Positions 1 to 62,232 of a DNA stretch of 62,232 bases are shown one piece after another. The position numbers and the translations under genes were made by a program. The notes under the pieces are model-generated. The model saw only the letters and a list, made by a program, of their open reading frames with translations, did not search any database and was not told the DNA's origin. Each line of letters starts with the position of its first letter. Within the stretch, counting starts at the first letter, position 1. The DNA is from Puniceibacterium antarcticum (GTDB taxonomy: Bacteria > Pseudomonadota > Alphaproteobacteria > Rhodobacterales > Rhodobacteraceae), in the NCBI RefSeq assembly GCF_002760615.1, contig NZ_AWWI01000079.1:1-62232 (forward strand). Reading direction: 5' to 3'.

Positions 1-61
1 GATATCGACGCGCTGCTGCCGTGGAATTACGCCAAATAGGTGGGAACGGCGCACCGCTTAC
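1..61 (+). mobile_element. Right end of an IS66-family element (transposase C-terminus plus terminal repeat)
   Basis: The window opens inside a reading frame that ends with DIDALLPWNYAK and a TAG stop at 37-39, which resembles the C-terminal signature of IS66-type TnpC transposases. Directly after the stop, the reverse complement of 40-61 reads GTAAGCGGTGCGCCGTTCCC, beginning with the GTAAGCG expected at an IS66 terminal inverted repeat. The element therefore probably ends at base 61, and an 8-bp target duplication, if present, would be 62-69 (agttgatg). Most of the element lies outside the window, so its integrity cannot be judged. Confidence 0.65.
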
Positions 62-192
62 AGTTGATGACGTAAAGGTCAAAGTAATCTGACGTCGCAC
101 ACTATTGGCAGCAAAACCCGATCAAAGAATGACGCTTCAGGTTCAGTGAACCCAGGCGCACTTCGCAAATCTTAGCTAAGTCATTGATTTTA

Positions 193-268
<76 letters not shown>

Positions 269-322
269 GACTGCGCGGCTTTTAGAATGCCCTGAGGCAG
301 AGATCAAGAGAGCTTTGACCAC

Positions 323-805
323 TCAGCCCGCAGAATCTTTGTCCGCTGCGCCCAGCCAGCGGCGCGGACCTGCCCCCTGCCGCGCCAGAGCATCGCCCGG
401 GTTGTAAAGCGGGCAGTTTTCCAGCGACAGGCAGCCACAGCCCATGCAGTGATCCAGCTGACTGCGAAGCTTGTCCAGCAGCGCCATGCGGCGGTCGATC
501 TCGTCGCGCCACAGGGCCGAGGCATCAGCCCAATCCGCCTTGCCCACCGCTGCGCCCTGCGGCACATGGTGGAGCACCTCGCGCACCTCTGCCAGCGGGA
601 TACCCAATGTCTGTGCGACGCGGATGACGGAAACACGCCGCAGTTCGCGCCGGTCATAGCGGCGATGGTTGGACGGGGTGCGCCAGCTGGTGATCAGCCC
701 TTCGGATTCGTAATAATGCAGGGTCGAAACGGCAACACCGGCGCGTTTTGCCATCTCGCCAACGCTCAGATCGTTGGGCACGGTTTTTCTGGCAGGCTTG
801 GACAT
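323..805 (-). CDS. soxR: SoxR, redox-sensing MerR-family activator
   Basis: This is a [2Fe-2S] transcription factor that senses redox-cycling compounds. The 160-residue product has the MerR winged helix near residues 13-80 (LSVGEMAKRAGVAVSTLHYY), a dimerisation helix, and the diagnostic cluster motif C120-x2-C123-x-C125-x5-C131, seen as CMGCGCLSLENC. I chose the ATG at 805 because the open frame upstream of it runs into the SoxR operator. The gene is divergent from the DUF1127 gene, with the operator at 815-832 between them. In alphaproteobacteria SoxR usually controls its own small regulon rather than a soxS gene, and the local target here appears to be the divergent small protein. Confidence 0.95.
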   Translation of the reverse strand: MSKPARKTVPNDLSVGEMAKRAGVAVSTLHYYESEGLITSWRTPSNHRRYDRRELRRVSVIRVAQTLGIPLAEVREVLHHVPQGAAVGKADWADASALWRDEIDRRMALLDKLRSQLDHCMGCGCLSLENCPLYNPGDALARQGAGPRRWLGAADKDSAG

Positions 806-810
806 AGGGC

Positions 811-841
811 TTGACCTCAAGTTCACTTGAGGACCGAGGGT
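811..841 (+). promoter_or_regulatory. SoxR box inside a MerR-type promoter
   Basis: The near-perfect dyad CCTCAAG-TTCA-CTTGAGG at 815-832 matches the classic SoxR operator. It overlaps a -35 hexamer TTGACC (811-816); a 19-bp spacer, typical of MerR-family promoters, places a weak -10 at 836-841 (gagggt). The promoter points to the plus strand, toward the DUF1127 gene at 875, and ends 6 bp from the soxR start, so SoxR may also control itself. Confidence 0.88.
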
Positions 842-874
842 AGCGAAACAATCCGATTCCACAAGGAGAGTTTC

Positions 875-1090
875 ATGTCTGTTCAAGACCTAGATCCGTT
901 GTTCCCGCAGCGCCGCCGAGCGAGCCTCTGGCACCGTCTGACGGGCTGGGCGCGCAGGCGCCGCGACTGTGCGCGGCTGGAGCAGCTGCGCCGCAGTCCA
1001 CATCTGGCAGAGGACATCGGCCTGCTGCCCCTGCCCCAACGCCCGGCGTCGCATTTGCGGCTGGAGCAGGAGCGGCGCAGCCTGTGGTAG
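875..1090 (+). CDS. DUF1127-type small basic protein, likely SoxR target
   Basis: A 71-residue, arginine-rich protein. The middle (WARRRRDCARLEQL, then HLAEDIGLLP) matches the DUF1127 pattern of a basic helix followed by a conserved D-I-G turn. DUF1127 proteins in alphaproteobacteria include small arginine-rich proteins linked to phosphate and carbon metabolism, but the role of this one is not known. The ATG at 875 is preceded by an AAGGAG ribosome site at 863-868. An SoxR-controlled promoter lies immediately upstream and an intrinsic terminator immediately downstream, so it forms a monocistronic unit. An upstream in-frame start would overlap the SoxR operator and is unlikely. Confidence 0.8.
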   Translation: MSVQDLDPLFPQRRRASLWHRLTGWARRRRDCARLEQLRRSPHLAEDIGLLPLPQRPASHLRLEQERRSLW

Positions 1091-1123
1091 CGCACAGGCC
1101 AGACAGCAAACGCCAGAAACAGG

Positions 1124-1151
1124 AAAAGCGCGCCGGGTCTGGCGCGCTTTT
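1124..1151 (+). terminator. Intrinsic terminator after the DUF1127 gene
   Basis: An 11-bp stem AAAAGCGCGCC/GGCGCGCTTTT closes a six-base loop and ends in a T tract, 33 bp after the stop codon. It separates this unit from the tRNA on the opposite strand. Confidence 0.8.
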
Positions 1152-1161
1152 CACAAAATTC

Positions 1162-1236
1162 TGGTGGGTGATAAGGGATTTGAACCCCTGACATCTTCGA
1201 TGTGAACGAAGCGCTCTACCACTGAGCTAATCACCC
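1162..1236 (-). tRNA. tRNA-Val (anticodon CAC)
   Basis: The minus strand gives a 75-nt tRNA with encoded CCA, an acceptor stem identical to that of the tRNA at 193-268, the anticodon loop TTCACAT giving CAC, and the T arm GGTTCAAATCC. It decodes GUG. The D loop is one base shorter than in its neighbour. The two valine isoacceptors flank the soxR unit, about 0.9 kb apart. Confidence 0.97.
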
Positions 1237-1405
1237 GGTGGGCTTGGACATACCGCTCTGGGCGCAGCTGTGCAAGTGGGGAGTTGGTGATTTTACCCGC
1301 AGGATCGTCGCAGACCTGAAAGGGACCCGCGCGCCACGGCGGCCCATCGCGCGTGGCCTTGTCGGGGCCCCCCCGCGCCTGCGTGCGGGGACAGATGCAA
1401 ACGCA

Positions 1406-1434
1406 AAAGGGCGCCCCGATGGGGCGCCCTTTTC
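1406..1434 (-). terminator. Intrinsic terminator of lon
   Basis: The hairpin AAAAGGGCGCCCC-GAT-GGGGCGCCCTTTT is almost perfectly symmetric, so it can work in either direction. It lies about 20 bp past the lon stop on the minus strand. The rest of 1237-1451 shows no gene. Confidence 0.85.
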
Positions 1435-1451
1435 AGTCATGTATCGCAGGC

Positions 1452-3860
1452 TTAGTGTGCTACGGCGCTTGAACCTGACGACTGGCTTTTGGCCAAGGCC
1501 TGGGCCGCAGCCTCTTCAGCCTCTTCATCCCACTCGATCGGTTCCGGCGCGCGGATCAGCGCCAGCTTCAGCACTTCGGAGACGTGTTCCACGGGGATGA
1601 TCTCAAGCCCGTTCTTCACGTTGTCCGGCAGCTCGGTCAGGTCCTTTTCGTTCTCTTTCGGGATGAGAACGGTTTTGACCCCGCCGCGCAGTGCCGCGAG
1701 CAGCTTTTCCTTCAGCCCGCCGATGGGCATCGCATTGCCACGCAGCGACACCTCGCCCGTCATGGCGATGTCCTTGCGCACCGGGATACCTGTCAGCACA
1801 GACACGATGGAGGTCACCATCGCAAGGCCGGCGGAGGGGCCATCCTTGGGCGTTGCGCCGTCGGGTACGTGCACGTGGATATCCCACTTTTCGAACCGCG
1901 GCGGTTTGACCCCGATCTGCGGGCTGATGGAGCGGACATAGGACGAGGCAGCTTCGATGGATTCCTTCATCACATCCCCGAGTTTCCCCGTCGTTTTCAT
2001 ACGGCCCTTGCCCGGAAGGCGCAGCGCCTCGATCTGGAGCAGATCGCCCCCGACAGAGGTCCAGGCCAGGCCGGTCACCACACCAATCTGGTGTTCATCC
2101 TCAGTCAGACCATAGCGGTGCTTGCGCACGCCAAGGTAGTCCGGCAGGTTTTTCGCATCCACGACAACCGTCTTTTCGGTGCCTCGCACGATCTTGGTCA
2201 CGGCCTTGCGTGCCAGCTTGGCCAGTTCGCGTTCAAGGTTCCGCACGCCGGCTTCGCGGGTGTAGTATCGCACGATGTCGGTCAGCGCCTCATCCGTGAC
2301 CTCGAACTCGCCCTTTTTCAGACCGTGGTTCTTGATCTGCTTGGCGATCAGGTGACGCTTTGCGATCTCGGTCTTTTCGTCCTCGGTGTAGCCGGACAGC
2401 GGAATGATCTCCATCCGGTCCAGAAGCGGCCCCGGCATATTGTAGGAGTTTGCCGTGGTCAGGAACATCACGTTGGAGAGGTCATATTCCACCTCAAGGT
2501 AGTGGTCCGCAAAGGTTGCGTTCTGTTCCGGATCCAGCACCTCGAGCATTGCGGAGGCTGGGTCGCCCCGGAAATCCTGGCCCATTTTGTCGATTTCATC
2601 AAGCAAAATCAATGGGTTGGTTGTCTTCGCCTTTTTCAGCGCCTGAATGATCTTGCCCGGCATGGAGCCGATATAAGTCCGCCGGTGGCCGCGGATTTCG
2701 GATTCGTCCCGCACGCCGCCCAGAGAGATACGGATGAATTCGCGTCCTGTGGCCTTGGCGACGGATTTGCCCAATGATGTCTTGCCGACGCCCGGAGGGC
2801 CGACGAGGCACATGATCGGGCCTTTGAGTTTCTTGGAGCGCTGCTGCACCGCAAGATATTCAACGATCCGCTCTTTCACCTTGTCGAGCGAATAGTGATC
2901 GTCATCCAGCACCTTCTGCGCCAGACCAAGATCCTTTTTCACACGGCTTTTCACGCCCCACGGGATGGACAGCATCCAATCGAGGTAGTTGCGCACGACG
3001 GTCGCTTCGGCCGACATGGGCGACATGTTCTTGAGCTTCTTGATCTCGGCATCAGCCTTTTCACGGGCCTCTTTGCTCAGCTTGGTTTCCGAGATGCGTT
3101 TTTCCAGTTCGGCGACCTCGTTCTGGCCGTCCTCACCATCGCCCAGCTCCTTCTGAATGGCCTTCATCTGCTCATTCAAGTAATATTCGCGCTGGGTGCG
3201 CTCCATCTGGGATTTGACCCGGGTCTTGATCTTTTTCTCGACCTGAAGGACGGACATTTCGCCCTGCATCAGGCCATAGACCTTTTCAAGCCGGTCAGAG
3301 ATAGCAAGCGTTTCCAGAAGCTCCTGCTTCTGAGCCACTTCGATGCCAAGGTGACCCGACACGAGATCAGCGAGTTTTGCCGCCTCGGTGGTTTCCGAAA
3401 CGGTGCTCAGCGCCTCGTCGGGAATGTTTTTCTTGATCTTGGCATAGCGTTCGAATTCATCACCGACGGTGCGCACTAGCGCCTCGATCGCGGTGGCGTC
3501 GCCCTGCATTTCGGTCAGGTACTCGGCTTTTGCCTCAAAGAAATCGGGGTTGTCGAGGTATTCGGTGATACGCACACGTGCCTGACCTTCGACCAGCACC
3601 TTGACGGTGCCATCGGGCAGTTTCAGCAGTTGCAGCACATTTGCCAGCACGCCAGCCTTGTAGATCCCGTCGCTGGTGGGATCATCCACCGCCGGGTCGA
3701 TCTGGGAGGACAGCAGGATCTGCTTGTCGTCCGACATCACCTCTTCCAGTGCCCGCACGGATTTCTCGCGGCCCACAAAGAGCGGCACGATCATGTGTGG
3801 GAACACGACGATGTCGCGCAGCGGCAGCACAGGATAAGATGTATTGAGAGGCTTTTTCAT
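1452..3860 (-). CDS. lon: Lon ATP-dependent serine protease
   Basis: An 802-residue cytoplasmic AAA+ protease that degrades misfolded and regulatory proteins. The N-terminal LON substrate domain (LPLRDIVVFPHMIVPLF) is followed by the coiled middle domain, the ATPase with Walker A GPPGVGKTS near residue 355, and the Ser-Lys protease domain with Ser676 in PKDGPSAG and the second lysine of GGLKEK (about Lys719). I prefer the ATG at 3860 over a TTG two codons upstream because AAGGA lies seven bases before the ATG. The gene stands alone, with a sigma-32 promoter about 80 bp upstream and a terminator downstream. Confidence 0.98.
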   Translation of the reverse strand: MKKPLNTSYPVLPLRDIVVFPHMIVPLFVGREKSVRALEEVMSDDKQILLSSQIDPAVDDPTSDGIYKAGVLANVLQLLKLPDGTVKVLVEGQARVRITEYLDNPDFFEAKAEYLTEMQGDATAIEALVRTVGDEFERYAKIKKNIPDEALSTVSETTEAAKLADLVSGHLGIEVAQKQELLETLAISDRLEKVYGLMQGEMSVLQVEKKIKTRVKSQMERTQREYYLNEQMKAIQKELGDGEDGQNEVAELEKRISETKLSKEAREKADAEIKKLKNMSPMSAEATVVRNYLDWMLSIPWGVKSRVKKDLGLAQKVLDDDHYSLDKVKERIVEYLAVQQRSKKLKGPIMCLVGPPGVGKTSLGKSVAKATGREFIRISLGGVRDESEIRGHRRTYIGSMPGKIIQALKKAKTTNPLILLDEIDKMGQDFRGDPASAMLEVLDPEQNATFADHYLEVEYDLSNVMFLTTANSYNMPGPLLDRMEIIPLSGYTEDEKTEIAKRHLIAKQIKNHGLKKGEFEVTDEALTDIVRYYTREAGVRNLERELAKLARKAVTKIVRGTEKTVVVDAKNLPDYLGVRKHRYGLTEDEHQIGVVTGLAWTSVGGDLLQIEALRLPGKGRMKTTGKLGDVMKESIEAASSYVRSISPQIGVKPPRFEKWDIHVHVPDGATPKDGPSAGLAMVTSIVSVLTGIPVRKDIAMTGEVSLRGNAMPIGGLKEKLLAALRGGVKTVLIPKENEKDLTELPDNVKNGLEIIPVEHVSEVLKLALIRAPEPIEWDEEAEEAAAQALAKSQSSGSSAVAH

Positions 3861-3940
3861 GCTCAATCCTTATTCTTGGCAAGATGGCACCGGCCCCGCT
3901 TTGCGGCAGCCCCGGCCATCTCCGGTCATAGAGGGTAAAG

Positions 3941-3966
3941 ATGGGGTGTTTTACCCGGTTTTCAAG
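3941..3966 (-). promoter_or_regulatory. Heat-shock (sigma-32/RpoH) promoter of lon
   Basis: The minus strand reads CTTGAA (3961-3966), a 14-bp spacer, then CCCCAT (3941-3946), an essentially exact match to the RpoH consensus CTTGAA-N13-17-CCCCAT. Transcription would start near 3932, leaving a leader of about 70 bases before the lon ATG. Lon is a classic heat-shock gene, so site and function agree. Confidence 0.88.
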
Positions 3967-4030
3967 CGCTTCAAATGCGCCCCGTCTTTACGATCTGTTC
4001 GGGGTAACATGCCCGCCGCGTGTGGCAAGA

Positions 4031-4180
4031 GCAAGGCCCAGCTGGGTCTTGCCTGTGGCGAAGCGGAAAATCAGGGCAATCTTTTAAGTAACGTGTGCCG
4101 ATGACCAACACAAAGCTGCGCTGGCTGTGGAGGATATCCGTCCGGGATGTGCTGCATGCCGGGGCGTTTGTCCGGCATGC
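4031..4180. other. Intergenic palindromes between the ene-reductase and lon
   Basis: The 332-bp gap between lon and the ene-reductase holds no convincing gene. Besides the lon promoter it contains an 11-bp-arm palindrome GCAAGGCCCAG/CTGGGTCTTGC at 4031-4052, and a hairpin GCATGCCGG...CCGGCATGC (arms 4154-4162 and 4172-4180) just past the ene-reductase stop. The second may act as its terminator, although it has no T tract. Confidence 0.5.
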
Positions 4181-4192
4181 AACAGAAAAGCG

Positions 4193-5302
4193 TCAGCCCG
4201 CTTTCTTGGCCTGTTCTTCGGTAAGGAAGGGGTAATCGGTGTACCCTTTTGCCCCGCCGCCGTAGAAAGTGGCTTTGTCCGGCGCGTTCAGCGGCGCGTT
4301 CATTTCAAGCCGCTGGGCAAGATCGGGGTTGGCGATATAGGGCACGCCAAAGGCCACCAGATCGGCGTGACCTTCGTCGACGGCCTTGATGGCCATGTCG
4401 CGATCATAGCCGTTGTTGCCCATCCAGGCGCCGCCGAAGGTCTTTTTCAGCTCGTCCATGTTGGTCTCGTTCGGCCATTCGCGCGGGCCGCCGGTCTGGC
4501 CTTCGATCATGTGCAGATAGGCGAGGTTATATTTCGCGAGTTTTTCGATCACGAATTCCGCCAGTTTCGCGGGATCGCTGTCGGTCGCGCCATTGGCACC
4601 CGAGAACGGGCTGAGGCGGATGCCGACGCGGCCCGGCTCCCAAACCTGCAGCAGGGCATCCAGCGCCTCGAACGTCAGCTTGGTGCGGTTTTCCAGCGAT
4701 CCGCCATAGGCATCGTCACGCTTGTTAGGGCCGTCCTTCATGAACTGGTCCAGCAGATAGCCATTTGCCGCGTGCAGTTCGATGCCGTCGAAACCGGCCT
4801 TCTTGGCGTTCTCTGCCGCATGGCGGTAATCTGCGAGGATACGTGGGATTTCAGACAGTTCCAGCGCGCGGGGCTCTGACGTCTCGACCATCTGCGTGCC
4901 GTCAAAGGTCGGTGCACCCGAAGCGATGGCTGAGGGTGCCACCGGCTTTTTGCCATCTTCCTGCAGAGAAGTGTGCGAGACGCGGCCCACGTGCCAGAGT
5001 TGCATCACGATCTTGCCACCGGCGGCATGGACGGAATCTGTCACGCGCTTCCAACCCTCGACCTGAGCGTCGGAATAGATGCCGGGGGTCCAGGCGTAGC
5101 CCTTGCCCTCGGGCGTGATCTGGGTCGCTTCGGTGATGATGAGGCCAGCACCGGCGCGCTGGGTGTAGTATTCGACATGCAGGTCATAGGGGGTGTCATC
5201 TTCGGGCTTGGCCCGGTTGCGCGTCAGCGGCGCCATGACGATACGGTTCTTGAGGTCGATCTTGCCCGCGGTGAAGGGCGTGAATAGGGCATGCTCGGTC
5301 AT
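4193..5302 (-). CDS. nemA: Old Yellow Enzyme family ene-reductase (NemA-like)
   Basis: A 369-residue FMN-dependent TIM-barrel oxidoreductase that reduces activated C=C bonds or nitro/maleimide compounds with NAD(P)H. The N-terminal MAPLTRNRA, the active-site region ELHAANGYLLDQF and the downstream YGGSLENR are characteristic of this family, and the length is typical. The ATG at 5302 has AAAGGA upstream. It appears monocistronic; 5303-5485 shows nothing recognisable. The substrate is not predictable; xenobiotic electrophile detoxification is the usual assignment. The symbol is a family-level assignment. Confidence 0.88.
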   Translation of the reverse strand: MTEHALFTPFTAGKIDLKNRIVMAPLTRNRAKPEDDTPYDLHVEYYTQRAGAGLIITEATQITPEGKGYAWTPGIYSDAQVEGWKRVTDSVHAAGGKIVMQLWHVGRVSHTSLQEDGKKPVAPSAIASGAPTFDGTQMVETSEPRALELSEIPRILADYRHAAENAKKAGFDGIELHAANGYLLDQFMKDGPNKRDDAYGGSLENRTKLTFEALDALLQVWEPGRVGIRLSPFSGANGATDSDPAKLAEFVIEKLAKYNLAYLHMIEGQTGGPREWPNETNMDELKKTFGGAWMGNNGYDRDMAIKAVDEGHADLVAFGVPYIANPDLAQRLEMNAPLNAPDKATFYGGGAKGYTDYPFLTEEQAKKAG

Positions 5303-5485
5303 CAGATAATCCTTTTGGTAGAGCCTGAAAGTTGCGGCTTCTTTAACTTAACGCGCAACGGCGGAGGCTGGGTCCCTGCTGTTCTGTTCAGCAGGGCACA
5401 GCGTCTGTGCTGAAGGGTCAATTGGGTATGAGCCTGAGCGCAGACAAGGCCCCGGGTAGGATCGCACCATCGGATTGTTAACGGA

Positions 5486-6610
5486 TCAGAGCGGGTCTAT
5501 GTCGCCCTCGGCGCGCTGTGCGTGGAACTCTGTCTCGAAGGCGGCAAAGGTGCCTGTGCTGATCGCGTCGCGCATGCCCTGCATAAGTTCCTGATAGTAA
5601 TGCAGATTGTGCCAGGTCAGCAGCATACCGGAAATCATTTCCTGCGCGCGGAAAACGTGGTGCAGATAGGCGCGGGAATAGTTGCGGCAGGTGGGACAGG
5701 TGCAATGTTCGTCCAGCGGGCGCGGATCGTCCTGATGGCGGGCGTTCTTCATGTTGAGCTGGCCGCGCCGGGTCCAGGCCTGCGCTGTGCGCCCCGAGCG
5801 GGACGGCAAAACGCAATCCATCATGTCGATACCGCGCTTGACGGCACCGACGATATCGTCGGGCTTGCCCACGCCCATGAGGTAACGCGGCTTGTCCTTG
5901 GGCAGCATGTCTGTTGCGAAATCAAGGGTTTGCAGCATCATCTCCTGCCCCTCGCCCACGGCCAGACCGCCCACGGCATAGCCATCGAATCCGATGTTTT
6001 TCAGCGCCTCGGCGCTTTCTTCGCGCTGGTCGGCAAAGACGCTGCCCTGCTGGATGCCGAACAGCATGTGGCCGGGACGGTCGCCAAAGGCATCGCGCGA
6101 GCGCTGCGCCCAGCGCATGGAAAGGCGCATGCTTTCAAGGGCTTGCTCTTGGGTACACGGATATGGCGTGCATTCGTCAAAGGACATGACGATGTCGGAA
6201 CCCAAAAGGCGCTGAATCTCCATCGAGCGTTCTGGCGTGATCTCGTGTTTTGAGCCGTCGATATGGCTTTTGAAGGTCACGCCGCGTTCGGTCAACTTGC
6301 GCAGGGCGGCCAGCGACATGACCTGAAACCCACCGGAATCGGTGAGGATCGGGCGATCCCAGTTCATGAATTTATGCAATCCCCCCAAACGGTTGACCCG
6401 TTCTGCCGTGGGGCGCAGCATCAGATGATAGGTGTTGCCCAGCAGGATGTCGGCGCCGGTTGCGCGGACAGATTCGGGCATCATCGCCTTGACCGTGGCG
6501 GCGGTGCCAACGGGCATGAAGGCGGGTGTGCGGATGTCGCCACGCGGGGTCGAGATGACGCCGGTGCGGGCCATGCCATCACTGGCAGCGAGGGTGAATG
6601 AGGTGCTCAT
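5486..6610 (-). CDS. tgt: Queuine tRNA-ribosyltransferase
   Basis: Exchanges guanine-34 for a queuosine precursor in GUN-anticodon tRNAs. The 374-residue length matches bacterial Tgt. Visible landmarks are the substrate loop ILLGNTYHL, the GGFQ pocket ([10 protein letters not shown]), the nucleophile region [10 protein letters not shown] and the zinc ligands CTCPTC followed by H about 25 residues later. The frame stays open 77 codons upstream, but the start is set at [10 protein letters not shown] (6610): family alignment begins there, and the upstream translation is low-complexity and overlaps the phased 11-bp repeats. Confidence 0.96.
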
Positions 6611-6650
6611 GGGAGCCTGCTTTACGCCGCCCAAAGGGCCTGCACAAGGC

Positions 6651-6702
6651 ATATGGAAGGCGTATGGAAACCGTATGGTTTGCGTATGGCTGGCAGTATG
6701 GC
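6651..6702 (-). repeat. Five helically phased CCATAC direct repeats upstream of tgt
   Basis: On the minus strand, CCATAC (last copy CCATAT) occurs five times, with the shared TATGG core on the plus strand at 6652, 6663, 6674, 6685 and 6697. Spacings are 11, 11, 11 and 12 bp, about one helical turn each. The intervening bases differ between units, so only the hexamer is conserved, which suggests a multisite protein-binding array rather than simple slippage. The array sits 40-90 bp upstream of tgt. Confidence 0.75.
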
Positions 6703-6815
6703 GGTTAAGGGACGGCAGATGCAGGCGTCGCGTTGCGGCCACATTAGGGAAAGACAAACCCCGGCCACCTGATCCGGTGCCGGGGTCTGCTGCGCGCTTG
6801 GTCTTGGTTTTACGA

Positions 6816-7400
6816 TCAGCCGCGCGCGGCCTTGGTGGCATTTGCCCACCACACCATGTCGTCCAGCAGGTTGGTGGCCGAGGCCATCAGGTGGTCCTCG
6901 ATGCTTTCGATCGGACCATTGGCGCCCAGCGGATGCACGGCCATGAAATCGCCGCCCGCGATATGCACCGCGCCATGCACCGGCACCATGTCCAGTTCCA
7001 CCGCGATGTTGCGCAGATGTTCGACCGCGCGTGCGGCCCCGACACCGCCGTAGCCGATGGCCCCCATCGGTTTGCGGTTCCATTCGGTATAGGCCTGATC
7101 GAGGGCGTTTTTCAGCGCGCCGGTGATCGAGTGATTGTATTCGGCGGTGACGAAGATGTAGCCATCAAATTCGGCGATCTTCTTTTGCCAGGCGATGGCC
7201 TTGGGGTCGCTGGAGGGCATCCATTTGTTCGAGGCGGGTTCGTCAAACAGCGGCAGGTCGAAATCACGCAGATCGACCAGTTCAACCTCCATGTCTGTAC
7301 GGGCCTTGGCCTGTTTCAGCATCCATTGGGCAGGCTTGTCGGCGAAACGCGTGGCGCGGGTCGAACCGATGATGAGGGCGATTTTGGGTGTGTCGGACAT
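6816..7400 (-). CDS. NADPH-dependent FMN reductase family protein
   Basis: A 194-residue flavodoxin-fold protein. The start ([20 protein letters not shown]) matches the flavin-phosphate loop of the NAD(P)H-dependent FMN reductase/chromate reductase family, and [17 protein letters not shown] is the conserved FMN-binding P-E-Y-N segment, with A replacing P. It probably reduces free flavins, quinones or nitro compounds in the cytoplasm. An AGGAGAGAG ribosome site precedes the ATG at 7400. It is divergent from the RimB-RimK gene; the 302-bp gap 7401-7702 shows no other gene and no promoter I can call confidently. Confidence 0.88.
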
Positions 7401-7702
7401 AAACTCTCTCCTGAGATTAGTGAAAGCGACTTGCAGCTTAGCTAGGCGCTATCCTGTCCCTAAACAATCTCTGTAAAAGCACGGTTTCTGTGCGCAAAAG
7501 ACCAGCAGCCCCCGAAGCGCACCATGCTTGCCGGATCATGCCGCGGATCTTGGTCTGAACACACATCAACGGCAGGCTTCACTTGGGCGGCACCAGCCCC
7601 CGCGCCCAAACTGTAACATAAAGGTCATATCCGCCCGCTAGGCACGGCTTGCGGTGTGTCGCCCTGCTTGCTAGGGCTGAGCACCCCTTAGGAGCCACAG
7701 GC

Positions 7703-9118
7703 GTGATCATGACCGACGATATCCCCGCGACCCCAGACCTGATCCGTTTCGGATGGGAGGAATGGGTCGCGCTGCCGGACCTTGGCCTGCCTGCCCTGCG
7801 GGCAAAGGTCGATACCGGGGCCAAGACCAGCGCGCTGCATGCCTTTGACATCGAAACCTTCGGATCCGTCAGCGCGCCGCGCGTGCGCTTTACCATCCAT
7901 CCGATTCCGGGGCGTGAGGATCTGGTGATTGCCTGTTCCGCCGCGATCATCGACCGGCGGTCCGTGATTTCATCCAATGGCGAGAGCGAGAGCCGCTATG
8001 TCATCGGATCGACCCTGCGGGTGGGCGGTGAGGTCTGGCCGATCGAGATCACGCTGACCAACCGCGACCGGATGAATTCCCGGATGCTGCTGGGACGTGA
8101 GGCGTTGAAAGATCACATTACCATCGTTGCGACCGACCGGTTCTGCCAGCCCGAGCTGAGCTATGATGTCTACTCCTCGCTTGAGGTGCGCCGCTCTGCC
8201 CCGCCCCGGGCGCTGCGGGTGGCGGTGCTGAGCCGCGAGAACAATTATTCCACCCGCCGTCTGGTCGAGGAAGGCGAGGCGCGCGGTCATACGGTCGAGG
8301 TCATCGACACCACGCGCTGCTACATGGCGATCAATGCCATGGCGCCCGAGGTGCATTATGATGGCAAGCGGCTGCCGCGTTACGATGCGGTGATCCCGCG
8401 AATCGGGGCGTCGGTCACATCCTATGGCACGGCGGTGATCCGGCAGTTTGAAACCATCGGGACGTTCTGTGTGAACGGGTCCGAAGGAATCACCGCGTCG
8501 CGCGACAAGCTGCATGCGCATCAGCTGATGGCGCAACACCGGATCGGGATGCCGAACACGGCCTTTGCCTCCTCGCCCAAGGATACGGATTCGCTGATGC
8601 GACTGGTGGGCACCGCGCCGCTGATCGTGAAACTGCTGGAATCAACCCAAGGCAAGGGTGTGGTGCTGGCCGAGACCAAGAAGGCCGCACAATCGGTGAT
8701 CGACGCGTTTCGCGGGTTGCGGGCGAATTTCCTGGTGCAGGATTTCGTCAAGGAAGCGGCGGGCGAGGATGTGCGCTGTCTGGTGGTCGGCGGCAAGGTG
8801 GTGGCGGCGATGAAACGCACCGGGGCGGATGGGGATTTCCGGTCCAACCTGCATCAGGGCGGCACGGCCAAGGTGGTGCGGATCACCCGCGAAGAGCGCG
8901 ATGTGGCGATCCGTGCGGCGCGGGCGTTCAAGCTGAACCTTGCCGGGGTGGATCTGCTGCGCTCTGAGACCGGGCCCAAGGTGCTGGAGGTCAATTCCAG
9001 CCCCGGTTTCGAGGGGATCGAGGCGGCGTCCAGGAAGAACATCGCCGGGATGCTGTATGATCATATCGAGGAGCGGGTACGCCCTGCCCCAGTCCGGAAG
9101 CGCAAGCTGGCGGAGTGA
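7703..9118 (+). CDS. rimK: RimB-RimK fusion: retropepsin-like domain plus ATP-grasp glutamate ligase
   Basis: A 471-residue fusion. Residues about 10-150 form a RimB/ATP-dependent zinc-protease-like aspartic fold, seen in [17 protein letters not shown] and [10 protein letters not shown]. Residues about 175-460 are a RimK-type ATP-grasp ligase (LAVAVLSRE-like start, [12 protein letters not shown], then [19 protein letters not shown] for metal binding). RimK adds glutamates to the C-terminus of ribosomal protein S6 in Escherichia coli; the substrate here is unknown. The start is chosen at GTG 7703 because AGGAG (7690-7694) lies eight bases upstream, while the ATG two codons later is further away. 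Both activities in one chain suggest coupled addition and trimming. Confidence 0.88.
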
Positions 9119-9174
9119 GGTCTTGCCCCGGAGGCGGGAGGCTTGAGAGGCACCTGCGGTACATCTTGTCAGGT

Positions 9175-9243
9175 GTTGCCCCTTTGGGGCAAACGAGAGG
9201 CGCTGCCTCTCGTGCTCTCCGGGATATTTATGGGCAGATGAAG
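9175..9243. repeat. Intergenic double hairpin with a roseobacter-like repeat motif
   Basis: Two perfect 7-bp hairpins lie side by side: TTGCCCC-TTT-GGGGCAA at 9176-9192 and GAGAGGC-GCT-GCCTCTC at 9195-9211. They are followed by ctctccgggatatttatggg at 9214-9233 and cagatgaag. From memory, a similar C-rich hairpin plus gggatatttttgg...agatgaag recurs between genes in roseobacter genomes. It may terminate the rimK transcript. No gene is visible in 9119-9355. Confidence 0.5.
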
Positions 9244-9355
9244 GGGTTGGGGGGCGTGCGTCCCGGATTTGAGATGACATACGGCGCCTGCGTTTCGCCT
9301 TGACGGCTGGGCAGACGGGGCGCGAACACGCGGTCCGGGTTTGAGGCGGGGCGCC

Positions 9356-10099
9356 TCAGAGGCCTGAACCCGGTGCGGTCGGCGGGGGTTTGGCGGCTTT
9401 GCGGGCCGTGCCCATGTAGATCACCGTGCGCAGGGGCAGCGGGCCAAAGGTGAGGTCGCCGCGCCGGTTCAGGCCACGGGGGCCGAGGCCGGTTGTGGGG
9501 CCGGGTGTGAGGCCCGCCGTGAGGAGTGCGGCGCGCAGCTCTGCCGGGGTGATGAACAGCGCCGGATCATGGGTGCCGCGCGGCAGCAGGCGCAGCACAT
9601 CCTCGGCCAGGGTGATGGTCGCGAGACGGGCAAGCGGGTTGCGGTTGATCGTGTCGAACAGGAACAGCCCGCCGGGTTTGAGCACGCGCGTGACCTCTGC
9701 CAGCACCTGCGCGAGATCCTGCACATGTTCGAGCACATCGACGCAGACCACACGGTCAAAGCACGCGCCTGGATAGGGCAGATCCTCGCCCACACCGGTG
9801 TCGTAGCGGATGCTCAGCCCCTCGGATGCGGCATGGCTGCGGGCGGCGGCGATGGCGTCGGTGGCGGGATCAATACCGGTGACGCTGGCACCGCGTCTGG
9901 CGAGCGCCTCGGCCATGAAGCCGCCGGCACAGCCGAGATCCAGCACGCTGCGGCCCGGCCAGTCGGTCTGCTGATCGAACCATTTCATCCGTCCGGGCAC
10001 CATGTTGCGCAGGGTGCGGACCCAGCGGATGTCATCGGACCACCATCGGGCGGCGACATCGTCGTAGATCTTGAGGTCATTGCGGGGTGCGGCGGACAT
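9356..10099 (-). CDS. UbiG-like SAM-dependent methyltransferase
   Basis: A 247-residue class I methyltransferase. The SAM site is VLDLGCAGGFMAEALARRG, followed by GIDPATDAI, VDVLEHVQD and LKPGGLFLFDTINRN, all close to UbiG, the O-methyltransferase of ubiquinone synthesis. The N-terminal segment (DVAARWWSDDIRWVRTLRNM) lacks the LHxxNPxR stretch expected of canonical UbiG, so this is more likely a paralogue with a related hydroxylated aromatic or quinone substrate. The gene is divergent from sufT. The proline-rich tail (residues about 232-247) is probably disordered. Confidence 0.75.
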   Translation of the reverse strand: MSAAPRNDLKIYDDVAARWWSDDIRWVRTLRNMVPGRMKWFDQQTDWPGRSVLDLGCAGGFMAEALARRGASVTGIDPATDAIAAARSHAASEGLSIRYDTGVGEDLPYPGACFDRVVCVDVLEHVQDLAQVLAEVTRVLKPGGLFLFDTINRNPLARLATITLAEDVLRLLPRGTHDPALFITPAELRAALLTAGLTPGPTTGLGPRGLNRRGDLTFGPLPLRTVIYMGTARKAAKPPPTAPGSGL

Positions 10100-10107
10100 G
10101 GCGGGCT

Positions 10108-10165
10108 TTCTGTGGCGGATATTTCTGTCGCGGATCTTGCGGATCTTCTTGCGGATCTTTCTGTG
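10108..10165. repeat. Short imperfect repeats in the UbiG-like/sufT intergenic region
   Basis: The unit gcggatctt or close variants occurs four times between 10115 and 10160, interleaved with ttctgtcg/ttctgtgg. The repeats fall just upstream of the UbiG-like start on the minus strand and inside the 215-bp divergent region. No promoter is evident, and the repeats could be slippage products. Confidence 0.45.
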
Positions 10166-10314
10166 GCAAAGGCGGCGGCTGGACAGGAGGTAAGGCGATT
10201 GCGGGCCCTGTCCAGAAACGGCGATCAGAAGGTGGCGCGACCCACACGCGACCCTTTACGACAGGCAGGCCATTCCCTATATGATTGGTCAGGTAAGACT
10301 TGGAAGGACCGTCC

Positions 10315-10677
10315 ATGACCGACGCAAGCCCAAAGCTTGAAGGCACGCCCCTGATCCCGCCATCGAGCACTGATCATCCGCTGTATGATCAGGTGGTCGA
10401 GGCCTGTCGTGGTGTCTATGACCCGGAAATTCCGGTCAACATCTATGATCTGGGGCTGATCTATACGATCGACATTTCCCCGGAAAACGCGGTGAACGTG
10501 ACGATGACCCTGACTGCCCCCGGCTGTCCTGTGGCAGGCGAAATGCCGGGCTGGGTCGCCGAGGCGATCGAGCCGCTGGCTGGGGTCAAGCAGGTGGATG
10601 TGGACATGGTGTTCGAGCCGCCCTGGGGGATGGACATGATGTCGGATGAGGCGCGGCTTGAGCTGGGGTTCATGTAA
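10315..10677 (+). CDS. sufT: SufT/MIP18-family (DUF59) Fe-S assembly factor
   Basis: A 120-residue DUF59 protein that helps mature Fe-S proteins. The family hallmarks are VYDPEIPVNIYDLGLIY and the late cysteine in LTAPGCPVAGEMP. The ATG at 10315 has GGAAGGA (10302-10308) upstream. It is followed by an acetyltransferase gene and an A-type carrier gene on the same strand, with gaps of 33 and 27 bp, so the three may be cotranscribed. In many bacteria sufT sits at the end of the suf operon next to sufA; the rest of suf is not in this window. Confidence 0.9.
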   Translation: MTDASPKLEGTPLIPPSSTDHPLYDQVVEACRGVYDPEIPVNIYDLGLIYTIDISPENAVNVTMTLTAPGCPVAGEMPGWVAEAIEPLAGVKQVDVDMVFEPPWGMDMMSDEARLELGFM

Positions 10678-10710
10678 TCCGCCGTCGCCGTAAGCAGAGC
10701 GCCTGACGCG

Positions 10711-11271
10711 ATGGCCAGCGAAAAGCAGAAGATGATCGCCGGCGATCTGTATCGGGCCGGTGATCCAGAACTGGTGGCCGAGCGCAAGCGCGCGCAGGCG
10801 CTGATGCGCGCCTATAATCAGACGATCTATGGCGACGAGGACCGCGCGCCCCTGCTGGCCCAGCTGTTCGGGCGGGCCGAGGGTGTCGCGGTGCGCGCGC
10901 CGGTCTATGTGGATTACGGCTATAACATCAGCCTTGGGCGGGATGTGTTCGTGAATTACGGCTGCGTGCTGCTGGATGTCTGCGCGATCAGCATCGGCGA
11001 CAACACGGCCATTGGCCCCTATGTGCAGATCCTGACGGCGGATCACCCGCGCGATGGGGCGAGCCGGGATGCCGGGCTGGAGTTTGGCCGCCCCATCACC
11101 ATCGGGCGCAATGTCTGGATCGGGGGCGGTGCGATCCTGCTGCCCGGGGTCACCATTGGCGATGATGCGATCATCGGCGCTGGCAGCGTCGTGACTCGCG
11201 ATGTCGCTGCGGGCATCACTGTCGCGGGCAGCCCGGCCCGCCCCCTTGTTTCCGGGCCCTCTTCGCCTTAG
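10711..11271 (+). CDS. Maltose/galactoside O-acetyltransferase-family hexapeptide transferase
   Basis: A 186-residue left-handed beta-helix acyltransferase of the Maa/LacA/NodL group. The N-terminal helical Mac domain ([20 protein letters not shown], later YNQT) is followed by hexapeptide repeats such as [25 protein letters not shown], the catalytic histidine in TADHP, and [20 protein letters not shown]. It would transfer acetyl from acetyl-CoA to a sugar hydroxyl; the acceptor is unknown. It sits between sufT and a sufA-like gene, an odd context for a sugar acetyltransferase. The ribosome site is weak. Confidence 0.88.
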
Positions 11272-11298
11272 GTTACAGGCAACACAGGAGTTACGCGC

Positions 11299-11685
11299 AT
11301 GTTCGGCATTCCCGGAAAATCCCCGATCACCATGACCCCCGCCGCGATCACCCAGATCAGTCGGCTGATGGCACGCGACCAGCGCGCCGGTCTGCGGATC
11401 GGCGTGAAGAAGGGCGGCTGTGCGGGCATGGAATACACCATGGAATACGTGGACATCGCTGACCCCCATGACGAGGTGGTGGAACAGGACGGTGCCTGCG
11501 TGATGATCGCGCCGATGGCGCAGATGTTCCTGTTCGGCACCAAGATCGACTACGAGACCTCGCTGCTGGAATCCGGGTTCAAGTTCATCAACCCGAACGT
11601 GGTGGATGCCTGCGGTTGCGGCGAATCGATCAAGTTCAAGGATGCGTCCGAGCTTGAATCAGAACAGGCGAACGGCAAGGCCTGA
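11299..11685 (+). CDS. sufA: A-type Fe-S carrier (SufA/IscA/HesB family)
   Basis: A 128-residue HesB-like scaffold/carrier delivering Fe-S clusters to apoproteins. The three cysteines are placed as in the family: one in KKGGCAGMEY and two in the C-terminal DACGCGES. The core starts with ITMTPAAITQI. The C-terminal tail after CGCGES is about 20 residues and charged. An AGGAG site lies upstream of the ATG at 11299. SufA is the best fit given the nearby sufT, but ErpA or IscA cannot be excluded. Confidence 0.88.
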   Translation: MFGIPGKSPITMTPAAITQISRLMARDQRAGLRIGVKKGGCAGMEYTMEYVDIADPHDEVVEQDGACVMIAPMAQMFLFGTKIDYETSLLESGFKFINPNVVDACGCGESIKFKDASELESEQANGKA

Positions 11686-11718
11686 ACAGGTCTGCTTTTG
11701 GCTGGCTCTGACGCCCAA

Positions 11719-11745
11719 GGTCCCTGCCCTGTGTGGCAGGGCCTG
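11719..11745 (+). terminator. Probable terminator after the sufA-like gene
   Basis: AGGTCCCTGCC-CTGTGT-GGCAGGGCCT folds with one bulge, about 35 bp after the stop codon. A short T-containing stretch follows about 10 bp further on. It is the best candidate for ending the sufT-sufA transcript. Confidence 0.5.
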
Positions 11746-11803
11746 TGTCGCCCTTTTCCCGAATGGGACATTTGGCGGATCGACATGGGGTCAGAGAGAA
11801 TAT

Positions 11804-11827
11804 CCCGGTGCTTTGCGCCGGGCTTTT
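11804..11827 (+). terminator. Leader hairpin upstream of tpiA
   Basis: CCCGGTGC-TTT-GCGCCGGG forms an 8-bp stem followed by CTTTTG, 34 bp before the tpiA start. It could be a second terminator for the upstream unit or an attenuator in the tpiA leader; the T tract is short, so activity is uncertain. Confidence 0.5.
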
Positions 11828-11856
11828 GATATTGAAACAACTGAAAAGGAGCGCGT

Positions 11857-12612
11857 ATGCGACGCAAACTGGCGGCTGGCAACTGGAAGATGAACGGCAC
11901 ACAGGTGTCCCTGGCGGAACTGGCAGCGATGCAGGGGATGTCCAAGGGCAATGTTGAACCGCTGATCTGCCCCCCCGCCACACTGATCTACGCTGCGGCA
12001 GGCCTAAAGACCGGTGTGACCATCGGCGCACAGGATTGCCATGCGGGCGAGAACGGCGCGCATACGGGCGATCTGTCGGCGATGATGCTGGCGGATGCCG
12101 GTGCGGCCTATGTGATCACCGGCCATTCCGAACGCCGTCAGGACCATGGCGAGACGGACGGCGATGTGTTGGCCAAGACCGAGGCGGCCTGGGCTGCCGG
12201 GCTCAAGGTGATCCTGTGCATCGGTGAGAGCGAGGCGCAGCGCGAGGATGGCAGCACGCTTGAGGTATTGGCCACACAGCTGAAGGGGTCTGTGCCCGAG
12301 GGCGCGACGGGGTCCAATCTGGTTATCGCTTATGAGCCGATCTGGGCCATTGGCACGGGCAAGGTTCCGACCGTGCAGCAGATCACCGAAGTGCACCGTT
12401 TCCTGCGCACCGAGATTGCCAGCCGCTTTGGCGACGATATCGCCGGTGCGATGCGTCTGCTTTATGGCGGCAGTGTCAAGGCATCGAACGCGGCCGAGAT
12501 CTTTGCGGTCGAGGATGTGGATGGTGCGCTGGTTGGCGGCGCAAGCCTGAAGGCCACGGATTTCATGCCGATCGTTTCGGCGCTGAACGCGTCGCCCACG
12601 GCGCAGTCCTGA
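11857..12612 (+). CDS. tpiA: Triosephosphate isomerase
   Basis: Interconverts dihydroxyacetone phosphate and glyceraldehyde 3-phosphate in central carbon metabolism. The 251-residue TIM barrel shows the catalytic lysine in AAGNWKMNG, the catalytic histidine in YVITGHSERR, the glutamate in IAYEPIWAIGTGK (the mobile loop follows) and the phosphate grip MRLLYGGSVK. An AAAAGGAG ribosome site precedes the ATG. It is a single-gene unit with a strong terminator downstream. Confidence 0.98.
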   Translation: MRRKLAAGNWKMNGTQVSLAELAAMQGMSKGNVEPLICPPATLIYAAAGLKTGVTIGAQDCHAGENGAHTGDLSAMMLADAGAAYVITGHSERRQDHGETDGDVLAKTEAAWAAGLKVILCIGESEAQREDGSTLEVLATQLKGSVPEGATGSNLVIAYEPIWAIGTGKVPTVQQITEVHRFLRTEIASRFGDDIAGAMRLLYGGSVKASNAAEIFAVEDVDGALVGGASLKATDFMPIVSALNASPTAQS

Positions 12613-12650
12613 TGTACGGGGGCGGTTAGCGTCCCATAGACAGACACGTA

Positions 12651-12684
12651 AACGACGCCCCCGAAACGGGGCGTCGTTTTTTTG
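12651..12684 (+). terminator. Intrinsic terminator of tpiA
   Basis: The stem AACGACGCCCC...GGGGCGTCGTT is followed by an uninterrupted run of seven T residues. It lies 38 bp past the tpiA stop. Confidence 0.9.
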
Positions 12685-12703
12685 TGCTCAGGTGCCTGCA
12701 GAC

Positions 12704-12735
12704 AAAAAAGGTGCCCGCGCAGAACGCGGGCACCG
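12704..12735 (-). terminator. Intrinsic terminator of dctPQM
   Basis: On the minus strand CCGGTGCCCGCG-TTCTG-CGCGGGCACC is followed by TTTTTTG. It lies about 30 bp beyond the dctM stop and faces the tpiA terminator, forming a convergent pair. Confidence 0.9.
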
Positions 12736-12763
12736 GTACGAGATAAGAACCTATGAAACGGGC

Positions 12764-14191
12764 TCAGTTGGTCATGATTTCCGGGCCCATGATCGCGTTG
12801 GGCAGGAAGGTCGAGATGATCGGGATGTAGGTGATCATGATCAGGAAGACGAAGAGCACGGCCAGGAAGGGCAGTGCCGCCTTGACGACCCGCATGATCG
12901 GCATGCCCGCAACACCGGAGGTGACAAAGAGGTTCAGACCGACCGGGGGTGTGATCATCCCGATTTCCATGTTCACCACCATGATGATGCCCAGATGGAT
13001 CGGGTCGATGCCCAGCTGAATGGCAATCGGGAACACCAGCGGTGCGACGATCACGATCAGGCCCGAGGGTTCCATGAACTGTCCACCGATCAGCAGGATC
13101 ACATTGACGATCACCAGGAACATCACCGGACCGAAGCCCGCGCTGAGCATTGAATTGGCGATGCTTTGCGGGATCTGTTCATCGGTCAGCACGTGTTTGA
13201 GCAGCAGCGCGTTGGCGATGATGAACATCAGCGTGATGGTCAGCCTGGCACCTTCGAACAGGGTGGCCTGCGTGTCCTTGTGAAAGAAGGCGGTGATGAT
13301 CGCCAGCGGCTTGCGGTAGAGCGGGATCGGGCGACCGCCCTCTTTTGTGGCCGCGAGGGGCCCCATGTCGCGGTAGATGAAGCTGGCCACGAAGAAGGCG
13401 TAGACAGCGGCCACAGCTGCGGCTTCGGTCGGGGTAAAGGCGCCGCCCTTCCAGTAGACGAAGCTGCCGCCGTCGAACCGGATCCAGGGGTGGCCGTAGA
13501 TGCCGCCCATGATGATCACGATCAGCAGCAGGCCCCAGATGGCATCGCGGAAAGAGGCATAGACCTCGCCCCAGCCGAGCCATTCGCCCTTGGGCATGTT
13601 CTTGATCCGGGCGATGACATAGATCGTCACCATCAGCATCACACCGGCCAGCAGGCCCGGAAAGACCCCCGCAAGGAACATCCGGCCCACGGAGACGTCG
13701 GTGGCCGAGGCATAGACCACCATCACGATGGAGGGCGGAATGAGGATGCCGAGCGTGCCGGCGTTACAGATCACGCCGGCGGCGAAATCCTTGGTATAGC
13801 CGACCTTACGCATCGCCGCGATGACGATGGAGCCGATGGCCACCACGGTGGCCGGGCTGGACCCCGAGAGGGCCGCGAACATCATGCAGGCGAGAACACC
13901 GGCGATGGCAAGACCGCCCTGAAGGTGACCAACGCAGGCGATGGCAAAGCGGATGATCCGTTTGGCCACGCCCCCGGTGGACATGAAGCTGGAGGCCAGC
14001 ACGAAGAACGGGATCGCAAGCAGCGTGTAATGCCCGGCCATGGCGAGATACAGCGACTGTGCAACCGAAGCGAGGGAGGTTTCGGAAAAGGCCAGCTGAA
14101 AGAAGATCGATGCAAAGCCAAGCGCCACGGCGATGGGAACACCGATCAGCAACAGGCCGACGATCATGACAAAAAGAAGGAGGACTTCCAT
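12764..14191 (-). CDS. dctM: TRAP transporter large permease, C4-dicarboxylate type
   Basis: A 475-residue inner-membrane protein with about twelve hydrophobic segments, forming the Na+-coupled transport channel of a tripartite DctPQM importer. Features include the N-terminal LLIGVPIAVALGFASIFF, ALSGSSPATVVAIGSI and the family element IGMITPPVGLNLFVTSG. It is longer than average DctM (about 430) because of a hydrophilic loop near residues 275-310, and with DctP (334) and DctQ (227) it fits the Rhodobacter-type succinate/malate/fumarate transporter. It starts four bases after dctQ and is the last gene of the operon. Confidence 0.95.
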   Translation of the reverse strand: MEVLLLFVMIVGLLLIGVPIAVALGFASIFFQLAFSETSLASVAQSLYLAMAGHYTLLAIPFFVLASSFMSTGGVAKRIIRFAIACVGHLQGGLAIAGVLACMMFAALSGSSPATVVAIGSIVIAAMRKVGYTKDFAAGVICNAGTLGILIPPSIVMVVYASATDVSVGRMFLAGVFPGLLAGVMLMVTIYVIARIKNMPKGEWLGWGEVYASFRDAIWGLLLIVIIMGGIYGHPWIRFDGGSFVYWKGGAFTPTEAAAVAAVYAFFVASFIYRDMGPLAATKEGGRPIPLYRKPLAIITAFFHKDTQATLFEGARLTITLMFIIANALLLKHVLTDEQIPQSIANSMLSAGFGPVMFLVIVNVILLIGGQFMEPSGLIVIVAPLVFPIAIQLGIDPIHLGIIMVVNMEIGMITPPVGLNLFVTSGVAGMPIMRVVKAALPFLAVLFVFLIMITYIPIISTFLPNAIMGPEIMTN

Positions 14192-14195
14192 GGGC

Positions 14196-14879
14196 TCAGT
14201 CTCCGCGGTTCATGGCTGCGACGTCCTCGATGGCGTCTTCGGCTTCGTGGCTGACAATCAGGCTTTCGTCCTGGTCTTTCCAGACGCGCAAAACGGCCTG
14301 GCAGATGCGGAACAGGATCAGCGCAGCGGCGATCGGCAGGATGGTATAGGGGATGACACGGGGCATTTTCGAATAATGTTCGCCGTAGTTGATCCAGTCT
14401 TCGAGGAAACGCAGCCAATCGGGCATCGGGATCTGGTCGGTCTCAAAGAAGGACCGCCCGCGCGATGTGGTGTCCAGACCCGTTGGGAACCAGTGCCCTG
14501 TGGTCGGCGGAAGATCAGCAAACGGCGCCCACTGGTCCCAGGCGCCCTTGCAGATCAGCAGCGCATAGACGATGCACACGCCGCCAGAGATCAGCGCCAG
14601 CACCTTGCGCGGCTTGCGGGGCAGCATGTTGGTGATCGCATCGACCCCAAGATGGGCTGTCACCTTGAAGGCATAGGACACCCCGAAAAGCACCAGCCAG
14701 GTGAAGAGCACCAGCACCACCTCAAGGCTCCAGATCAGGGAGCTGTTGAAGACATAACGCAGGATCACGTTGACGAAGGTCAGCATCGTCATCAGACCCA
14801 GCATGACGGCGATGGCCGTCTCCTCGAACCCGTGCACGGCCCGGCCTATCGGCCCTTTGGGCGTGTATTTGCCACTCAT
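14196..14879 (-). CDS. dctQ: TRAP transporter small permease DctQ
   Basis: A 227-residue four-helix membrane protein that clamps to DctM. Hydrophobic helices are visible in AVMLGLMTMLTFVNVILRYVF, the WSLEVVLVLFTWLVLFGVSY region and VIPYTILPIAAALILF. An extended periplasmic loop lies near residues 125-165, as in the Rhodobacter capsulatus DctQ of similar length. It follows dctP across a 67-bp gap holding a perfect hairpin, which likely lowers its expression relative to the binding protein. Confidence 0.93.
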   Translation of the reverse strand: MSGKYTPKGPIGRAVHGFEETAIAVMLGLMTMLTFVNVILRYVFNSSLIWSLEVVLVLFTWLVLFGVSYAFKVTAHLGVDAITNMLPRKPRKVLALISGGVCIVYALLICKGAWDQWAPFADLPPTTGHWFPTGLDTTSRGRSFFETDQIPMPDWLRFLEDWINYGEHYSKMPRVIPYTILPIAAALILFRICQAVLRVWKDQDESLIVSHEAEDAIEDVAAMNRGD

Positions 14880-14903
14880 GGTGTTTCTCCCCCGGCAGAA
14901 AAC

Positions 14904-14930
14904 AGGCGGCCCGGTTGATCCGGGCCGCCT
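14904..14930 (-). terminator. Intercistronic attenuating hairpin between dctP and dctQ
   Basis: AGGCGGCCCGG-TTGAT-CCGGGCCGCCT is a perfect 11-bp stem with a 5-base loop and no T tract. In binding-protein-dependent operons such structures stabilise or partly terminate the upstream message so that the periplasmic protein is made in excess. Confidence 0.7.
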
Positions 14931-14946
14931 TGTGAAGATCCGCGCC

Positions 14947-15951
14947 TTAGTTCTGCGCGTTGAACTCTTGTGCGGCGGCGATGTTTTCAGCGCCGACTTC
15001 TTCCTCGAACTGCGACCAGACGGGTTTCATCACATCAACCCAGTCCTGACGCTGTGCGTCTGTCAGTTCGCGGATCTCGCCGCCTGCATCCTGAATCGCC
15101 TGACGCGCCTCAAGATCGACCTTGCCGACATCGGCGTTCCGTTCGGTGGTGACTTCGTCGAGGATGGTCAGGAACTGGTCGCGGGTGTCCGCATCCAGGC
15201 TGTCGAGCCAGTCGACCGAAGCCACAACCAAATAGTCGAGCACGCCGTGATTGGTTTCGGTGATGCCGTCCTGCACTTCAAAGAACTTCTGGCCATAGAT
15301 GTTGGACCATGTGTTTTCCTGCCCGTCGACAACGCCGGTCTGCAGCGCGCCATAGACTTCGGAAAACGCCATCGGCTGCGGCGAGGCCCCCAGCGCGTTC
15401 ATCTGTGCGACCAGCACGTCAGACGGCTGCACGCGGAACTTGAGGCCATTGGCATCGGCGGGTTCGATGAGCGGCTTGTTGGCGCTGAACTGCTTCATGC
15501 CATTGTGCCAGAAGCCCAGACCCTGCAGGCCGCGGCGCTGCATCATGTCCAGCATTTCCTGACCGGTGTCAGAGGCCTGAAAGGCGTCGACCGCATCAAT
15601 GTTCTTGAACATGAAGGGAAGGTCGAACAGGCGGTAGGCTTTGGTGATGGATTCAAACAGCGACAGCGACGGGGCGGCCAACTGAACGTCGCCGCGCAGC
15701 ATCGCCTCGATCACCTGTTCGTCGGTGTAGAGCGTGGAGTTCGGGAACACCTCCATGCAGGCCTTGCCGTTCATCTCGTCATTGACGCGCTGCTGCAGCA
15801 GGCTGGCGGCGATGCCCTTGGGGTGCTTGTCGGTGTTGGTGACGTGGCTGAACTTGATGACCATTTCGCCGTCTTCGCAGGATGCGGCGGCAGATTGGGC
15901 GGTGGCGCCCAGCGCCATCACGGCGGCGGCGGTCATGAGAAACTTATTCAT
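14947..15951 (-). CDS. dctP: C4-dicarboxylate-binding periplasmic protein DctP
   Basis: A 334-residue periplasmic receptor of the DctP family with a Sec signal peptide (MNKFLMTAAAVMALGATAQ...). The binding fold shows VIKFSHVTNTDKHPKGIAA, the substrate-carboxylate arginine in GLKFRVQPSDVL and the NTWSNIYGQKFFEVQ segment. The start at 15951 has GGAGGA just upstream; an upstream ATG at 16020 would add 23 non-signal residues. It is first in dctPQM and preceded by an activator-type promoter region with twin palindromes, with dctBD just beyond. Confidence 0.95.
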   Translation of the reverse strand: MNKFLMTAAAVMALGATAQSAAASCEDGEMVIKFSHVTNTDKHPKGIAASLLQQRVNDEMNGKACMEVFPNSTLYTDEQVIEAMLRGDVQLAAPSLSLFESITKAYRLFDLPFMFKNIDAVDAFQASDTGQEMLDMMQRRGLQGLGFWHNGMKQFSANKPLIEPADANGLKFRVQPSDVLVAQMNALGASPQPMAFSEVYGALQTGVVDGQENTWSNIYGQKFFEVQDGITETNHGVLDYLVVASVDWLDSLDADTRDQFLTILDEVTTERNADVGKVDLEARQAIQDAGGEIRELTDAQRQDWVDVMKPVWSQFEEEVGAENIAAAQEFNAQN

Positions 15952-16080
15952 CTTGGTCCTCCCGGAACATTTTGATTTTATGATGCCCAGACACCGCTCC
16001 CAAGGCGCCCGGATGCGCATAGAAGACTGTGCGCGGCCCCACAGGGCAAGACTTTGTGTGGCAGCGCCCCTTGTTGTCTG

Positions 16081-16200
16081 AATATACGTGTTGTTTCAAT
16101 GTATTGCGCGAGTAACTGGCCCGGTACCACCTTTGCCCCTCGCAGCGTTGTGCGGATTTCCGCACAACCGTTAGCGCAAATCGTGCGGAAATCCGCACAG
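16081..16200 (-). promoter_or_regulatory. dctP promoter region with twin DctD-type palindromes
   Basis: Two palindromes share the core GTGCGGA-TCCGCAC: GTTGTGCGGATTTCCGCAC... at 16147-16168 and GTGCGGAAATCCGCAC at 16183-16198, centres 33 bp (three turns) apart. A TATATT hexamer on the minus strand at 16081-16086 could be a sigma-70 -10 without a good -35, placing the sites near -83 and -116. I found no convincing sigma-54 -24/-12 element; the best GG-N10-GC match (around 16105-16120) is weak. The remaining bases of 15952-16369 show nothing else. Confidence 0.7.
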
Positions 16201-16369
16201 CATGACTCGTGCAGGAGCGGCGCGTGAGCGGTTCGGCGCTGAGCGTATTGCGCAGGATCAGGGACGGTCAGCAGAGGCCGTTTCACGCAACAGGTGCCCA
16301 GGGCGTTTCGCTTCAAACCCGGATCGGGGTTCCGATGGTCAAAGAGTTGTGCCTTGACGCCGAAACGCG

Positions 16370-17605
16370 TTAGCGGAAGGCCTCGGGCTTCAGCGCGTAT
16401 TTCGCCAGCTTGTCGTAGAAGGTCTTGCGCGGCAGGCGCAGCGCTTCGGCGGCGGCGCTGGCCTGACCTTCGGCGCGGCGCAGCGCCTCGATCAGCAGGG
16501 ATCGTTCCACCTGTGCCAGCTGTTCCACCAGCCCCAGCCCGGCATCCGACCGCTCGGCCTCTTGCAGGCCAAGGGCAAAGCGCATGGCTGCGGACATCAG
16601 CGCGCGGGCATTGCCGGGCCAGTCCTGTGCCATCAGACCAGCCACCACCTCTGGCGTGATTTCAGGCGGGCGCAGACCGGCCTGTTCGCTGGCCTGTGCG
16701 ACGTAGTGGCGAAACAGCACCGGGATATCCTCGGGGCGTTCGGACAGCGAGGGGATGTGCACCGACATCACCTGCAGGCGGTAGTAGAGTTCGGCACTCA
16801 GCTGCCCCGCCTCGACCAGACCGCCCAGATCCTGCGTGCTGCCCGCGATCAGACGCGCACCGCCGCCCCCAAGCGAGCGTTCGATCGCATCGACCAGAGC
16901 CAGCTGCGTGTCCATGGGCAGGGCGCCGATGTCGTCCAGAAACAGCGTGCCGGGACCGCAGGCCTGCCAGATCTCGGCCAGAGTTTCACGCCCCATCCCG
17001 GCGGAGGCGCGTTTTTCGAACGGCCCCTTGGCGCGGGGCGAGCAGAGGTGCACCACCTCGGCGATCTTGGAAATCCCGGTGCCGGGTGCCCCGGTGACCA
17101 GCACCTCTGTGCCCGACCGTGCGGCGGCGCGCACGGTGCTGCGCAAGCCCTCGGCCAGTGCGGAATTGCCGAACACCAGCCGCGCGGCAGCGTCGCCGGT
17201 TTCCAGCTGCACCTTGAGGCGGCGGTTTTCCAGCACCAGCGCGCGCGTGCGCAGGGCGCGTTCGATCACCGCCGTCAGATCTCCCGGCGCGCAGGGTTTT
17301 TCAAGGAAATCAAAGGCGCCTGCCGCCATGGCGCGCACGGCCATCGGAATGTCACCCTCGCCCGTCAGCAGGATCACTGGCAGATCGGGGTCCGCCGCGC
17401 GGGCGAAATCAAGCAGGTGAAAGCCATCCCGCCCCGGCATGCGCAGATCCGACACCACCACCCCTGCAAAAGACGGCGTGATGTGATCCTTGGCCTCGAT
17501 GAACGAGGCAGCCGTGATCGCCTGCATCTCGGCCAGCTCCAGCGTCTGGCTCAGCGCATCACGCACCGCCGCATCGTCATCCACCAGAAGCACACGCCGG
17601 ATCAT
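16370..17605 (-). CDS. dctD: DctD-type response regulator with degenerate AAA+ domain
   Basis: A 411-residue NtrC/DctD-like regulator. The receiver domain (residues 1-120) has acidic pocket D9-D10, phospho-acceptor D53 (VVVSDLRMPG) and the switch lysine in FLEKPC. The AAA+ region (about 140-345) has an unusual Walker A, TGAPGTGIS at 171-179 with no lysine, Walker B LFLDDI, and no GAFTGA loop at all; the stretch between Walker A and B is shortened. A Fis-type helix-turn-helix ends the protein (ASAAAEALRLPRKTFYDKL). By family logic it pairs with DctB to switch on dctPQM, but by a mechanism not requiring ATP-driven sigma-54 remodelling. Confidence 0.9.
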   Translation of the reverse strand: MIRRVLLVDDDAAVRDALSQTLELAEMQAITAASFIEAKDHITPSFAGVVVSDLRMPGRDGFHLLDFARAADPDLPVILLTGEGDIPMAVRAMAAGAFDFLEKPCAPGDLTAVIERALRTRALVLENRRLKVQLETGDAAARLVFGNSALAEGLRSTVRAAARSGTEVLVTGAPGTGISKIAEVVHLCSPRAKGPFEKRASAGMGRETLAEIWQACGPGTLFLDDIGALPMDTQLALVDAIERSLGGGGARLIAGSTQDLGGLVEAGQLSAELYYRLQVMSVHIPSLSERPEDIPVLFRHYVAQASEQAGLRPPEITPEVVAGLMAQDWPGNARALMSAAMRFALGLQEAERSDAGLGLVEQLAQVERSLLIEALRRAEGQASAAAEALRLPRKTFYDKLAKYALKPEAFR

Positions 17606-17666
17606 TGCAGACCTCCTGCGGGATGGCGGGTGGGGCGATGGGCGCCAGCCCGAGCGTCATTCGTCA

Positions 17667-19400
17667 TCATGCGGCGGCCTCCTCAACCCAGGCATCCAGT
17701 TCGACCGTGAACATCGCACCGCCCCCGGGGGCATTTGCGCCGCGAATGGTGCCGCCAAAGCTTTGCACCAGACCATAGCTGATCGACAGGCCCAGCCCCA
17801 TGCCGTCACCGCCCCCCACCGCCTTGGTGGTGTAGAACGGGTCAAAGATCCGCTCCGGCTCTTCAATCCCCGGGCCGGTGTCGCGCACCGTCACCCGCAG
17901 CGGCACCGCGTCCACGATCCCGATCTCCAGCCGCCGCAGCGCCGCCCCCTCCATCGCATCCGCCGCATTGGTGATCAGGTTGACAAAGACCTGCCCCAGA
18001 CGCACCTCGCCGCCGCGCACCCAGACCGGCGCGGGCGGGCGGGTCCAGAGCAGAACCACCCGCGCCTGTTCGCGCCGCGTCTCGGTCAGCTCGACCGCCG
18101 ATTGCAGCACCGCACACAGATCGACCCGCGTCATCGGCGCGCTTTCCTGCCGGGCAAAGGCGCGCAGGTTGCCGATGATGCGTGCCATGCGCTGCGCCAT
18201 GTCGGAAATCCGCCCCAGCGCCTCACCCGCCTTTTCCGGGCGCTGGCGGTCCAGAAAGGCCACGCCGTTTTCGGCGTAGGACCGGATCGCCATCAGCGGC
18301 TGGTTCAGCTCGTGGCTGATGCCGGCCGACATCTGACCCAGGGCGCTCAGCTTGCCCGCCTGCACCAGTTCGGCCTGGGCACGGCGCAGCGCCTCTTCGG
18401 CCTCTTCGCGGTCCAGCACCTCGCGGCGCAAGGCGGTGTTCGTCTCGGACAGGGCGCGGGTGCGGGTCATCACGCGGTCCTCAAGCACCGCATTGGCCAG
18501 CGCCAGCGTGCGGCGGCGTTCGGTGGCAAGGAACAGCAGCGCACCCAGAAACAGGCAGACCGCCGCCACCACCGCCGCCTGCAATGTGGCCAGACGGCGC
18601 GCCGGTGTCTCGTCGATCAAGGCCACGCCCTCCATGCTGATCACCGGCAGCGGCGTGGTCAGATGCAGCGCGCGTTTGGGCACATAAGGACTCCAGTCCT
18701 GCTGCCAGAGTTCATGCCCCCCGACATATTTCACCGCAACCTCATAGCGCACCCCCATGGGTGACATCACGGCGTTTGGCCCCACGCGTTTCCAGAACAG
18801 CAGCTCCGAGCGGTTGGTGATAAACACGCGGTCCGCCGCATCGGTGAAATAGACCGTGGGCAGGGTGCCGCGCCAGTCCTGTTCCAGCTCGACCGCGTCG
18901 ACCACCGCCACCAGCACGCCGCGCACGCGGCCATCGGGGCCAAAATCCGGCGCGGCGAACGAGATGATGCGCTGGCCGTTCCACACGCCCAGCGACACCC
19001 CCAGCGCGCCTTGCAATGCGCGGCGGAAATGCGGCGTTTGTGCCAGATCCTGCGGGATGTTTGCGTTGGACGCGGCCAGCTCGTTGCCACGCACGTCCGC
19101 ATAAAGCGCGATCAGCGTCCCGGTCTTATCCGCAGCGGCCAGCAGGATATCCCCCGCCTCTGCCCGGTTGCCGCCGGTGTGCAGGGCGGCGAGTGTCGGA
19201 TGCTGTGCCATGAGCACGGCAAATTCGCGGTAGCGCTGCAGTTGCGTCACCAGCCGGTCGGCGGCGAGTTCGAGGTCCGAGCGCCCGCGCGCCGCCACCT
19301 GCCCCAGCGCCTGCACATAGCCATAGGCCCAGACCCCCGCCGACAGCACCGTGACGGCGGCAAGGTACAGGGCGATCAGCGCAGAGCGCGAGGTGAGCAT
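17667..19400 (-). CDS. dctB: C4-dicarboxylate sensor histidine kinase DctB
   Basis: A membrane sensor kinase of about 577 residues. The first helix (ALIALYLAAVTVLSAGVWAY) and second helix (about residues 290-310) bracket a periplasmic double-PAS sensor resembling DctB, with DVRGNELAASNAN in between. The cytoplasmic part has a coiled coil, HisKA with GISHELNQPLMAIR, and the HATPase boxes NLITNAADAM, DTGPGIE and GLGLSISYGL. The start is uncertain: ATG 19400 is used because AAGGG lies 10 bases upstream; ATG 19409 and TTG 19424 are alternatives. A 61-bp gap separates it from dctD, so they form one operon. Confidence 0.92.
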   Translation of the reverse strand: MLTSRSALIALYLAAVTVLSAGVWAYGYVQALGQVAARGRSDLELAADRLVTQLQRYREFAVLMAQHPTLAALHTGGNRAEAGDILLAAADKTGTLIALYADVRGNELAASNANIPQDLAQTPHFRRALQGALGVSLGVWNGQRIISFAAPDFGPDGRVRGVLVAVVDAVELEQDWRGTLPTVYFTDAADRVFITNRSELLFWKRVGPNAVMSPMGVRYEVAVKYVGGHELWQQDWSPYVPKRALHLTTPLPVISMEGVALIDETPARRLATLQAAVVAAVCLFLGALLFLATERRRTLALANAVLEDRVMTRTRALSETNTALRREVLDREEAEEALRRAQAELVQAGKLSALGQMSAGISHELNQPLMAIRSYAENGVAFLDRQRPEKAGEALGRISDMAQRMARIIGNLRAFARQESAPMTRVDLCAVLQSAVELTETRREQARVVLLWTRPPAPVWVRGGEVRLGQVFVNLITNAADAMEGAALRRLEIGIVDAVPLRVTVRDTGPGIEEPERIFDPFYTTKAVGGGDGMGLGLSISYGLVQSFGGTIRGANAPGGGAMFTVELDAWVEEAAA

Positions 19401-19456
19401 GAGACGCATGCCCTTGCATAGCAAAACCCCACTTGCAAAGACCAGCGTCTAACGGC

Positions 19457-20641
19457 ATGGCGCAGGCCATGAAACATTTTGCTCAAGATCCGACCGACGC
19501 TGCGTTTGGCCAGAACCCTTATCCGCTCTATGCCGAAATGCGCGCGGCGGGCGATCTGGTCTGGTGGGACGAGTATGACCGCGCCTCAGCCGTCAGCCAC
19601 CGCGCGGTGAGTGCGATCCTGCGCGACCGCCGCTTTGGCCGCGAGATCCCCGCAGATCTGGCCGCGCCCGTGCCCGAGCATCTGAAACCGTTCTATGCCA
19701 TCGAGGATCATTCGATGCTGGAGCTGGAGCCGCCCCGCCACACGCGCCTGCGCGGTCTGGTGCTGCGCGCCTTTACCTCGCGCCGGATTGCGGCGCTGGC
19801 GCCCGAGATTACGGCGCTGTGTCATCAGCTGATCGACGCCCTGCCCGCCGGCGATTTCGATCTTCTGCCGCAGTTCGCGCAAAAGCTGCCGGTGATCATC
19901 ATCGCGCGGCTGCTGGGAGTGCCCGATGACCATGCGGATCAGCTGCTGAAATGGTCCAACGCAATGGTTGCGATGTATCAGGCCGGGCGGACCCGCACGA
20001 TCGAGGATGCCGCCGCCCGCGCCGCTGACGAGTTCGCCACCTTCCTGCGGGGATATATCGAGGCGCGCCGCACTGATCCGCGTGATGATCTTCTGACGCA
20101 GCTGATCGCAGCGGAAGAAGCCGGCGAAAAGCTGTCGAATGACGAGCTGATCGCCACCTGTGTGCTGCTGCTGAATGCGGGGCACGAGGCGACGGTGCAT
20201 ACGCTGGGCAATGGTGTCGCCTGTCTGTTGCAGCAGGACGTGACGCCGACCGTGGACACGGCAGAGGCGATCAGCGAAGAGATCCTGCGCTATGACCCGC
20301 CGCTGCATATCTTTACCCGCATGGCCTATGAAGAGGTCACGATCTTTGATCACACCTTTCAGCGCGGCGATACCGTGGCGCTGATGCTGGGGTCTGCCAA
20401 CCGGGACGACGATGTCTGGCCGCAGGCCGAGCGGTTCGATGTGACGCGGGGCGCGGCGCAGCACACCAGTTTTGGCGGCGGGCTGCATTTCTGCGTCGGC
20501 GCGCCACTGGCGCGGCTGGAGCTGCAGATCGCGCTGCCGATCCTGTTTGACCGCCTGCCCGGCCTGCGGCTGGCAAAGGCGCCGCGCTATGCGCCGACGT
20601 ATCATTTTCATGGGCTTGAGGCGCTGCATCTGACCCGGTGA
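19457..20641 (+). CDS. Cytochrome P450 (soluble bacterial class)
   Basis: A 394-residue heme monooxygenase. The I-helix oxygen-activation motif reads LLNAGHEATVH (usual AGxDT/ET changed to AGHEA), the ExxR motif is EEILRYDPP, and the heme-thiolate loop is FGGGLHFCVGAPLARLE with Cys346. The substrate cannot be inferred; no ferredoxin or reductase partner is adjacent. It is divergent from dctB with only 56 bp between, and converges on the yhaN-like gene 42 bp downstream. A longer frame from a TTG at 19433 is less likely. Confidence 0.93.
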   Translation: MAQAMKHFAQDPTDAAFGQNPYPLYAEMRAAGDLVWWDEYDRASAVSHRAVSAILRDRRFGREIPADLAAPVPEHLKPFYAIEDHSMLELEPPRHTRLRGLVLRAFTSRRIAALAPEITALCHQLIDALPAGDFDLLPQFAQKLPVIIIARLLGVPDDHADQLLKWSNAMVAMYQAGRTRTIEDAAARAADEFATFLRGYIEARRTDPRDDLLTQLIAAEEAGEKLSNDELIATCVLLLNAGHEATVHTLGNGVACLLQQDVTPTVDTAEAISEEILRYDPPLHIFTRMAYEEVTIFDHTFQRGDTVALMLGSANRDDDVWPQAERFDVTRGAAQHTSFGGGLHFCVGAPLARLELQIALPILFDRLPGLRLAKAPRYAPTYHFHGLEALHLTR

Positions 20642-20683
20642 GGTGTCTTGCTGCGATCTGGCTCAGGTTAAAGTCGGACCGTC

Positions 20684-23320
20684 TCAGGCCAGATCCTGCA
20701 CCAAGATCAGAGGCCGCTCGCCCCCCAGCCCGGCAAAGGCCAGCTGGCGGCAGGAAAACACGATGATCTGCTGATCGGCGGCAACGCGCGTCAGGGCGGT
20801 GAACATCTTTACGATGCGGTCGTCGTCGGAATAGACCAGCGCATCGTCCAGAATGATCGGCAGATGCTGGCCGCGCCGCGCAAAGAGACGCGCAAAGGCC
20901 AGACGGGTGAGGATGGCAATCTGTTCCTGCGTGCCGCCGGACAGGGTGTCAAAGGCTTCGACCTCTGCCCCGCGCCGCAGGGCACCGGGCATCAGGCTGT
21001 CGCTTTCCCAATCAAGCCCCGCGTCGTCATGCAGAATGCGCAAAAGCGGGCGCAGTTCGGCCTGTACCGGTTCAAAATAAGCTTCGCGTGCGTCATCGCG
21101 GGCGGATTCGAGCGTGTCGCGCAAACGGGACAGGCCTGCGACCTCGGCCGCGTAGCGTGCGGCGGTGTCGCAGGCGGTCTGCAGCTGGCCGGTCACCTCG
21201 TCACGGCGTTCCTCGATCCCCTCATCGGCGCGGGTGTCGATGCGGGCGGACAGATCAGCGCGGCGTTCCCCCAGATGGGCGCGGCGCTTGCGCGCGACGT
21301 CAGCGGCGGCTTCGGCCCGGGTGAGGTTGGCCTGCGCCGTGGCGGCGTCAGGGGCGTCGGCCTGCACTGAGGCAAGGGCAGCAGCAAGGGTTTGCACCGT
21401 CTGGCGCGCGGTGTCTGCGGTCAGGCGCAGGGCCGTGGCGCGGGGGGCGCGGGTCTGCTGTGGTCCGGCCTGGGTGTCGGCGCGGTCCTTCTGGCTGCGG
21501 GCAGAGGTCAGAGATGCGTCAGCTGAGGCCAAGGATTCACGGGCCGATGCCACCTTTTCGCTGCACTGGGTCAGGTGGGCGCGGGCCGCAGCCTGGGCCG
21601 TTTCCGCAGTGTCGAGGTCAGGGCGCAGGCTGTCGGCGGCGCGGATCGGGGTTTCGGGGGCGGCGTCCAGAACGGCACGCGCCCGGGCAAGATCCTGTTC
21701 CAGCGCATCAGTGCCCAGCGGCGCCAGCGTGCGCAGCATTTCGCCCGCCAGATGCGCCTTGTGGTCATCCGCCTGCCGCGCCTGTGCCTTTTGCCGTGCT
21801 TCGGCCAGCGTTTGTGCGCCGCAGGCCTGCAGCGCGGTCTGTTCCTGCGCCACGGCATCGCTCTGGGTCTGTTCCGCCCCGGTGCCGCCGGCATCCTGTG
21901 GCAGATCAAAGCGCAGGGCGCCGATGCCCGGAAGGGTGATGTCCTGACCGCTGTGCAGCGCAATGGGCACATCGCCGGGAAGGTCCACGCCCGACTGGGA
22001 CAGCCGCAAAGCGCCGCTGTAGCGGATGGTCATGTGCGCGGCGCGCGCACTGGCGGCAGTGCGCAGGCGGCTGGCGGCGGCGACAGCTGCCTCCGCCGCT
22101 GTCAGATGGTCGGGGGTTGCGGTGTTTTCGGCAATGCGCGCCAGTGCATCCGCACGGGCGGTGATATGGGCGCGCGCCTGTGTCAGCGTGCTGTCGAGCC
22201 GGGCGATGTCGTCGCGGGCGCGCTGTGCGGCGGCCGCGCGGTCGGCCAAAGCCAGCGCGTCGCGCAGGGATTTGGTTGCGGCCTCTGCCGTGGTCAGGGT
22301 GCTGCGGGCCTGTGTTTCGCCGTCCCGGGCTGTGGTCAGCGTTTGCGCCGCCAGTCTATGGCGGGGTTCGGACTGCGTGAGGAGCTGTGCCGCCTCTTCT
22401 GCTGCGGTGATGGCGGCGGCAAGGGCGGTCTGGTCACGCTCTGCCTCGCCCAGTTGCAGGGTGGCGATGTCGAGGTCGCGTTGGGCGGCCGTGACCTTTT
22501 GCGCATGGCTTTCTGCGGCCTGATGGGCGGCGCGGGCGGCGCGCAGATCGGCGTCGCGCCGCGCCTTTTCGCCCGGATCATCCAGACGGCGCAGCTCTTC
22601 GTCGACCTTGCGCCGTTCGCCCAGCGCGTCGGCCAGATCGGCGCATTGACGGTCCAGAACATCCAGTTCGGCCTGCAGATCGCGGGTGGCATCCACCGCC
22701 TCTTTCCATGCCCCACGGGGCGCGAGCGTCTTGCCCGTGGCGATCTGCGACAGATCCTCGGCGCAGCGGCGCAGGATCGCATCCATGGTGCGCCCGCCGG
22801 TGACCTGATCAATCTCTCCGGCAACGGAGCTGAGCAGATCGCGGCGCACCTCTGTCAGCTTGTCGCGCTCGGCGGGTTTGGCATCAGCCGGTTCCAGCCC
22901 GACCACGCCCTGCCGCACCCAGAGCAGACCGGTCGGCCCCTGATCCGGGGCACCGATGTGGCGGGTGATCCAGTCTTCGGCTTCTCCATCACGGGCGATG
23001 ACCGTGCCGCGGGCCATATCGGTGACGCTGGCGCCCTTTTGGGTGAGGAAGCGTTTTTCGATGGCATAGTGCGCGCCGTCTATGTCCACCTCTGCCCCGA
23101 TGCGCATGGCCCCGCCGGCATGGGGCAGCAGCGATTTCACGCTTTTGCCGCTGGCGGTATGTTTTTCAAAGAACACTGCGTGCAGGGCGTCAAAGAAGGT
23201 GGATTTGCCGAATTCATTGGCTTCGGAGATGACTGTGATTCCGTCGCCGATGTCGCGGATCGTGACGCTCTTGCCGCCGAATTTGCGCACGTTCTGGAGC
23301 GTGAGGGCGCGGAGTTTCAT
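20684..23320 (-). CDS. YhaN-like SMC/SbcC-type ATPase
   Basis: An 878-residue SMC-like protein. The N-terminal half-site has the Walker A loop ISEANEFGKSTFFDALHAV, the middle is long alanine-rich coiled coil with an interrupting globular segment near residues 435-485, and the C-terminal half carries the ABC signature LSGGTQEQIAILTRLAFARL and Walker B PIILDDALVYSDDDRI. This is the AAA_27/YhaN group that partners YhaO-type nucleases in a Rad50-Mre11-like complex for DNA-end processing. Its start overlaps the nuclease stop by 4 bp (ATGA), indicating translational coupling. Confidence 0.88.
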   Translation of the reverse strand: MKLRALTLQNVRKFGGKSVTIRDIGDGITVISEANEFGKSTFFDALHAVFFEKHTASGKSVKSLLPHAGGAMRIGAEVDIDGAHYAIEKRFLTQKGASVTDMARGTVIARDGEAEDWITRHIGAPDQGPTGLLWVRQGVVGLEPADAKPAERDKLTEVRRDLLSSVAGEIDQVTGGRTMDAILRRCAEDLSQIATGKTLAPRGAWKEAVDATRDLQAELDVLDRQCADLADALGERRKVDEELRRLDDPGEKARRDADLRAARAAHQAAESHAQKVTAAQRDLDIATLQLGEAERDQTALAAAITAAEEAAQLLTQSEPRHRLAAQTLTTARDGETQARSTLTTAEAATKSLRDALALADRAAAAQRARDDIARLDSTLTQARAHITARADALARIAENTATPDHLTAAEAAVAAASRLRTAASARAAHMTIRYSGALRLSQSGVDLPGDVPIALHSGQDITLPGIGALRFDLPQDAGGTGAEQTQSDAVAQEQTALQACGAQTLAEARQKAQARQADDHKAHLAGEMLRTLAPLGTDALEQDLARARAVLDAAPETPIRAADSLRPDLDTAETAQAAARAHLTQCSEKVASARESLASADASLTSARSQKDRADTQAGPQQTRAPRATALRLTADTARQTVQTLAAALASVQADAPDAATAQANLTRAEAAADVARKRRAHLGERRADLSARIDTRADEGIEERRDEVTGQLQTACDTAARYAAEVAGLSRLRDTLESARDDAREAYFEPVQAELRPLLRILHDDAGLDWESDSLMPGALRRGAEVEAFDTLSGGTQEQIAILTRLAFARLFARRGQHLPIILDDALVYSDDDRIVKMFTALTRVAADQQIIVFSCRQLAFAGLGGERPLILVQDLA

Positions 23321-24429
23321 TTCAGCTCCAGTGCATAGGAATAGAGCCGCCGCAGGGCGAGAGCTGCTGCCGCATCGCCGGTGTCAGCAGCTTTGGCGAG
23401 GGATTCGGCGGCGTCGCGCACGGCGCCGCGGTCGTCGATCTGCGACAGGTCGGTCACGTCATGGCTGACCGCGAGGGCAGAGAGGTCGCTGTCGGCCCAG
23501 AGGAAATCAGGGGTGACAGCCGCTAAGGCCTGCATCAGGGCCGCCTGGGAGGCAAGGCAGGCGCGGCCCGTGGCGCGGATGTCGATCAGCGTGCGGTCGC
23601 GCGTGGAGAGGGGCGGCAGGGCGTCAGAGAGCCGCGCGGCGGCATCGTCGCTGTCCAGAAGATCGAGGGGGAGGTTCTGCCAGCTGAGCTGACCGGTTTC
23701 GATCTCTTGCACCTCTGCCCGCGCCCCCTGCCCTGCGAGCGTGACCAAGAGCGCGCCGGCAGGGCGGTGGGGTTTGAAGCTGTCCGGTTCCGGCGTGCCG
23801 GAATACCAGGTGTTGGGCGAGACTTCGATGCGGCCATGCCAGTCGCCAAAGCCAAGGTAGTCTAGCCCGGCCCGGGCGGCGCGGTCAGGTGCGATCACGC
23901 CGCCGCCGCCCTCGGCCAGATCCTCGGCTGCGGCAAAGTCGCGGATAGAGCCATGGGCGAGGCCGATACGAAGCGCTCCCCCGGTTTCAGCGCTGTCCAT
24001 CCATTCGGTCAGGTCGCGCCCCGGTGCGCGCGCGGTGCAGGGCGCGGGCAGCAGGGTGGCGCCGTCGGTCAAGGGCATGGGGGTGGGATCAAGGGCGAGC
24101 AGGACATTCGCAGGGTGTTCGCGCGCCAGCACATCCCAGATTTCCGAAGCCCTGAGGTGGTCGTGATTGCCCGGCATCAGCACCCATGTCAGATCGTCCG
24201 CCGCCGCCATGGCGTTCATCGCGTGGCGCAGGGTGGTGCGGCTGGGTGTCTCGGCATCAAACGTGTCGCCGGCCAGCAAGATATGGCTGGCAGCGCCGGT
24301 GCGGGCGGCCGTGGCAAGGCGCGCGATGCTGTCCTGACGGGCCTGACGCAGGCGGTGGCGCACCTCTTCGGGAAAGCGGCCAAAGGGCTTGCCGAGATGC
24401 AGATCAGAGGTGTGAAGAAAGCGGATCAT
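23317..24429 (-). CDS. YhaO-like Mre11/SbcD-family DNA exonuclease
   Basis: A 370-residue metallophosphoesterase-type nuclease. The metal-binding motifs are in order: FLHTSDLHLGKPFG, LLAGDTFDAE, MPGNHDHLR, GLAHGS and YLGFGDWHGR. The C-terminal capping region (about 270-370) is less conserved. It is followed with a 4-bp overlap by the SMC-like ATPase, the standard SbcDC/Mre11-Rad50 arrangement, so the pair likely forms a nuclease complex acting on DNA ends or structures. A role in phage defence or repair cannot be distinguished here. Confidence 0.9.
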   Translation of the reverse strand: MIRFLHTSDLHLGKPFGRFPEEVRHRLRQARQDSIARLATAARTGAASHILLAGDTFDAETPSRTTLRHAMNAMAAADDLTWVLMPGNHDHLRASEIWDVLAREHPANVLLALDPTPMPLTDGATLLPAPCTARAPGRDLTEWMDSAETGGALRIGLAHGSIRDFAAAEDLAEGGGGVIAPDRAARAGLDYLGFGDWHGRIEVSPNTWYSGTPEPDSFKPHRPAGALLVTLAGQGARAEVQEIETGQLSWQNLPLDLLDSDDAAARLSDALPPLSTRDRTLIDIRATGRACLASQAALMQALAAVTPDFLWADSDLSALAVSHDVTDLSQIDDRGAVRDAAESLAKAADTGDAAAALALRRLYSYALELK

Positions 24430-24512
24430 GCGCCAGCCTTTTGATCGGTTTCACTCCGGGGTCAGCGTCAGAGGGGCGTGCCGGGCAGCGCTGGGCGCCC
24501 GGCAGCAACAGA

Positions 24513-26789
24513 TCACGCCGCGACGCAATCCGCAAAGTAATGCACATGACCGTCGGTGCCGACCTCCTGCACCAGACCGTGAATGTCCGTTTCGAACCCC
24601 GGGCATTCATGGGCAAAGGCGCGGTTGAACTTGAGGTATTCGACGATCTTGCGATTGAACACCTCGCCCGGGACCAGCAGGGGAATGCCCGGCGGATAGG
24701 GGGTGACGAGGCTGGTGGTGATGCGCCCCTCAAGATCATCGATCGGCACGCGCTGGGTTGTGCGCTGCGCGATATGGCTGAAGGCATTGCTGGGTGTCAT
24801 CGCCGGGGTGTGATCGCTGAGGTACATGTCCGTGGACAGACGCGCCACATCGTATTTCGCATAAAGCGTGTGAACGTGCTGGCACAGATCGCGCAGGCCC
24901 ATGCCTTCGTACCGGGGATGTTTCGCGCAGAATTCCGGCATGCTTTTCCACATCGGCTGGTTCTTGGCATAGTCATCCTTGAACTGTTGCAGTGCGGTCA
25001 GCAGCGTGTTCCAGCGGCCCTTGGTGATGCCGATGGTGAACATGATGAAGAAGCTGTAGAGGCCGGTCTTTTCCACCACGACGCCATGTTCGGCCAGAAA
25101 CTTGGTGACGATCGAGGCGGGAATGCCCGTCTCCTCGAACCGGCCATCAAGGTTGAGGCCGGGCGTGATGATTGTGGATTTGATCGGGTCGAGCATGTTG
25201 AAGCCATGCGCCATGTCGCCAAAGCCATGCCAGGTTTCGGCGGCACCCTCTTTGCCGGTCTTGCCGAGGATCCAGTCATCGGTGGTGCCAAGCCCCTCTT
25301 CGCCAAGCTCATCCGGGCCCCAGACCTGAAACCACCAGTCATCGTCGCCGAATTCGGCGTCAACCTTGCGCATGGCGCGGCGGAAATCCAGCGCCTCGGC
25401 CAGGCTCTCCTCGACCAGCGCGGTGCCGCCCGGGGGTTCCATCATCGCCGCCGCCACATCGCAGCTGGCGATGATGCTGTATTGCGGGCTGGTCGAGGTG
25501 TGCATGAGGTAGGCTTCGTTGAACAGATGGCGGTCGAGCTTGGTGTCCTGAGAATCCTGCACCAGAACGTGGCTTGCCTGACTGATCCCGGCCAGCAGCT
25601 TGTGAATCGACTGGGTGGCATAGGTCACGGAATGGCGGGGCCGTTCGCGTTTGCGCCCCATGGCGTGATAGCCGCCGTAGAAGGGGTGGAATGCGGCGTG
25701 GGGCAGCCAAGCCTCGTCAAAATGCAGGTTCTCGATATAACCGTCGAGCAGATCTTTGATCGTCTCAGTGTTATAAAGCACGCCGTCATAGGTCGACTGG
25801 GTCAGCGTCAGAATGCGCGGCTTGACCGTATCCGCATCCACATGGGCGAGCAGCGGGTTGGCGCGGATCTTGGCCCGGATCGCGTCGATGCTGAATTCGC
25901 TTTTCGGGATCGGGCCGATGATGCCGTAATGGTTGCGCGTGGGTTTGAGGAAGACCGGGATCGCGCCGGTCATGATGATGCTGTGCAGGATCGACTTGTG
26001 ACAGTTGCGGTCCACCACAACCACATCGCCGGGGGCGACAGTGTGGTGCCAGACCATCTTGTTCGACGTGCTGGTGCCGTTGGTCACAAAGAAGCAGTGA
26101 TCGGCGTTGAAGATGCGCGCGGCATTGCGTTCGGATGCACCGATGGCGCCGTTGTGGTCCAGCAGCTGGCCCAGCTCCTCGACCGAGTTGCAGACGTCGG
26201 CGCGCAGCATGTTTTCACCGTAGAACTGGTGATACATCTGACCGATCGGACTTTTGAGGAACGCGACGCCGCCGGAATGCCCGGGGCAGTGCCACGAATA
26301 GGACCCATCCTCGGCATAATCCAGCAGGGCCTTGAAAAACGGCGGCTGGATGCCTTCAAGATAGCTTTTCGCCTCGCGGATGATGTGGCGGGCGACGAAT
26401 TCCGGCGTATCCTCGAACATGTGGATGAAGCCGTGCAGTTCGCGCAGGATGTCGTTGGGCAGGTGGCGCGATGTCTTTGTCTCTCCATAGACATAGATCG
26501 GCACATCTTCGTTCTTGCGCCGCACCTCCTGGATAAAACTGCGCAGGTTCACCACGGCGGGGTCCAGATCGGGGCCGGGGCTGAATTCTTCGTCGTCGAT
26601 GGACAGGACAAAGGCGCTGGCGCGGGACTGCTGCTGGGCGAACTGGGACAGGTCGCCGTAGCTGGTCACACCCAGCACCTCGAATCCCTCGGTCTCGATC
26701 GCCTCGGCCATGGCGCGGATGCCAAGACCAGAGGAGTTTTCGGAGCGGAAATCTTCGTCGATGATGACGATGGGAAAGCGAAACTTCAT
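24513..26789 (-). CDS. Orn/Lys/Arg decarboxylase (fold type I, AdiA/SpeC/CadA family)
   Basis: A 758-residue PLP-dependent decarboxylase with the N-terminal receiver-like wing domain (MKFRFPIVIIDEDF), the large PLP domain and a C-terminal domain. The cofactor aspartate is in LHFDEAW (Asp358), and the Schiff-base lysine in TQSIHKLLAG (Lys397). Overall pattern and length are closest to inducible arginine/lysine/ornithine decarboxylases. Which amino acid is used cannot be read from sequence. Start 26789 follows AGGAG. It is a single gene; the 83-bp gap to the nuclease gene contains a GC-rich hairpin (about 24479-24503). Confidence 0.9.
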   Translation of the reverse strand: MKFRFPIVIIDEDFRSENSSGLGIRAMAEAIETEGFEVLGVTSYGDLSQFAQQQSRASAFVLSIDDEEFSPGPDLDPAVVNLRSFIQEVRRKNEDVPIYVYGETKTSRHLPNDILRELHGFIHMFEDTPEFVARHIIREAKSYLEGIQPPFFKALLDYAEDGSYSWHCPGHSGGVAFLKSPIGQMYHQFYGENMLRADVCNSVEELGQLLDHNGAIGASERNAARIFNADHCFFVTNGTSTSNKMVWHHTVAPGDVVVVDRNCHKSILHSIIMTGAIPVFLKPTRNHYGIIGPIPKSEFSIDAIRAKIRANPLLAHVDADTVKPRILTLTQSTYDGVLYNTETIKDLLDGYIENLHFDEAWLPHAAFHPFYGGYHAMGRKRERPRHSVTYATQSIHKLLAGISQASHVLVQDSQDTKLDRHLFNEAYLMHTSTSPQYSIIASCDVAAAMMEPPGGTALVEESLAEALDFRRAMRKVDAEFGDDDWWFQVWGPDELGEEGLGTTDDWILGKTGKEGAAETWHGFGDMAHGFNMLDPIKSTIITPGLNLDGRFEETGIPASIVTKFLAEHGVVVEKTGLYSFFIMFTIGITKGRWNTLLTALQQFKDDYAKNQPMWKSMPEFCAKHPRYEGMGLRDLCQHVHTLYAKYDVARLSTDMYLSDHTPAMTPSNAFSHIAQRTTQRVPIDDLEGRITTSLVTPYPPGIPLLVPGEVFNRKIVEYLKFNRAFAHECPGFETDIHGLVQEVGTDGHVHYFADCVAA

Positions 26790-27138
26790 GTCGGTCTCCT
26801 GCCGCGAAACAGCCGCCAAGGTGGCCCCGGTCCGGGTCGGTTGGATTCAGAATTCGAACCTGTTTGTTTCTGTTCAGGACCAAGAGGTCAAGGGCTGACG
26901 GCCCCGCCGCCGCCGCCCGGTCGGGAACAGAGCGCCCTGACGTGGCGCAAAGTGGCCGAGACACAGGCTGCGAAAAATACGGGCAAGAAAAGTTGCCATG
27001 GGCGGGAACCTGCCGGTGCCGAAAAACGCGCTTTGCTTTATAAAGTTTTAATCAACTAATTGTAATAGAATGTCATCAAAATGAAGACATCGTCGATCAG
27101 ATGTCCACGAACAACAAAAGACTGAGGGACGAAGACGA
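26790..27138. other. 349-bp divergent intergenic region with AT-rich patch
   Basis: This region separates the decarboxylase from the CHAP lipoprotein gene. It holds no convincing gene. The part next to the CHAP gene (about 27034-27085) is sharply AT-rich against the GC-rich surroundings, with several TATAA/TAATAG-like hexamers; it probably contains the CHAP promoter, but I cannot fix -35/-10 boxes. Confidence 0.5.
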
Positions 27139-27696
27139 ATGAGCGTAGAATACGCCGCACCGTCGAAACGCAAGCTGAGCAGTTTTTGCGTTTTGCTTCT
27201 ACTCTGTGCCGCCTGTGCAAAGCCAGGGCCCACAGTGTCCACCCAATCCTCTCGTGCCGGTCTTGATCCGGCGCGACAGACGCTTGCGCTGAATGAGGCA
27301 AAGGCCTTGCGCGCCAAGGGGCAACGCGTCTGGTGCGTGCCTTTCGCCCGCAATGCCAGTGGCGTCGATATCCGCGGCAACGCCGAAACATGGTGGAGCA
27401 AGGCAACGGGTCTATATGACCGCGGCGCAGAACCAGAAGTGGGTGCCGTGATGGCGTTCAAATCGACAGGCAGCATGCCGATGGGCCATGTGGCCGTGGT
27501 GTCCCAGGTCATTTCGCCCCGCGAAGTGCTGGTCGATCACGCGAACTGGCACCGCAACGAGGTGTCGCTGAAAATGCCGGTGATTGATGTGTCTGAACGC
27601 AACGACTGGTCCGCCGTGCGTCTGGCGAGCGAGCCGAGCAGCTTTGGCAGCGTCTATCCGGTGAACGGCTTTATCTATCCCAAACACAACGGCTGA
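27139..27696 (+). CDS. CHAP-domain lipoprotein, putative peptidoglycan amidohydrolase
   Basis: A 185-residue exported protein. The N-terminal hydrophobic stretch ends in the lipobox LCAAC, so it is predicted to be lipid-anchored. The remainder has a CHAP-like layout: catalytic cysteine in RVWCVPFARNAS and histidine in GHVAVVSQV, then DHANWHRN. CHAP enzymes cleave peptidoglycan peptides or amide bonds. It is monocistronic, converging with btaB. No cell-wall-binding domain is attached. Confidence 0.83.
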   Translation: MSVEYAAPSKRKLSSFCVLLLLCAACAKPGPTVSTQSSRAGLDPARQTLALNEAKALRAKGQRVWCVPFARNASGVDIRGNAETWWSKATGLYDRGAEPEVGAVMAFKSTGSMPMGHVAVVSQVISPREVLVDHANWHRNEVSLKMPVIDVSERNDWSAVRLASEPSSFGSVYPVNGFIYPKHNG

Positions 27697-27768
27697 AGAC
27701 GCCGGGGGGCGGTATTGCCCCCCATACCGATCTGCGGTCCGTGCAGCGGGTGGCAAAGCGTTTCGGCG

Positions 27769-28422
27769 TTACCCTGAGACGCTGTCGGGGCGGCTGAGCA
27801 CGCCGTAGCGGGCATAATCCCGAAAAAGCGGGCGAAACTGCAGTGTCAGCCCAAGAAGACGGGCAACCGCCTGCATCTTATCCTGCAGATCCGCGCGCGG
27901 TGTGACGTGAAACCGCCCCAGCCAGAGGTGCAGACCGCTGCGAAACCAGCGGGGCAGACCGTCCTGACCGCCAAAATCAACCACATGCAGTTGTCCTCCC
28001 GGGCGCAGCTGGGTTGCGGCCTGACACAAGGCGGCCTGCCAGTCGGGGATCATCGACAGGCTGTAGGACAGCACCACACGGTCGAACCCGCCGGGGCCGA
28101 ACAGGGCATCACCGTCGAAATCGCAGGCATCGGCCTGAACCAGCCGCGCCTGATCGCCCAGCTTGGCCCGGGCAGAGCGCAGCATTTCCTGCGAGATGTC
28201 CAAGCCGCACAATGCGCGGCCCGGATAGGTCTGTGCGATCCGCTGCAGATTGCGCCCGGTGCCGCAGGCGATTTCAAGCACGCGGCCATCGGGGGGCGGC
28301 GCAAGCTCTGCCACCAGCCGGTCACGTCCCAGAAGGTAGTGGCGGCGCGTGATGTCATAGATCCGCCGCTGGTAGCGGTAGGTGCTGTCCATCAGGGCGG
28401 CATGGGCCTGTGTCTCGCTCAT
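27769..28422 (-). CDS. btaB: BtaB, diacylglycerylhomoserine N-methyltransferase
   Basis: A 217-residue SAM-dependent methyltransferase completing betaine lipid DGTS by three N-methylations. The N-terminal YRYQRRIYDITRRHYLLGRD is diagnostic of BtaB; the SAM site is VLEIACGTGRNLQRIA. The start at 28422 (MSETQAH) is four bases after the btaA stop; the frame continues upstream into btaA, but that extension has no match to the family. It is the last gene of plcP-btaA-btaB. Confidence 0.93.
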   Translation of the reverse strand: MSETQAHAALMDSTYRYQRRIYDITRRHYLLGRDRLVAELAPPPDGRVLEIACGTGRNLQRIAQTYPGRALCGLDISQEMLRSARAKLGDQARLVQADACDFDGDALFGPGGFDRVVLSYSLSMIPDWQAALCQAATQLRPGGQLHVVDFGGQDGLPRWFRSGLHLWLGRFHVTPRADLQDKMQAVARLLGLTLQFRPLFRDYARYGVLSRPDSVSG

Positions 28423-28426
28423 CTGG

Positions 28427-29650
28427 TCAGCCCTGAAAGCGGTAAAGGTGGAAGCCGCCGTAGATGGCGGAGCGGTCATTGGCAAAGCCGGTTGCTGAGG
28501 CCGCTGCATCATAGCACCAGCGGTTCAGGACGGATGGGTCGAGCCGTCCGGGCAGGATGTCATCCGCCCCGCCGGTGCGAAAGATCACCCGCGCGCCGGG
28601 CCGGGCGGTTCGGCTGATCTGCTGCCACAGGGCGTTGAGCTGATCATCATTCATCCAGTCCTGCGCATCAAGCAGCACATAGGCGTCCAGCGATCCGGCG
28701 TCACTTTCCCCCAGCAGGTCGGTCATCGAACGGTTGAGGATGGTGAACCTGCACGCGCCGCTCCGCAGGATGTCAAAGTGCCGGGGGTCCAGATAGGGCG
28801 GCAGCGACCCCTGCCCCACCGGCGCATATCTGCGGCCAAAGGCCTGCCAGGCAAAGTAGTTTTCACCAATCGGGAAATCGCAGGCAAGCTTGCGCACCCG
28901 TTCCTTGAGCACGGGCAGGACATCCCCGCCGCCATCGGCGGCCAGCTTGTCATATTGCGCAGGCGGAATGCCAAGGCCGAAGAGCGAGGCGCGGCGCCGC
29001 GCCATCCAGCGCACGGGGCCGGAGTCGAGCACCGGCAGGATCCGGGTTTCGTAAAAGGCGCGCTGTTCTTCAAGGCTTTGCGCGGCCAGCAGCGGGCCAT
29101 AGGTCAGCCCGCCGAGGCGTGAGACGATGTGCACCACGCCCAGAAACCGGCCCAGCAGACCGAAGCGGTGAAAGCCCCGCGCGAACATGCTGATGCGGCG
29201 ACGGCCCAAAACGCGCGCGTCCCAAAAGGCACGGCTGTCCGCATCAAGCTGCGCCGCGAGCCTTTGATCATAGAGCGTGACATTGGCAGGGCGGTCAGCA
29301 TGGACAAAGAAATCAAAGAACTCTTCCTGGCTCAGATGCTGGGCGGCTGCGATCTTGAGCCGCCCCAGCGCCACATGGGCGGGCGACAGATCCACCGCCG
29401 TGACCGATCCGGGGTTTGCGGTAAGGTACGACATCGCGTTACAGGACCCTGAGGCGATGCAGAACACATCCTCACCCGGCTGAAGGGTCAGCGCGGCCAT
29501 ATCAACCACAGGATCCTCCCAGATCTGAGGATAGACCAGCCCGGTGAACAGATGCGAAAACAGCCGTTCCAGCAGGCCGGTGCGGTTCAGGGCGCTGTTC
29601 TGGTGCACGGCGGCACCCAGCTGTCCGGTGACATCGGGGGTATCGGTCAT
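28427..29650 (-). CDS. btaA: BtaA, SAM:diacylglycerol 3-amino-3-carboxypropyltransferase (DUF3419)
   Basis: A 407-residue DUF3419 protein that transfers the aminocarboxypropyl group of SAM to diacylglycerol, the first DGTS step. The SAM-binding region is VFCIASGSCNAMSYLT with AVDLSPAHVALG after it; the N-terminus shows FTGLVYPQIWEDP, typical of the family. It lies five bases after plcP and four before btaB. Diacylglycerol made by PlcP would be its substrate, so gene order matches pathway order. Confidence 0.94.
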   Translation of the reverse strand: MTDTPDVTGQLGAAVHQNSALNRTGLLERLFSHLFTGLVYPQIWEDPVVDMAALTLQPGEDVFCIASGSCNAMSYLTANPGSVTAVDLSPAHVALGRLKIAAAQHLSQEEFFDFFVHADRPANVTLYDQRLAAQLDADSRAFWDARVLGRRRISMFARGFHRFGLLGRFLGVVHIVSRLGGLTYGPLLAAQSLEEQRAFYETRILPVLDSGPVRWMARRRASLFGLGIPPAQYDKLAADGGGDVLPVLKERVRKLACDFPIGENYFAWQAFGRRYAPVGQGSLPPYLDPRHFDILRSGACRFTILNRSMTDLLGESDAGSLDAYVLLDAQDWMNDDQLNALWQQISRTARPGARVIFRTGGADDILPGRLDPSVLNRWCYDAAASATGFANDRSAIYGGFHLYRFQG

Positions 29651-29655
29651 GTCTA

Positions 29656-30474
29656 TCAGGCCACTTCTTTTTGTTTCTGGCGGTTCTGGCTGCGGCGCGC
29701 GAGGCGGCCTTGCGGTGTCTCGCGACGGCGCATTTCGGCAGCCCAGTCGATCAGATGCAGGCTGCCATCGGCGGATTCGACAACGGCGGTGCAGCTTTCG
29801 ACCCAGTCGCCGGTGTTGATGTAGTCAAGTTCATCGATCTTGCGGATGCAGGCCGCGTGGATGTGGCCGCAGATCACACCGTCAAATCCCTTGCGGCGCG
29901 CCTCGTCCGCCAGCACCGCCTCGTATTCGCTGATGAAGCTGACGGCCTGCTTGACCTGTTGCTTGGCCCAGTTGGACAGCGACCAGTATTGCCCGCCCCA
30001 GAGCCTGCGCGCCCGGTTCAGCCATGTGTTGAGCCAGAGCGCGAATTCATAGGCGCGGTCCCCCAGATGGGCGAGCCATTTGGCGTTGACCACGATGGAG
30101 TCGAACTGATCGCCATGGGTGATCAGCAGGCGGCGGCCATCGGCGGTGACGTGGGGGGCGGTTTCGACCACCTCGATCCCGCCGAAATGGGTACCAAGGT
30201 AGTTGCGCAAAACCTCGTCATGGTTGCCGGGCACATAGCAGATCCGCACCCCGTCGTGGGCGCGCGCCAACAGGTCCTGCACGACGTCATCATGTGCCTG
30301 AGGCCAGAACCAGCCGCGCCGCAGCCGCCAGGCATCAACGATGTCGCCGATCAGATAGATCGTGTCGGCGCGGTTGTGTTTGAGAAAGTCCAGCAGCATG
30401 CCGGCCTGACACCCCGATGTGCCGAGGTGAACGTCCGAGAGGAATATTGTCCGGTGCCGCACAGATCCATCCAC
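29656..30474 (-). CDS. plcP: PlcP-type calcineurin-fold phospholipase C
   Basis: A 272-residue metallophosphoesterase with FLSDVHLGTSGCQA, LIGDIVDAWRLRRGWFWPQ, YVPGNHDE, LITHGDQFD and GVICGHIHAA. Automated annotation would call it LpxH-like, but GTSGCQA...LLDFLK plus WRLRR-W-WPQ and linkage to btaAB fit PlcP, which under phosphate limitation degrades phospholipids to diacylglycerol. It is first of a three-gene operon. A degenerate PHO-box-like site lies about 40 bp upstream. Function is inferred from family and context. Confidence 0.85.
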   Translation of the reverse strand: MDGSVRHRTIFLSDVHLGTSGCQAGMLLDFLKHNRADTIYLIGDIVDAWRLRRGWFWPQAHDDVVQDLLARAHDGVRICYVPGNHDEVLRNYLGTHFGGIEVVETAPHVTADGRRLLITHGDQFDSIVVNAKWLAHLGDRAYEFALWLNTWLNRARRLWGGQYWSLSNWAKQQVKQAVSFISEYEAVLADEARRKGFDGVICGHIHAACIRKIDELDYINTGDWVESCTAVVESADGSLHLIDWAAEMRRRETPQGRLARRSQNRQKQKEVA

Positions 30475-30511
30475 GCCTTGGGGTTCCTTGCGGATGTCTT
30501 AGCCTGCGTAG

Positions 30512-30529
30512 AACTCGGATTTGTGACAA
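30512..30529 (-). promoter_or_regulatory. Degenerate PHO box candidate upstream of plcP
   Basis: The minus strand reads TTGTCAC-AAAT-CCGAGTT. The first half and the AAAT spacer match the alphaproteobacterial PhoB box (CTGTCAT-AAAT-CTGTCAT), but the second half is poor. It sits 38-55 bp upstream of the plcP start, a sensible position for PhoB activation. Confidence 0.4.
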
Positions 30530-30695
30530 TGGTGGATTTTCGGCGGGATTGGGCTTTGTTAATCTCCCGTGTCCCTGCGCGTCATCGCCGGGGGAGCAGT
30601 CTGCGTGACCTGCCCGGCCTCAAGCCGAAATGGCAAACGGGGCACGCCAGACCCTCATCCAGCGCGCCCCGTCAGTTTGATAAATCCAAGCCCGC

Positions 30696-31814
30696 TCAGT
30701 TTGGCAGGTAACACTGCACATCTTGTCCGCAGCCACTTGCGTAGTCACGCGCAAGCGCCTGCCAGTCGATCTGCGCAGCGCGGCTCCAGTCATGCGGCTC
30801 GGACGTCTGCTCAGGCTCTGAGTGCGGTGCCTCTGACACCCGTCCACGGGCATAATCGACAACGCGACGGCCCTCTTTGAAGGCTGCCAGTGACTGATCC
30901 CAGCGCGCCTTTGGCCAAAGCAGGCTCATGGCCCGCGTCCCGGGATTGTACTCTGCAGTGAACAGAGTGCCAAAGCCTTCGATATAGCGGTCCTGATGCA
31001 GGGGGTGCTGCAGGAATTGATGTTTCAGGGCCTCTGGCGCGACCTGCAAGCGCGACAGATGCGCGTGGCGTTCATAGGTCCGGGTGAAGGGTGCCCGGTC
31101 AGGCAGATCCTTGCCGCTTTGGTGGTTGGTCGCGATCGCCATTGGCATCCGGCGCATGCCGCCGCCCGCGATCATCTCGACGCTGGCGGTGGCGCCCGTC
31201 GCGTCGGCCAGTACGAGGTTATAGGCCATATGCGACGGCACGCGGTGCAGCACGGCAAGTGCGTCGGCAACAGTGTCGCAAGTTTGCAGCACATAGCGCA
31301 GGATCGTCGTGATCCCGAACCCCGGGCCCGTGTCCGACCGCCCGCCATAGGCCAGCGCGATACTCAGTCCCGCGTCATTGATCCCGTCCGACAACCCCCA
31401 GAGGAATTCCACCATCCCCATCACCGGTCTGCCGCCCCATTCTGTGCGCAGCAGCAGCCCTTCGTTCAGATCCGGCGACAGGTCGTAATTGCGCAGCAGT
31501 CGCACCTCGTCCCCCTGCGACATCGCGGCGAGCGAGCAGCCGCCGAGGTATTTCGGCGGGCACCAGGTGGACAGGAACCGCGCCGCCCTGTCGCCACCCC
31601 CGGCCAGCGCAACAAGATCTTCATAGACCGGCACCAGTTCGGGCATATGCGTCTTCAACGCCTTGCGGCAGGCAGTCGCAGAAGGCCCCGCATCGCCGTT
31701 TCGCGACAGGAACCATGCCTTGTAAGCAGGCCAGGACCGCGTCCAGCGGGCCTGCCATTTCGGACCGGGGGTTGGTTCGGCGACCGCGTCAAAGGTCAGG
31801 GACATGTTTGCCAT
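30696..31814 (-). CDS. C45-family N-terminal-nucleophile acyltransferase/peptidase
   Basis: A 372-residue Ntn-hydrolase related to acyl-CoA:6-aminopenicillanate acyltransferase. The expected autocatalytic site is Cys93 in YLGGCSLAAM, followed by VRLLRNYDLSP, a close match to the R-N-x-D signature of this superfamily, and later GINDAGLSIALAYGG. Such proteins hydrolyse or form amide bonds on small molecules; the substrate here is unknown. The start codon overlaps the stop of the esterase gene (TGATG), so the two are translationally coupled. Confidence 0.83.
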   Translation of the reverse strand: MANMSLTFDAVAEPTPGPKWQARWTRSWPAYKAWFLSRNGDAGPSATACRKALKTHMPELVPVYEDLVALAGGGDRAARFLSTWCPPKYLGGCSLAAMSQGDEVRLLRNYDLSPDLNEGLLLRTEWGGRPVMGMVEFLWGLSDGINDAGLSIALAYGGRSDTGPGFGITTILRYVLQTCDTVADALAVLHRVPSHMAYNLVLADATGATASVEMIAGGGMRRMPMAIATNHQSGKDLPDRAPFTRTYERHAHLSRLQVAPEALKHQFLQHPLHQDRYIEGFGTLFTAEYNPGTRAMSLLWPKARWDQSLAAFKEGRRVVDYARGRVSEAPHSEPEQTSEPHDWSRAAQIDWQALARDYASGCGQDVQCYLPN

Positions 31815-32920
31815 CAGGCAGCGCCTTTGCTGGTTTCAAAGAAAAAACCCACCATTTCGGCGCTGGCATCGGGGCCTTTGGCGTCGGTGAAAGATCCCGC
31901 CGCCTGTCCGCCGGACCAGGCATGGCCCAGACCGTCGATGTGCCAATAGTCAAGCGTGACCGCGCCGTCCGGGGTGGTCACCGTCTTGCGCTGATAGCTG
32001 CGCCCTTCGATGGTGCCGGTGGTTTCGTCATGCAGGGTCTGCGCTGCGCCGCGGGCCAAGGCGTGCTGATAGATCCGCTCTGCATTCACCGGGTGCACGG
32101 TGGAATCCGCGCTGCCCTGAAAAAGAATGGTGCGCGGGGTCTGCCTGCCCGAGACCGGAGGGGTGATATCGGGACCATTGCCCTGCATCGCCGCAAAGGC
32201 CGAAGCGACGTCATGCGCCGCCCCCGTGGGCAGGCCGGAATGCACACCGATGGCGGAAAAGACATCCGGATAGGTATCGCCCAGGATCATCGCCATCGCG
32301 CCCCCGGCCGACAGGCCCGCCACAAAGGTCCGGCCCGCAGGCACGCCATGGGCCTGCGCCACCTGCCGTGTCATGCCGGCCAAGATCGCCGGTTCGCCCC
32401 TGTCGCGGCGCTGATCATTGGGGCTGAACCAGTTCCAGCAGGACTGCGCATTGTTGCCGCGCGCCTGTTCCGGGTAGAGCACGATGAAACGGTGAGTTTC
32501 TGCCAGCGCGTTCATCCCGGTGCCTGCGGCAAAATCTTCGGGATTCTGGGTACAGCCGTGCAGCATCACGACCAGCCCGGTCACGCCCTGCTCCACCGAT
32601 TTGGGCACATAGCTGCGATAGTTTCGCGTGCCAGCCGCACAGGTAAAGCTGCCCGGCTGCATGACATCGCCTGCGAGAACAGTGCTGTCCTGCCCCACAT
32701 CCCCGCCAAGGCCCTGCATATGCGACATCATCGTCTGCATGGTGTTGTGAGTGTTCTGCATGAGCGAGCCCACAAAGCCCGCCGAGGACATGCCGCCCGC
32801 GGGTGTGGCCAGGCCGCGTTCGGCAAGTGTGCGTTTCACCAGATCACTGGCCGCCGACAGGTGCGTCTGACGGACACCCCGGGGCATGGCACGCGCGGCG
32901 CCGTCGAATATTTTGGTCAT
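31814..32920 (-). CDS. PHB-depolymerase-type alpha/beta-hydrolase esterase
   Basis: A 368-residue protein of the short-chain poly(3-hydroxybutyrate) depolymerase/LpqC esterase group. The core has VVMLHGCTQNPEDFA, the nucleophile Ser204 in VAGLSAGGAMA, an acidic residue in FQGSADSTVHP and the histidine in GLGHAWSGG. No clear signal peptide is seen; the first 85 residues are methionine-rich and probably partly disordered, so an intracellular or unusually secreted enzyme is possible. It is coupled to the C45 gene and lies 85 bp after an RHH regulator gene. Confidence 0.87.
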   Translation of the reverse strand: MTKIFDGAARAMPRGVRQTHLSAASDLVKRTLAERGLATPAGGMSSAGFVGSLMQNTHNTMQTMMSHMQGLGGDVGQDSTVLAGDVMQPGSFTCAAGTRNYRSYVPKSVEQGVTGLVVMLHGCTQNPEDFAAGTGMNALAETHRFIVLYPEQARGNNAQSCWNWFSPNDQRRDRGEPAILAGMTRQVAQAHGVPAGRTFVAGLSAGGAMAMILGDTYPDVFSAIGVHSGLPTGAAHDVASAFAAMQGNGPDITPPVSGRQTPRTILFQGSADSTVHPVNAERIYQHALARGAAQTLHDETTGTIEGRSYQRKTVTTPDGAVTLDYWHIDGLGHAWSGGQAAGSFTDAKGPDASAEMVGFFFETSKGAA

Positions 32921-33005
32921 CTCTTTGATCCTTCAGGAAATTTCTGGTCTTTTGGAGTGCTGTGGTCCTGTGCACTTTTGTGCCTGCGTGACCATCTGCG
33001 GCACG

Positions 33006-33422
33006 TCATATGATACGCTCGGCCAAGGCTTTCTTGACCGCTGCACTGGCTTGCAACGCACCCAGTACGGTCAGCGATCCGATGGTTTGCAACGCCAGTT
33101 CGGGCGTCACATCGGGGGCGATCCGGGCCAGCCCCACAACCTTGATATGCAGGATTTCACCTGCAGCCTTGACGGATTCCAGATCTGCGACGGAATAGTC
33201 GCGCAGGCCCAGGTCCATCGTGTGACGTTCGATCGACCGCGCCACAGTATCGCCATGTGTGTCGAGCTGGTTGCGGATGGCAGTGCGGATAAAGTCGCTG
33301 CGGTTGGAGTAAAATCCCTCCTGCACCAGAAGATCCACCCGGCCAAGGTCGACAAACCCCAGATTGATGGTGATCTTTTCGCTGTCGGGCACCCTGTCCC
33401 TGATCTGTCTTACAGTCGACAT
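33006..33422 (-). CDS. Ribbon-helix-helix (CopG-like) transcriptional regulator
   Basis: A 138-residue protein. Residues about 18-62 form a ribbon-helix-helix motif: strand KITINLGFVDLGRVDLLV, then a helix with GFYSNRSDFIRTAIRNQLD, typical of NikR/CopG-like operators. The remaining 75 residues are a small C-terminal domain without visible metal-binding motif. ATG 33422 has GGAG eight bases upstream; the longer frame would start inside the operator-like repeats. It precedes the esterase and C45 genes on the same strand and may control them and itself. Confidence 0.82.
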   Translation of the reverse strand: MSTVRQIRDRVPDSEKITINLGFVDLGRVDLLVQEGFYSNRSDFIRTAIRNQLDTHGDTVARSIERHTMDLGLRDYSVADLESVKAAGEILHIKVVGLARIAPDVTPELALQTIGSLTVLGALQASAAVKKALAERII

Positions 33423-33432
33423 TCTAATTTCT

Positions 33433-33458
33433 CCATCCACATGGATGGCATATGGATG
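33433..33458 (-). promoter_or_regulatory. Putative RHH autoregulatory operator
   Basis: CCATCCAC-ATGGATGG (33433-33448) is a near-perfect dyad, and a further ATGGATG copy follows at 33452-33458, 11 bp from the previous one. The cluster covers the region just upstream of the RHH gene's ribosome site. RHH proteins bind such short tandem or inverted repeats cooperatively. Confidence 0.6.
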
Positions 33459-33609
33459 TTAAAACACCTTTTACAAGACTTGTCCGCCCACAACTGCCGC
33501 TTTGCGCACGTCGAGAGGCGTGAATCTGCAGGCGCGGCTTTGCCGAACGGAAATATCTGCTTAACATGAGGTGGACCGCGCAGCCCCCAGCGCATAGACA
33601 CGACCGAAA

Positions 33610-33633
33610 TGTTACAGACTCGAATCTGTCACA
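33610..33633. promoter_or_regulatory. 24-bp palindrome upstream of minC
   Basis: TGTTACAGACTC/GAATCTGTCACA matches its own reverse complement at 10 of 12 pair positions. It ends 21 bp before the minC start and 11 bp before its ribosome site, so a bound protein would likely block minCDE transcription or early elongation. I do not recognise the cognate regulator. The rest of 33459-33654 shows nothing else. Confidence 0.6.
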
Positions 33634-33654
33634 AGCCCTGAGCAGGAGCAGCAG

Positions 33655-34416
33655 TTGAACGTGGCCAAGGATACACCACCGGACCATCGCGCAGAGTCCC
33701 GCACATCGGTGCGGCCTATAAATATTCGCGGCAGGTTCCTGACCGCCGTGGCGCTGAAGATTGACGGCGGACTGCCGGATGACGACTTTTACGCGGCATT
33801 GGATGACATGCTGCGCCAGAGGCCGCATTTTCTGGTTGATGCGCCCCTGATCCTAGATCTGGATGGCGCTGACAGCCTGACCCGGTCCACGGAGATGAAG
33901 GATCTCGTCGCCAATCTGAAGGCGCGCAAATTCAATGCCTTCGGCGTGCAGAATGCCAGCGATATGCAGCTGGCCGCCGCCGAAGAGGCCGGTCTGATCG
34001 CCGTCCCCCCCGGACGCGATGCACCGCTGCGCGATGATCGCCCGGAAAGGCGTCGCAGCGCGGGAACAACTGAAAAGCAGCCCACTGCCGTTACGCGCAC
34101 GGTGACCGTGCCGATCCGTTCGGGTCAGACGGTGGTGGCTGAGCATGGCGATCTGGTGGTGATCGGGCCTGTGGCGTCCGGCGCAGAGCTGATCGCCCGG
34201 GGCAACATCCATATCTACGGCACCCTGCGCGGGCGGGCCATGGCAGGCTGTCATGGCGATACGGAAGCGCGGATCTTCTGCCAGAACATGGATGCAGAAC
34301 TATTGGCAGTGGCCGGGCTGTACCGGACCAGTGAAAACCTGGGGCAAGAGATACGCAAACGCAGCGTACAGGTCTTTCTTCAGGATGAACGGCTTTGTGT
34401 GGAGACACTTGGATGA
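33655..34416 (+). CDS. minC: Septum site-determining protein MinC
   Basis: A 253-residue FtsZ-polymerisation inhibitor. The N-terminal domain (residues 20-110) precedes a linker rich in R, E and T, and a C-terminal beta-helix with IRSGQTVVAEHGDLVVIGPV, GAELIARGNIHIYGTLRGRA and GCHGDTEARIFC, which binds MinD. The TTG start at 33655 is chosen because AGGAG (33644-33648) lies six bases upstream. Its stop overlaps the minD start by 4 bp. Confidence 0.94.
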   Translation: MNVAKDTPPDHRAESRTSVRPINIRGRFLTAVALKIDGGLPDDDFYAALDDMLRQRPHFLVDAPLILDLDGADSLTRSTEMKDLVANLKARKFNAFGVQNASDMQLAAAEEAGLIAVPPGRDAPLRDDRPERRRSAGTTEKQPTAVTRTVTVPIRSGQTVVAEHGDLVVIGPVASGAELIARGNIHIYGTLRGRAMAGCHGDTEARIFCQNMDAELLAVAGLYRTSENLGQEIRKRSVQVFLQDERLCVETLG

Positions 34417-35264
34417 CATCGAATTTGACACAGAAACCCAAGGTGCAGGGCAAGATCATCGTGATCACCTCGGGCAAGGGCGGCGTGGGCAAGACAACCT
34501 CTGCCGCCGCAATCAGCGCGGGACTGGCCCAGCGCGGGCACAAGACAGTTGTGATCGACTTTGACGTGGGTCTGCGCAACCTCGACATGATCATGGGCTG
34601 CGAACGCCGGGTCGTGTTCGACTTTATCAACGTGATTCAGGGGGATGCGCGTCTGAAACAGGCGCTGATCAAGGACAAGCGCCTTGAAAACCTGTTCATC
34701 CTGCCCACCTCGCAGACTCGCGACAAGGATGCGCTGACCAAAGAGGGCGTCGAGAAGGTTCTGAACGAGCTGCGCGACGAATTCGAATACATCGTCTGCG
34801 ACAGCCCCGCCGGGATCGAGCGCGGCGCCCAGATGGCGATGTATTTCGCGGATGAGGCTGTTGTGGTCACCAACCCCGAAGTGTCGTCGGTGCGTGACAG
34901 CGACCGCGTTCTTGGCCTGCTGAGCAGCAAGACCGCCCGCGCGGAACGCCCGGGCGCCGAGCCGATCAAGGCGCAGGTGCTGCTGACACGCTATGACGTG
35001 CAGCGCATCGCCAGGGGCGAGATGATGACGGTCGATGACGTGCTTGAGATTCTGGCCGTGCCGCTGCTGGGTATCGTGCCGGAAAGTCCTGCTGTGCTGC
35101 GTGCGTCCAACGAAGGCGTTCCGGTCACGATGGATGAGCCTTCTGCGGCATCCGCAGCCTATATGGATGCGGTTGCGCGCCTGACGGGCGAAGAGGTCGA
35201 GATGCGCCTTGCCTCGGACAAGCGCCCCGGGCTGTTCCAGCGCCTCTTCGGACGGACGGGCTAA
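34413..35264 (+). CDS. minD: Septum site-determining ATPase MinD
   Basis: A 283-residue deviant Walker A ATPase that recruits MinC to the membrane and oscillates with MinE. The N-terminus has [12 protein letters not shown], followed by [26 protein letters not shown] and a C-terminal amphipathic tail (PGLFQRLFG) for membrane targeting. The start at 34413 overlaps minC; a longer frame begins within minC and is not credible. Confidence 0.97.
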
Positions 35265-35266
35265 GC

Positions 35267-35575
35267 ATGTTTGGCTTTATCTTCCGCCCCCGCAAAACCA
35301 AGTCGGCACAAACAGCCAAGGACCGCCTTCAGATCCTGCTTGCGCATGAGCGCGGCAGCGGCCCTGCCCCTGACTTTCTGCCGGAACTCCAGCGTGAGAT
35401 CCTTGAAGTGATCCGGCGCCACATGAAGATCGACAAGGACGCTGTCGAGATCAAGATGGATCGCGGCGACGAATGGTCGAGCCTTGAGATCAACATCGAA
35501 TTTCCGAACAAGGAAAAGGATGATTCGGACAAGGAAGCCGATAAGGACGAAGGCGAGGATAAAGCCAAGGCGTGA
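35267..35575 (+). CDS. minE: Cell division topological specificity factor MinE
   Basis: A 102-residue MinE. The N-terminal MinD-contact and membrane helix region includes [15 protein letters not shown], and the topological-specificity domain follows ([29 protein letters not shown] read in two parts). The C-terminus is a highly charged K/D/E tail of about 20 residues, longer than in E. coli. It starts two bases after minD. The 184 bp after it show nothing recognisable. Confidence 0.96.
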
Positions 35576-35759
35576 CGCCTGAAAGTTCGCCAGCCTACAG
35601 CGTTTGGATGTAAACCTGAGTTGCCTTTCGCGGCGTCAGATCAGAGATTTGAATGCGAAAGGCGATGGACCATTGTCTTGGGCCAACGTCGAAACGCGGC
35701 GCGCGGGCGGGCGATTTCTCGGGCCTGACCCTGTCCGGGTTACGCCACGCTGCGGATCA

Positions 35760-36266
35760 CTACTTGACCCGCAGCGGATGACCGCAGACCACAAGGTCGA
35801 TCCGGTCGACCACGGCGCCAATGCGCTGGTTCATGGCGCCGCAGCTGTCGCGATAGGCACGTGCCAGTGCATTGTCGGGCACGATGCCCGATCCGACCTC
35901 GTTGGTGACCATCACCACCGGGCTGGTCTGGGCCTTGAGGGTCTGTGACAAGTCCGCAAGCGCGGCGTCGATATCCAGATCCTGCATCATCAGATTGGAC
36001 AGCCACAGCGTCAGGCAATCGACCAGACGCGGGCCGCGCCCGTCGGTGCGTTGCAGGGCGCCACACAGGTCCAGCGGTTCCTCGACCGTGTGCCAGCCCG
36101 GCCCGCGCTGCAGCAGATGGGCGGCGATGCGGTGCGACATCTCTTCATCCAGCGCCTCGGCCGTCGCGATATAGATGGGCTGAGCGCCCATCGCCCGCAC
36201 AAGGCCTTCGGCAAAGCGGCTCTTGCCGGATTTAGCACCACCGGTGACAAGCGCGAGGTTTTCCAT
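35760..36266 (-). CDS. cobU: Adenosylcobinamide kinase/guanylyltransferase
   Basis: A 168-residue bifunctional enzyme (also named CobP) that phosphorylates adenosylcobinamide and attaches GMP in the nucleotide-loop stage of B12 assembly. It has the P-loop VTGGAKSGKSRFAE, the guanylylated-histidine region YIATAEALDEEM...HR, and VTNEVGSGIVP near the C-terminus. It lies 12 bp downstream of cobQ in a cobalamin operon. Confidence 0.95.
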   Translation of the reverse strand: MENLALVTGGAKSGKSRFAEGLVRAMGAQPIYIATAEALDEEMSHRIAAHLLQRGPGWHTVEEPLDLCGALQRTDGRGPRLVDCLTLWLSNLMMQDLDIDAALADLSQTLKAQTSPVVMVTNEVGSGIVPDNALARAYRDSCGAMNQRIGAVVDRIDLVVCGHPLRVK

Positions 36267-36278
36267 GGTGCTCCCAGC

Positions 36279-37751
36279 TCAGGTCTGGGGCAGCGCAATC
36301 AGCGCCGCCGCGTCAAAAAGGGCAGAAACGTCGAGGTGACGTTCCATATGATCGGCAAGGGCATCAAGCGTATCCTCGATCGTCTTGCCATAGGAAGTCG
36401 CGCCGGAGGCCGCGCCCTGCTGCGCGAGCCAGGCAGCACGAAAGCCGTCGTCCGAGAAAAGGCCATGCAGATAGCTGCCCATGACCTGACCGTCTGGCGA
36501 TTGCGCGCCTTCGGCACTGCCGCCGATCCGGGCAAAGGGGCGCGCGCAATCCGGGCCATTGGTGCGCCCGATATGGATTTCATAGCCGTTGAAATCTGTC
36601 CCCGTGCCCTCATGCCGGGCAGAAACGCGGGTCAGGGTCTTGTCCGCTGCCATCTCTGTTTCGACGTCCAGCAGGCCCAGACCCGGCGTTGATCCCGGCG
36701 CGCCTTCGAGTCCCGCGGGGTCGTTGATCCGCTGGCCGAGCATCTGATAGCCGCCGCACAGGCCCAGCACACGCCCGCCCCGGCGCAGATGCGCGGCAAT
36801 GTCGATATCCCAGCCCTGCGCGCGCAGAAAATCCAGATCCCCGCGTGTGGATTTTGTGCCCGGCAGGATCACCAGATCCGCATCGCCGGGCAAGGGCCGC
36901 CCGGGGGGCACCATGGTCAGCCGCACACCGGGTTCCGCCGCCAGCGGGTCGAGGTCATCGAAATTGGCAATCCGCGACAGCATCGGGCAGACGATGTGAA
37001 ACGCGCCGTCACCTTTGGCGCGGGTCAGATCCACCGCATCCTCGGCCGGCAGCAGATGGGCGTCGCGGAACCACGGCAGCACGCCGAAACCACGCCAGCC
37101 GGTGCGGGTTTCGATATCCGCATAGCCCGCGTCGAACAGAGAGACATCACCGCGAAACTTGTTGATCACGAAGCCCGCAACCATTGCGGCATCTTCGGGG
37201 TCCAGCACCACCTGCGTGCCGACAATCTGCGCGATCACCCCGCCACGGTCGATATCGCCCGCCAGCACCACCGGCACTCGGGCAGCGCGGGCAAAGCCCA
37301 TGTTGGCGATATCCCCCCGGCGCAGGTTGGTTTCCGCCGGGCTGCCCGCCCCCTCGACGATGATCAGATCGGCACTCTGCGCCAGCCGTGCAAAGCTGTC
37401 CAGCACGGGCGCCAGCAGGGCGCCACGCGCAGCGCCAAAGTCGCGCGCCGCGATCCGGCTGACCGCGCGGCCCTGAATGACCACCTGCGATCCGGTATCG
37501 CTTTCGGGTTTCAGCAGGACGGGGTTCATATGCACGCTGGGCGCACGGCCACAGGCCAGCGCCTGCAAGGCCTGGGCGCGACCGATCTCTCCGCCATCTT
37601 CGGTGACGGCGGCGTTGTTGGACATGTTCTGCGGCTTGAACGGGGCGACGGAGATGCCCCGGCGCAGCGCAGCGCGGCAAAGCCCGGCCACCAGCATGGA
37701 TTTGCCGACGTTGGACCCGGTGCCCTGAATCATGATCGCCCGTGCGGTCAT
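36279..37751 (-). CDS. cobQ: Cobyric acid synthase
   Basis: A 490-residue glutamine amidotransferase that amidates four side chains of adenosylcobyrinic acid diamide. The dethiobiotin-synthetase-like N-terminus has [19 protein letters not shown], and the class I-like amidotransferase domain has [15 protein letters not shown] with the cysteine nucleophile and a C-terminal GSYLHGLF histidine. Its start overlaps the preceding btuF-like stop (ATGA). Confidence 0.97.
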
Positions 37752-38605
37752 TGTTCGCCCTCCAGTGTTGCGCGGACAGCCGCGACATCCGCAACTGCCC
37801 GCAGGGTGAGGGGCGTGCCGCAGACCCAGTCGGACGAGCTGTAGACAACCCGACCCGCCTGAGCGTAGCCCGCCAGCGCGGGGTGAAAGGCAAGGTCTTC
37901 GGACCGTGACTGTCCCGGATAGCGCGGCGCAGAAATCAGTACATCCGGCGCATGTTCCACCAGCTGTTCCAGCGACAGCCGACCGCCGCCCGCCATGCCC
38001 AGCATCTGCGCCAGATTGCGAAACCCCGCGTGCGTTACGATGTCATTGCTGAGCGTATCCGCCCCCAGAGAATAGCCGTTGGGATAGAAAAAGGCCGCAA
38101 CCGGCGCATCCGGCGGCGCGATGCCAAGGGCGGCGATGCGGGCATCGACACCCGCTGCCAGCGCTTCGGCGCGGGTCTCTTGATGCAGCACGACCCCGAC
38201 CGCGCGGATCTGCTGCGGGATGTCGGACAGGGCAGAGGTGATCGGGATTTGTTCGACCTGCAGGCCCAGACGGCGCAGCATCGCCACCACGGTCGGGTCA
38301 GAATAGCGCCCGGCCAGAACGACATCCGGTTTCAGGGCAAAAATCTCCTCAGCGCCACCGCTGTTCTGCAGATACTCTGTGGCCTCTGTCGCCATGGAGG
38401 AAGAGCGCGGATCGCCCGCCAGCCGGGACAGCGACAGGATCTGATCGGGATCGGCCAGCAGCAGGACAAGCTGATCGGTGCAGAGGTTCATCGACGCAAC
38501 CCTTGGCAGGGTGTCGGCGGCTGTGCTGCCGGGGGGAAGCAGGGCGCAGAGGATCAGCGCCGCACGCGCCATCCGGTCAAATCGGGGCCGGGGCTGGCCT
38601 GTCAT
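37748..38605 (-). CDS. BtuF/FecB-type periplasmic substrate-binding protein
   Basis: A 285-residue helical-backbone binding protein of the ABC iron-siderophore/vitamin B12 class. A Sec signal ([15 protein letters not shown]) precedes the first lobe with [19 protein letters not shown]; a second lobe follows the long helix. The linkage to cobQ and cobU points to corrinoids rather than siderophores, but no ABC permease or ATPase is next to it. The start at 38605 is preferred because the signal peptide follows directly. I see no cobalamin riboswitch in the 213-bp gap to tex. Confidence 0.85.
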
Positions 38606-38818
38606 GTCTTTGCGCACCGGGAATGTCCTGTCGGCTGTCCTGTTCACACGTCCCAGATGCCGCGTTGCGCGACAGGACACAACACAAAGCAGAGGGAAGA
38701 GGCGGCAAAAGCGATGATGCGCAGAATGAGCGCCCGCCTGCCACCCTGCCCTATCCCCCTTGGACTTCGGCTGAAGCGGCGGTATGTCTCGGCTCCCGCA
38801 TGCTCACAGGAGGCGCCC

Positions 38819-41134
38819 ATGGACACCGCAACGCGTATCGCACAGACCATCGCGACCGAGATCGCCGCACGGCCCGATCAGGTTGCCTCGGCCATTGCCC
38901 TGCTGGATGGTGGCGCAACCGTGCCGTTTGTCGCACGCTACCGCAAGGAAGCGACAGGCGGGCTCGATGACACGCAGCTGCGCAAGCTCAACGACCGCAT
39001 GACCTATCTGCGCGAGCTGGAATCGCGCCGCGCGGCAATCCTCGACTCGATCCGGTCGCAGGACAAGCTGACCGATGCGCTGGCCCGCGCGCTGGCCGGG
39101 GCCGAGACGAAATCGGTGCTGGAAGACATTTACCTGCCGTTCAAGCCCAAGCGGCGCACCAAGGCGATGATCGCGCGGGAAAATGGGCTTGAGCCGCTGC
39201 TTGAGGCGATTCTGGCCACGCGTGGCACCGATCCAGAGGCGCTGGCCCGTACCTATCTGTCCGAGGCCGTGCCAGAGGTGAAACAGGCGCTTGAGGGCGC
39301 ACGCGACATCCTGTCCGAACGGCTGAGCGAGAACGCCGCCCTGCTGGGGGATCTGCGCGATTTCATGCAGAAAGAAGCGGTGCTGAGCGCACGGGTGATC
39401 GAAGGGCAGGAAGAGAAAGGGGCCAAATTTTCGGACTATTTCGCGCATTCCGAACCCTGGTCGAAGGTCCCGTCACACCGCGCACTGGCGATGCTGCGCG
39501 CGTCGAAAGAGGGTGTGGTCTATGTGGACATCGCGCCGGAGCCGGAAACCGGGGCCGCGCGGGCCGAAGGCATTTTGTGCAAATACATCGGCATTCCGGG
39601 CAATGGGCCGGGCGACACATGGCTGCGCAAGATTGCAGGCTGGACATGGCGGGTCAAGCTGAGTTCGACCATGATGCTGGACCTGTTGGGCGATCTGCGC
39701 GCACGGGCGCATGAAGAGGCGATCGAGGTGTTTGCCCGCAACCTAAAGGATCTGCTGCTGGCCGCCCCTGCGGGGGCGCGCGCGACGCTGGGTCTGGATC
39801 CGGGCATCCGCACCGGGGTCAAGGCGGCGGTGGTCGATGCAACGGGCCGTGTGCTGGCGACCGAAACGCTGTATCCGTTCCAGCCCAAGAATGATCTGCG
39901 CGGCGCAGAGGCGGCGATTGCGCGGCTGATCACGGTGCATGGTGTTGAACTGATCGCCATCGGCAACGGCACGGCAAGCCGCGAGACGGAAAGGCTGGTC
40001 ACCGATACGCTGTCCCATCTGCCGTCCGGTGTGCAGAAACCCACCAAGGTGATTGTGTCCGAAGCCGGGGCATCGGTCTATTCCGCATCGGAACTGGCGG
40101 CGCGTGAATTCCCCGATCTGGATGTGTCCCTGCGGGGTGCGGTGTCGATTGCGCGCCGCTTGCAGGACCCGCTGGCCGAGCTGGTCAAGATCGAACCCAA
40201 GAGCATTGGCGTCGGGCAGTATCAGCATGATGTGGACCAGTCGCGGCTGGACAAATCGCTGGAGGCGGTGGTCGAGGATGCGGTGAACGCCGTGGGCGTC
40301 GACCTTAACACTGCCTCTGCCCCCTTGCTTGCCCATGTGTCGGGCCTGGGGCCGGGACTGGCCGAGGCGATTGTGGCGCATCGTGACGCATCCGGTGCGT
40401 TCAAGTCGCGCAAGGAGCTTTTGAAGGTCGCGCGGCTGGGGCCACGGGCGTTCGAGCAATGCGCCGGTTTCCTGCGCATCCGCGACGGGGCCGAGCCGCT
40501 GGATGCGTCGTCTGTCCACCCCGAAGCTTACGGCGTGGCGCGCAAGATCGTGAAGGCCTGCGGACGGGATCTGCGCGCGATCATGGGCGATCCTACCGCA
40601 CTGAGCGGAGTGCGGGCAGAACAGTTCGTGGACGACTCGTTCGGCCTGCCCACGGTGCGCGACATCCTGTCAGAGCTGGAAAAGCCGGGCCGCGATCCGC
40701 GCCCCAGCTTCAAGACGGCGGTGTTTGCCGACGGGGTCGAGGATATCAAGGATCTGAAATCCGGCATGGTGCTGGAAGGCACTGTGACCAATGTCGCGGC
40801 CTTTGGTGCGTTTGTGGACATCGGCGTGCATCAGGACGGATTGGTGCATGTAAGCCAGCTGGCCGACAAATTCGTCAAGGACCCGCATGAGGTGGTCAAG
40901 GCCGGCGATGTGGTGCGCGTTCGCGTGACCGAGGTGGACATTCCGCGCAAACGCATCGGGCTGAGCATGCGCAAGGATGGCGGTTCTTCTGCACGCGAAG
41001 ATCAGGCCGAACGCGGGCCAAAGAACAGCAAACCGCAGGGCAAGGGCAAACCGGTGACCTCTGCCGCGCCCCCAAAAAGCGACGCGCCCGGCGCCTTTGG
41101 TTCTGCGCTGATGGATGCGATGAAGCGGCGGTAG
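38819..41134 (+). CDS. tex: Tex-family S1 RNA-binding transcription accessory protein
   Basis: A 771-residue cytoplasmic protein. Domains in order: the Tex helical N-terminus with [18 protein letters not shown], YqgF-like RNase H fold ([17 protein letters not shown], about residues 325-450), helix-hairpin-helix pair with [17 protein letters not shown], and a C-terminal S1 domain ([20 protein letters not shown]). A lysine-rich tail follows. ATG 38819 has an AGGAGG ribosome site. The frame is open far upstream, but that part opposes the btuF-like gene and is not coding. Confidence 0.96.
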
Positions 41135-41143
41135 ATCGGTAGG

Positions 41144-41179
41144 GATGCCGGGCGGGCAGGCGTTCGCCCGGCATCTTTT
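41144..41179 (+). terminator. Intrinsic terminator of tex
   Basis: GATGCCGGGCG/CGCCCGGCATC gives an 11-bp perfect stem followed by TTTT, ten bases after the tex stop. Confidence 0.85.
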
Positions 41180-41188
41180 GCCTAAAGA

Positions 41189-41280
41189 GTTTCGGGCTAA
41201 ACTTGGATCGGATATTCGCGGTCTCTCCCCTTGGTCGAACGCGAAATCCGATACCCGTTGTCTAAAGTTAAACCCGAAAC
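41189..41280. repeat. 92-bp nested imperfect palindrome between tex and codA
   Basis: Outer arms GTTTCGGGCTAAACTT (41189-41204) and AAGTTAAACCCGAAAC (41265-41280) pair at 14 of 16 positions. Inner arms ATCGGATATTCGCG (41207-41220) and CGCGAAATCCGAT (41240-41252) also pair, with one extra base. The element lies between the convergent ends of tex and codA and after the tex terminator. It could be a decayed MITE or a large bidirectional stem-loop. Confidence 0.65.
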
Positions 41281-41318
41281 GCTGGTGTGCCGGGCTGCGC
41301 TAGGTTTCTGACGTGAGC

Positions 41319-42593
41319 TCAGTGCCGACGGCGCACGGACCCGGGCCGACCATCCAGCGCAAGCCGTGCATCGTTGCGGGTCTTGCGCGAAACCACGCGC
41401 CCTTTGGACACAACCGCCAGCCGGTCGGGGCGCAGGCGCACCGCCTCTGTCGCATTGCCCGCATCGAGCACCACCAGAGAGGCTACAGCGCCCTTGACCA
41501 GCCCATAATCCGCCAGCCCCATAATCCGCGCGTTTTCTACCGTGACCATGTCGAAACAGCGCTGCATCTCGGCCGGAGAGGTCATCTGCGCCACATGCAA
41601 CCCCATGAAGGCGACATCCAGCATGTCGCCCGTTCCAAGAGAATACCAGGGATCGCGCACGCAATCCTGCCCCCAGCCGACGGTGATGCCTTGGGCCTGC
41701 ATTTCCCTGACCCGGGTCAGACCGCGCCGTTTGGGATAGCTGTCATGCCGCCCCTGCAGGGTGATGTTGATCAGCGGGTTGGGGATGGCAGATACTTGCG
41801 CCTCGGCAATCAGGGGCAGCAGTTTGGAGACATAGTAGGTGTCCATCGAATGCATCGAGGTCAGATGCGATCCCGCCACCCGACCCTGCAGCCCCAGGCG
41901 CTGAGTCTCATAAGCGAGGGTTTCGATATGACGGCTGAGGGGATCATCGCTTTCGTCGCAATGCAGATCGACGGGCAGGCCGCGTTCGGCGGCAATCTCG
42001 CAAAGATCACGCACAGAGGCGCGCCCCTCGTCCATCGTACGTTCAAAATGCGGGATACCGCCCACGACGTTCACCCCCATGTCGAGTGCGCGCAAGAGGT
42101 TGGCCCGCCCGGTGGGTGAGCGGTAGAGCCCGTCCTGCGGAAAGGCGACCAGTTGCAGATCAAGATAGGGTTTCACGATGCGCTGCACCTCAAGCATCGC
42201 GGTCACGGTGTTGAGGTGATCGGGCGTCGTGTCCACATGGCTGCGGATCGCCAGCAGGCCCATGGACACCGCCCAGTCGCAATAAGTCAGCGCGCGCTCA
42301 ACCATCTCGTCCACCGTGGCAGTCTGGCGCAACTCTCCCCACAGGCTGATCCCTTCGAGCAGGGTGCCAGAGGCGTTGATGCGCGGTGTGCCATAGCTGA
42401 GCGTTGCATCCAGATGAAAATGCGGGTCCACAAAGGGCGGCGCGACCAGATCGCCGGTGGCATCAATCACCTCGCCTGCCTGCGCCCCGGCCAGTGCGCC
42501 TATGGCGATGATCCGGTCACCGCGAATGCCGATATCGCCCTCGGTCCCGTCGGGCAGCGTGCCACCTTTCACCAGAAGATCGAAATCGGCCAT
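41319..42593 (-). CDS. codA: Cytosine deaminase (amidohydrolase family)
   Basis: A 424-residue TIM-barrel metallo-deaminase. Metal ligands appear as VDPHFHLD, a middle histidine in VDLHCDESDDP, HLTSMHS and the aspartate in GWGQDCVRDPW; this pattern matches CodA, which converts cytosine to uracil and ammonia, though related pterin or creatinine deaminases share the fold. Its ATG overlaps the last ABC permease stop (TGATG), so deamination is coupled to import of a nucleobase or nucleoside. It ends the five-gene operon. Confidence 0.88.
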   Translation of the reverse strand: MADFDLLVKGGTLPDGTEGDIGIRGDRIIAIGALAGAQAGEVIDATGDLVAPPFVDPHFHLDATLSYGTPRINASGTLLEGISLWGELRQTATVDEMVERALTYCDWAVSMGLLAIRSHVDTTPDHLNTVTAMLEVQRIVKPYLDLQLVAFPQDGLYRSPTGRANLLRALDMGVNVVGGIPHFERTMDEGRASVRDLCEIAAERGLPVDLHCDESDDPLSRHIETLAYETQRLGLQGRVAGSHLTSMHSMDTYYVSKLLPLIAEAQVSAIPNPLINITLQGRHDSYPKRRGLTRVREMQAQGITVGWGQDCVRDPWYSLGTGDMLDVAFMGLHVAQMTSPAEMQRCFDMVTVENARIMGLADYGLVKGAVASLVVLDAGNATEAVRLRPDRLAVVSKGRVVSRKTRNDARLALDGRPGSVRRRH

Positions 42594-43540
42594 CAGCGTT
42601 CTCCGCGATTGTAAGGCACCATCAGAGCCGCCGGCACGTTTGCGCGGCGCGACATCAGGACAAGCGCCAGAATGGACAGGATGTATGGGATCATCAGGAA
42701 CACCTGATAAGGCACCATCGCACCGAATGACGTCTGCTGCAACCGCACCTGCAGCGCATCAAAGCCCGCGAACAGCAGCGCGCCCATCATCGCCTTGGAC
42801 GGTGACCAGGCGCCAAAGACAACCAAGGCGATGCAGATCCAGCCGCGCCCGTTCACCATCTCAAAGAAGAACGACGAAAAGGCCGACAGCGTCAGGAAGG
42901 CGCCGCCGACCGCCATCAGCCCCGATCCCACGATGACCGCCCCCATGCGCAGGGCGGTGACAGACAGGCCCTGCGCCTCGACCGCCGAAGGGTTTTCCCC
43001 GACGGCGCGCAGGGCAAGACCGAGCGGCGTTCGATAGAGGACAAAGGCAACCACCAGCACGGTGAAGAAGGCGAAATAAGTCAGCGGAGTTTGCGAAAAC
43101 AGCGCGGTGCCGATGAAAGGAATGTCCGACAGACCGGGGATATCCACGGGCTGAAACGGTTCAATGCGCGGCGGGGAGGTGACTTCGGGCAGGCTGAGCC
43201 GGTAGGCGTAATAGGCCGAGGATGTGGCGATCAGCGTGATGCCGATGCCCACCACATGCTGTGACAGGCCAAAGGGCACCGTCAGCACCGCATGGATCAA
43301 CCCGAAGGCCATGCCCGACAGCATCGCCACCGCCACGCCGCCCCAGAGCGGCAGACCGGCGTAGACCGCAATCCAGCCGGCAAAAGCCCCCATGACCATG
43401 ATCCCCTCGATCCCGAGGTTCAGCACCCCGGCGCGTTCGCAGATCAGTTCGCCCATCGTGGCAAAGATCAGCGGAGAGGCAATGCGCAGAATGGCAGCCC
43501 AGAAGCTGGCCGAGATCAGGATATCGACGATCTCATTCAT
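42593..43540 (-). CDS. BMP-type ABC transporter permease (second)
   Basis: A 315-residue inner-membrane permease of the BPD_transp_2 group, with about nine hydrophobic helices. Visible landmarks are ATMGELICERAGVLNLGIEGIM at the start (read as two parts) and RTPLGLALRAVGENPSAVEAQG, the ATPase-coupling EAA-like loop. It is homologous to NupQ/YufQ-type nucleoside permeases. It overlaps the preceding permease gene by 4 bp and codA by 1 bp. Confidence 0.92.
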   Translation of the reverse strand: MNEIVDILISASFWAAILRIASPLIFATMGELICERAGVLNLGIEGIMVMGAFAGWIAVYAGLPLWGGVAVAMLSGMAFGLIHAVLTVPFGLSQHVVGIGITLIATSSAYYAYRLSLPEVTSPPRIEPFQPVDIPGLSDIPFIGTALFSQTPLTYFAFFTVLVVAFVLYRTPLGLALRAVGENPSAVEAQGLSVTALRMGAVIVGSGLMAVGGAFLTLSAFSSFFFEMVNGRGWICIALVVFGAWSPSKAMMGALLFAGFDALQVRLQQTSFGAMVPYQVFLMIPYILSILALVLMSRRANVPAALMVPYNRGER

Positions 43541-44583
43541 CCGCGCAGCACCCTGAATTTGGTCAGAAGGATTGCCAGCACCATGAACAGCAGCGCCGTG
43601 GCAAGCAGGATATCGGCGATATAGGTCGGCACCTCGGCCGCGCGGCTCATCCCGTCGGCGCCGACAAAGATGCCCGCGACAAAGATGGCCGAGACCACGA
43701 CGCCCAGCGGATTGAGCAGGGCCAGCATCGCAACGACGATGCCCGTGTAGCCAAAACCGGGCGAGAGATCGAGCGTCAGGGTGCCCCTGAGGCCCGCCAC
43801 CTCGGAAAACCCTGCGAGCGCCGCGAGGCCACCGGACAGCAGCGCGGTCTTGATCATGACCTTGCCCACCGGAATACCCGCAAACCGCGCAGCGGCGGCG
43901 TTCAGGCCAACGGCGCGGATTTCATAGCCCAGCGTGGTGCGGGTCTGGATCACCCAAACCACAATCGCCGAGAGGATGGCGATGCCAAAGCCCCAGTGCA
44001 GGCGCAGTCCTTCAACCAGACGCGGCAGGCGGGCGTCCCTTGGGATCGCCTCGGATTTTGGCCAGCCCATGCCCATCGGGTCCTTCAGCGGCCCCTCAAG
44101 CAACATGGAAATCACCAAGAGCATGATGAAATTCAGCAGCAGCGTGGTCACCACCTCATCCACCCCCAGCCGGGTTTTCAGCAGCACTGGCCCCAGCAGC
44201 ACGAGTCCCCCGGCAACCAGTGCGCCGATGCCCATCAGAGGGATCAGCACCACGCCCGGCAGCGCCAGCTTGGTCCCGATCAGGATGGTGACCAGCGCCC
44301 CGGCATAAAGCTGCGCCTCGGCACCGATGTTCCAGAGCCTGGCACGAAAAGCGACAGCCACGGCCAGACCGGTAAAGATCAGCGGCGTGGCGCGGTTCAG
44401 CGTTTCCAGCAGGGCGAATTTTGATCCTGCCGCGCCCTTGAGGATCAGACCGAAGGTCAGCAGCGGGTTGGCCCCGGCAAGCATGGCAAGCATACCGCCG
44501 ACCACAAAGGTCGCCACCAAGGCCAGCACCGGCAGGCCGATGGATCGCGCCAGCGTCGGGTTGGCAATCGCCTCAAGCCGCAT
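43537..44583 (-). CDS. BMP-type ABC transporter permease (first)
   Basis: A 348-residue multi-span permease homologous to NupP/YufP. It has LLTFGLILKGAAGSKFALLETLNRA at its first periplasmic loop (two segments), WNIGAEAQLYAGAL and the coupling loop TTLGYEIRAVGLNAAAARFAG. With the other permease it forms the membrane heterodimer. The start lies 11 bp inside the ATPase gene, which argues for tight coupling. Confidence 0.92.
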   Translation of the reverse strand: MRLEAIANPTLARSIGLPVLALVATFVVGGMLAMLAGANPLLTFGLILKGAAGSKFALLETLNRATPLIFTGLAVAVAFRARLWNIGAEAQLYAGALVTILIGTKLALPGVVLIPLMGIGALVAGGLVLLGPVLLKTRLGVDEVVTTLLLNFIMLLVISMLLEGPLKDPMGMGWPKSEAIPRDARLPRLVEGLRLHWGFGIAILSAIVVWVIQTRTTLGYEIRAVGLNAAAARFAGIPVGKVMIKTALLSGGLAALAGFSEVAGLRGTLTLDLSPGFGYTGIVVAMLALLNPLGVVVSAIFVAGIFVGADGMSRAAEVPTYIADILLATALLFMVLAILLTKFRVLRG

Positions 44584-46096
44584 ATTCGAACCCCTGCCCG
44601 GCCATCCATTGGCCCAGATCCGCCGGTTTCATGGTGCCGCGTGGAAAGGCGGGCGACAGCCGCCCCTCGGAAATCACATGGATCACATCCGACAGCGTCA
44701 GGATCTCGTCCAGATCCTCGGAAATCAGCAGAACGGCGGCGCCGGAATCGCGCGCATTTAGCAGCTGGTTCTGCACATAGGTGACAGCGCCGATATCAAG
44801 GCCCCGGACGGGCTGATTGGCAAGGATCACGCGGGGCGATTCCTCAAGCACGCGGCCAAGGATCAGCTTTTGCATGTTGCCCCCCGACAGCAGACGGATG
44901 CGGGTGCCCGGCCCCGGGCAGCGGATGTCATATTGCGCGATGATCGCTTCTGCACGCTGCTCTGCGCCGCGCCAGTCCATCCAGCCATAGCGGCTGTTGG
45001 GAATATCGGCATAGGTTTCCAGAATCGCATTTTCGGTCAGGGTGAAATCGGCGATCGTGCCTGTCTTGTGGCGGTCTTCGGGGATACGCCCGATCCCGGC
45101 GGCAATGGCGCGGCGCGGCGTCCAGTCCGTGACGGTGTCCCCGGCAATTTCCAGCGTGCCGGCCCTCGGCACGGCAAGCCCCGACAGCAGATCGGCCAAG
45201 GCCCCCTGCCCGTTGCCCGACACACCCGCCAGCCCCGTGATCTGCCCCGCGCGCAGCGTCAGCGACACATCACGCAGGCCAGCGGTGGTGACCCGGTTCA
45301 GCATCAGCAAGGGCACGCCGGGGGTGGCTTTGGACGGTGCGGGAGGGATGATTTCAGCGCCGACCATCATTTCGGCCAGCTTGTGACGGTCGGTATCTTG
45401 CGTCGCCACAGCGCCCACCAGACGGCCGTGGCGCAGCACAAGAACACGGGTCGAAATCGCCATGACCTCATGCAACTTGTGCGAGATGAAGATCACCGAC
45501 AGGCCCAGGGCGACAGCGCGGCGCAGGGTGTCGAACAGCGCGTCGGTTTCCTGCGGCGTCAGAACGGCGGTGGGCTCATCCAGGATCAGGATTCTGGCGT
45601 CACGATAGAGCGCCTTCAGGATCTCGACCCGCTGCCGTTCGCCGACAGACAGGGCGGCGATCACCGCATCTGGATCCACCTCCAGCCCGAAATCGCGTGA
45701 CAGCGCCGCGACACGCGCCCGCGCCGCGCCACGCCCCAATCCGAACTTCCAGAGGGATTCGGTGCCCAGCAGGATGTTGTCCAGCACGGTCATGTTGTCG
45801 GCCAGCGTGAAATGCTGATGCACCATGCCGACGCCCGCTCGCAGCGCAGCCCCCGGCTGACCGGGTGGCAGCGTCTGGCCAAACACCTCGACCGATCCGT
45901 CATCGGCGCTGTAGTGACCGAACAGGATGTTCATCAGCGTCGTCTTGCCCGCGCCGTTTTCACCCAGCAGGGCCATGACCTCCCCCCGAGCGAGGTCAAA
46001 ACTGATGCCGTCATTGGCCGTCAGCGCGCCAAAGCGTTTGGTGATATTGCACAGGCGCAGGACGGGATCATCCTGCGCCAAAGGTGTGGCCGTCAT
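44573..46096 (-). CDS. Nucleoside/simple-sugar-type ABC transporter ATPase (two ABC domains)
   Basis: A 507-residue fused double ATPase like NupO/RbsA. The N-terminal cassette is complete: Walker A LLGENGAGKTTLMNI, signature LSVGERQRVEIL and Walker B ILILDEPTAVL. The C-terminal cassette has a degenerate Walker A (LAGVSGNGQGALADLL, no lysine) and signature LSGGNMQKLILGR, as usual for this class. It overlaps the binding-protein gene stop (TGATG). Confidence 0.94.
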   Translation of the reverse strand: MTATPLAQDDPVLRLCNITKRFGALTANDGISFDLARGEVMALLGENGAGKTTLMNILFGHYSADDGSVEVFGQTLPPGQPGAALRAGVGMVHQHFTLADNMTVLDNILLGTESLWKFGLGRGAARARVAALSRDFGLEVDPDAVIAALSVGERQRVEILKALYRDARILILDEPTAVLTPQETDALFDTLRRAVALGLSVIFISHKLHEVMAISTRVLVLRHGRLVGAVATQDTDRHKLAEMMVGAEIIPPAPSKATPGVPLLMLNRVTTAGLRDVSLTLRAGQITGLAGVSGNGQGALADLLSGLAVPRAGTLEIAGDTVTDWTPRRAIAAGIGRIPEDRHKTGTIADFTLTENAILETYADIPNSRYGWMDWRGAEQRAEAIIAQYDIRCPGPGTRIRLLSGGNMQKLILGRVLEESPRVILANQPVRGLDIGAVTYVQNQLLNARDSGAAVLLISEDLDEILTLSDVIHVISEGRLSPAFPRGTMKPADLGQWMAGQGFEYAA

Positions 46097-47121
46097 CAGA
46101 TGGACGGGTCGGTATCGTTGATCTCAACCACAAAGGTGCCTGCCTTAATCGCCGCTTCCCTCTCGGTCACCAGATCCAGCGCGCCTTGCGGCACCTTGCC
46201 GGCAAACGTACCCAGCGGGGCGAGCGAACACCCACCTTCCTTCATGAAGGAAAAGACGCCGTAATTGTCGGCCTTGAAGGCATCAGCCGCGATATTTGCA
46301 AGTGCTGCCTGCAGGGTCGGTTCAAAATGCCAGAGCGCCGAGGCGACAACCGTCTTGGGATATTCCGACTGCGTGTCGATCACGTTGCCGATGGCCAGAA
46401 TGCCTTTTTCCATCGCAGCATCCGAAACGCCAAAGCGTTCGGCATAGATCATGTCAACGCCGCCTTCGATCATCGCAAATGCCGTTTCCTTGGCATTGGG
46501 CGGATCGAACCAGGACCCGATGAAGCTGACCTGGAATTCCGCATCTGGGCGCGTTTCCTTCACACCGGCCATAAAGGCATGCATCAGGCGGCTTACTTCG
46601 GGGATGGGAAAGCCGCCGACCATACCGATCTTACCGGTCTGTGTCATCGCGCCCGCAACGATCCCGGACAGATAGGATGCGTCCTGAATATAGTTATCGA
46701 ACACCGCAAGGTTGGGGTATTCCGGATCGGCAGGCAGGGAGGAGCCGAGCAGGAAGGCGGTGTCGGGATAGTCCAGCACAACCTCGCGCGCCTCTGTCTC
46801 GACCCCGAACACCTCTCCCACGATCAGCTTGACCCCGCTTTCGGCATATTCGCGCATGACGCGGGGATAGTCGGTGTTGGCGGTGTTTTCGGAAAAAGTA
46901 TAGGTGATCTGCCCGGCGGCCTTGGCGGCTTCGGCGGCGATATGGATGCGGCTGACCCATTGCTGTTCCACCGGCACGGTGTAGATGCCCGCAACCGAGA
47001 TCGGGTCCTGCGCAAAGGCGCGCAACGGCAGGCTGGTCGCGGCAGCGGCGGCCAGCGAACGTTTCATCAGGCCACGGCGGCTGATCAGGCCGGAGTGCGG
47101 GGAAAGACGTCTGTCGCGCAT
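46096..47121 (-). CDS. BMP/PnrA-family substrate-binding protein
   Basis: A 341-residue periplasmic receptor of the BmpA/PnrA family, which binds purine nucleosides in spirochaetes. An N-terminal twin-arginine-like signal (SRRGLMKRSLAAAAA) suggests Tat export. The core includes VAGIYTVPVEQQWVSRIH and GKIGMVGGFPIPEVSRLMHA. It is first of the operon, with GAGGA eight bases before the ATG. Cytosine deaminase at the end of the operon points to cytosine/cytidine-like or mixed nucleobase cargo. Confidence 0.9.
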   Translation of the reverse strand: MRDRRLSPHSGLISRRGLMKRSLAAAAATSLPLRAFAQDPISVAGIYTVPVEQQWVSRIHIAAEAAKAAGQITYTFSENTANTDYPRVMREYAESGVKLIVGEVFGVETEAREVVLDYPDTAFLLGSSLPADPEYPNLAVFDNYIQDASYLSGIVAGAMTQTGKIGMVGGFPIPEVSRLMHAFMAGVKETRPDAEFQVSFIGSWFDPPNAKETAFAMIEGGVDMIYAERFGVSDAAMEKGILAIGNVIDTQSEYPKTVVASALWHFEPTLQAALANIAADAFKADNYGVFSFMKEGGCSLAPLGTFAGKVPQGALDLVTEREAAIKAGTFVVEINDTDPSI

Positions 47122-47189
47122 GGGGTATCCTCTGACTGTCGGGAATGCGGGTTGTTATGACGCTGACCCTAGAGGCGGGATTTGTAAAC

Positions 47190-47218
47190 GGTCAAGAAAC
47201 TTGCATAGTTTTTTGACC
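47190..47218. promoter_or_regulatory. 29-bp operator-like palindrome between the BMP operon and ggt
   Basis: GGTCAAGAAACT-TGCAT-AGTTTTTTGACC has 12-bp arms matching at 11 positions. It lies 69 bp upstream of the BMP operon start and 185 bp before the divergent gamma-glutamyltransferase. Its TTGACC/GGTCAA ends resemble GntR-type sites, but no regulator gene is adjacent. The rest of the 281-bp gap has no confident gene. Confidence 0.7.
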
Positions 47219-47402
47219 AATGAATAAAATTTCGCCTGTCTTCTGGGCGGTCCCCGTCGGCACCCTGCGCGCGCCGCCTCGCGGCTTCTGGGCTTTCCTG
47301 ATCCTGCGGCCTATGATTTGTCGGCGCCCGGTGATCCCATTGACCGGATTTCGACAGATTGCCAAAAACGAACAGGCCAAAACCGTACAGGAAAGACATG
47401 AC

Positions 47403-48998
47403 ATGAAGCTGCGCCACGATCCCCTTTACGCCTCGCGGCGCTCACCCGTTCTGGCCGACAACATGGTTGCGACCTCTCATCCGCTGGCCGCACAGGCTGG
47501 GCTTGCCATGCTGGCCAAGGGCGGCAATGCCGTCGATGCGGCCATTGCGACGGCGGCGGTGCTGACCGTGGTCGAACCCACCGGTAACGGTCTGGGCTCA
47601 GATGCTTTCTGCATTCTGTGGGACGGCGCTGAGCTGCACGGGCTGAACGCCTCGGGTCCCGCGCCAATGGGCTGGACACCCGACTATTTCGCCGGGCAGG
47701 ACACGGTGCCGTTCCGCGGCTGGAACAGCGTGACCGTGCCAGGGGCCGTCGCGGCCTGGGCAGCGCTGTCGGAGCGTTTCGGCAAGCTCGACTTTGCCAC
47801 GCTGCTGGAACCTGCCGTGCGCTACGCCGAAAACGGCTTTGCCGTCTCGCCAATCGTCGGCAAATTGTGGGAGATTGGCGCTGCGACTTTGGGTGACCAA
47901 CCCGGATTCGCACAGAACTTTATGCCCGGTGGCCGTGCGCCCAAAGCAGGCGAGCGGTTTGCCAACCCCGCAATGGCGGCAAGCCTGACACGGATCGCAG
48001 AAACCAAGGGGCGCGATTTCTACGAAGGGGCGCTGGCCGGAAAAATCGCCGCCTTTGCCCGCGCGCATGGCGCCGCACTGAACGAGGCGGATCTGGCCGC
48101 CTTTGCCCCGGAATGGTGCGGGACGATCTCGATGGGTTTTGACGATGTCGCCCTGCATGAGATCCCGCCAAACGGTCAGGGCATTGCCGCGCTGATGGCT
48201 CTGGGTATCCTAGATCACACGCGGATCCGCGACTTTGGCCCCGATGATGCAGAGGCGCTGCATCTGCAGATCGAGGCGATCAAGCTCGCCTTTGCGGACC
48301 TTTACGCCTACGTCGCCGACCGACCGCACATGCAGGACGTGACGCCAGAGGCGCTTCTGGACCGCGACTATCTGGCCAGCCGCGCGGCGCTGATCCGCGC
48401 GGATCAAGCACAGGATTTCAAGTCAGGCGTGCCGAAAAACGGCGGCACGGTTTACCTCAGCACCGCGGACAGCAGCGGCATGATGGTGTCGTTTATCCAG
48501 TCGAACTATGCCGGGTTCGGGTCGGGTGTCGTGGTGCCCGACACCGGCATCAGCCTGCAGAACCGTGGTGCGGGGTTTTCGCTGAAACCCGGCCATCCCA
48601 ATCTGGTCGCCCCCGGCAAACGTCCGTTTCAGACGATCATCCCCGGTTTCCTGATGAAGGACGGCGCGCCGCTGATGAGCTTTGGTGTGATGGGCGGGCC
48701 GATGCAGGCGCAGGGCCATCTGGTCATGACGCTGCGCACCCAGCTTTGGGGGCAGGATGTGCAATCGGCGGTGGATGCGCCGCGCTGGCGGTTCACCAAA
48801 GGTCTTGAAGTTGCCGTCGAAACCGCGCTGCCGGTCGAAACCCGCGAGGCGTTGACTGCTCTGGGTCATGACATCCTGGTCGAAGCGCCCGACAGCGCCT
48901 TCGGCTTTGGCGGTGCGCAGCTGGTGCAAAAGCTGGAGTCCGGCGGCTATATCGCCGGGTCCGATCCGCGCAAGGATGGGCAGGCAGTCGGCTACTGA
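47403..48998 (+). CDS. ggt: Gamma-glutamyltransferase-family Ntn-hydrolase
   Basis: A 531-residue member of the gamma-glutamyltranspeptidase family. The autoprocessing nucleophile is Thr349 in KNGGTVYLSTAD; the usual TTH after GG is replaced by TVY. Elsewhere VVEPTGNGLGSDAF and QTIIPGFLMKDG match the family. No signal peptide is seen, so unlike GGT of E. coli it may be cytoplasmic, as in YwrD-like paralogues. The frame is open 61 codons upstream, but ATG 47403 with an AGGAA site fits the family N-terminus. The symbol is a family-level assignment. Confidence 0.86.
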   Translation: MKLRHDPLYASRRSPVLADNMVATSHPLAAQAGLAMLAKGGNAVDAAIATAAVLTVVEPTGNGLGSDAFCILWDGAELHGLNASGPAPMGWTPDYFAGQDTVPFRGWNSVTVPGAVAAWAALSERFGKLDFATLLEPAVRYAENGFAVSPIVGKLWEIGAATLGDQPGFAQNFMPGGRAPKAGERFANPAMAASLTRIAETKGRDFYEGALAGKIAAFARAHGAALNEADLAAFAPEWCGTISMGFDDVALHEIPPNGQGIAALMALGILDHTRIRDFGPDDAEALHLQIEAIKLAFADLYAYVADRPHMQDVTPEALLDRDYLASRAALIRADQAQDFKSGVPKNGGTVYLSTADSSGMMVSFIQSNYAGFGSGVVVPDTGISLQNRGAGFSLKPGHPNLVAPGKRPFQTIIPGFLMKDGAPLMSFGVMGGPMQAQGHLVMTLRTQLWGQDVQSAVDAPRWRFTKGLEVAVETALPVETREALTALGHDILVEAPDSAFGFGGAQLVQKLESGGYIAGSDPRKDGQAVGY

Positions 48999-49010
48999 CC
49001 TCAAATCCCC

Positions 49011-49037
49011 CCCGGGCGGCACTTTTGCGCGCCCGGG
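49011..49037 (+). terminator. Hairpin after ggt
   Basis: CCCGGGCG...CGCCCGGG forms an 8-bp stem 13 bp past the stop. No T tract follows, so termination is uncertain. Confidence 0.4.
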
Positions 49038-49153
49038 ATTGGATGGCCTTTGCTATGGCGTCCCACGGCTAAGCTGAAACACACTTATCGTTTTTTGCGC
49101 TGGCGGAGTAGCCGACAGGCCGCGACCAAGCGGTCAGGTCAAGGCGGTATGCT

Positions 49154-50443
49154 TTACGCGCCCGTGACCCGCCAGATCACATCGCCCACATCATCCGCCA
49201 TCAGCAGCGATTTTCCGTCCGGGCCGATGGTCACACCCACCGGGCGACCGTAAGACACCTTTTCATCCTCCGACAGGAACCCCCAGAGGATGTCGCGCGG
49301 CGCGCCAGATGGGCGTCCGTCGGCAAAGGGTACAAAGATCAGCTTGTAGCCGCTGAGCGTGGAGCGGTTCCACGATCCGTGCTGACCGATCACCATACCG
49401 TCGCCGAACCCGGGCAAGGTGCCCGACGGCATCCAGCACAAACCGAGCGAGGCTGTATGCCCGCCCAGTGCGTAATCTGGCGTAATTGCGCGGGCAACCA
49501 GATCCGCGTTCTGTTTGACCCGATCATCCACCACCTTGCCCCAGTAGCAATAGGGCCAGCCGTAGAACCCGCCGTCCTGAACCGAAGTCAGATAATCCGG
49601 CGGCGTCTCATCCCCCAGGCCGTCGCGTTCATTGACCACGGTCCAGAGCTTGCCTGTGACCGGCTCCCATGCTGTACCGACCGCATTGCGCAGACCAGAG
49701 GCAAAGATGCGTGCCTTTTCCGTGGCCAGATCCAGCTCCCAGATCGCGGCGCGGCCCTCTTCGGCCTCCATCCCGTCATCGCCGATGTTCGACAGCGACC
49801 CGACCCCGGCATAGATTTTGGTCTTGTCCGGTGACACGATCAGGCTGCGCGTCCAGTGGCCACCGGGTTTGAAATCAACCAGCTTGCGACCCCGCCCTTC
49901 GATCTTGGAGGAGCCGTCTACATAGGGAAAGGCCACGATGCCGTCGGTGTTGCCAACGTAAAACGTATCCCCGACCAGCGCCATGCCGAACGGCTGGTTC
50001 TGCCCCTCAAGAAACACCTCGCGCACCTCGGCGACGCCATCCCCGTCGGGGTCACGCCACAGGCTGATGCGGTTGGCGCTGATGCCAATTGCCTTGGCGC
50101 GTCGCATGGTTGCCTGCATGGCACGATCCATCAGCGATTCGGGTTTGCTTTCCTGCTGCAGCGCTTCGGCGACCAGAACGTCGCCGTTGGGCAGCACCTC
50201 AATCCAGCGCGGATGGGCAAGACCGCTGGCAAAGGCGTTGACCTTTAGCCCCTCGGCGGCCTTGGGCACATGCCCGGGTGCCCAGCCTTTGGCAGTGGGC
50301 ATCTTCAGCGTCATAATTCCCTGTGCTTTCGCGTCTGGGATGCTTGGCGTCAGTCCGACGGCCTGCACCGCCGGGGCGCTCATCCGTCTCAGCATGACCA
50401 TTGTTGCGCCCACTAGGGACGTCGCGCTTGCGATGAAATCCAT
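49154..50443 (-). CDS. PQQ-dependent sugar dehydrogenase/sorbosone dehydrogenase-like protein
   Basis: A 429-residue six-bladed beta-propeller of the soluble aldose/sorbosone dehydrogenase family. It shows LAHPRWIEVLPNGDVLVAEA, IGDDGMEAEEGRAAIWELD, FASGLRNAVGTAWEP and GWPYCYWGKV, characteristic blades. The N-terminus has a hydrophobic segment (residues 2-17) that could be a signal or anchor, consistent with a periplasmic enzyme. The start at 50443 is preferred over a longer frame. No PQQ synthesis gene is nearby. The region 50444-50607 is noncoding. Confidence 0.85.
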   Translation of the reverse strand: MDFIASATSLVGATMVMLRRMSAPAVQAVGLTPSIPDAKAQGIMTLKMPTAKGWAPGHVPKAAEGLKVNAFASGLAHPRWIEVLPNGDVLVAEALQQESKPESLMDRAMQATMRRAKAIGISANRISLWRDPDGDGVAEVREVFLEGQNQPFGMALVGDTFYVGNTDGIVAFPYVDGSSKIEGRGRKLVDFKPGGHWTRSLIVSPDKTKIYAGVGSLSNIGDDGMEAEEGRAAIWELDLATEKARIFASGLRNAVGTAWEPVTGKLWTVVNERDGLGDETPPDYLTSVQDGGFYGWPYCYWGKVVDDRVKQNADLVARAITPDYALGGHTASLGLCWMPSGTLPGFGDGMVIGQHGSWNRSTLSGYKLIFVPFADGRPSGAPRDILWGFLSEDEKVSYGRPVGVTIGPDGKSLLMADDVGDVIWRVTGA

Positions 50444-50607
50444 GATATATTCCGATGATTGTGCGCCTGCAGCATAGAGACTGACCGCCAAGGATCAACG
50501 GCTTTACCCCCCCTGCCCGGCGTTTTACAGAGCCTTCGAACCTGAGTGTAGAGCGGCGGCCAAAGTCCGCCCCGAGGCGCAAAGCCCCGGGGGATGGACC
50601 GCGTGCC

Positions 50608-51174
50608 CTAGCGTAGCGCGCTGCCTGCGATCTGTTCAGCCAGCTGCAGGGTTGCCACACCCCGGGCGGCGGCGATCTGTGCGGCGCTTGCATCCTCTGG
50701 CAACGGCACGGCAATGGCGAACCGGCCAGAGCGTTCGCGCCCCTCCTGTTCCGGCGCGACAAAGTACTGACCGGCCAGACGGAACTGCCCGGAAGAGGTT
50801 GCAACCATCTCCTCGAACCGCACATCGACCCGCGCGTCGGAAAATCCGCGGAACGGCCAGGGTTCCGGCGCCACGGTCGCACCGGTGATCGAGCCCAGAT
50901 CGCGGGCGAGCTGCAGCGTCATCGCGCGCGACGGCAGATCCGCCCAGAGCGGCCCCAGCGGTTTCAGAGCCCCATCGGGCTGCTGGAGGTAGATATCCTC
51001 GGCCCCGGCATAGGTGGGCAGCGTCACCTCGACCACCTCAAGGCTTCGGTAGCGCGACGCGATCTTGACGGTGGATTCCACGGCGGGCGTGGCAAAGCGG
51101 GTGTCGCTGGAGCAAGCCGCGACAGCCAGGGTGAGCGCCATCAGAAGGCTTTTGGAAAAGAGGCGTGTCTGCAT
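50608..51174 (-). CDS. pqiC: PqiC-like ABC-type auxiliary lipoprotein
   Basis: A 188-residue outer-membrane lipoprotein candidate. The signal sequence LLMALTLAVAACSS contains the lipobox AVAAC. The remainder matches the PqiC/LptE-like auxiliary component: LEVVEVTLPTYAGAEDIYLQ and LWADLPSRAMTLQLARDLG. In E. coli PqiC caps the PqiB needle at the outer membrane. It starts four bases after pqiB. Confidence 0.88.
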   Translation of the reverse strand: MQTRLFSKSLLMALTLAVAACSSDTRFATPAVESTVKIASRYRSLEVVEVTLPTYAGAEDIYLQQPDGALKPLGPLWADLPSRAMTLQLARDLGSITGATVAPEPWPFRGFSDARVDVRFEEMVATSSGQFRLAGQYFVAPEQEGRERSGRFAIAVPLPEDASAAQIAAARGVATLQLAEQIAGSALR

Positions 51175-51178
51175 GATG

Positions 51179-53653
51179 TTACCGTCCCAGGATCAGCGAA
51201 TTCGGATTGCGTTCGATGGTCCGCGCCAGACGTTCAATCGCCTCGGCTGCAGACTGGATCTGCCGGATTGCGGTCCGGGTTTCGCGGGTGAAGTTGGAAT
51301 CGTCAGAATAGGCCGACAGCGTCGTGTTGGCCTGCGTCGCCACAGCGCGCAGATCCGCCGCAAGACCCGGCAAGGTTGCCGAAGCTTCGGCAATGGCATC
51401 CGCCGCATCGCGCGCAGACGACAGCGTGGCGTTGGCGTTGTTCACCAGCCCCCCCTCCTGCAGCTCACGCAGCACGGCGCTGACTTCGGCCAGGGCCGTG
51501 TTCAGCTCGCCCGGCAAGGCACGTGTCGTGTCCTGATCCACCAGCGCATTGGCCGAGGCGAGCAGTTGCGTCGCCTGATCCGACAGCCGGTCCAGCGGGA
51601 TCCTGTTGGCATTCTCGACAATCCCGCGCGCCTGTTCGATCAGCGACGGCAGGCCATCAGCTGCCTGCGCCACATCGTCGATGGCTGCGGTCAGCTTGCC
51701 CACCGTGTCCTCTGTCTCAATATCGCGCAGCAGACGGCTGAGCGTGGTGGAACTGTCCTGCAGACCGGCCAACAGTTCGGTCACCCGCGTCGGCAGCGCC
51801 TGCACATCGGCACTGGTGGTGACATCGCGCACCGAAGACAGGATGCCGCGCAGCTGGGTCGGCAACGCCTGAACATCCTCGCTCGCAACCAGCGCATCGG
51901 CATCTGACAGCAGCGACTGGGCCGAGGCCAGCAGATCGGTCACGTTCTGCGACAGCTCTGCCAGCGGCACATCCTGCGCCTTGGCCAGCACGGCGCGGAT
52001 GTCAGCCACCAGATCTGGCAAGGTTTCAGTCGCGATGCCGACATTGGCGATGGCCGTGGTCAGCTTGCCCGCAGCATCCTGATCCTCAAGCACGGAAATC
52101 ACGCGGTTGAGCGTCGCGCTGGTGGTTTGCAGATCGTTCAGCAGCGTGCTGATCTGATCGGGCAGACCCTGCACACCATCGCTTTCGGCGACACCGCGCA
52201 CGGCGGACAGGATGCCGGTCAACTCTGCCGGGGCGCGCTGCAGTTCTTCGCTGCCGATCAGAGCCGAGGCATTGTTCAGGAAGTCGGTGATGGATTGCAT
52301 CACTTCTTCGATCGGAAGATCATTGACACGCTGCAACACACCCTGTGCCGTCGCACCCACATCGGTGAGCGTAGCAGTGGCCGTCGGGATCCGGGGCAGC
52401 GGTTCCGCCTCGGCATCCAGCGTGGCGGCCGGTTCATCAGGCAGAACCACCAGCTCTACCTTCAGCCCGCCCGTGAAGATCGAGGCATTGGTCAGACGGG
52501 CGCGCAGACCTTCGCCGATGCGTGTCGACAGATAGGCAAGCAGTTCGGTTTCGCCCGCATCCTGCCCCAGACCGATCCGGCCCGGGTTGATGCGCGCGGT
52601 TGCGATCAGGCGCGCCTCGTTGTCACCAAAGCGTTCCGGGTCGACGATGCCGTTCAGACCGGTGATTTCCCCCACCTTCAGCCCGCCCAGTTCGACCGGC
52701 GCACCGGCGGACAGACCCGCCAGATTCTGTTCAAAAATCATTGACACATCAACAGCCTGCCCGTCGCCATCGACAAGGAAATCGTCGCGCGCCGTGGTCT
52801 CGTCCGCAAACAGATCAAAGGTCGTGCCTTCGGCCAGCGGCGCGCCGCCAGAGCCGATTTCCGCAAAGGTCACACCGCCTGAAATCAGCGAGGCGAGCGA
52901 GGTAAAGTTCAGCTGCGCGCCCGAGGCGCCGACAGAAAAGCTAAAGCCCGAGATGTCCCAGAACCGGGTCGAGTTGGTCACGAAGTTGCTGTAGGGCTTG
53001 TAGATCACAGCCTCTGCAGAGACACTGGTGCCGTCGTCATTGACGTTCGGGGTGCCCACAACGCCGACCTCGACGCCCTTGTAGAGGATCGGCGTTCCGG
53101 CGCCGGGCAGACCATCATCGGAACGCAGGCTGATGCTGACACCCTCGCGGCCCAGACCCAGCAGCGGCGCATCCTTCAGCCCCTGAAAACGATCATGAAA
53201 TTGGCCCGGTTCGCTGTCCCAAGCGCCTTGGATATAGACACCCGACAGAACGGTATCGAGTCCCGAGACACCGCGCGCGCTGACCTCGGGGCGCACGACC
53301 CAGAACTTGGAATCCTCGTTGATGTAGGGGCCAAGGTCCTTGTTGATCCGGATCGAGGCAACGACCTCGGTCAGGTCGTCGTTCAGGCCCAGATCCTCGA
53401 CCGTGCCGACGCTGATGTCGCGGTAGCGCAGCTGGGTTTCCCCCGCCTTGACGCCGGCCGCGTTTTCAAAGACCACCTCGATCAGCGGACCCTGCGCGTT
53501 GTAATTGCGCCAGGCAGCGCCCAGCGCTACGGCAAGGGCGATGACGGGAATGAGCCAGACAAGCGACGCGCTGTCCCAGAACGATTTTCTGCCAGATTTG
53601 ATCGGGACGGTCCCGGGCCGCGCCGCATCGTTTTCTTGGGGTGAATCAGTCAC
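51179..53653 (-). CDS. pqiB: PqiB-like MCE protein with extended C-terminal needle
   Basis: An 824-residue envelope protein with an N-terminal transmembrane helix (SLVWLIPVIALAVALGAAW) and three MCE domains (about residues 45-140, 160-260, 285-400), which form lipid-transporting rings. E. coli PqiB is about 546 residues; here the C-terminus is much longer, with roughly three tandem copies of a ~115-residue helical repeat (each with LP-x-x-L/I then LL...LQ-x-x-x-x-TL). It overlaps pqiA by 4 bp and precedes pqiC. It likely spans the periplasm for lipid trafficking. Confidence 0.92.
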   Translation of the reverse strand: MTDSPQENDAARPGTVPIKSGRKSFWDSASLVWLIPVIALAVALGAAWRNYNAQGPLIEVVFENAAGVKAGETQLRYRDISVGTVEDLGLNDDLTEVVASIRINKDLGPYINEDSKFWVVRPEVSARGVSGLDTVLSGVYIQGAWDSEPGQFHDRFQGLKDAPLLGLGREGVSISLRSDDGLPGAGTPILYKGVEVGVVGTPNVNDDGTSVSAEAVIYKPYSNFVTNSTRFWDISGFSFSVGASGAQLNFTSLASLISGGVTFAEIGSGGAPLAEGTTFDLFADETTARDDFLVDGDGQAVDVSMIFEQNLAGLSAGAPVELGGLKVGEITGLNGIVDPERFGDNEARLIATARINPGRIGLGQDAGETELLAYLSTRIGEGLRARLTNASIFTGGLKVELVVLPDEPAATLDAEAEPLPRIPTATATLTDVGATAQGVLQRVNDLPIEEVMQSITDFLNNASALIGSEELQRAPAELTGILSAVRGVAESDGVQGLPDQISTLLNDLQTTSATLNRVISVLEDQDAAGKLTTAIANVGIATETLPDLVADIRAVLAKAQDVPLAELSQNVTDLLASAQSLLSDADALVASEDVQALPTQLRGILSSVRDVTTSADVQALPTRVTELLAGLQDSSTTLSRLLRDIETEDTVGKLTAAIDDVAQAADGLPSLIEQARGIVENANRIPLDRLSDQATQLLASANALVDQDTTRALPGELNTALAEVSAVLRELQEGGLVNNANATLSSARDAADAIAEASATLPGLAADLRAVATQANTTLSAYSDDSNFTRETRTAIRQIQSAAEAIERLARTIERNPNSLILGR

Positions 53654-54273
53654 GTCGTGTCATTCCTTTGGTTCTGGCCCTGGTCCTTGGTGTCCCAGAA
53701 GAGACGGGTGTCGAACGCCTGTGCCGACAACATTGTAAAGATGACGGACAGCGCAAAAGTCAACGCCGCCGATCCGGGATGAATGGAGGCAACCACCGAC
53801 AACTGCACCAGAGAACTGAGGATCGCCACCACGAAGACATCGATCATAGACCAGCGCCCGATGAATTCCACGACTTCATAAAGATGGTGACGCCGCGCGG
53901 CAGAAACGTCGGATCCGCGCCGTACCGAAATGGCAAGATAAGCGATGGCCAGAAATTTCCCCATGGGAATCAGCACGCTCGCCGCCAGAATGATCAGTGC
54001 CACGCCGATCGATCCGTGGTGGATGAGCTCGACCGCGCCCCCCACGATGGTGCTGTTTGAGGTCGACAGCAGCGTCTGCGTGATCAGCATCGGGTAGATA
54101 TTGGCCGGAATGTAGCAGATCACCCCCGCGATCCACAGCGCCCAGACCCGGCTGAGGCTTCCGGTGTCGCGCGATTGCAGATGACTGCCGCAGCGGGCGC
54201 ACCGCTCGGTTCCCATGGGCCAGACCCGCGCGCAGCGACGGCAGGCGACAAGGCCCGCCTCGCGCGCGGTCAT
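53650..54273 (-). CDS. pqiA: PqiA half-protein, C-terminal type
   Basis: A 207-residue membrane protein with an N-terminal zinc-ribbon (CRRCARVWPMG...CARCGSHL) and four hydrophobic segments. It corresponds to one of the two repeated halves of E. coli PqiA. ATG 54273 overlaps the stop of the other half (ATGA). With its partner, pqiB and pqiC it makes a complete intermembrane transport locus. Confidence 0.9.
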   Translation of the reverse strand: MTAREAGLVACRRCARVWPMGTERCARCGSHLQSRDTGSLSRVWALWIAGVICYIPANIYPMLITQTLLSTSNSTIVGGAVELIHHGSIGVALIILAASVLIPMGKFLAIAYLAISVRRGSDVSAARRHHLYEVVEFIGRWSMIDVFVVAILSSLVQLSVVASIHPGSAALTFALSVIFTMLSAQAFDTRLFWDTKDQGQNQRNDTT

Positions 54274-54947
54274 GCCTCGCGCTGATCCAGTTCCAGTGAT
54301 TTCCATACCGACCATGTGCAGAGGTAATTGTCATTGATGAGGACGATGATCACCAGTACGGCGAACATCCAGAAGGCAGGGCCAAAGCCGATATGTGCAA
54401 GGTCCGCCACCTTGACCAACGCAACGGCGCAGCCGATGGCAAAGATCTCTGCCATGGCCCAGGGTTTGAGCTCTTGTGTCAGACGGAAGGCGCGTTTGGC
54501 ATGGGCATAGGGCGGGCGGTCCCCGACGATGGGGATCAGCACATAAAGGATCAGCAGCGTGCGGATCAGCGGGATCACCACAATCATCCCCGCCACGGCC
54601 AGAGACAGGAACACCATCGGCCCCGATTGAAAGCTTGAGGCGGAATCAAGGATCGATGCGTTGTTGCCAAAGCCCGCCGCGCTGATCGTCAGAAACGGAA
54701 AGAACAGCGCCGCCACAACAAGGATGATCACCGCCAGCGTCAGCGCGATAATCTTGAACCCTGCTTTGCGCTTTGGCGCGATCAGAACGGTGTGACACCG
54801 CGCGCAGATGGCACGTTCGCCGACGGCAGGCATTTCAGCCACATAAAGCGCATCACACTGCGGACAGGCCATCAGCGAGTCCAGCGGCATGCCGCCCAAG
54901 GCCCCGCCGGGGGCCAAAGTCGCCTGATCTGTGGTTGCAGCGCTCAT
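54270..54947 (-). CDS. pqiA: PqiA half-protein, N-terminal type
   Basis: A 225-residue membrane protein. A zinc-ribbon (CPQCDALY...CARCHTVL) is followed by four helices such as FKIIALTLAVIILVVAALFF. It is homologous to the other half of PqiA, so a single-gene protein in E. coli is encoded by two coupled genes here. It is the first gene of the locus; the 179-bp region upstream to 55126 contains a TGTTAC...GTAACA inverted repeat around 55003-55034. Confidence 0.9.
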   Translation of the reverse strand: MSAATTDQATLAPGGALGGMPLDSLMACPQCDALYVAEMPAVGERAICARCHTVLIAPKRKAGFKIIALTLAVIILVVAALFFPFLTISAAGFGNNASILDSASSFQSGPMVFLSLAVAGMIVVIPLIRTLLILYVLIPIVGDRPPYAHAKRAFRLTQELKPWAMAEIFAIGCAVALVKVADLAHIGFGPAFWMFAVLVIIVLINDNYLCTWSVWKSLELDQREA

Positions 54948-55086
54948 CTTACCTGTGACACCTGTTGACCGATCTGCGCCCCGGGACCCGAGGTACCTTG
55001 GCGTTGTTACAGCTTTAAAGCGTGAAACGTAACAGCTACTTCGGGTGCGTTCTGGTCAAAGCTCTGTGTTCTGGGCACCCGTTGCA

Positions 55087-55119
55087 CAAGAGCGACTTCC
55101 GGCACCGGGGCCGCTCTTG
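55087..55119 (-). terminator. Hairpin after the second TRAP system
   Basis: CAAGAGCG...CGCTCTTG arms enclose a CCGG...CCGG inner stem, just past the DctP-type stop on the minus strand. No T tract is visible, so it may be a weak terminator. Confidence 0.45.
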
Positions 55120-55126
55120 CTGCGGA

Positions 55127-56164
55127 TCATTCGATTTTGACGTTCAGAAACGTGCCGACTGTGTCGTTCCAGGTGGTCGTGCACTCTGCCCCGCAGCGTT
55201 CGGCAAAGGCCGGCAGGATCACCGCCTTCAGCGCCTCGGCCCGCAGCGCCTCATCCTCGGGCGTCAGCGGGACAAGCGTCATGCCCGCAGGTTCGCCCGC
55301 CGGACAGGGACCGGTGGTGTTGCAGGCAATGCCGGTTTCCGTCTCGGTTGCGGCAAGTTCAAAGACACCATCCTCAAGCCCCTTGAGCTTTTCCTCCAGC
55401 AGCGTCTGCACCGATGCGTCCAGCCCGTTCCACCAGTCGAGATTCGCAAGATGCGCGGCCAGACCAAAGGTCACCGGCATGGGCGAAATGAACTTGGCCG
55501 ATTCATACCACTTGGCCTTGTAGCCCGACAGCGCACCGGTGATGGCGCAGTCCACCACGCCGCTCGCCAGTGCAGGCTGTACCTCGGCAAAGGCAATGCT
55601 CATGGGCGAGCCGCCAAGGAAATCCACAAAGGCCTGCTGCGATGCACCAGAGGCGCGGACCTTGCGGCCTTTCAGATCAGCGATGAATGTGAATTCATCG
55701 CGGCAATAGATCACCTGCGCCTGATAGGTGCCATAGCCCAGCAATTTGATATTGTGCTGCTTTTCCAGGAAATCGGCATAGGTCGGGCGGAAGGCATCTG
55801 CCACCTCGTGCAACTGCGCCACCGAACCGACCAGACCGACCAGATCCGTCGCCTCGTTCATCGGCACCTCGCCCGAATTATAGGCCAGCACCGTGGTCGC
55901 CATCTGCAACGTGCCGTTGGACACCAAGCGGAAGATTTCGCCGCCCTTGAAGCCCAGCTCGGTAAAGGGTTTCACCTGCACCGTGATCTTGCCGCCCGAG
56001 GTCTCGGGGATTTCCGTGGTCCAGAACGGCAGTTCCTTGTCGGTATACATCGACAGCGTGCCGATAGAGCCTACGACGTTGAATTGAGTCTCTGGCATGT
56101 CCTGCGCGAGGGCCGGCAGCGCCAGTGTGGCGGCGACCAGCGGGGCGATCAGTCTGTGGATCAT
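55127..56164 (-). CDS. TRAP transporter solute-binding protein (DctP family)
   Basis: A 345-residue periplasmic receptor with a Sec signal (LIAPLVAATLALPALAQ). It shows VQVKPFTELGFKGGEIFRL, the ligand-carboxylate arginine in LKGRKVRASGASQQAFVD and GVVDCAITGALSG. It belongs to a different subgroup from the first DctP and the C-terminal 80 residues contain two cysteine pairs. It is downstream of the two membrane components; order here is Q, M, P. The substrate is unknown, probably an organic acid. Confidence 0.92.
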   Translation of the reverse strand: MIHRLIAPLVAATLALPALAQDMPETQFNVVGSIGTLSMYTDKELPFWTTEIPETSGGKITVQVKPFTELGFKGGEIFRLVSNGTLQMATTVLAYNSGEVPMNEATDLVGLVGSVAQLHEVADAFRPTYADFLEKQHNIKLLGYGTYQAQVIYCRDEFTFIADLKGRKVRASGASQQAFVDFLGGSPMSIAFAEVQPALASGVVDCAITGALSGYKAKWYESAKFISPMPVTFGLAAHLANLDWWNGLDASVQTLLEEKLKGLEDGVFELAATETETGIACNTTGPCPAGEPAGMTLVPLTPEDEALRAEALKAVILPAFAERCGAECTTTWNDTVGTFLNVKIE

Positions 56165-56191
56165 TTTGTCTCTCCTGTTGGCATCGGCGGT

Positions 56192-57499
56192 TTATCCGCC
56201 TGTCTTTGGGTTGAGGATTGTCGGCAGCCATAGCGCGAGCTGCGGAAACAGGATCAGCAGGCCGATCATCGCCAGCATGGCGATCAGGAAGGGCGCCGAT
56301 CCCTTGAACAGATCGCTGAAGGCGCCGCCACCGGTGCGCACGGCCTGCACGACATAAAGGTTCATGCCCACGGGCGGGGTGATCAGCGCCGCCTCGATCA
56401 GGATCACAAACACCACGCCCCACCAGACCGGCGAATAGCCTAGGCCGACAATGACCGGCACGATGATCGGTGTTGTCGCGATCATCATGCTCAGCGTCTC
56501 CATGAAACAGCCCAGCAGCAGGTAAAAGACGACGATGGCAAACAGCATACCCAGCGGCGGCCAGCCCAGCGACAGAACCGCATCGGTGATGGCGGACACC
56601 AGACCGATCGAGACCATGACGAAATTGAGGAAAAAGGCGGAGATGACGATCAGCATGATCATGCAGGTGGTCCTGACCGTGCCCTCAAAGGCGGCCAGCA
56701 TCACCGGCAGGGTCAGCGCGCCGTTCAGCGCCACCAGCGCCACGGTAGCCATCAGACCCAGCGCTGCTGCCTCGGTCGGCGTCGCGACACCGGCGTATAT
56801 CGACCCGACGACAACACAGAACAGGCCCAGCGGCGGGATAAGGTGTTTCAGCCCCTTCAGGCGTTCGGGCCAGAGCGAGGCATACGGCAACTCATGCCCG
56901 CCCCATGCGGGCCGCCACAGCACCAGCGCCAGCACGATACCGGAAAACAGCGCCGCCAGAACAAAACCCGGGATGAACCCGGCCGCATAAAGGTCGGCGA
57001 CCGAGGTGTCCGTCAGCACCGCATAGATGATCATGTTGATCGACGGTGGGATCAGAATGCCCAGCGTGCCGCCCGCCGCGATGGACCCCAGGAACAAAGG
57101 GCGGTTGTAGCCACCCTTGTCCATGTTCGGGATCGCCACCGTGCCGATGGTGGCGGCCGTGGCCAAAGAGCTGCCAGAGGTCGCCGCGAACACCGCAGAG
57201 GCGGCGATATTGGTGTGCATCAGCCGCCCCGGCACGCGCGCAAACCATGGCGTGAGCGCGGTGAACAGCTTTTCGCTGATGCCGGAGCGGTGCATCAGCT
57301 CGCCCATCATGATGAACATCGGGGCGGCAATCAGGATAAAGTCATTCGACGAATTCCACGCAAGCTCCCCCGCCGCCCCGGTCATCGGGAAAAACGCATA
57401 GTTTTCCGACAGCACATAGCCGGTCAGCGCCAGCACCGCCGCCACCGGTAGGCTGAGCGCGAGGCAGATCAGCAGCATCAGGAACGCGGTCAGGATCAT
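56192..57499 (-). CDS. TRAP transporter large permease (DctM family)
   Basis: A 435-residue twelve-helix permease. Landmarks include SSNDFILIAAPMFIMMGELMHRSG, AATSGSSLATAATIGTVAIP and TPPVGMNLYVVQAVRTG (family signature). It overlaps the small-permease stop by 4 bp (ATGA) and precedes the binding protein by 27 bp. Confidence 0.94.
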   Translation of the reverse strand: MILTAFLMLLICLALSLPVAAVLALTGYVLSENYAFFPMTGAAGELAWNSSNDFILIAAPMFIMMGELMHRSGISEKLFTALTPWFARVPGRLMHTNIAASAVFAATSGSSLATAATIGTVAIPNMDKGGYNRPLFLGSIAAGGTLGILIPPSINMIIYAVLTDTSVADLYAAGFIPGFVLAALFSGIVLALVLWRPAWGGHELPYASLWPERLKGLKHLIPPLGLFCVVVGSIYAGVATPTEAAALGLMATVALVALNGALTLPVMLAAFEGTVRTTCMIMLIVISAFFLNFVMVSIGLVSAITDAVLSLGWPPLGMLFAIVVFYLLLGCFMETLSMMIATTPIIVPVIVGLGYSPVWWGVVFVILIEAALITPPVGMNLYVVQAVRTGGGAFSDLFKGSAPFLIAMLAMIGLLILFPQLALWLPTILNPKTGG

Positions 57500-58074
57500 G
57501 TCTGATCTTTCTGCGCCTTAAGGCCGCTCTGGCTGATCTCTTGCTGGACATCCGCTGACCCGATCCGCGCTTCGAAGCCGGGCCGATCGTGCCAGATCAG
57601 GCTGCGAATGGCCTGCAGCGGCGCCAGCACGGCGACAATCGCGAACCAGACAAGGCCCAGCCACCAGATCCCCTGCGGGATCACCATGGGCACCTGCAGC
57701 TGAGAGATACTTTTTGCGTTCATCGCCACCGACTGCGCCACCGTTCCATAGGCGAACCACGCCAGTGCCAACGCCACAACTGCCAGAACCGATGCCGCGA
57801 GCAGGTCAAAAGCGGCGCGCAGCGCAAACGGCAGTTTTGCGGTCAGGAAATCAACGCGGATGTTCGCCTTGGTCGTGACGGTAAAGGCAAGGCCGAGGCC
57901 GATGCAGGCGGCCAGCGCGTATCCCGAAACCTCGAAGCTTTCCACAAGGCCGCGGTTGATCAGCAGCCGCGCAATCACATCAATGGTGATCGGCAGTGCG
58001 CAACCGAACAGGATGATCGCCCCGGCGATCCAGGCCAGAATGCGCGAGATCCGTTGTGGCAGCGGTTCGTTCAG
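57496..58074 (-). CDS. TRAP transporter small permease (DctQ family), atypical CTG start
   Basis: Four hydrophobic helices are visible: ILAWIAGAIILFGCALPITI, YALAACIGLGLAFTV, AAFDLLAASVLAVVALALAW and IWWLGLVWFAIVAVLAPL. No ATG, GTG or TTG lies in frame before the first helix; the first ordinary start (GTG 57978) would remove it. CTG at 58074 is offered because GGGAGG lies seven bases upstream and gives a normal-length N-terminus (LNEPLPQRIS). Alternatively the native start was lost when the adjacent hyuA remnant was deleted up to this point. Confidence 0.7.
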   Translation of the reverse strand: MNEPLPQRISRILAWIAGAIILFGCALPITIDVIARLLINRGLVESFEVSGYALAACIGLGLAFTVTTKANIRVDFLTAKLPFALRAAFDLLAASVLAVVALALAWFAYGTVAQSVAMNAKSISQLQVPMVIPQGIWWLGLVWFAIVAVLAPLQAIRSLIWHDRPGFEARIGSADVQQEISQSGLKAQKDQT

Positions 58075-58154
58075 CGGCTGACCTCCCGGAGTGCAGATGC
58101 TTTGACACGATCAAGGCACGGGCGGATTTGTTTGTCCAGCAGGAGGGTCGGCCC

Positions 58155-58877
58155 GAAGCATCGACAACAGCGATGAAGCCGCCACCCGCACCGATCGTGT
58201 GCATCTCGACAATGGGCACGCGCACCAGCGGGCCGTCAATCTCGCCCCGTGTATCCACGGTGCGCGCGCCATCAGCCACCAAGGCCAAGTTATTGCTGGT
58301 GCCGCCCATATCCACGCCGACCACGTCGGGCTGGCCGAGCGCGCCTGTCAGACGTGCCGCCGCCAGTACCCCCCCCTGAAGGCCCCGACAGCAGCAGCTT
58401 GACGGGCGCGCGCACCGCGATGTCTGGGCTGATGGCGGCGCCATTGGGCTGGATGAGATAGAGCGGGGCCGTGATACCCGCATCCGCCCACCATTTGCGC
58501 AGGGAGCGCACAGACCGGTCGATCACCGGCACCAGCAGAGCGTTGAGAACTGTTGTGGCCGTGCGTTCGAATGCGCGGATCTCGGTCGACACTTCGTGCG
58601 AGCAGGACACCGGCATGTCGGGGCATCGGCCGCGCAGCAGGGCGCGGATCGCGATTTCATGCACGGGGTTGGCTTAGGCGTTCAGCAGAAAAATGGCACT
58701 GGCCGCAACGCCGCTGTCAGCCACCTGTCCAATCATAAGCTCCAGCGCGGCATCGTCCAATGGCCGCACCTCCTCGCCCTCTGCCCACGCGCGATGCAAT
58801 GCACAGGGCTGCACCGCCCGCGACATAATCCGCCCCGCAGTGAGAAGAGGCTTGCGATCCTGCCGCTTCGTTGCCAT
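58155..58877 (-). pseudogene. Broken hydantoinase/oxoprolinase A (hyuA-like) remnant
   Basis: Three segments on the minus strand match consecutive parts of HyuA-type ATPases: RPLDDAALELMIGQ...FLLNA, ANPVHEIAIRALL...GPSGG and VLAAARLTGALGQ...GAGGGFIAVVDASG. Lesions: an in-frame TAA at 58674-58676 exactly where the family has a tyrosine (LLNxYANP); a +1 frameshift in a run of eight G (58369-58376), where seven would restore the frame; loss of the C-terminal half at about 58155; and a short N-terminus. It is nonfunctional. Confidence 0.85.
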
Positions 58878-59049
58878 GTGGCCCGCACCACCCCTACTGA
58901 AATACCCCTAATGCGACCCGGAATGATCGCAGCTGTTGCGCCACAAACCATGCAGAAACTGCAGGGCTCCTATGTGTAGTGCCCTGTTGCGACAATCTCG
59001 AAACTGTTTATCTTCGCTGCACTGCAGCATGAACCGACGGATACGCGCG

Positions 59050-60228
59050 ATGTACGAAGAACGGCAGGTCCGCTGGACCATAATTTCTATGGCGATGGGC
59101 GCATTTGCGATCGGCGTTTCGGAATTTGCGGCCATGGGGCTGCTGCCCTATTACGCCATGGACCTTGGTGTAACCGAACCCGTCGCAGGACATGCGATCA
59201 GCGGCTATGCGCTGGGGGTTGTGATCGGCGCGCCCGTGCTGGCGGTTCTGGGCGCACGTGTGCCGCGCAAGACCATGCTGGCCTGCCTCATCGGCTTTTT
59301 CGCCTTTGCCAACTTTCTGGCCGCGCTGATGCCGTCGATGATGGCGCTGACAGCGACGCGGGTTCTGGCCGGGCTTCCCCATGGCGCATACCTGGGCATC
59401 GCCATGTTGTTCGCCGCTGATCTGCTGCCCAAGGGGCGTCGTGCCGCCGGGGTCGCACAAGTCATGCTGGGTCTGACCCTGGCCAACGTTGTGGGCGTGC
59501 CGACAGCGGGCGCCATTGGGCAGCTGCTGGGCTGGCGCAGCCTGTTCATCATCGTGACCGGCATCGCCCTGCTATCACTCGTCATGATCCTGAAGAACGC
59601 GCCGTTCGAGCATGCAGATGACACCGCCAGCCCACTGCGGGAATTGGGCGCGCTGAAGAACCGTGCCGTCTGGCTGACCCTGCTGGTCGGTGCAGTCGGC
59701 TTTGGCGGAGTTTTTGCAGTCTACTCCTTCCTGTCGGCGGCCATGCTGGCGACGACGCAGGCGCCGTCCTGGGCGATTCCGATGGCTCTGTCCGCCTTTG
59801 GCGTCGGCGCGACCTTCGGCAACATGGTCGCAGGCAAGCTTGCCTCCTGGTCACGCTTTGGGGGGGCGCTTGTGCTGCTGGGCGGGATGGCAGTGGTCCC
59901 ATTGCTCTACACGCTGGTGATGGGGAACTGGCCGCTCATGGTGGCCTCTATGCTGCTGCTGGGCATGACCGCCGGTCTGGTCATCCCGCTGCAGATGCGG
60001 CTGATGGATGTGGCAGGCGATGCACAGACACTTGCGGCGGTGCTGAACCACGCGGCGTTCAACTTTGCCAATGCCATGGGGCCCTATCTGGCCGGTCTGG
60101 CCCTGTCCGCAGGCTACGGCTGGGGATCGACCGGGATCGTTGGCGCGACACTGGCCTGTGGCGGCATTCTGGTGCTGGGCCTGGCCTTCGCCGATTCTCG
60201 CCGCACGCCCCGCACCGTCTGCGCCTGA
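59050..60228 (+). CDS. MFS transporter, DHA1-type drug/sugar efflux family
   Basis: A 392-residue inner-membrane protein with twelve predicted helices. The first loop carries LGARVPRKTMLACLIG, a variant of the MFS A motif, and an AraJ-like core follows (ATRVLAGLPHGAYLGIAM). It belongs to the arabinose-efflux/multidrug group; substrate unknown. ATG 59050 is preferred over ATG 59029, as neither has a strong ribosome site but this one starts closer to the first helix. No regulator is adjacent. Confidence 0.88.
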   Translation: MYEERQVRWTIISMAMGAFAIGVSEFAAMGLLPYYAMDLGVTEPVAGHAISGYALGVVIGAPVLAVLGARVPRKTMLACLIGFFAFANFLAALMPSMMALTATRVLAGLPHGAYLGIAMLFAADLLPKGRRAAGVAQVMLGLTLANVVGVPTAGAIGQLLGWRSLFIIVTGIALLSLVMILKNAPFEHADDTASPLRELGALKNRAVWLTLLVGAVGFGGVFAVYSFLSAAMLATTQAPSWAIPMALSAFGVGATFGNMVAGKLASWSRFGGALVLLGGMAVVPLLYTLVMGNWPLMVASMLLLGMTAGLVIPLQMRLMDVAGDAQTLAAVLNHAAFNFANAMGPYLAGLALSAGYGWGSTGIVGATLACGGILVLGLAFADSRRTPRTVCA

Positions 60229-60466
60229 CGCAAGACCAGCCCGGCGTCCTGAAACAGAAATATCATCGGACTCGGGCCGCACCGCTGCTCAAATCAGACT
60301 GGCATCTTGTCACATTTTGCACCCCAAGAGCCAGATCAGAGGCATTGTTGCGCAGATCCTGTCGGGCTTTCATCCGGTAGATCTCGCTTGGCAGCTGCAG
60401 TGGATGATCAAGACCATTTCTGACATTCTTAAAACGTGCATCACATCGGAACCTCTAAGAGGTCGG
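60229..60466. other. Intergenic region between the MFS gene and the PRMT-like gene
   Basis: These 238 bp separate two convergent genes. No gene or terminator is clear. A GGCATTGTTGCG stretch near 60341 looks faintly like the terminal repeat of some insertion sequences, but no transposase is attached, so it is not called. Confidence 0.35.
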
Positions 60467-61672
60467 CTAGAGGATTGCTCGCCTTCGCGTGATGCCATGT
60501 CGAGTTGGAAAAAAGGCACGATCAGAGCAGTTCGCGGGGAAATCCGGGCCATCCCACGCAAGGTCGTCTTGATCGGAGCAAGCGGGCAACTTGTGCGCTG
60601 ACAAGCTAAACTGAGACGCGTCATGATGCGCTCTTATCCTCAGAAGATCTCCGGGCTCCGCAGGTATCGGACGATCCAGCAGGAAGGCCGTTCGCCCCCA
60701 ATGGCCATCGGAATGCAGGTCGTTCGTCAACTGAATGCCCGGTGCAAGGTTCATTTCGAAAAAGACGAAAACCGCGTGGATAGTACCTCTGCCAGAACAT
60801 TCTAGGTCCTCTGTCCTGCGCGCCACTCTTGTGTCAGGTCGCACAAAATCAAACTGGAACAGGTCCGTTGCAGACCCCAACGGCCTTAGCCCGAAGGTTG
60901 CGAAATCGTTCGGCGTGATCTGCGCAACAGTGGCGAAGTGATGAAATGCAGACAGATCAAAGCCCTCTGCCTTCTGTGGGCGCCAGAGGTTGAGGAGCTT
61001 GTCGCTTTCCACCAACTGAGCCATCAATGCGCCTCGTTCAGGGATGGCTCGCGCATGAGGCTTGGCCAGCTTTCGCATTGCATGCTCAAGCGTTGCGAGT
61101 GCGCCCTCTCCCAGCAAAAGGGTATCGACAATCTCGGAAATCACGACATCCGCCGGTTCAGGAAGGTCCACACCGACGACAAGGTTGTGCGACATCTTCG
61201 GGATGACCGTAATGCGATCAGCGAGCCCGTTCGCTTCGATGACCCGCACGGCAGCCTGAGCGATCAGGGGCTGCTGTTCGCAGGTGTAAACATGTTTCGC
61301 ACCGGCGCGCGCCGCCAGCATCGCCGTGAGGCCAGCACCGCAGCCAATGTCGAGCACGACATCACCAGGCCTGACTTTCGCGCTGATGGCCGCAGCATAG
61401 GCACGATTGCGGACTTTGTCCGCAAGCATCGGAAAATGCCACCGGGGCACGAACATCTGGTAAAGTCGCTCCAGCAGGATCTGCGCTTCGTGATGATGGG
61501 GGTCATTGACCAAAGCCTGCGAAAGAAGCTCTGCCGTGCGCAGACCACCATCTGTCAGAGGTTCACGTTTTGCGCATTGTACAAGGCGCTCTGCGTCTTG
61601 CACGCCCTTACAATCAACCCGCTGAAAAAAATCATGTTCTTTATGAAGGGTCAGCGCAAGATCATTTGCCAC
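60467..61672 (-). CDS. PRMT7/PRMT9-like protein arginine methyltransferase
   Basis: A 401-residue SAM methyltransferase. Residues 25-75 look like TPR helices. The core has VPRWHFPMLADKVRN (75-89), motif I VLDIGCGAGLTAM (107-119), acidic Glu132, and the double-E loop SEIVDTLLLGEGALATLEHA with Glu180 and Glu189, typical of PRMT catalysis and closest in wording to PRMT7/9. The C-terminal part would be the beta-barrel. Translation starts at GTG 61672 behind GAGGA; an in-frame stop lies just upstream. The gene flanks an IS remnant, suggesting transfer. Substrate unknown. Confidence 0.78.
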   Translation of the reverse strand: MANDLALTLHKEHDFFQRVDCKGVQDAERLVQCAKREPLTDGGLRTAELLSQALVNDPHHHEAQILLERLYQMFVPRWHFPMLADKVRNRAYAAAISAKVRPGDVVLDIGCGAGLTAMLAARAGAKHVYTCEQQPLIAQAAVRVIEANGLADRITVIPKMSHNLVVGVDLPEPADVVISEIVDTLLLGEGALATLEHAMRKLAKPHARAIPERGALMAQLVESDKLLNLWRPQKAEGFDLSAFHHFATVAQITPNDFATFGLRPLGSATDLFQFDFVRPDTRVARRTEDLECSGRGTIHAVFVFFEMNLAPGIQLTNDLHSDGHWGRTAFLLDRPIPAEPGDLLRIRAHHDASQFSLSAHKLPACSDQDDLAWDGPDFPANCSDRAFFPTRHGITRRRAIL

Positions 61673-61858
61673 GTTTCATTCATCCTCATTCTAAGGAATT
61701 GCGTTGGACCGGAGTACCCGTTGAGCGAATAAAATATGGTAAATGGAGGTTCAGTTTGTGCGCTGCGTGTCCCTTAAGGCCGAGGGCATGACATCGTCGC
61801 CGCCGGATTCCGGTAATTTTCTTCTCTTGTCATCATGGCCCAGAGGCCACGCGCCATC

Positions 61859-61895
61859 CATTGCCCGGCAACACATGCTTGCATGTGTGAGAGGG
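61859..61895. repeat. Hairpin mini-element, copy A
   Basis: A 37-bp insertion after CCATC: left end CATTGCCCGGCA, a perfect hairpin ACACATGC-TT-GCATGTGT, and right end GAGAGGG. It interrupts the IS110 transposase at the codon pair where AAC-AAG-ATG-GCG would read through. Confidence 0.7.
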
Positions 61896-62048
61896 ATGTT
61901 GGCCAGCGCAATCGCGGCAACCATGCGTGGCTTGCGGGTCAGCAGGCGCTTCAGCCAGCCATTTTTTGGGGTGTCGAACCGCTCGACAGCCTGAAGGACT
62001 GCCATGGCTCCAGAGACCAGGAGGGTGCGTATGTCACGCTGTCCCATC

Positions 62049-62089
62049 CGTTGCCCGGCAGGGTCATGCGCAGCATGGTCCCGAGAGGG
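62049..62089. repeat. Hairpin mini-element, copy B
   Basis: A 41-bp insertion after CCATC: left end CGTTGCCCGGCA, hairpin GGGTCATGC-GCA-GCATGGTCCC, right end GAGAGGG. It shares its two ends and the CATGC/GCATG stem core with copy A, but the outer stem bases differ with compensating changes. Confidence 0.7.
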
Positions 62090-62232
62090 TTCGAGGTCTT
62101 CCCGAGACTGGCCTTGCCACCCGTCGAGTGCTGCTTGGGCACGAGCTCAAGCGTCATGCCAAAGGCGTGCGTATCGCACGACGCATTGATCATCTGGGTG
62201 CGCTGGCCGACGAACATCTGCCGCGTGCGAAA

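What the first reader, a model, noticed from the sequence alone, without database searches (positions are those of the whole stretch)
61854..62090. Two related ~40-bp hairpin mini-elements inserted after the same pentamer in an IS110 remnant
Both sites read CCATC, then C(A/G)TTGCCCGGCA, a hairpin with core CATGC/GCATG, then GAGAGGG, then the transposase sequence resumes. Ends are conserved while the stems differ in a partly compensated way, pointing to a family of selected structures rather than one duplication. They are 37 and 41 bp, both cause frameshifts, and both target the same AAGATGG context of the transposase. A third scar, with CGTGCGATACGCACG at about 62167-62181, marks the missing centre of the gene. 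I know of no described element matching this.
Basis: partly seen in the sequence, partly recalled or inferred. Interest (0 to 1): 0.72.

Follow-up and report, generated by a model that had tools for sequence, protein, structure and literature searches.

The report
Tiny mobile hairpins invading transposon genes
A family of roughly 40-base DNA hairpins, with fixed ends and ever-changing stems, has inserted itself cleanly and repeatedly into the transposase genes of many unrelated jumping genes in marine Rhodobacterales, and its sequence variation suggests it moves as a minute single-stranded circle.

Summary
Both hairpins (61859-61895, 62049-62089) belong to a family: head CNYTGCCCGGCA, a varying but complementary stem, tail GAGAGGG, mostly 36-45 bp. 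A covariance model finds 61 copies in this genome (150 candidates scored). A strict pattern matches 30 of 149 sampled genomes of the family, few outside it. They are insertions: a same-genome IS110 copy (L315, 92% identical) is empty at both window sites, and 58 of 73 scorable coding insertions show no indel at the junction, hence no target duplication. Target: YCRTC|G. The hosts identified are mainly IS transposase genes of several IS families. Orientation to the gene is mixed (41:32), arguing against RNA splicing or ribosome bypassing. Stem pairs covary strongly; head and tail covary as if the two ends were joined in one helix. I therefore propose that the mobile form is a 37-45-nt single-stranded dumbbell circle, moved in trans by an unidentified, perhaps Y1/HUH-like, enzyme. 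Searches of an open-licence library found no description.

The parts
61792..62232 (-). IS110-family transposase remnant (C-terminal part), running to the contig end; hosts both elements
   Evidence: 92% DNA identity over 315 bp to same-genome copy L315 (G000:C118), a Transposase_20 match with an open frame of 291 aa
61854..61858 (+). target pentamer CCATC of element 1 (fits YCRTC)
   Evidence: target logo
61859..61895 (+). element 1 (37 bp): head 61859-61870, hairpin 61871-61888 (short class, no bulge), tail 61889-61895
   Evidence: empty site in L315 with no indel; same site occupied in L323, L005 and (truncated) L302
62044..62048 (+). target pentamer CCATC of element 2
62049..62089 (+). element 2 (41 bp): head 62049-62060, hairpin 62061-62082 (long class), tail 62083-62089
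   Evidence: empty site in L315, L323 and L181 with no indel
62166..62184 (.). edge of a deletion of about 319 bp in the IS110 gene centre; the palindrome CGTGCGTATCGCACG here is ordinary IS110 sequence, not an element

Best explanation
The two hairpins are copies of a non-autonomous mobile element of about 40 bases. SHOWN: it has fixed ends (CNYTGCCCGGCA ... GAGAGGG); a variable, nearly always complementary stem of two main classes (41/43/45 bp with a T bulge three pairs from the foot; about 36-40 bp without); it inserts exactly, without target duplication or loss, after YCRTC and before G, in either orientation; most copies whose surroundings could be identified sit in transposase genes of several IS families. 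INFERRED from covariation: its mobile form is a single strand (G-T/G-U wobbles favour the strand written here) whose ends are joined, so that base 1 pairs with 5 and bases 6-8 with 39-41 in one four-pair helix closed by a three-base loop: a 37-45-nt dumbbell circle. BY ANALOGY ONLY: an enzyme acting in trans on folded single strands, of the Y1/HUH type that moves IS200/IS605 and REP sequences, cuts target and circle and joins them. The enzyme was not found. IS genes are over-represented either because the element survives and spreads by riding in ISs, or because ISs are preferred targets.
For: Family and copy number. Target: (of 136: T at -2 in 74%, C at -1 in 79%, G at +1 in 81%). Hosts: 144 flanking frames; of the 25 families shown of 39, all but Flavodoxin_5, Phage_integrase and Phage_int_SAM_4, one member each, are transposase, integrase-core or HTH types; one further exception, RelE, one member; 118 frames at 61 own sites; 20 of 22 families transposase-type including five generic HTH domains; exceptions Topoisom_bac 1 and YscW 2 weak; 46 of 61 own sites have flanks homologous to an element site in another genome. 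Main stem: (97.4% of cells paired; 231 double-change cells vs 64 shuffled, 0/500). Joined-end stem: 10 double-change cells vs 0.5, 0/500; slid controls at most 3; anchored only on GGCA-stem-GAGA, 240 distinct elements: compensated non-C-G pairs 10, 9, 3 and 5 times at 1-5, 6-41, 7-40, 8-39. Circular folding gives all four joined-end pairs in 136 of 146 (RNA parameters) and 122 of 146 (DNA).
Against: No enzyme is linked to the element. Y1_Tnp occurs in 16 of 149 family genomes, 7 of them among the 30 with the pattern (Fisher p=0.02), and is absent from G013, G063, G067 and G108, which have 6-10 pattern matches each; in this genome the one Y1 match has an internal stop. Elements lie near only 1 of 30 Y1 loci (L220), where by my reading the Y1 gene is an ordinary IS200 inserted in an IS110 remnant. 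No joined-end sequence is found in DNA: 0 exact in 411 loci; 4 one-mismatch hits in 149 genomes against 3 for the reversed pattern. One-sided departures outnumber compensated pairs: 14, 27, 10 and 6 at 1-5, 6-41, 7-40, 8-39. Pairs 6-8/39-41 also form in the linear strand, and the predicted circle is not more stable than the linear strand in the three examples printed, so only pair 1-5 speaks specifically for joined ends. Window element 2 as linear DNA does not fold into the family structure. Many flanking frames, including 16 of 20 sent singly, gave no Pfam hit at all.
Confidence: 0.66

Rival explanations
1. A REP-like palindrome of the known REP/RAYT or CGTC kind, mobilised by a TnpA-REP transposase, with nothing special about its ends or targets.
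For: Size, palindrome, bulged stem and a CRTC motif at one end resemble REPs; CGTC-tagged REPs are mostly alphaproteobacterial and lack a known transposase (PMC3733652, abstract and passages). Some copies are intergenic (for example L276, L367).
Against: No GTAG tag; a 12-base conserved head separates CRTC from the stem; tail GAGAGGG, not CCA; stems start G-C, not A-T. CRTC is present in the empty target, so it is not part of the element. Identified sites are mainly inside genes, not extragenic.
Confidence: 0.2
2. A translational bypassing element or an RNA element removed from the message, so that the IS stays active (compare the 81 inserts in Magnusiomyces mitochondria, PMC5009743, passages).
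For: In G013 six copies of an IS3 match a four-element query over its whole 1,316 bp at 99-100%, and no element-free full-length copy was found; outside the four inserts this IS aligns along its length with element-free IS3 homologues. Element 1 of the window is shared by several diverged IS110 copies.
Against: Orientation to the gene is 41 antisense to 32 sense (p=0.35), and 79 to 58 in a wider count (p=0.09); the G013 IS itself has two of each. By eye, the triplets before each insert and at its end do not match. Transposase supplied in trans by a lost or related copy is simpler.
Confidence: 0.08
3. MITE or IS-end debris: short derivatives of a DDE transposon.
For: Short, repeated, non-coding, inserted in many places.
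Against: No terminal inverted repeats (ends CATTGCCC and GAGAGGG) and no target duplication in 58 of 73.
Confidence: 0.02
4. Selected regulatory hairpins of ISs (attenuators), inherited with the IS rather than mobile.
For: Some sites are occupied in diverged relatives of one IS, sometimes by different stems (L056/L167, L078/L093, L052/L098); element 1 is shared by four IS110 copies here.
Against: Sites differ between and within IS families, empty relatives exist for the sites tested, orientation is mixed and reading frames are usually broken.
Confidence: 0.04

Closest known systems
CGTC-tagged REP repeats (Di Nocera et al. 2013, PMC3733652; abstract and passages seen)
   Same: Small palindromes, mostly alphaproteobacterial, CRTC-like motif at one end, no dedicated transposase known, some intragenic
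   Different: Here CRTC belongs to the empty target; a conserved 12-base head and GAGAGGG tail; exact insertion, mainly into transposase genes; covarying joined-end helix
GTAG REP / TnpA-REP (RAYT) system (PMC8266576; passages seen)
   Same: Folded single strand, in some cases a bulge in the stem, cleavage 5' or 3' of the structure
   Different: No GTAG, no linked RAYT gene found, mainly in IS genes
IS200/IS605 elements (PMC6006769, start of abstract in a search listing; PMC8266576 passages)
   Same: Hairpin near the ends; single-stranded circles are obligatory there and inferred here; insertion 3' of a short fixed target without duplication is recalled for that family, not looked up
   Different: One hairpin instead of two ends, no gene, some 40 nt in all; no simple Watson-Crick guide-target match seen by eye
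Magnusiomyces mitochondrial bypass inserts (review PMC5009743, passages seen)
   Same: Short inserts breaking frames inside genes
   Different: Here both orientations occur, in bacterial IS genes, with no evidence of bypass
Rickettsia palindromic elements (RPE-6 and RPE-4 equated with CGTC-1 and CGTC-4 in PMC3733652, passage seen)
   Same: Palindromic repeats of Alphaproteobacteria; presence inside genes is recalled
   Different: In-frame retention of RPEs is recalled, not looked up; here frames are usually broken and hosts are mainly transposases

Membership tests
GTAG REP / RAYT | GTAG tetranucleotide at the stem foot | tested here: not met
   Conserved bases at the foot are GGCA and GAGA
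GTAG REP / RAYT | Associated tyrosine (Y1) transposase gene flanked by the repeats | tested here: not met
   Elements near only 1 of the 30 Y1 loci scanned (about 1.5 kb each side), apparently by coincidence; other genomes not searched
CGTC REP | CGTC motif directly at an 8-9 bp stem starting with A-T pairs, CCA-like tail | tested here: not met
   12-base head between, foot pair G-C or G-U in 131 of 134, tail GAGAGGG
IS200/IS605-type (PATE-like) element | Exact insertion 3' of a fixed short target, no duplication (feature recalled) | tested here: met
IS200/IS605-type (PATE-like) element | Ends match those of an autonomous element encoding TnpA | tested here: inconclusive
   None at the 30 Y1 loci scanned; not searched elsewhere
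IS200/IS605-type (PATE-like) element | Single-stranded circular intermediate | tested here: inconclusive
   Joined-end covariation is indirect
MITE | Terminal inverted repeats and target duplication | tested here: not met
Translational bypassing element | Sense orientation in the gene | tested here: not met
   41 antisense, 32 sense
Translational bypassing element | Uninterrupted protein made despite the insert | not testable with these tools
   Needs RNA and peptide data
IS110 (host, not the element) | Transposase_20 homology | tested here: met
   By DNA match to L315 and L323, loci brought in by PF02371; no direct Pfam hit on the short window pieces

The most novel reading that the evidence does not exclude
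A gene-less parasite of insertion sequences: a 37-45-nt covalently closed single-stranded dumbbell (DNA or RNA) that inserts itself precisely into IS genes and can leave again, so that ISs loaded with up to four copies still multiply. It would be among the smallest transposable units known and a parasite, or a host-deployed brake, of other transposons.
Probability: 0.3. Interest if true: 0.9.

Novelty: new variant of a known kind. Interest (0 to 1): 0.76.

Why it matters
It adds a mobile unit near the lower size limit, with sequence evidence for a joined-end (circular) state, and it makes transposons themselves the main habitat of a smaller mobile element. The question left open for CGTC REPs (what moves palindromes that have no transposase) becomes testable here, because empty and occupied sites are exact and comparable. 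It may also explain a class of frameshifted IS pseudogenes in Rhodobacterales: in the plasmid search, 59 of the 60 listed best places of the 41-mer had no annotated feature, or no annotation at all, under the match (that gene table is incomplete and 40 of the 73 records are plasmids of one genus).

Tried and rejected
Translational bypassing or RNA splicing as the main explanation: rejected on mixed orientation, although the six laden IS3 copies in G013 remain unexplained without trans supply. Y1 transposase as the sure mobiliser: only a weak association; the one Y1 gene with elements on both sides (L220) looks like an IS200 in an IS110 remnant. Head-only or tail-only ends of a larger autonomous element in the loci then held: only decayed, truncated or chance cases. 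Joined-end copies: none beyond background. Phages: no match for the one 41-base consensus query in 50,697 records. IMG/VR: 45 stretches, 11 rows with a stem score of 6 or more, one of which (L396) does not look like the family. Open-frame counting with the elements skipped (251 sites): frames of 250 aa or more at 65 as found, 83 skipped exactly, 55 and 54 skipped with one or two bases too many; a weak signal, because antisense frames swamp it. The protein-based version (204 windows) found a homologous frame crossing the site in 74 when skipped against 44 as found, but only 6 against 5 full-length, so most laden ISs are not shown to be otherwise intact. Rfam: one irrelevant sub-threshold match.

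sent 144 of the 172 frames. Searches left out L121 and L123 as chance matches without a stem. One search was row-capped at 117 stretches and includes chance hits such as L070, L121 and L123; at least one of the 30 genomes (G028) has only a match without the family stem. One search scored 150 of 6,842 candidates. One search used 100 of the loci then held and aligned 150 of 188 matches (135 distinct). Some rows are mis-anchored by one or two bases. Pfam summaries for alignments give family totals, not per-site results, and show at most 25 families.

Full report
WHAT IS THERE. The window ends in the remnant of an IS110-family transposase gene on the minus strand. It carries two short insertions, at 61859-61895 (37 bp) and 62049-62089 (41 bp), each preceded by CCATC. 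Both have the form CNYTGCCCGGCA, an inverted repeat, GAGAGGG. The pattern search finds 16 copies in the genome against none for the reversed pattern, and a covariance model built from 32 elements of 41 bp finds 61, with 150 candidates scored.

THEY ARE INSERTIONS. An IS110 copy in the same genome (L315; open frame of 291 aa at a Transposase_20 match; 92% identical) has both sites empty and aligns to the joined flanks without an indel; L181 is also empty at both sites, and L323 at the second. The first site is occupied in L323 and L005 and, truncated, in L302, by the same or a related 37-bp element (ACACATGCTTGCATGTGT, ACACATGCCTGCATGTGT, ACACGTGTTTGGATGTGT stems), so element 1 has travelled with an IS110 lineage. 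Joining the flanks of elements in other loci and comparing them with uninterrupted homologues gave 91 comparisons, 73 with a clear coding frame; 58 of the 73 show no gap near the junction and the other 15 have one or two. In genome G013 one IS3 has four elements, and two relatives (L363, Pseudorhodobacter turbinis; L364, Pseudosulfitobacter) are empty at all four places. There is no sign of target duplication or loss.

TARGET AND HOSTS. In 136 strict elements with flanks the five bases before the element read YCRTC (T 74%, C 79% at the last two) and the base after it is G in 81%. Orientation relative to the interrupted gene is 41 antisense and 32 sense (p=0.35). Flanking frames match transposases of the IS3, IS5/IS4, IS21, IS66, IS110, IS256, IS481/IS240-like and IS630 groups (the IS group behind each Pfam family is my assignment). 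Non-transposase matches were Flavodoxin_5, Phage_integrase and Phage_int_SAM_4 (one member each), RelE (one), Topoisom_bac (one) and YscW (two, weak). Many frames gave no hit, 16 of 20 where sent singly, in part because antisense frames were sent as well. Of the 61 copies in this genome, 46 have flanks homologous to an element site in another genome, and six more are IS by other evidence: both window sites, C188 and C49, which overlap Transposase_20 matches, C181 and C92:222. So at least 52 of 61 lie in IS sequence or in sequence homologous to another element's site; nine remain unassigned. Intergenic or non-IS copies exist: G108 (L275, L276, L278, L279), the contexts of L059, L079, L081, L099, L143 and L152, and L367.

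DISTRIBUTION. 30 of 149 genomes sampled from the family have the strict pattern. In a sample of 289 genomes from the class 7 match: three of the same family and four outside it, of which only G264 and G342 show a family-like hairpin. Plasmids: 73 records. Phages: none with one consensus query.

STRUCTURE. Among 142 strict elements there are 110 different hairpins, nearly all complementary. The long class has a single T bulge three pairs from the foot and a three-base loop; the short class has no bulge. On a 150-match alignment (135 distinct rows) the nine main pairs are formed in 97.4% of cells, with 231 double changes against 64 in shuffles. Wobbles at the foot pair are G-U 28 times on the strand written here, so this strand is the one that folds (inference).

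THE ENDS BEHAVE AS IF JOINED. Read as a circle, tail GGG runs into head CNYTGCCC and makes GGGC-NYT-GCCC. The most variable head positions, 2 and 3, are in the loop of that hairpin. The four pairs (1-5, 6-41, 7-40, 8-39) show 10 double-change cells against 0.5 in shuffles, none of 500 shuffles reaching it, and slid controls give at most 3. Anchoring only on GGCA-stem-GAGA and leaving these positions free, compensated non-C-G pairs occur 10, 9, 3 and 5 times among 240 distinct elements; one-sided departures are 14, 27, 10 and 6. A three-base loop closed by pair 1-5 alone would hardly be stable unless stacked on 6-41 across the joined ends, so I read this as selection on a closed dumbbell (inference). 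Circular folding forms all four pairs in 136 of 146 (RNA parameters) and 122 of 146 (DNA), but the three circles printed are not more stable than the linear strands, which form three of the four pairs in 132 of 146. No joined ends occur in chromosomal DNA beyond background.

MECHANISM. Shown: exact insertion at YCRTC|G, no duplication, structural selection. Inferred: a single-stranded circular form. By analogy: IS200/IS605 and REP systems use folded single strands, with cleavage-site choice by guide bases 5' of the stem (PMC8266576, passages; PMC6006769, start of abstract in listing). No simple Watson-Crick guide-target match was seen by eye, and no enzyme could be tied to the element.

WHY IN TRANSPOSONS. 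Two readings remain. ISs may be the vehicles by which the element survives and spreads between species, so that recipients without the enzyme show it mainly inside ISs. Or ISs may be actively preferred. In G013 six copies match a query holding four elements over its whole 1,316 bp at 99-100%, and no element-free full-length copy was found: ISs can evidently multiply after being hit, by trans supply of transposase or by something less ordinary.

CGTGCGTATCGCACG at 62166-62180 is present in L315 and L320; it borders a deletion of about 319 bp.

LITERATURE. Searches for hairpins/REP/IS/Roseobacter, bypassing mobile elements, Rhodobacteraceae palindromic repeats and the literal motif strings in an open-licence PubMed Central library gave no description of this family in the titles and abstracts listed; the motif-string hits were unrelated by title. 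The nearest is the CGTC-REP paper (PMC3733652, abstract and passages), whose defining stem and tail are not met.

Noticed in passing
L165 / G013:C1 (six copies: 76821, 475668, 810132, 1268335, 1530030, 2094386): Six full-length, 99-100% identical copies of an IS3 with four elements (two sense, two antisense) and no element-free full-length copy found; the flanks of the three copies read at both ends (L190, L194, L195) show no obvious target duplication.
   Followed up: partly
window 61859-61895; L323:1384-1420; L005; L302: Element 1 sits at the same site in four IS110 copies of this genome with slightly different stems, one truncated, so a laden IS110 lineage has multiplied or been duplicated.
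   Followed up: partly
L056/L167, L078/L093, L052/L098; L104/L109/L137/L153 (similar flanks by eye): The same position in diverged IS copies is occupied by elements with different stems, suggesting repeated independent hits or stem replacement at a fixed site.
   Followed up: partly
L275, L276, L278, L279 (G108): Intergenic copies share about 25 bp of upstream sequence containing AAATAAACTC or similar, as if the element were embedded in a larger chromosomal repeat.
   Followed up: partly
G000:C54:6352-6419 and G000:C42:58648-58715: Two 68-bp members with an extra hairpin in the loop of the main stem.
   Followed up: no
L127, L157, L158, L220: Elements in a shared flank that in L220 lies beside an IS110 remnant, possibly the non-coding end where the bridge RNA would lie (bridge RNA recalled, not tested).
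   Followed up: no
L367:3025-3063: An element between two genes of what looks (by recall) like a gene transfer agent cluster, in a contig filed as viral.
   Followed up: no
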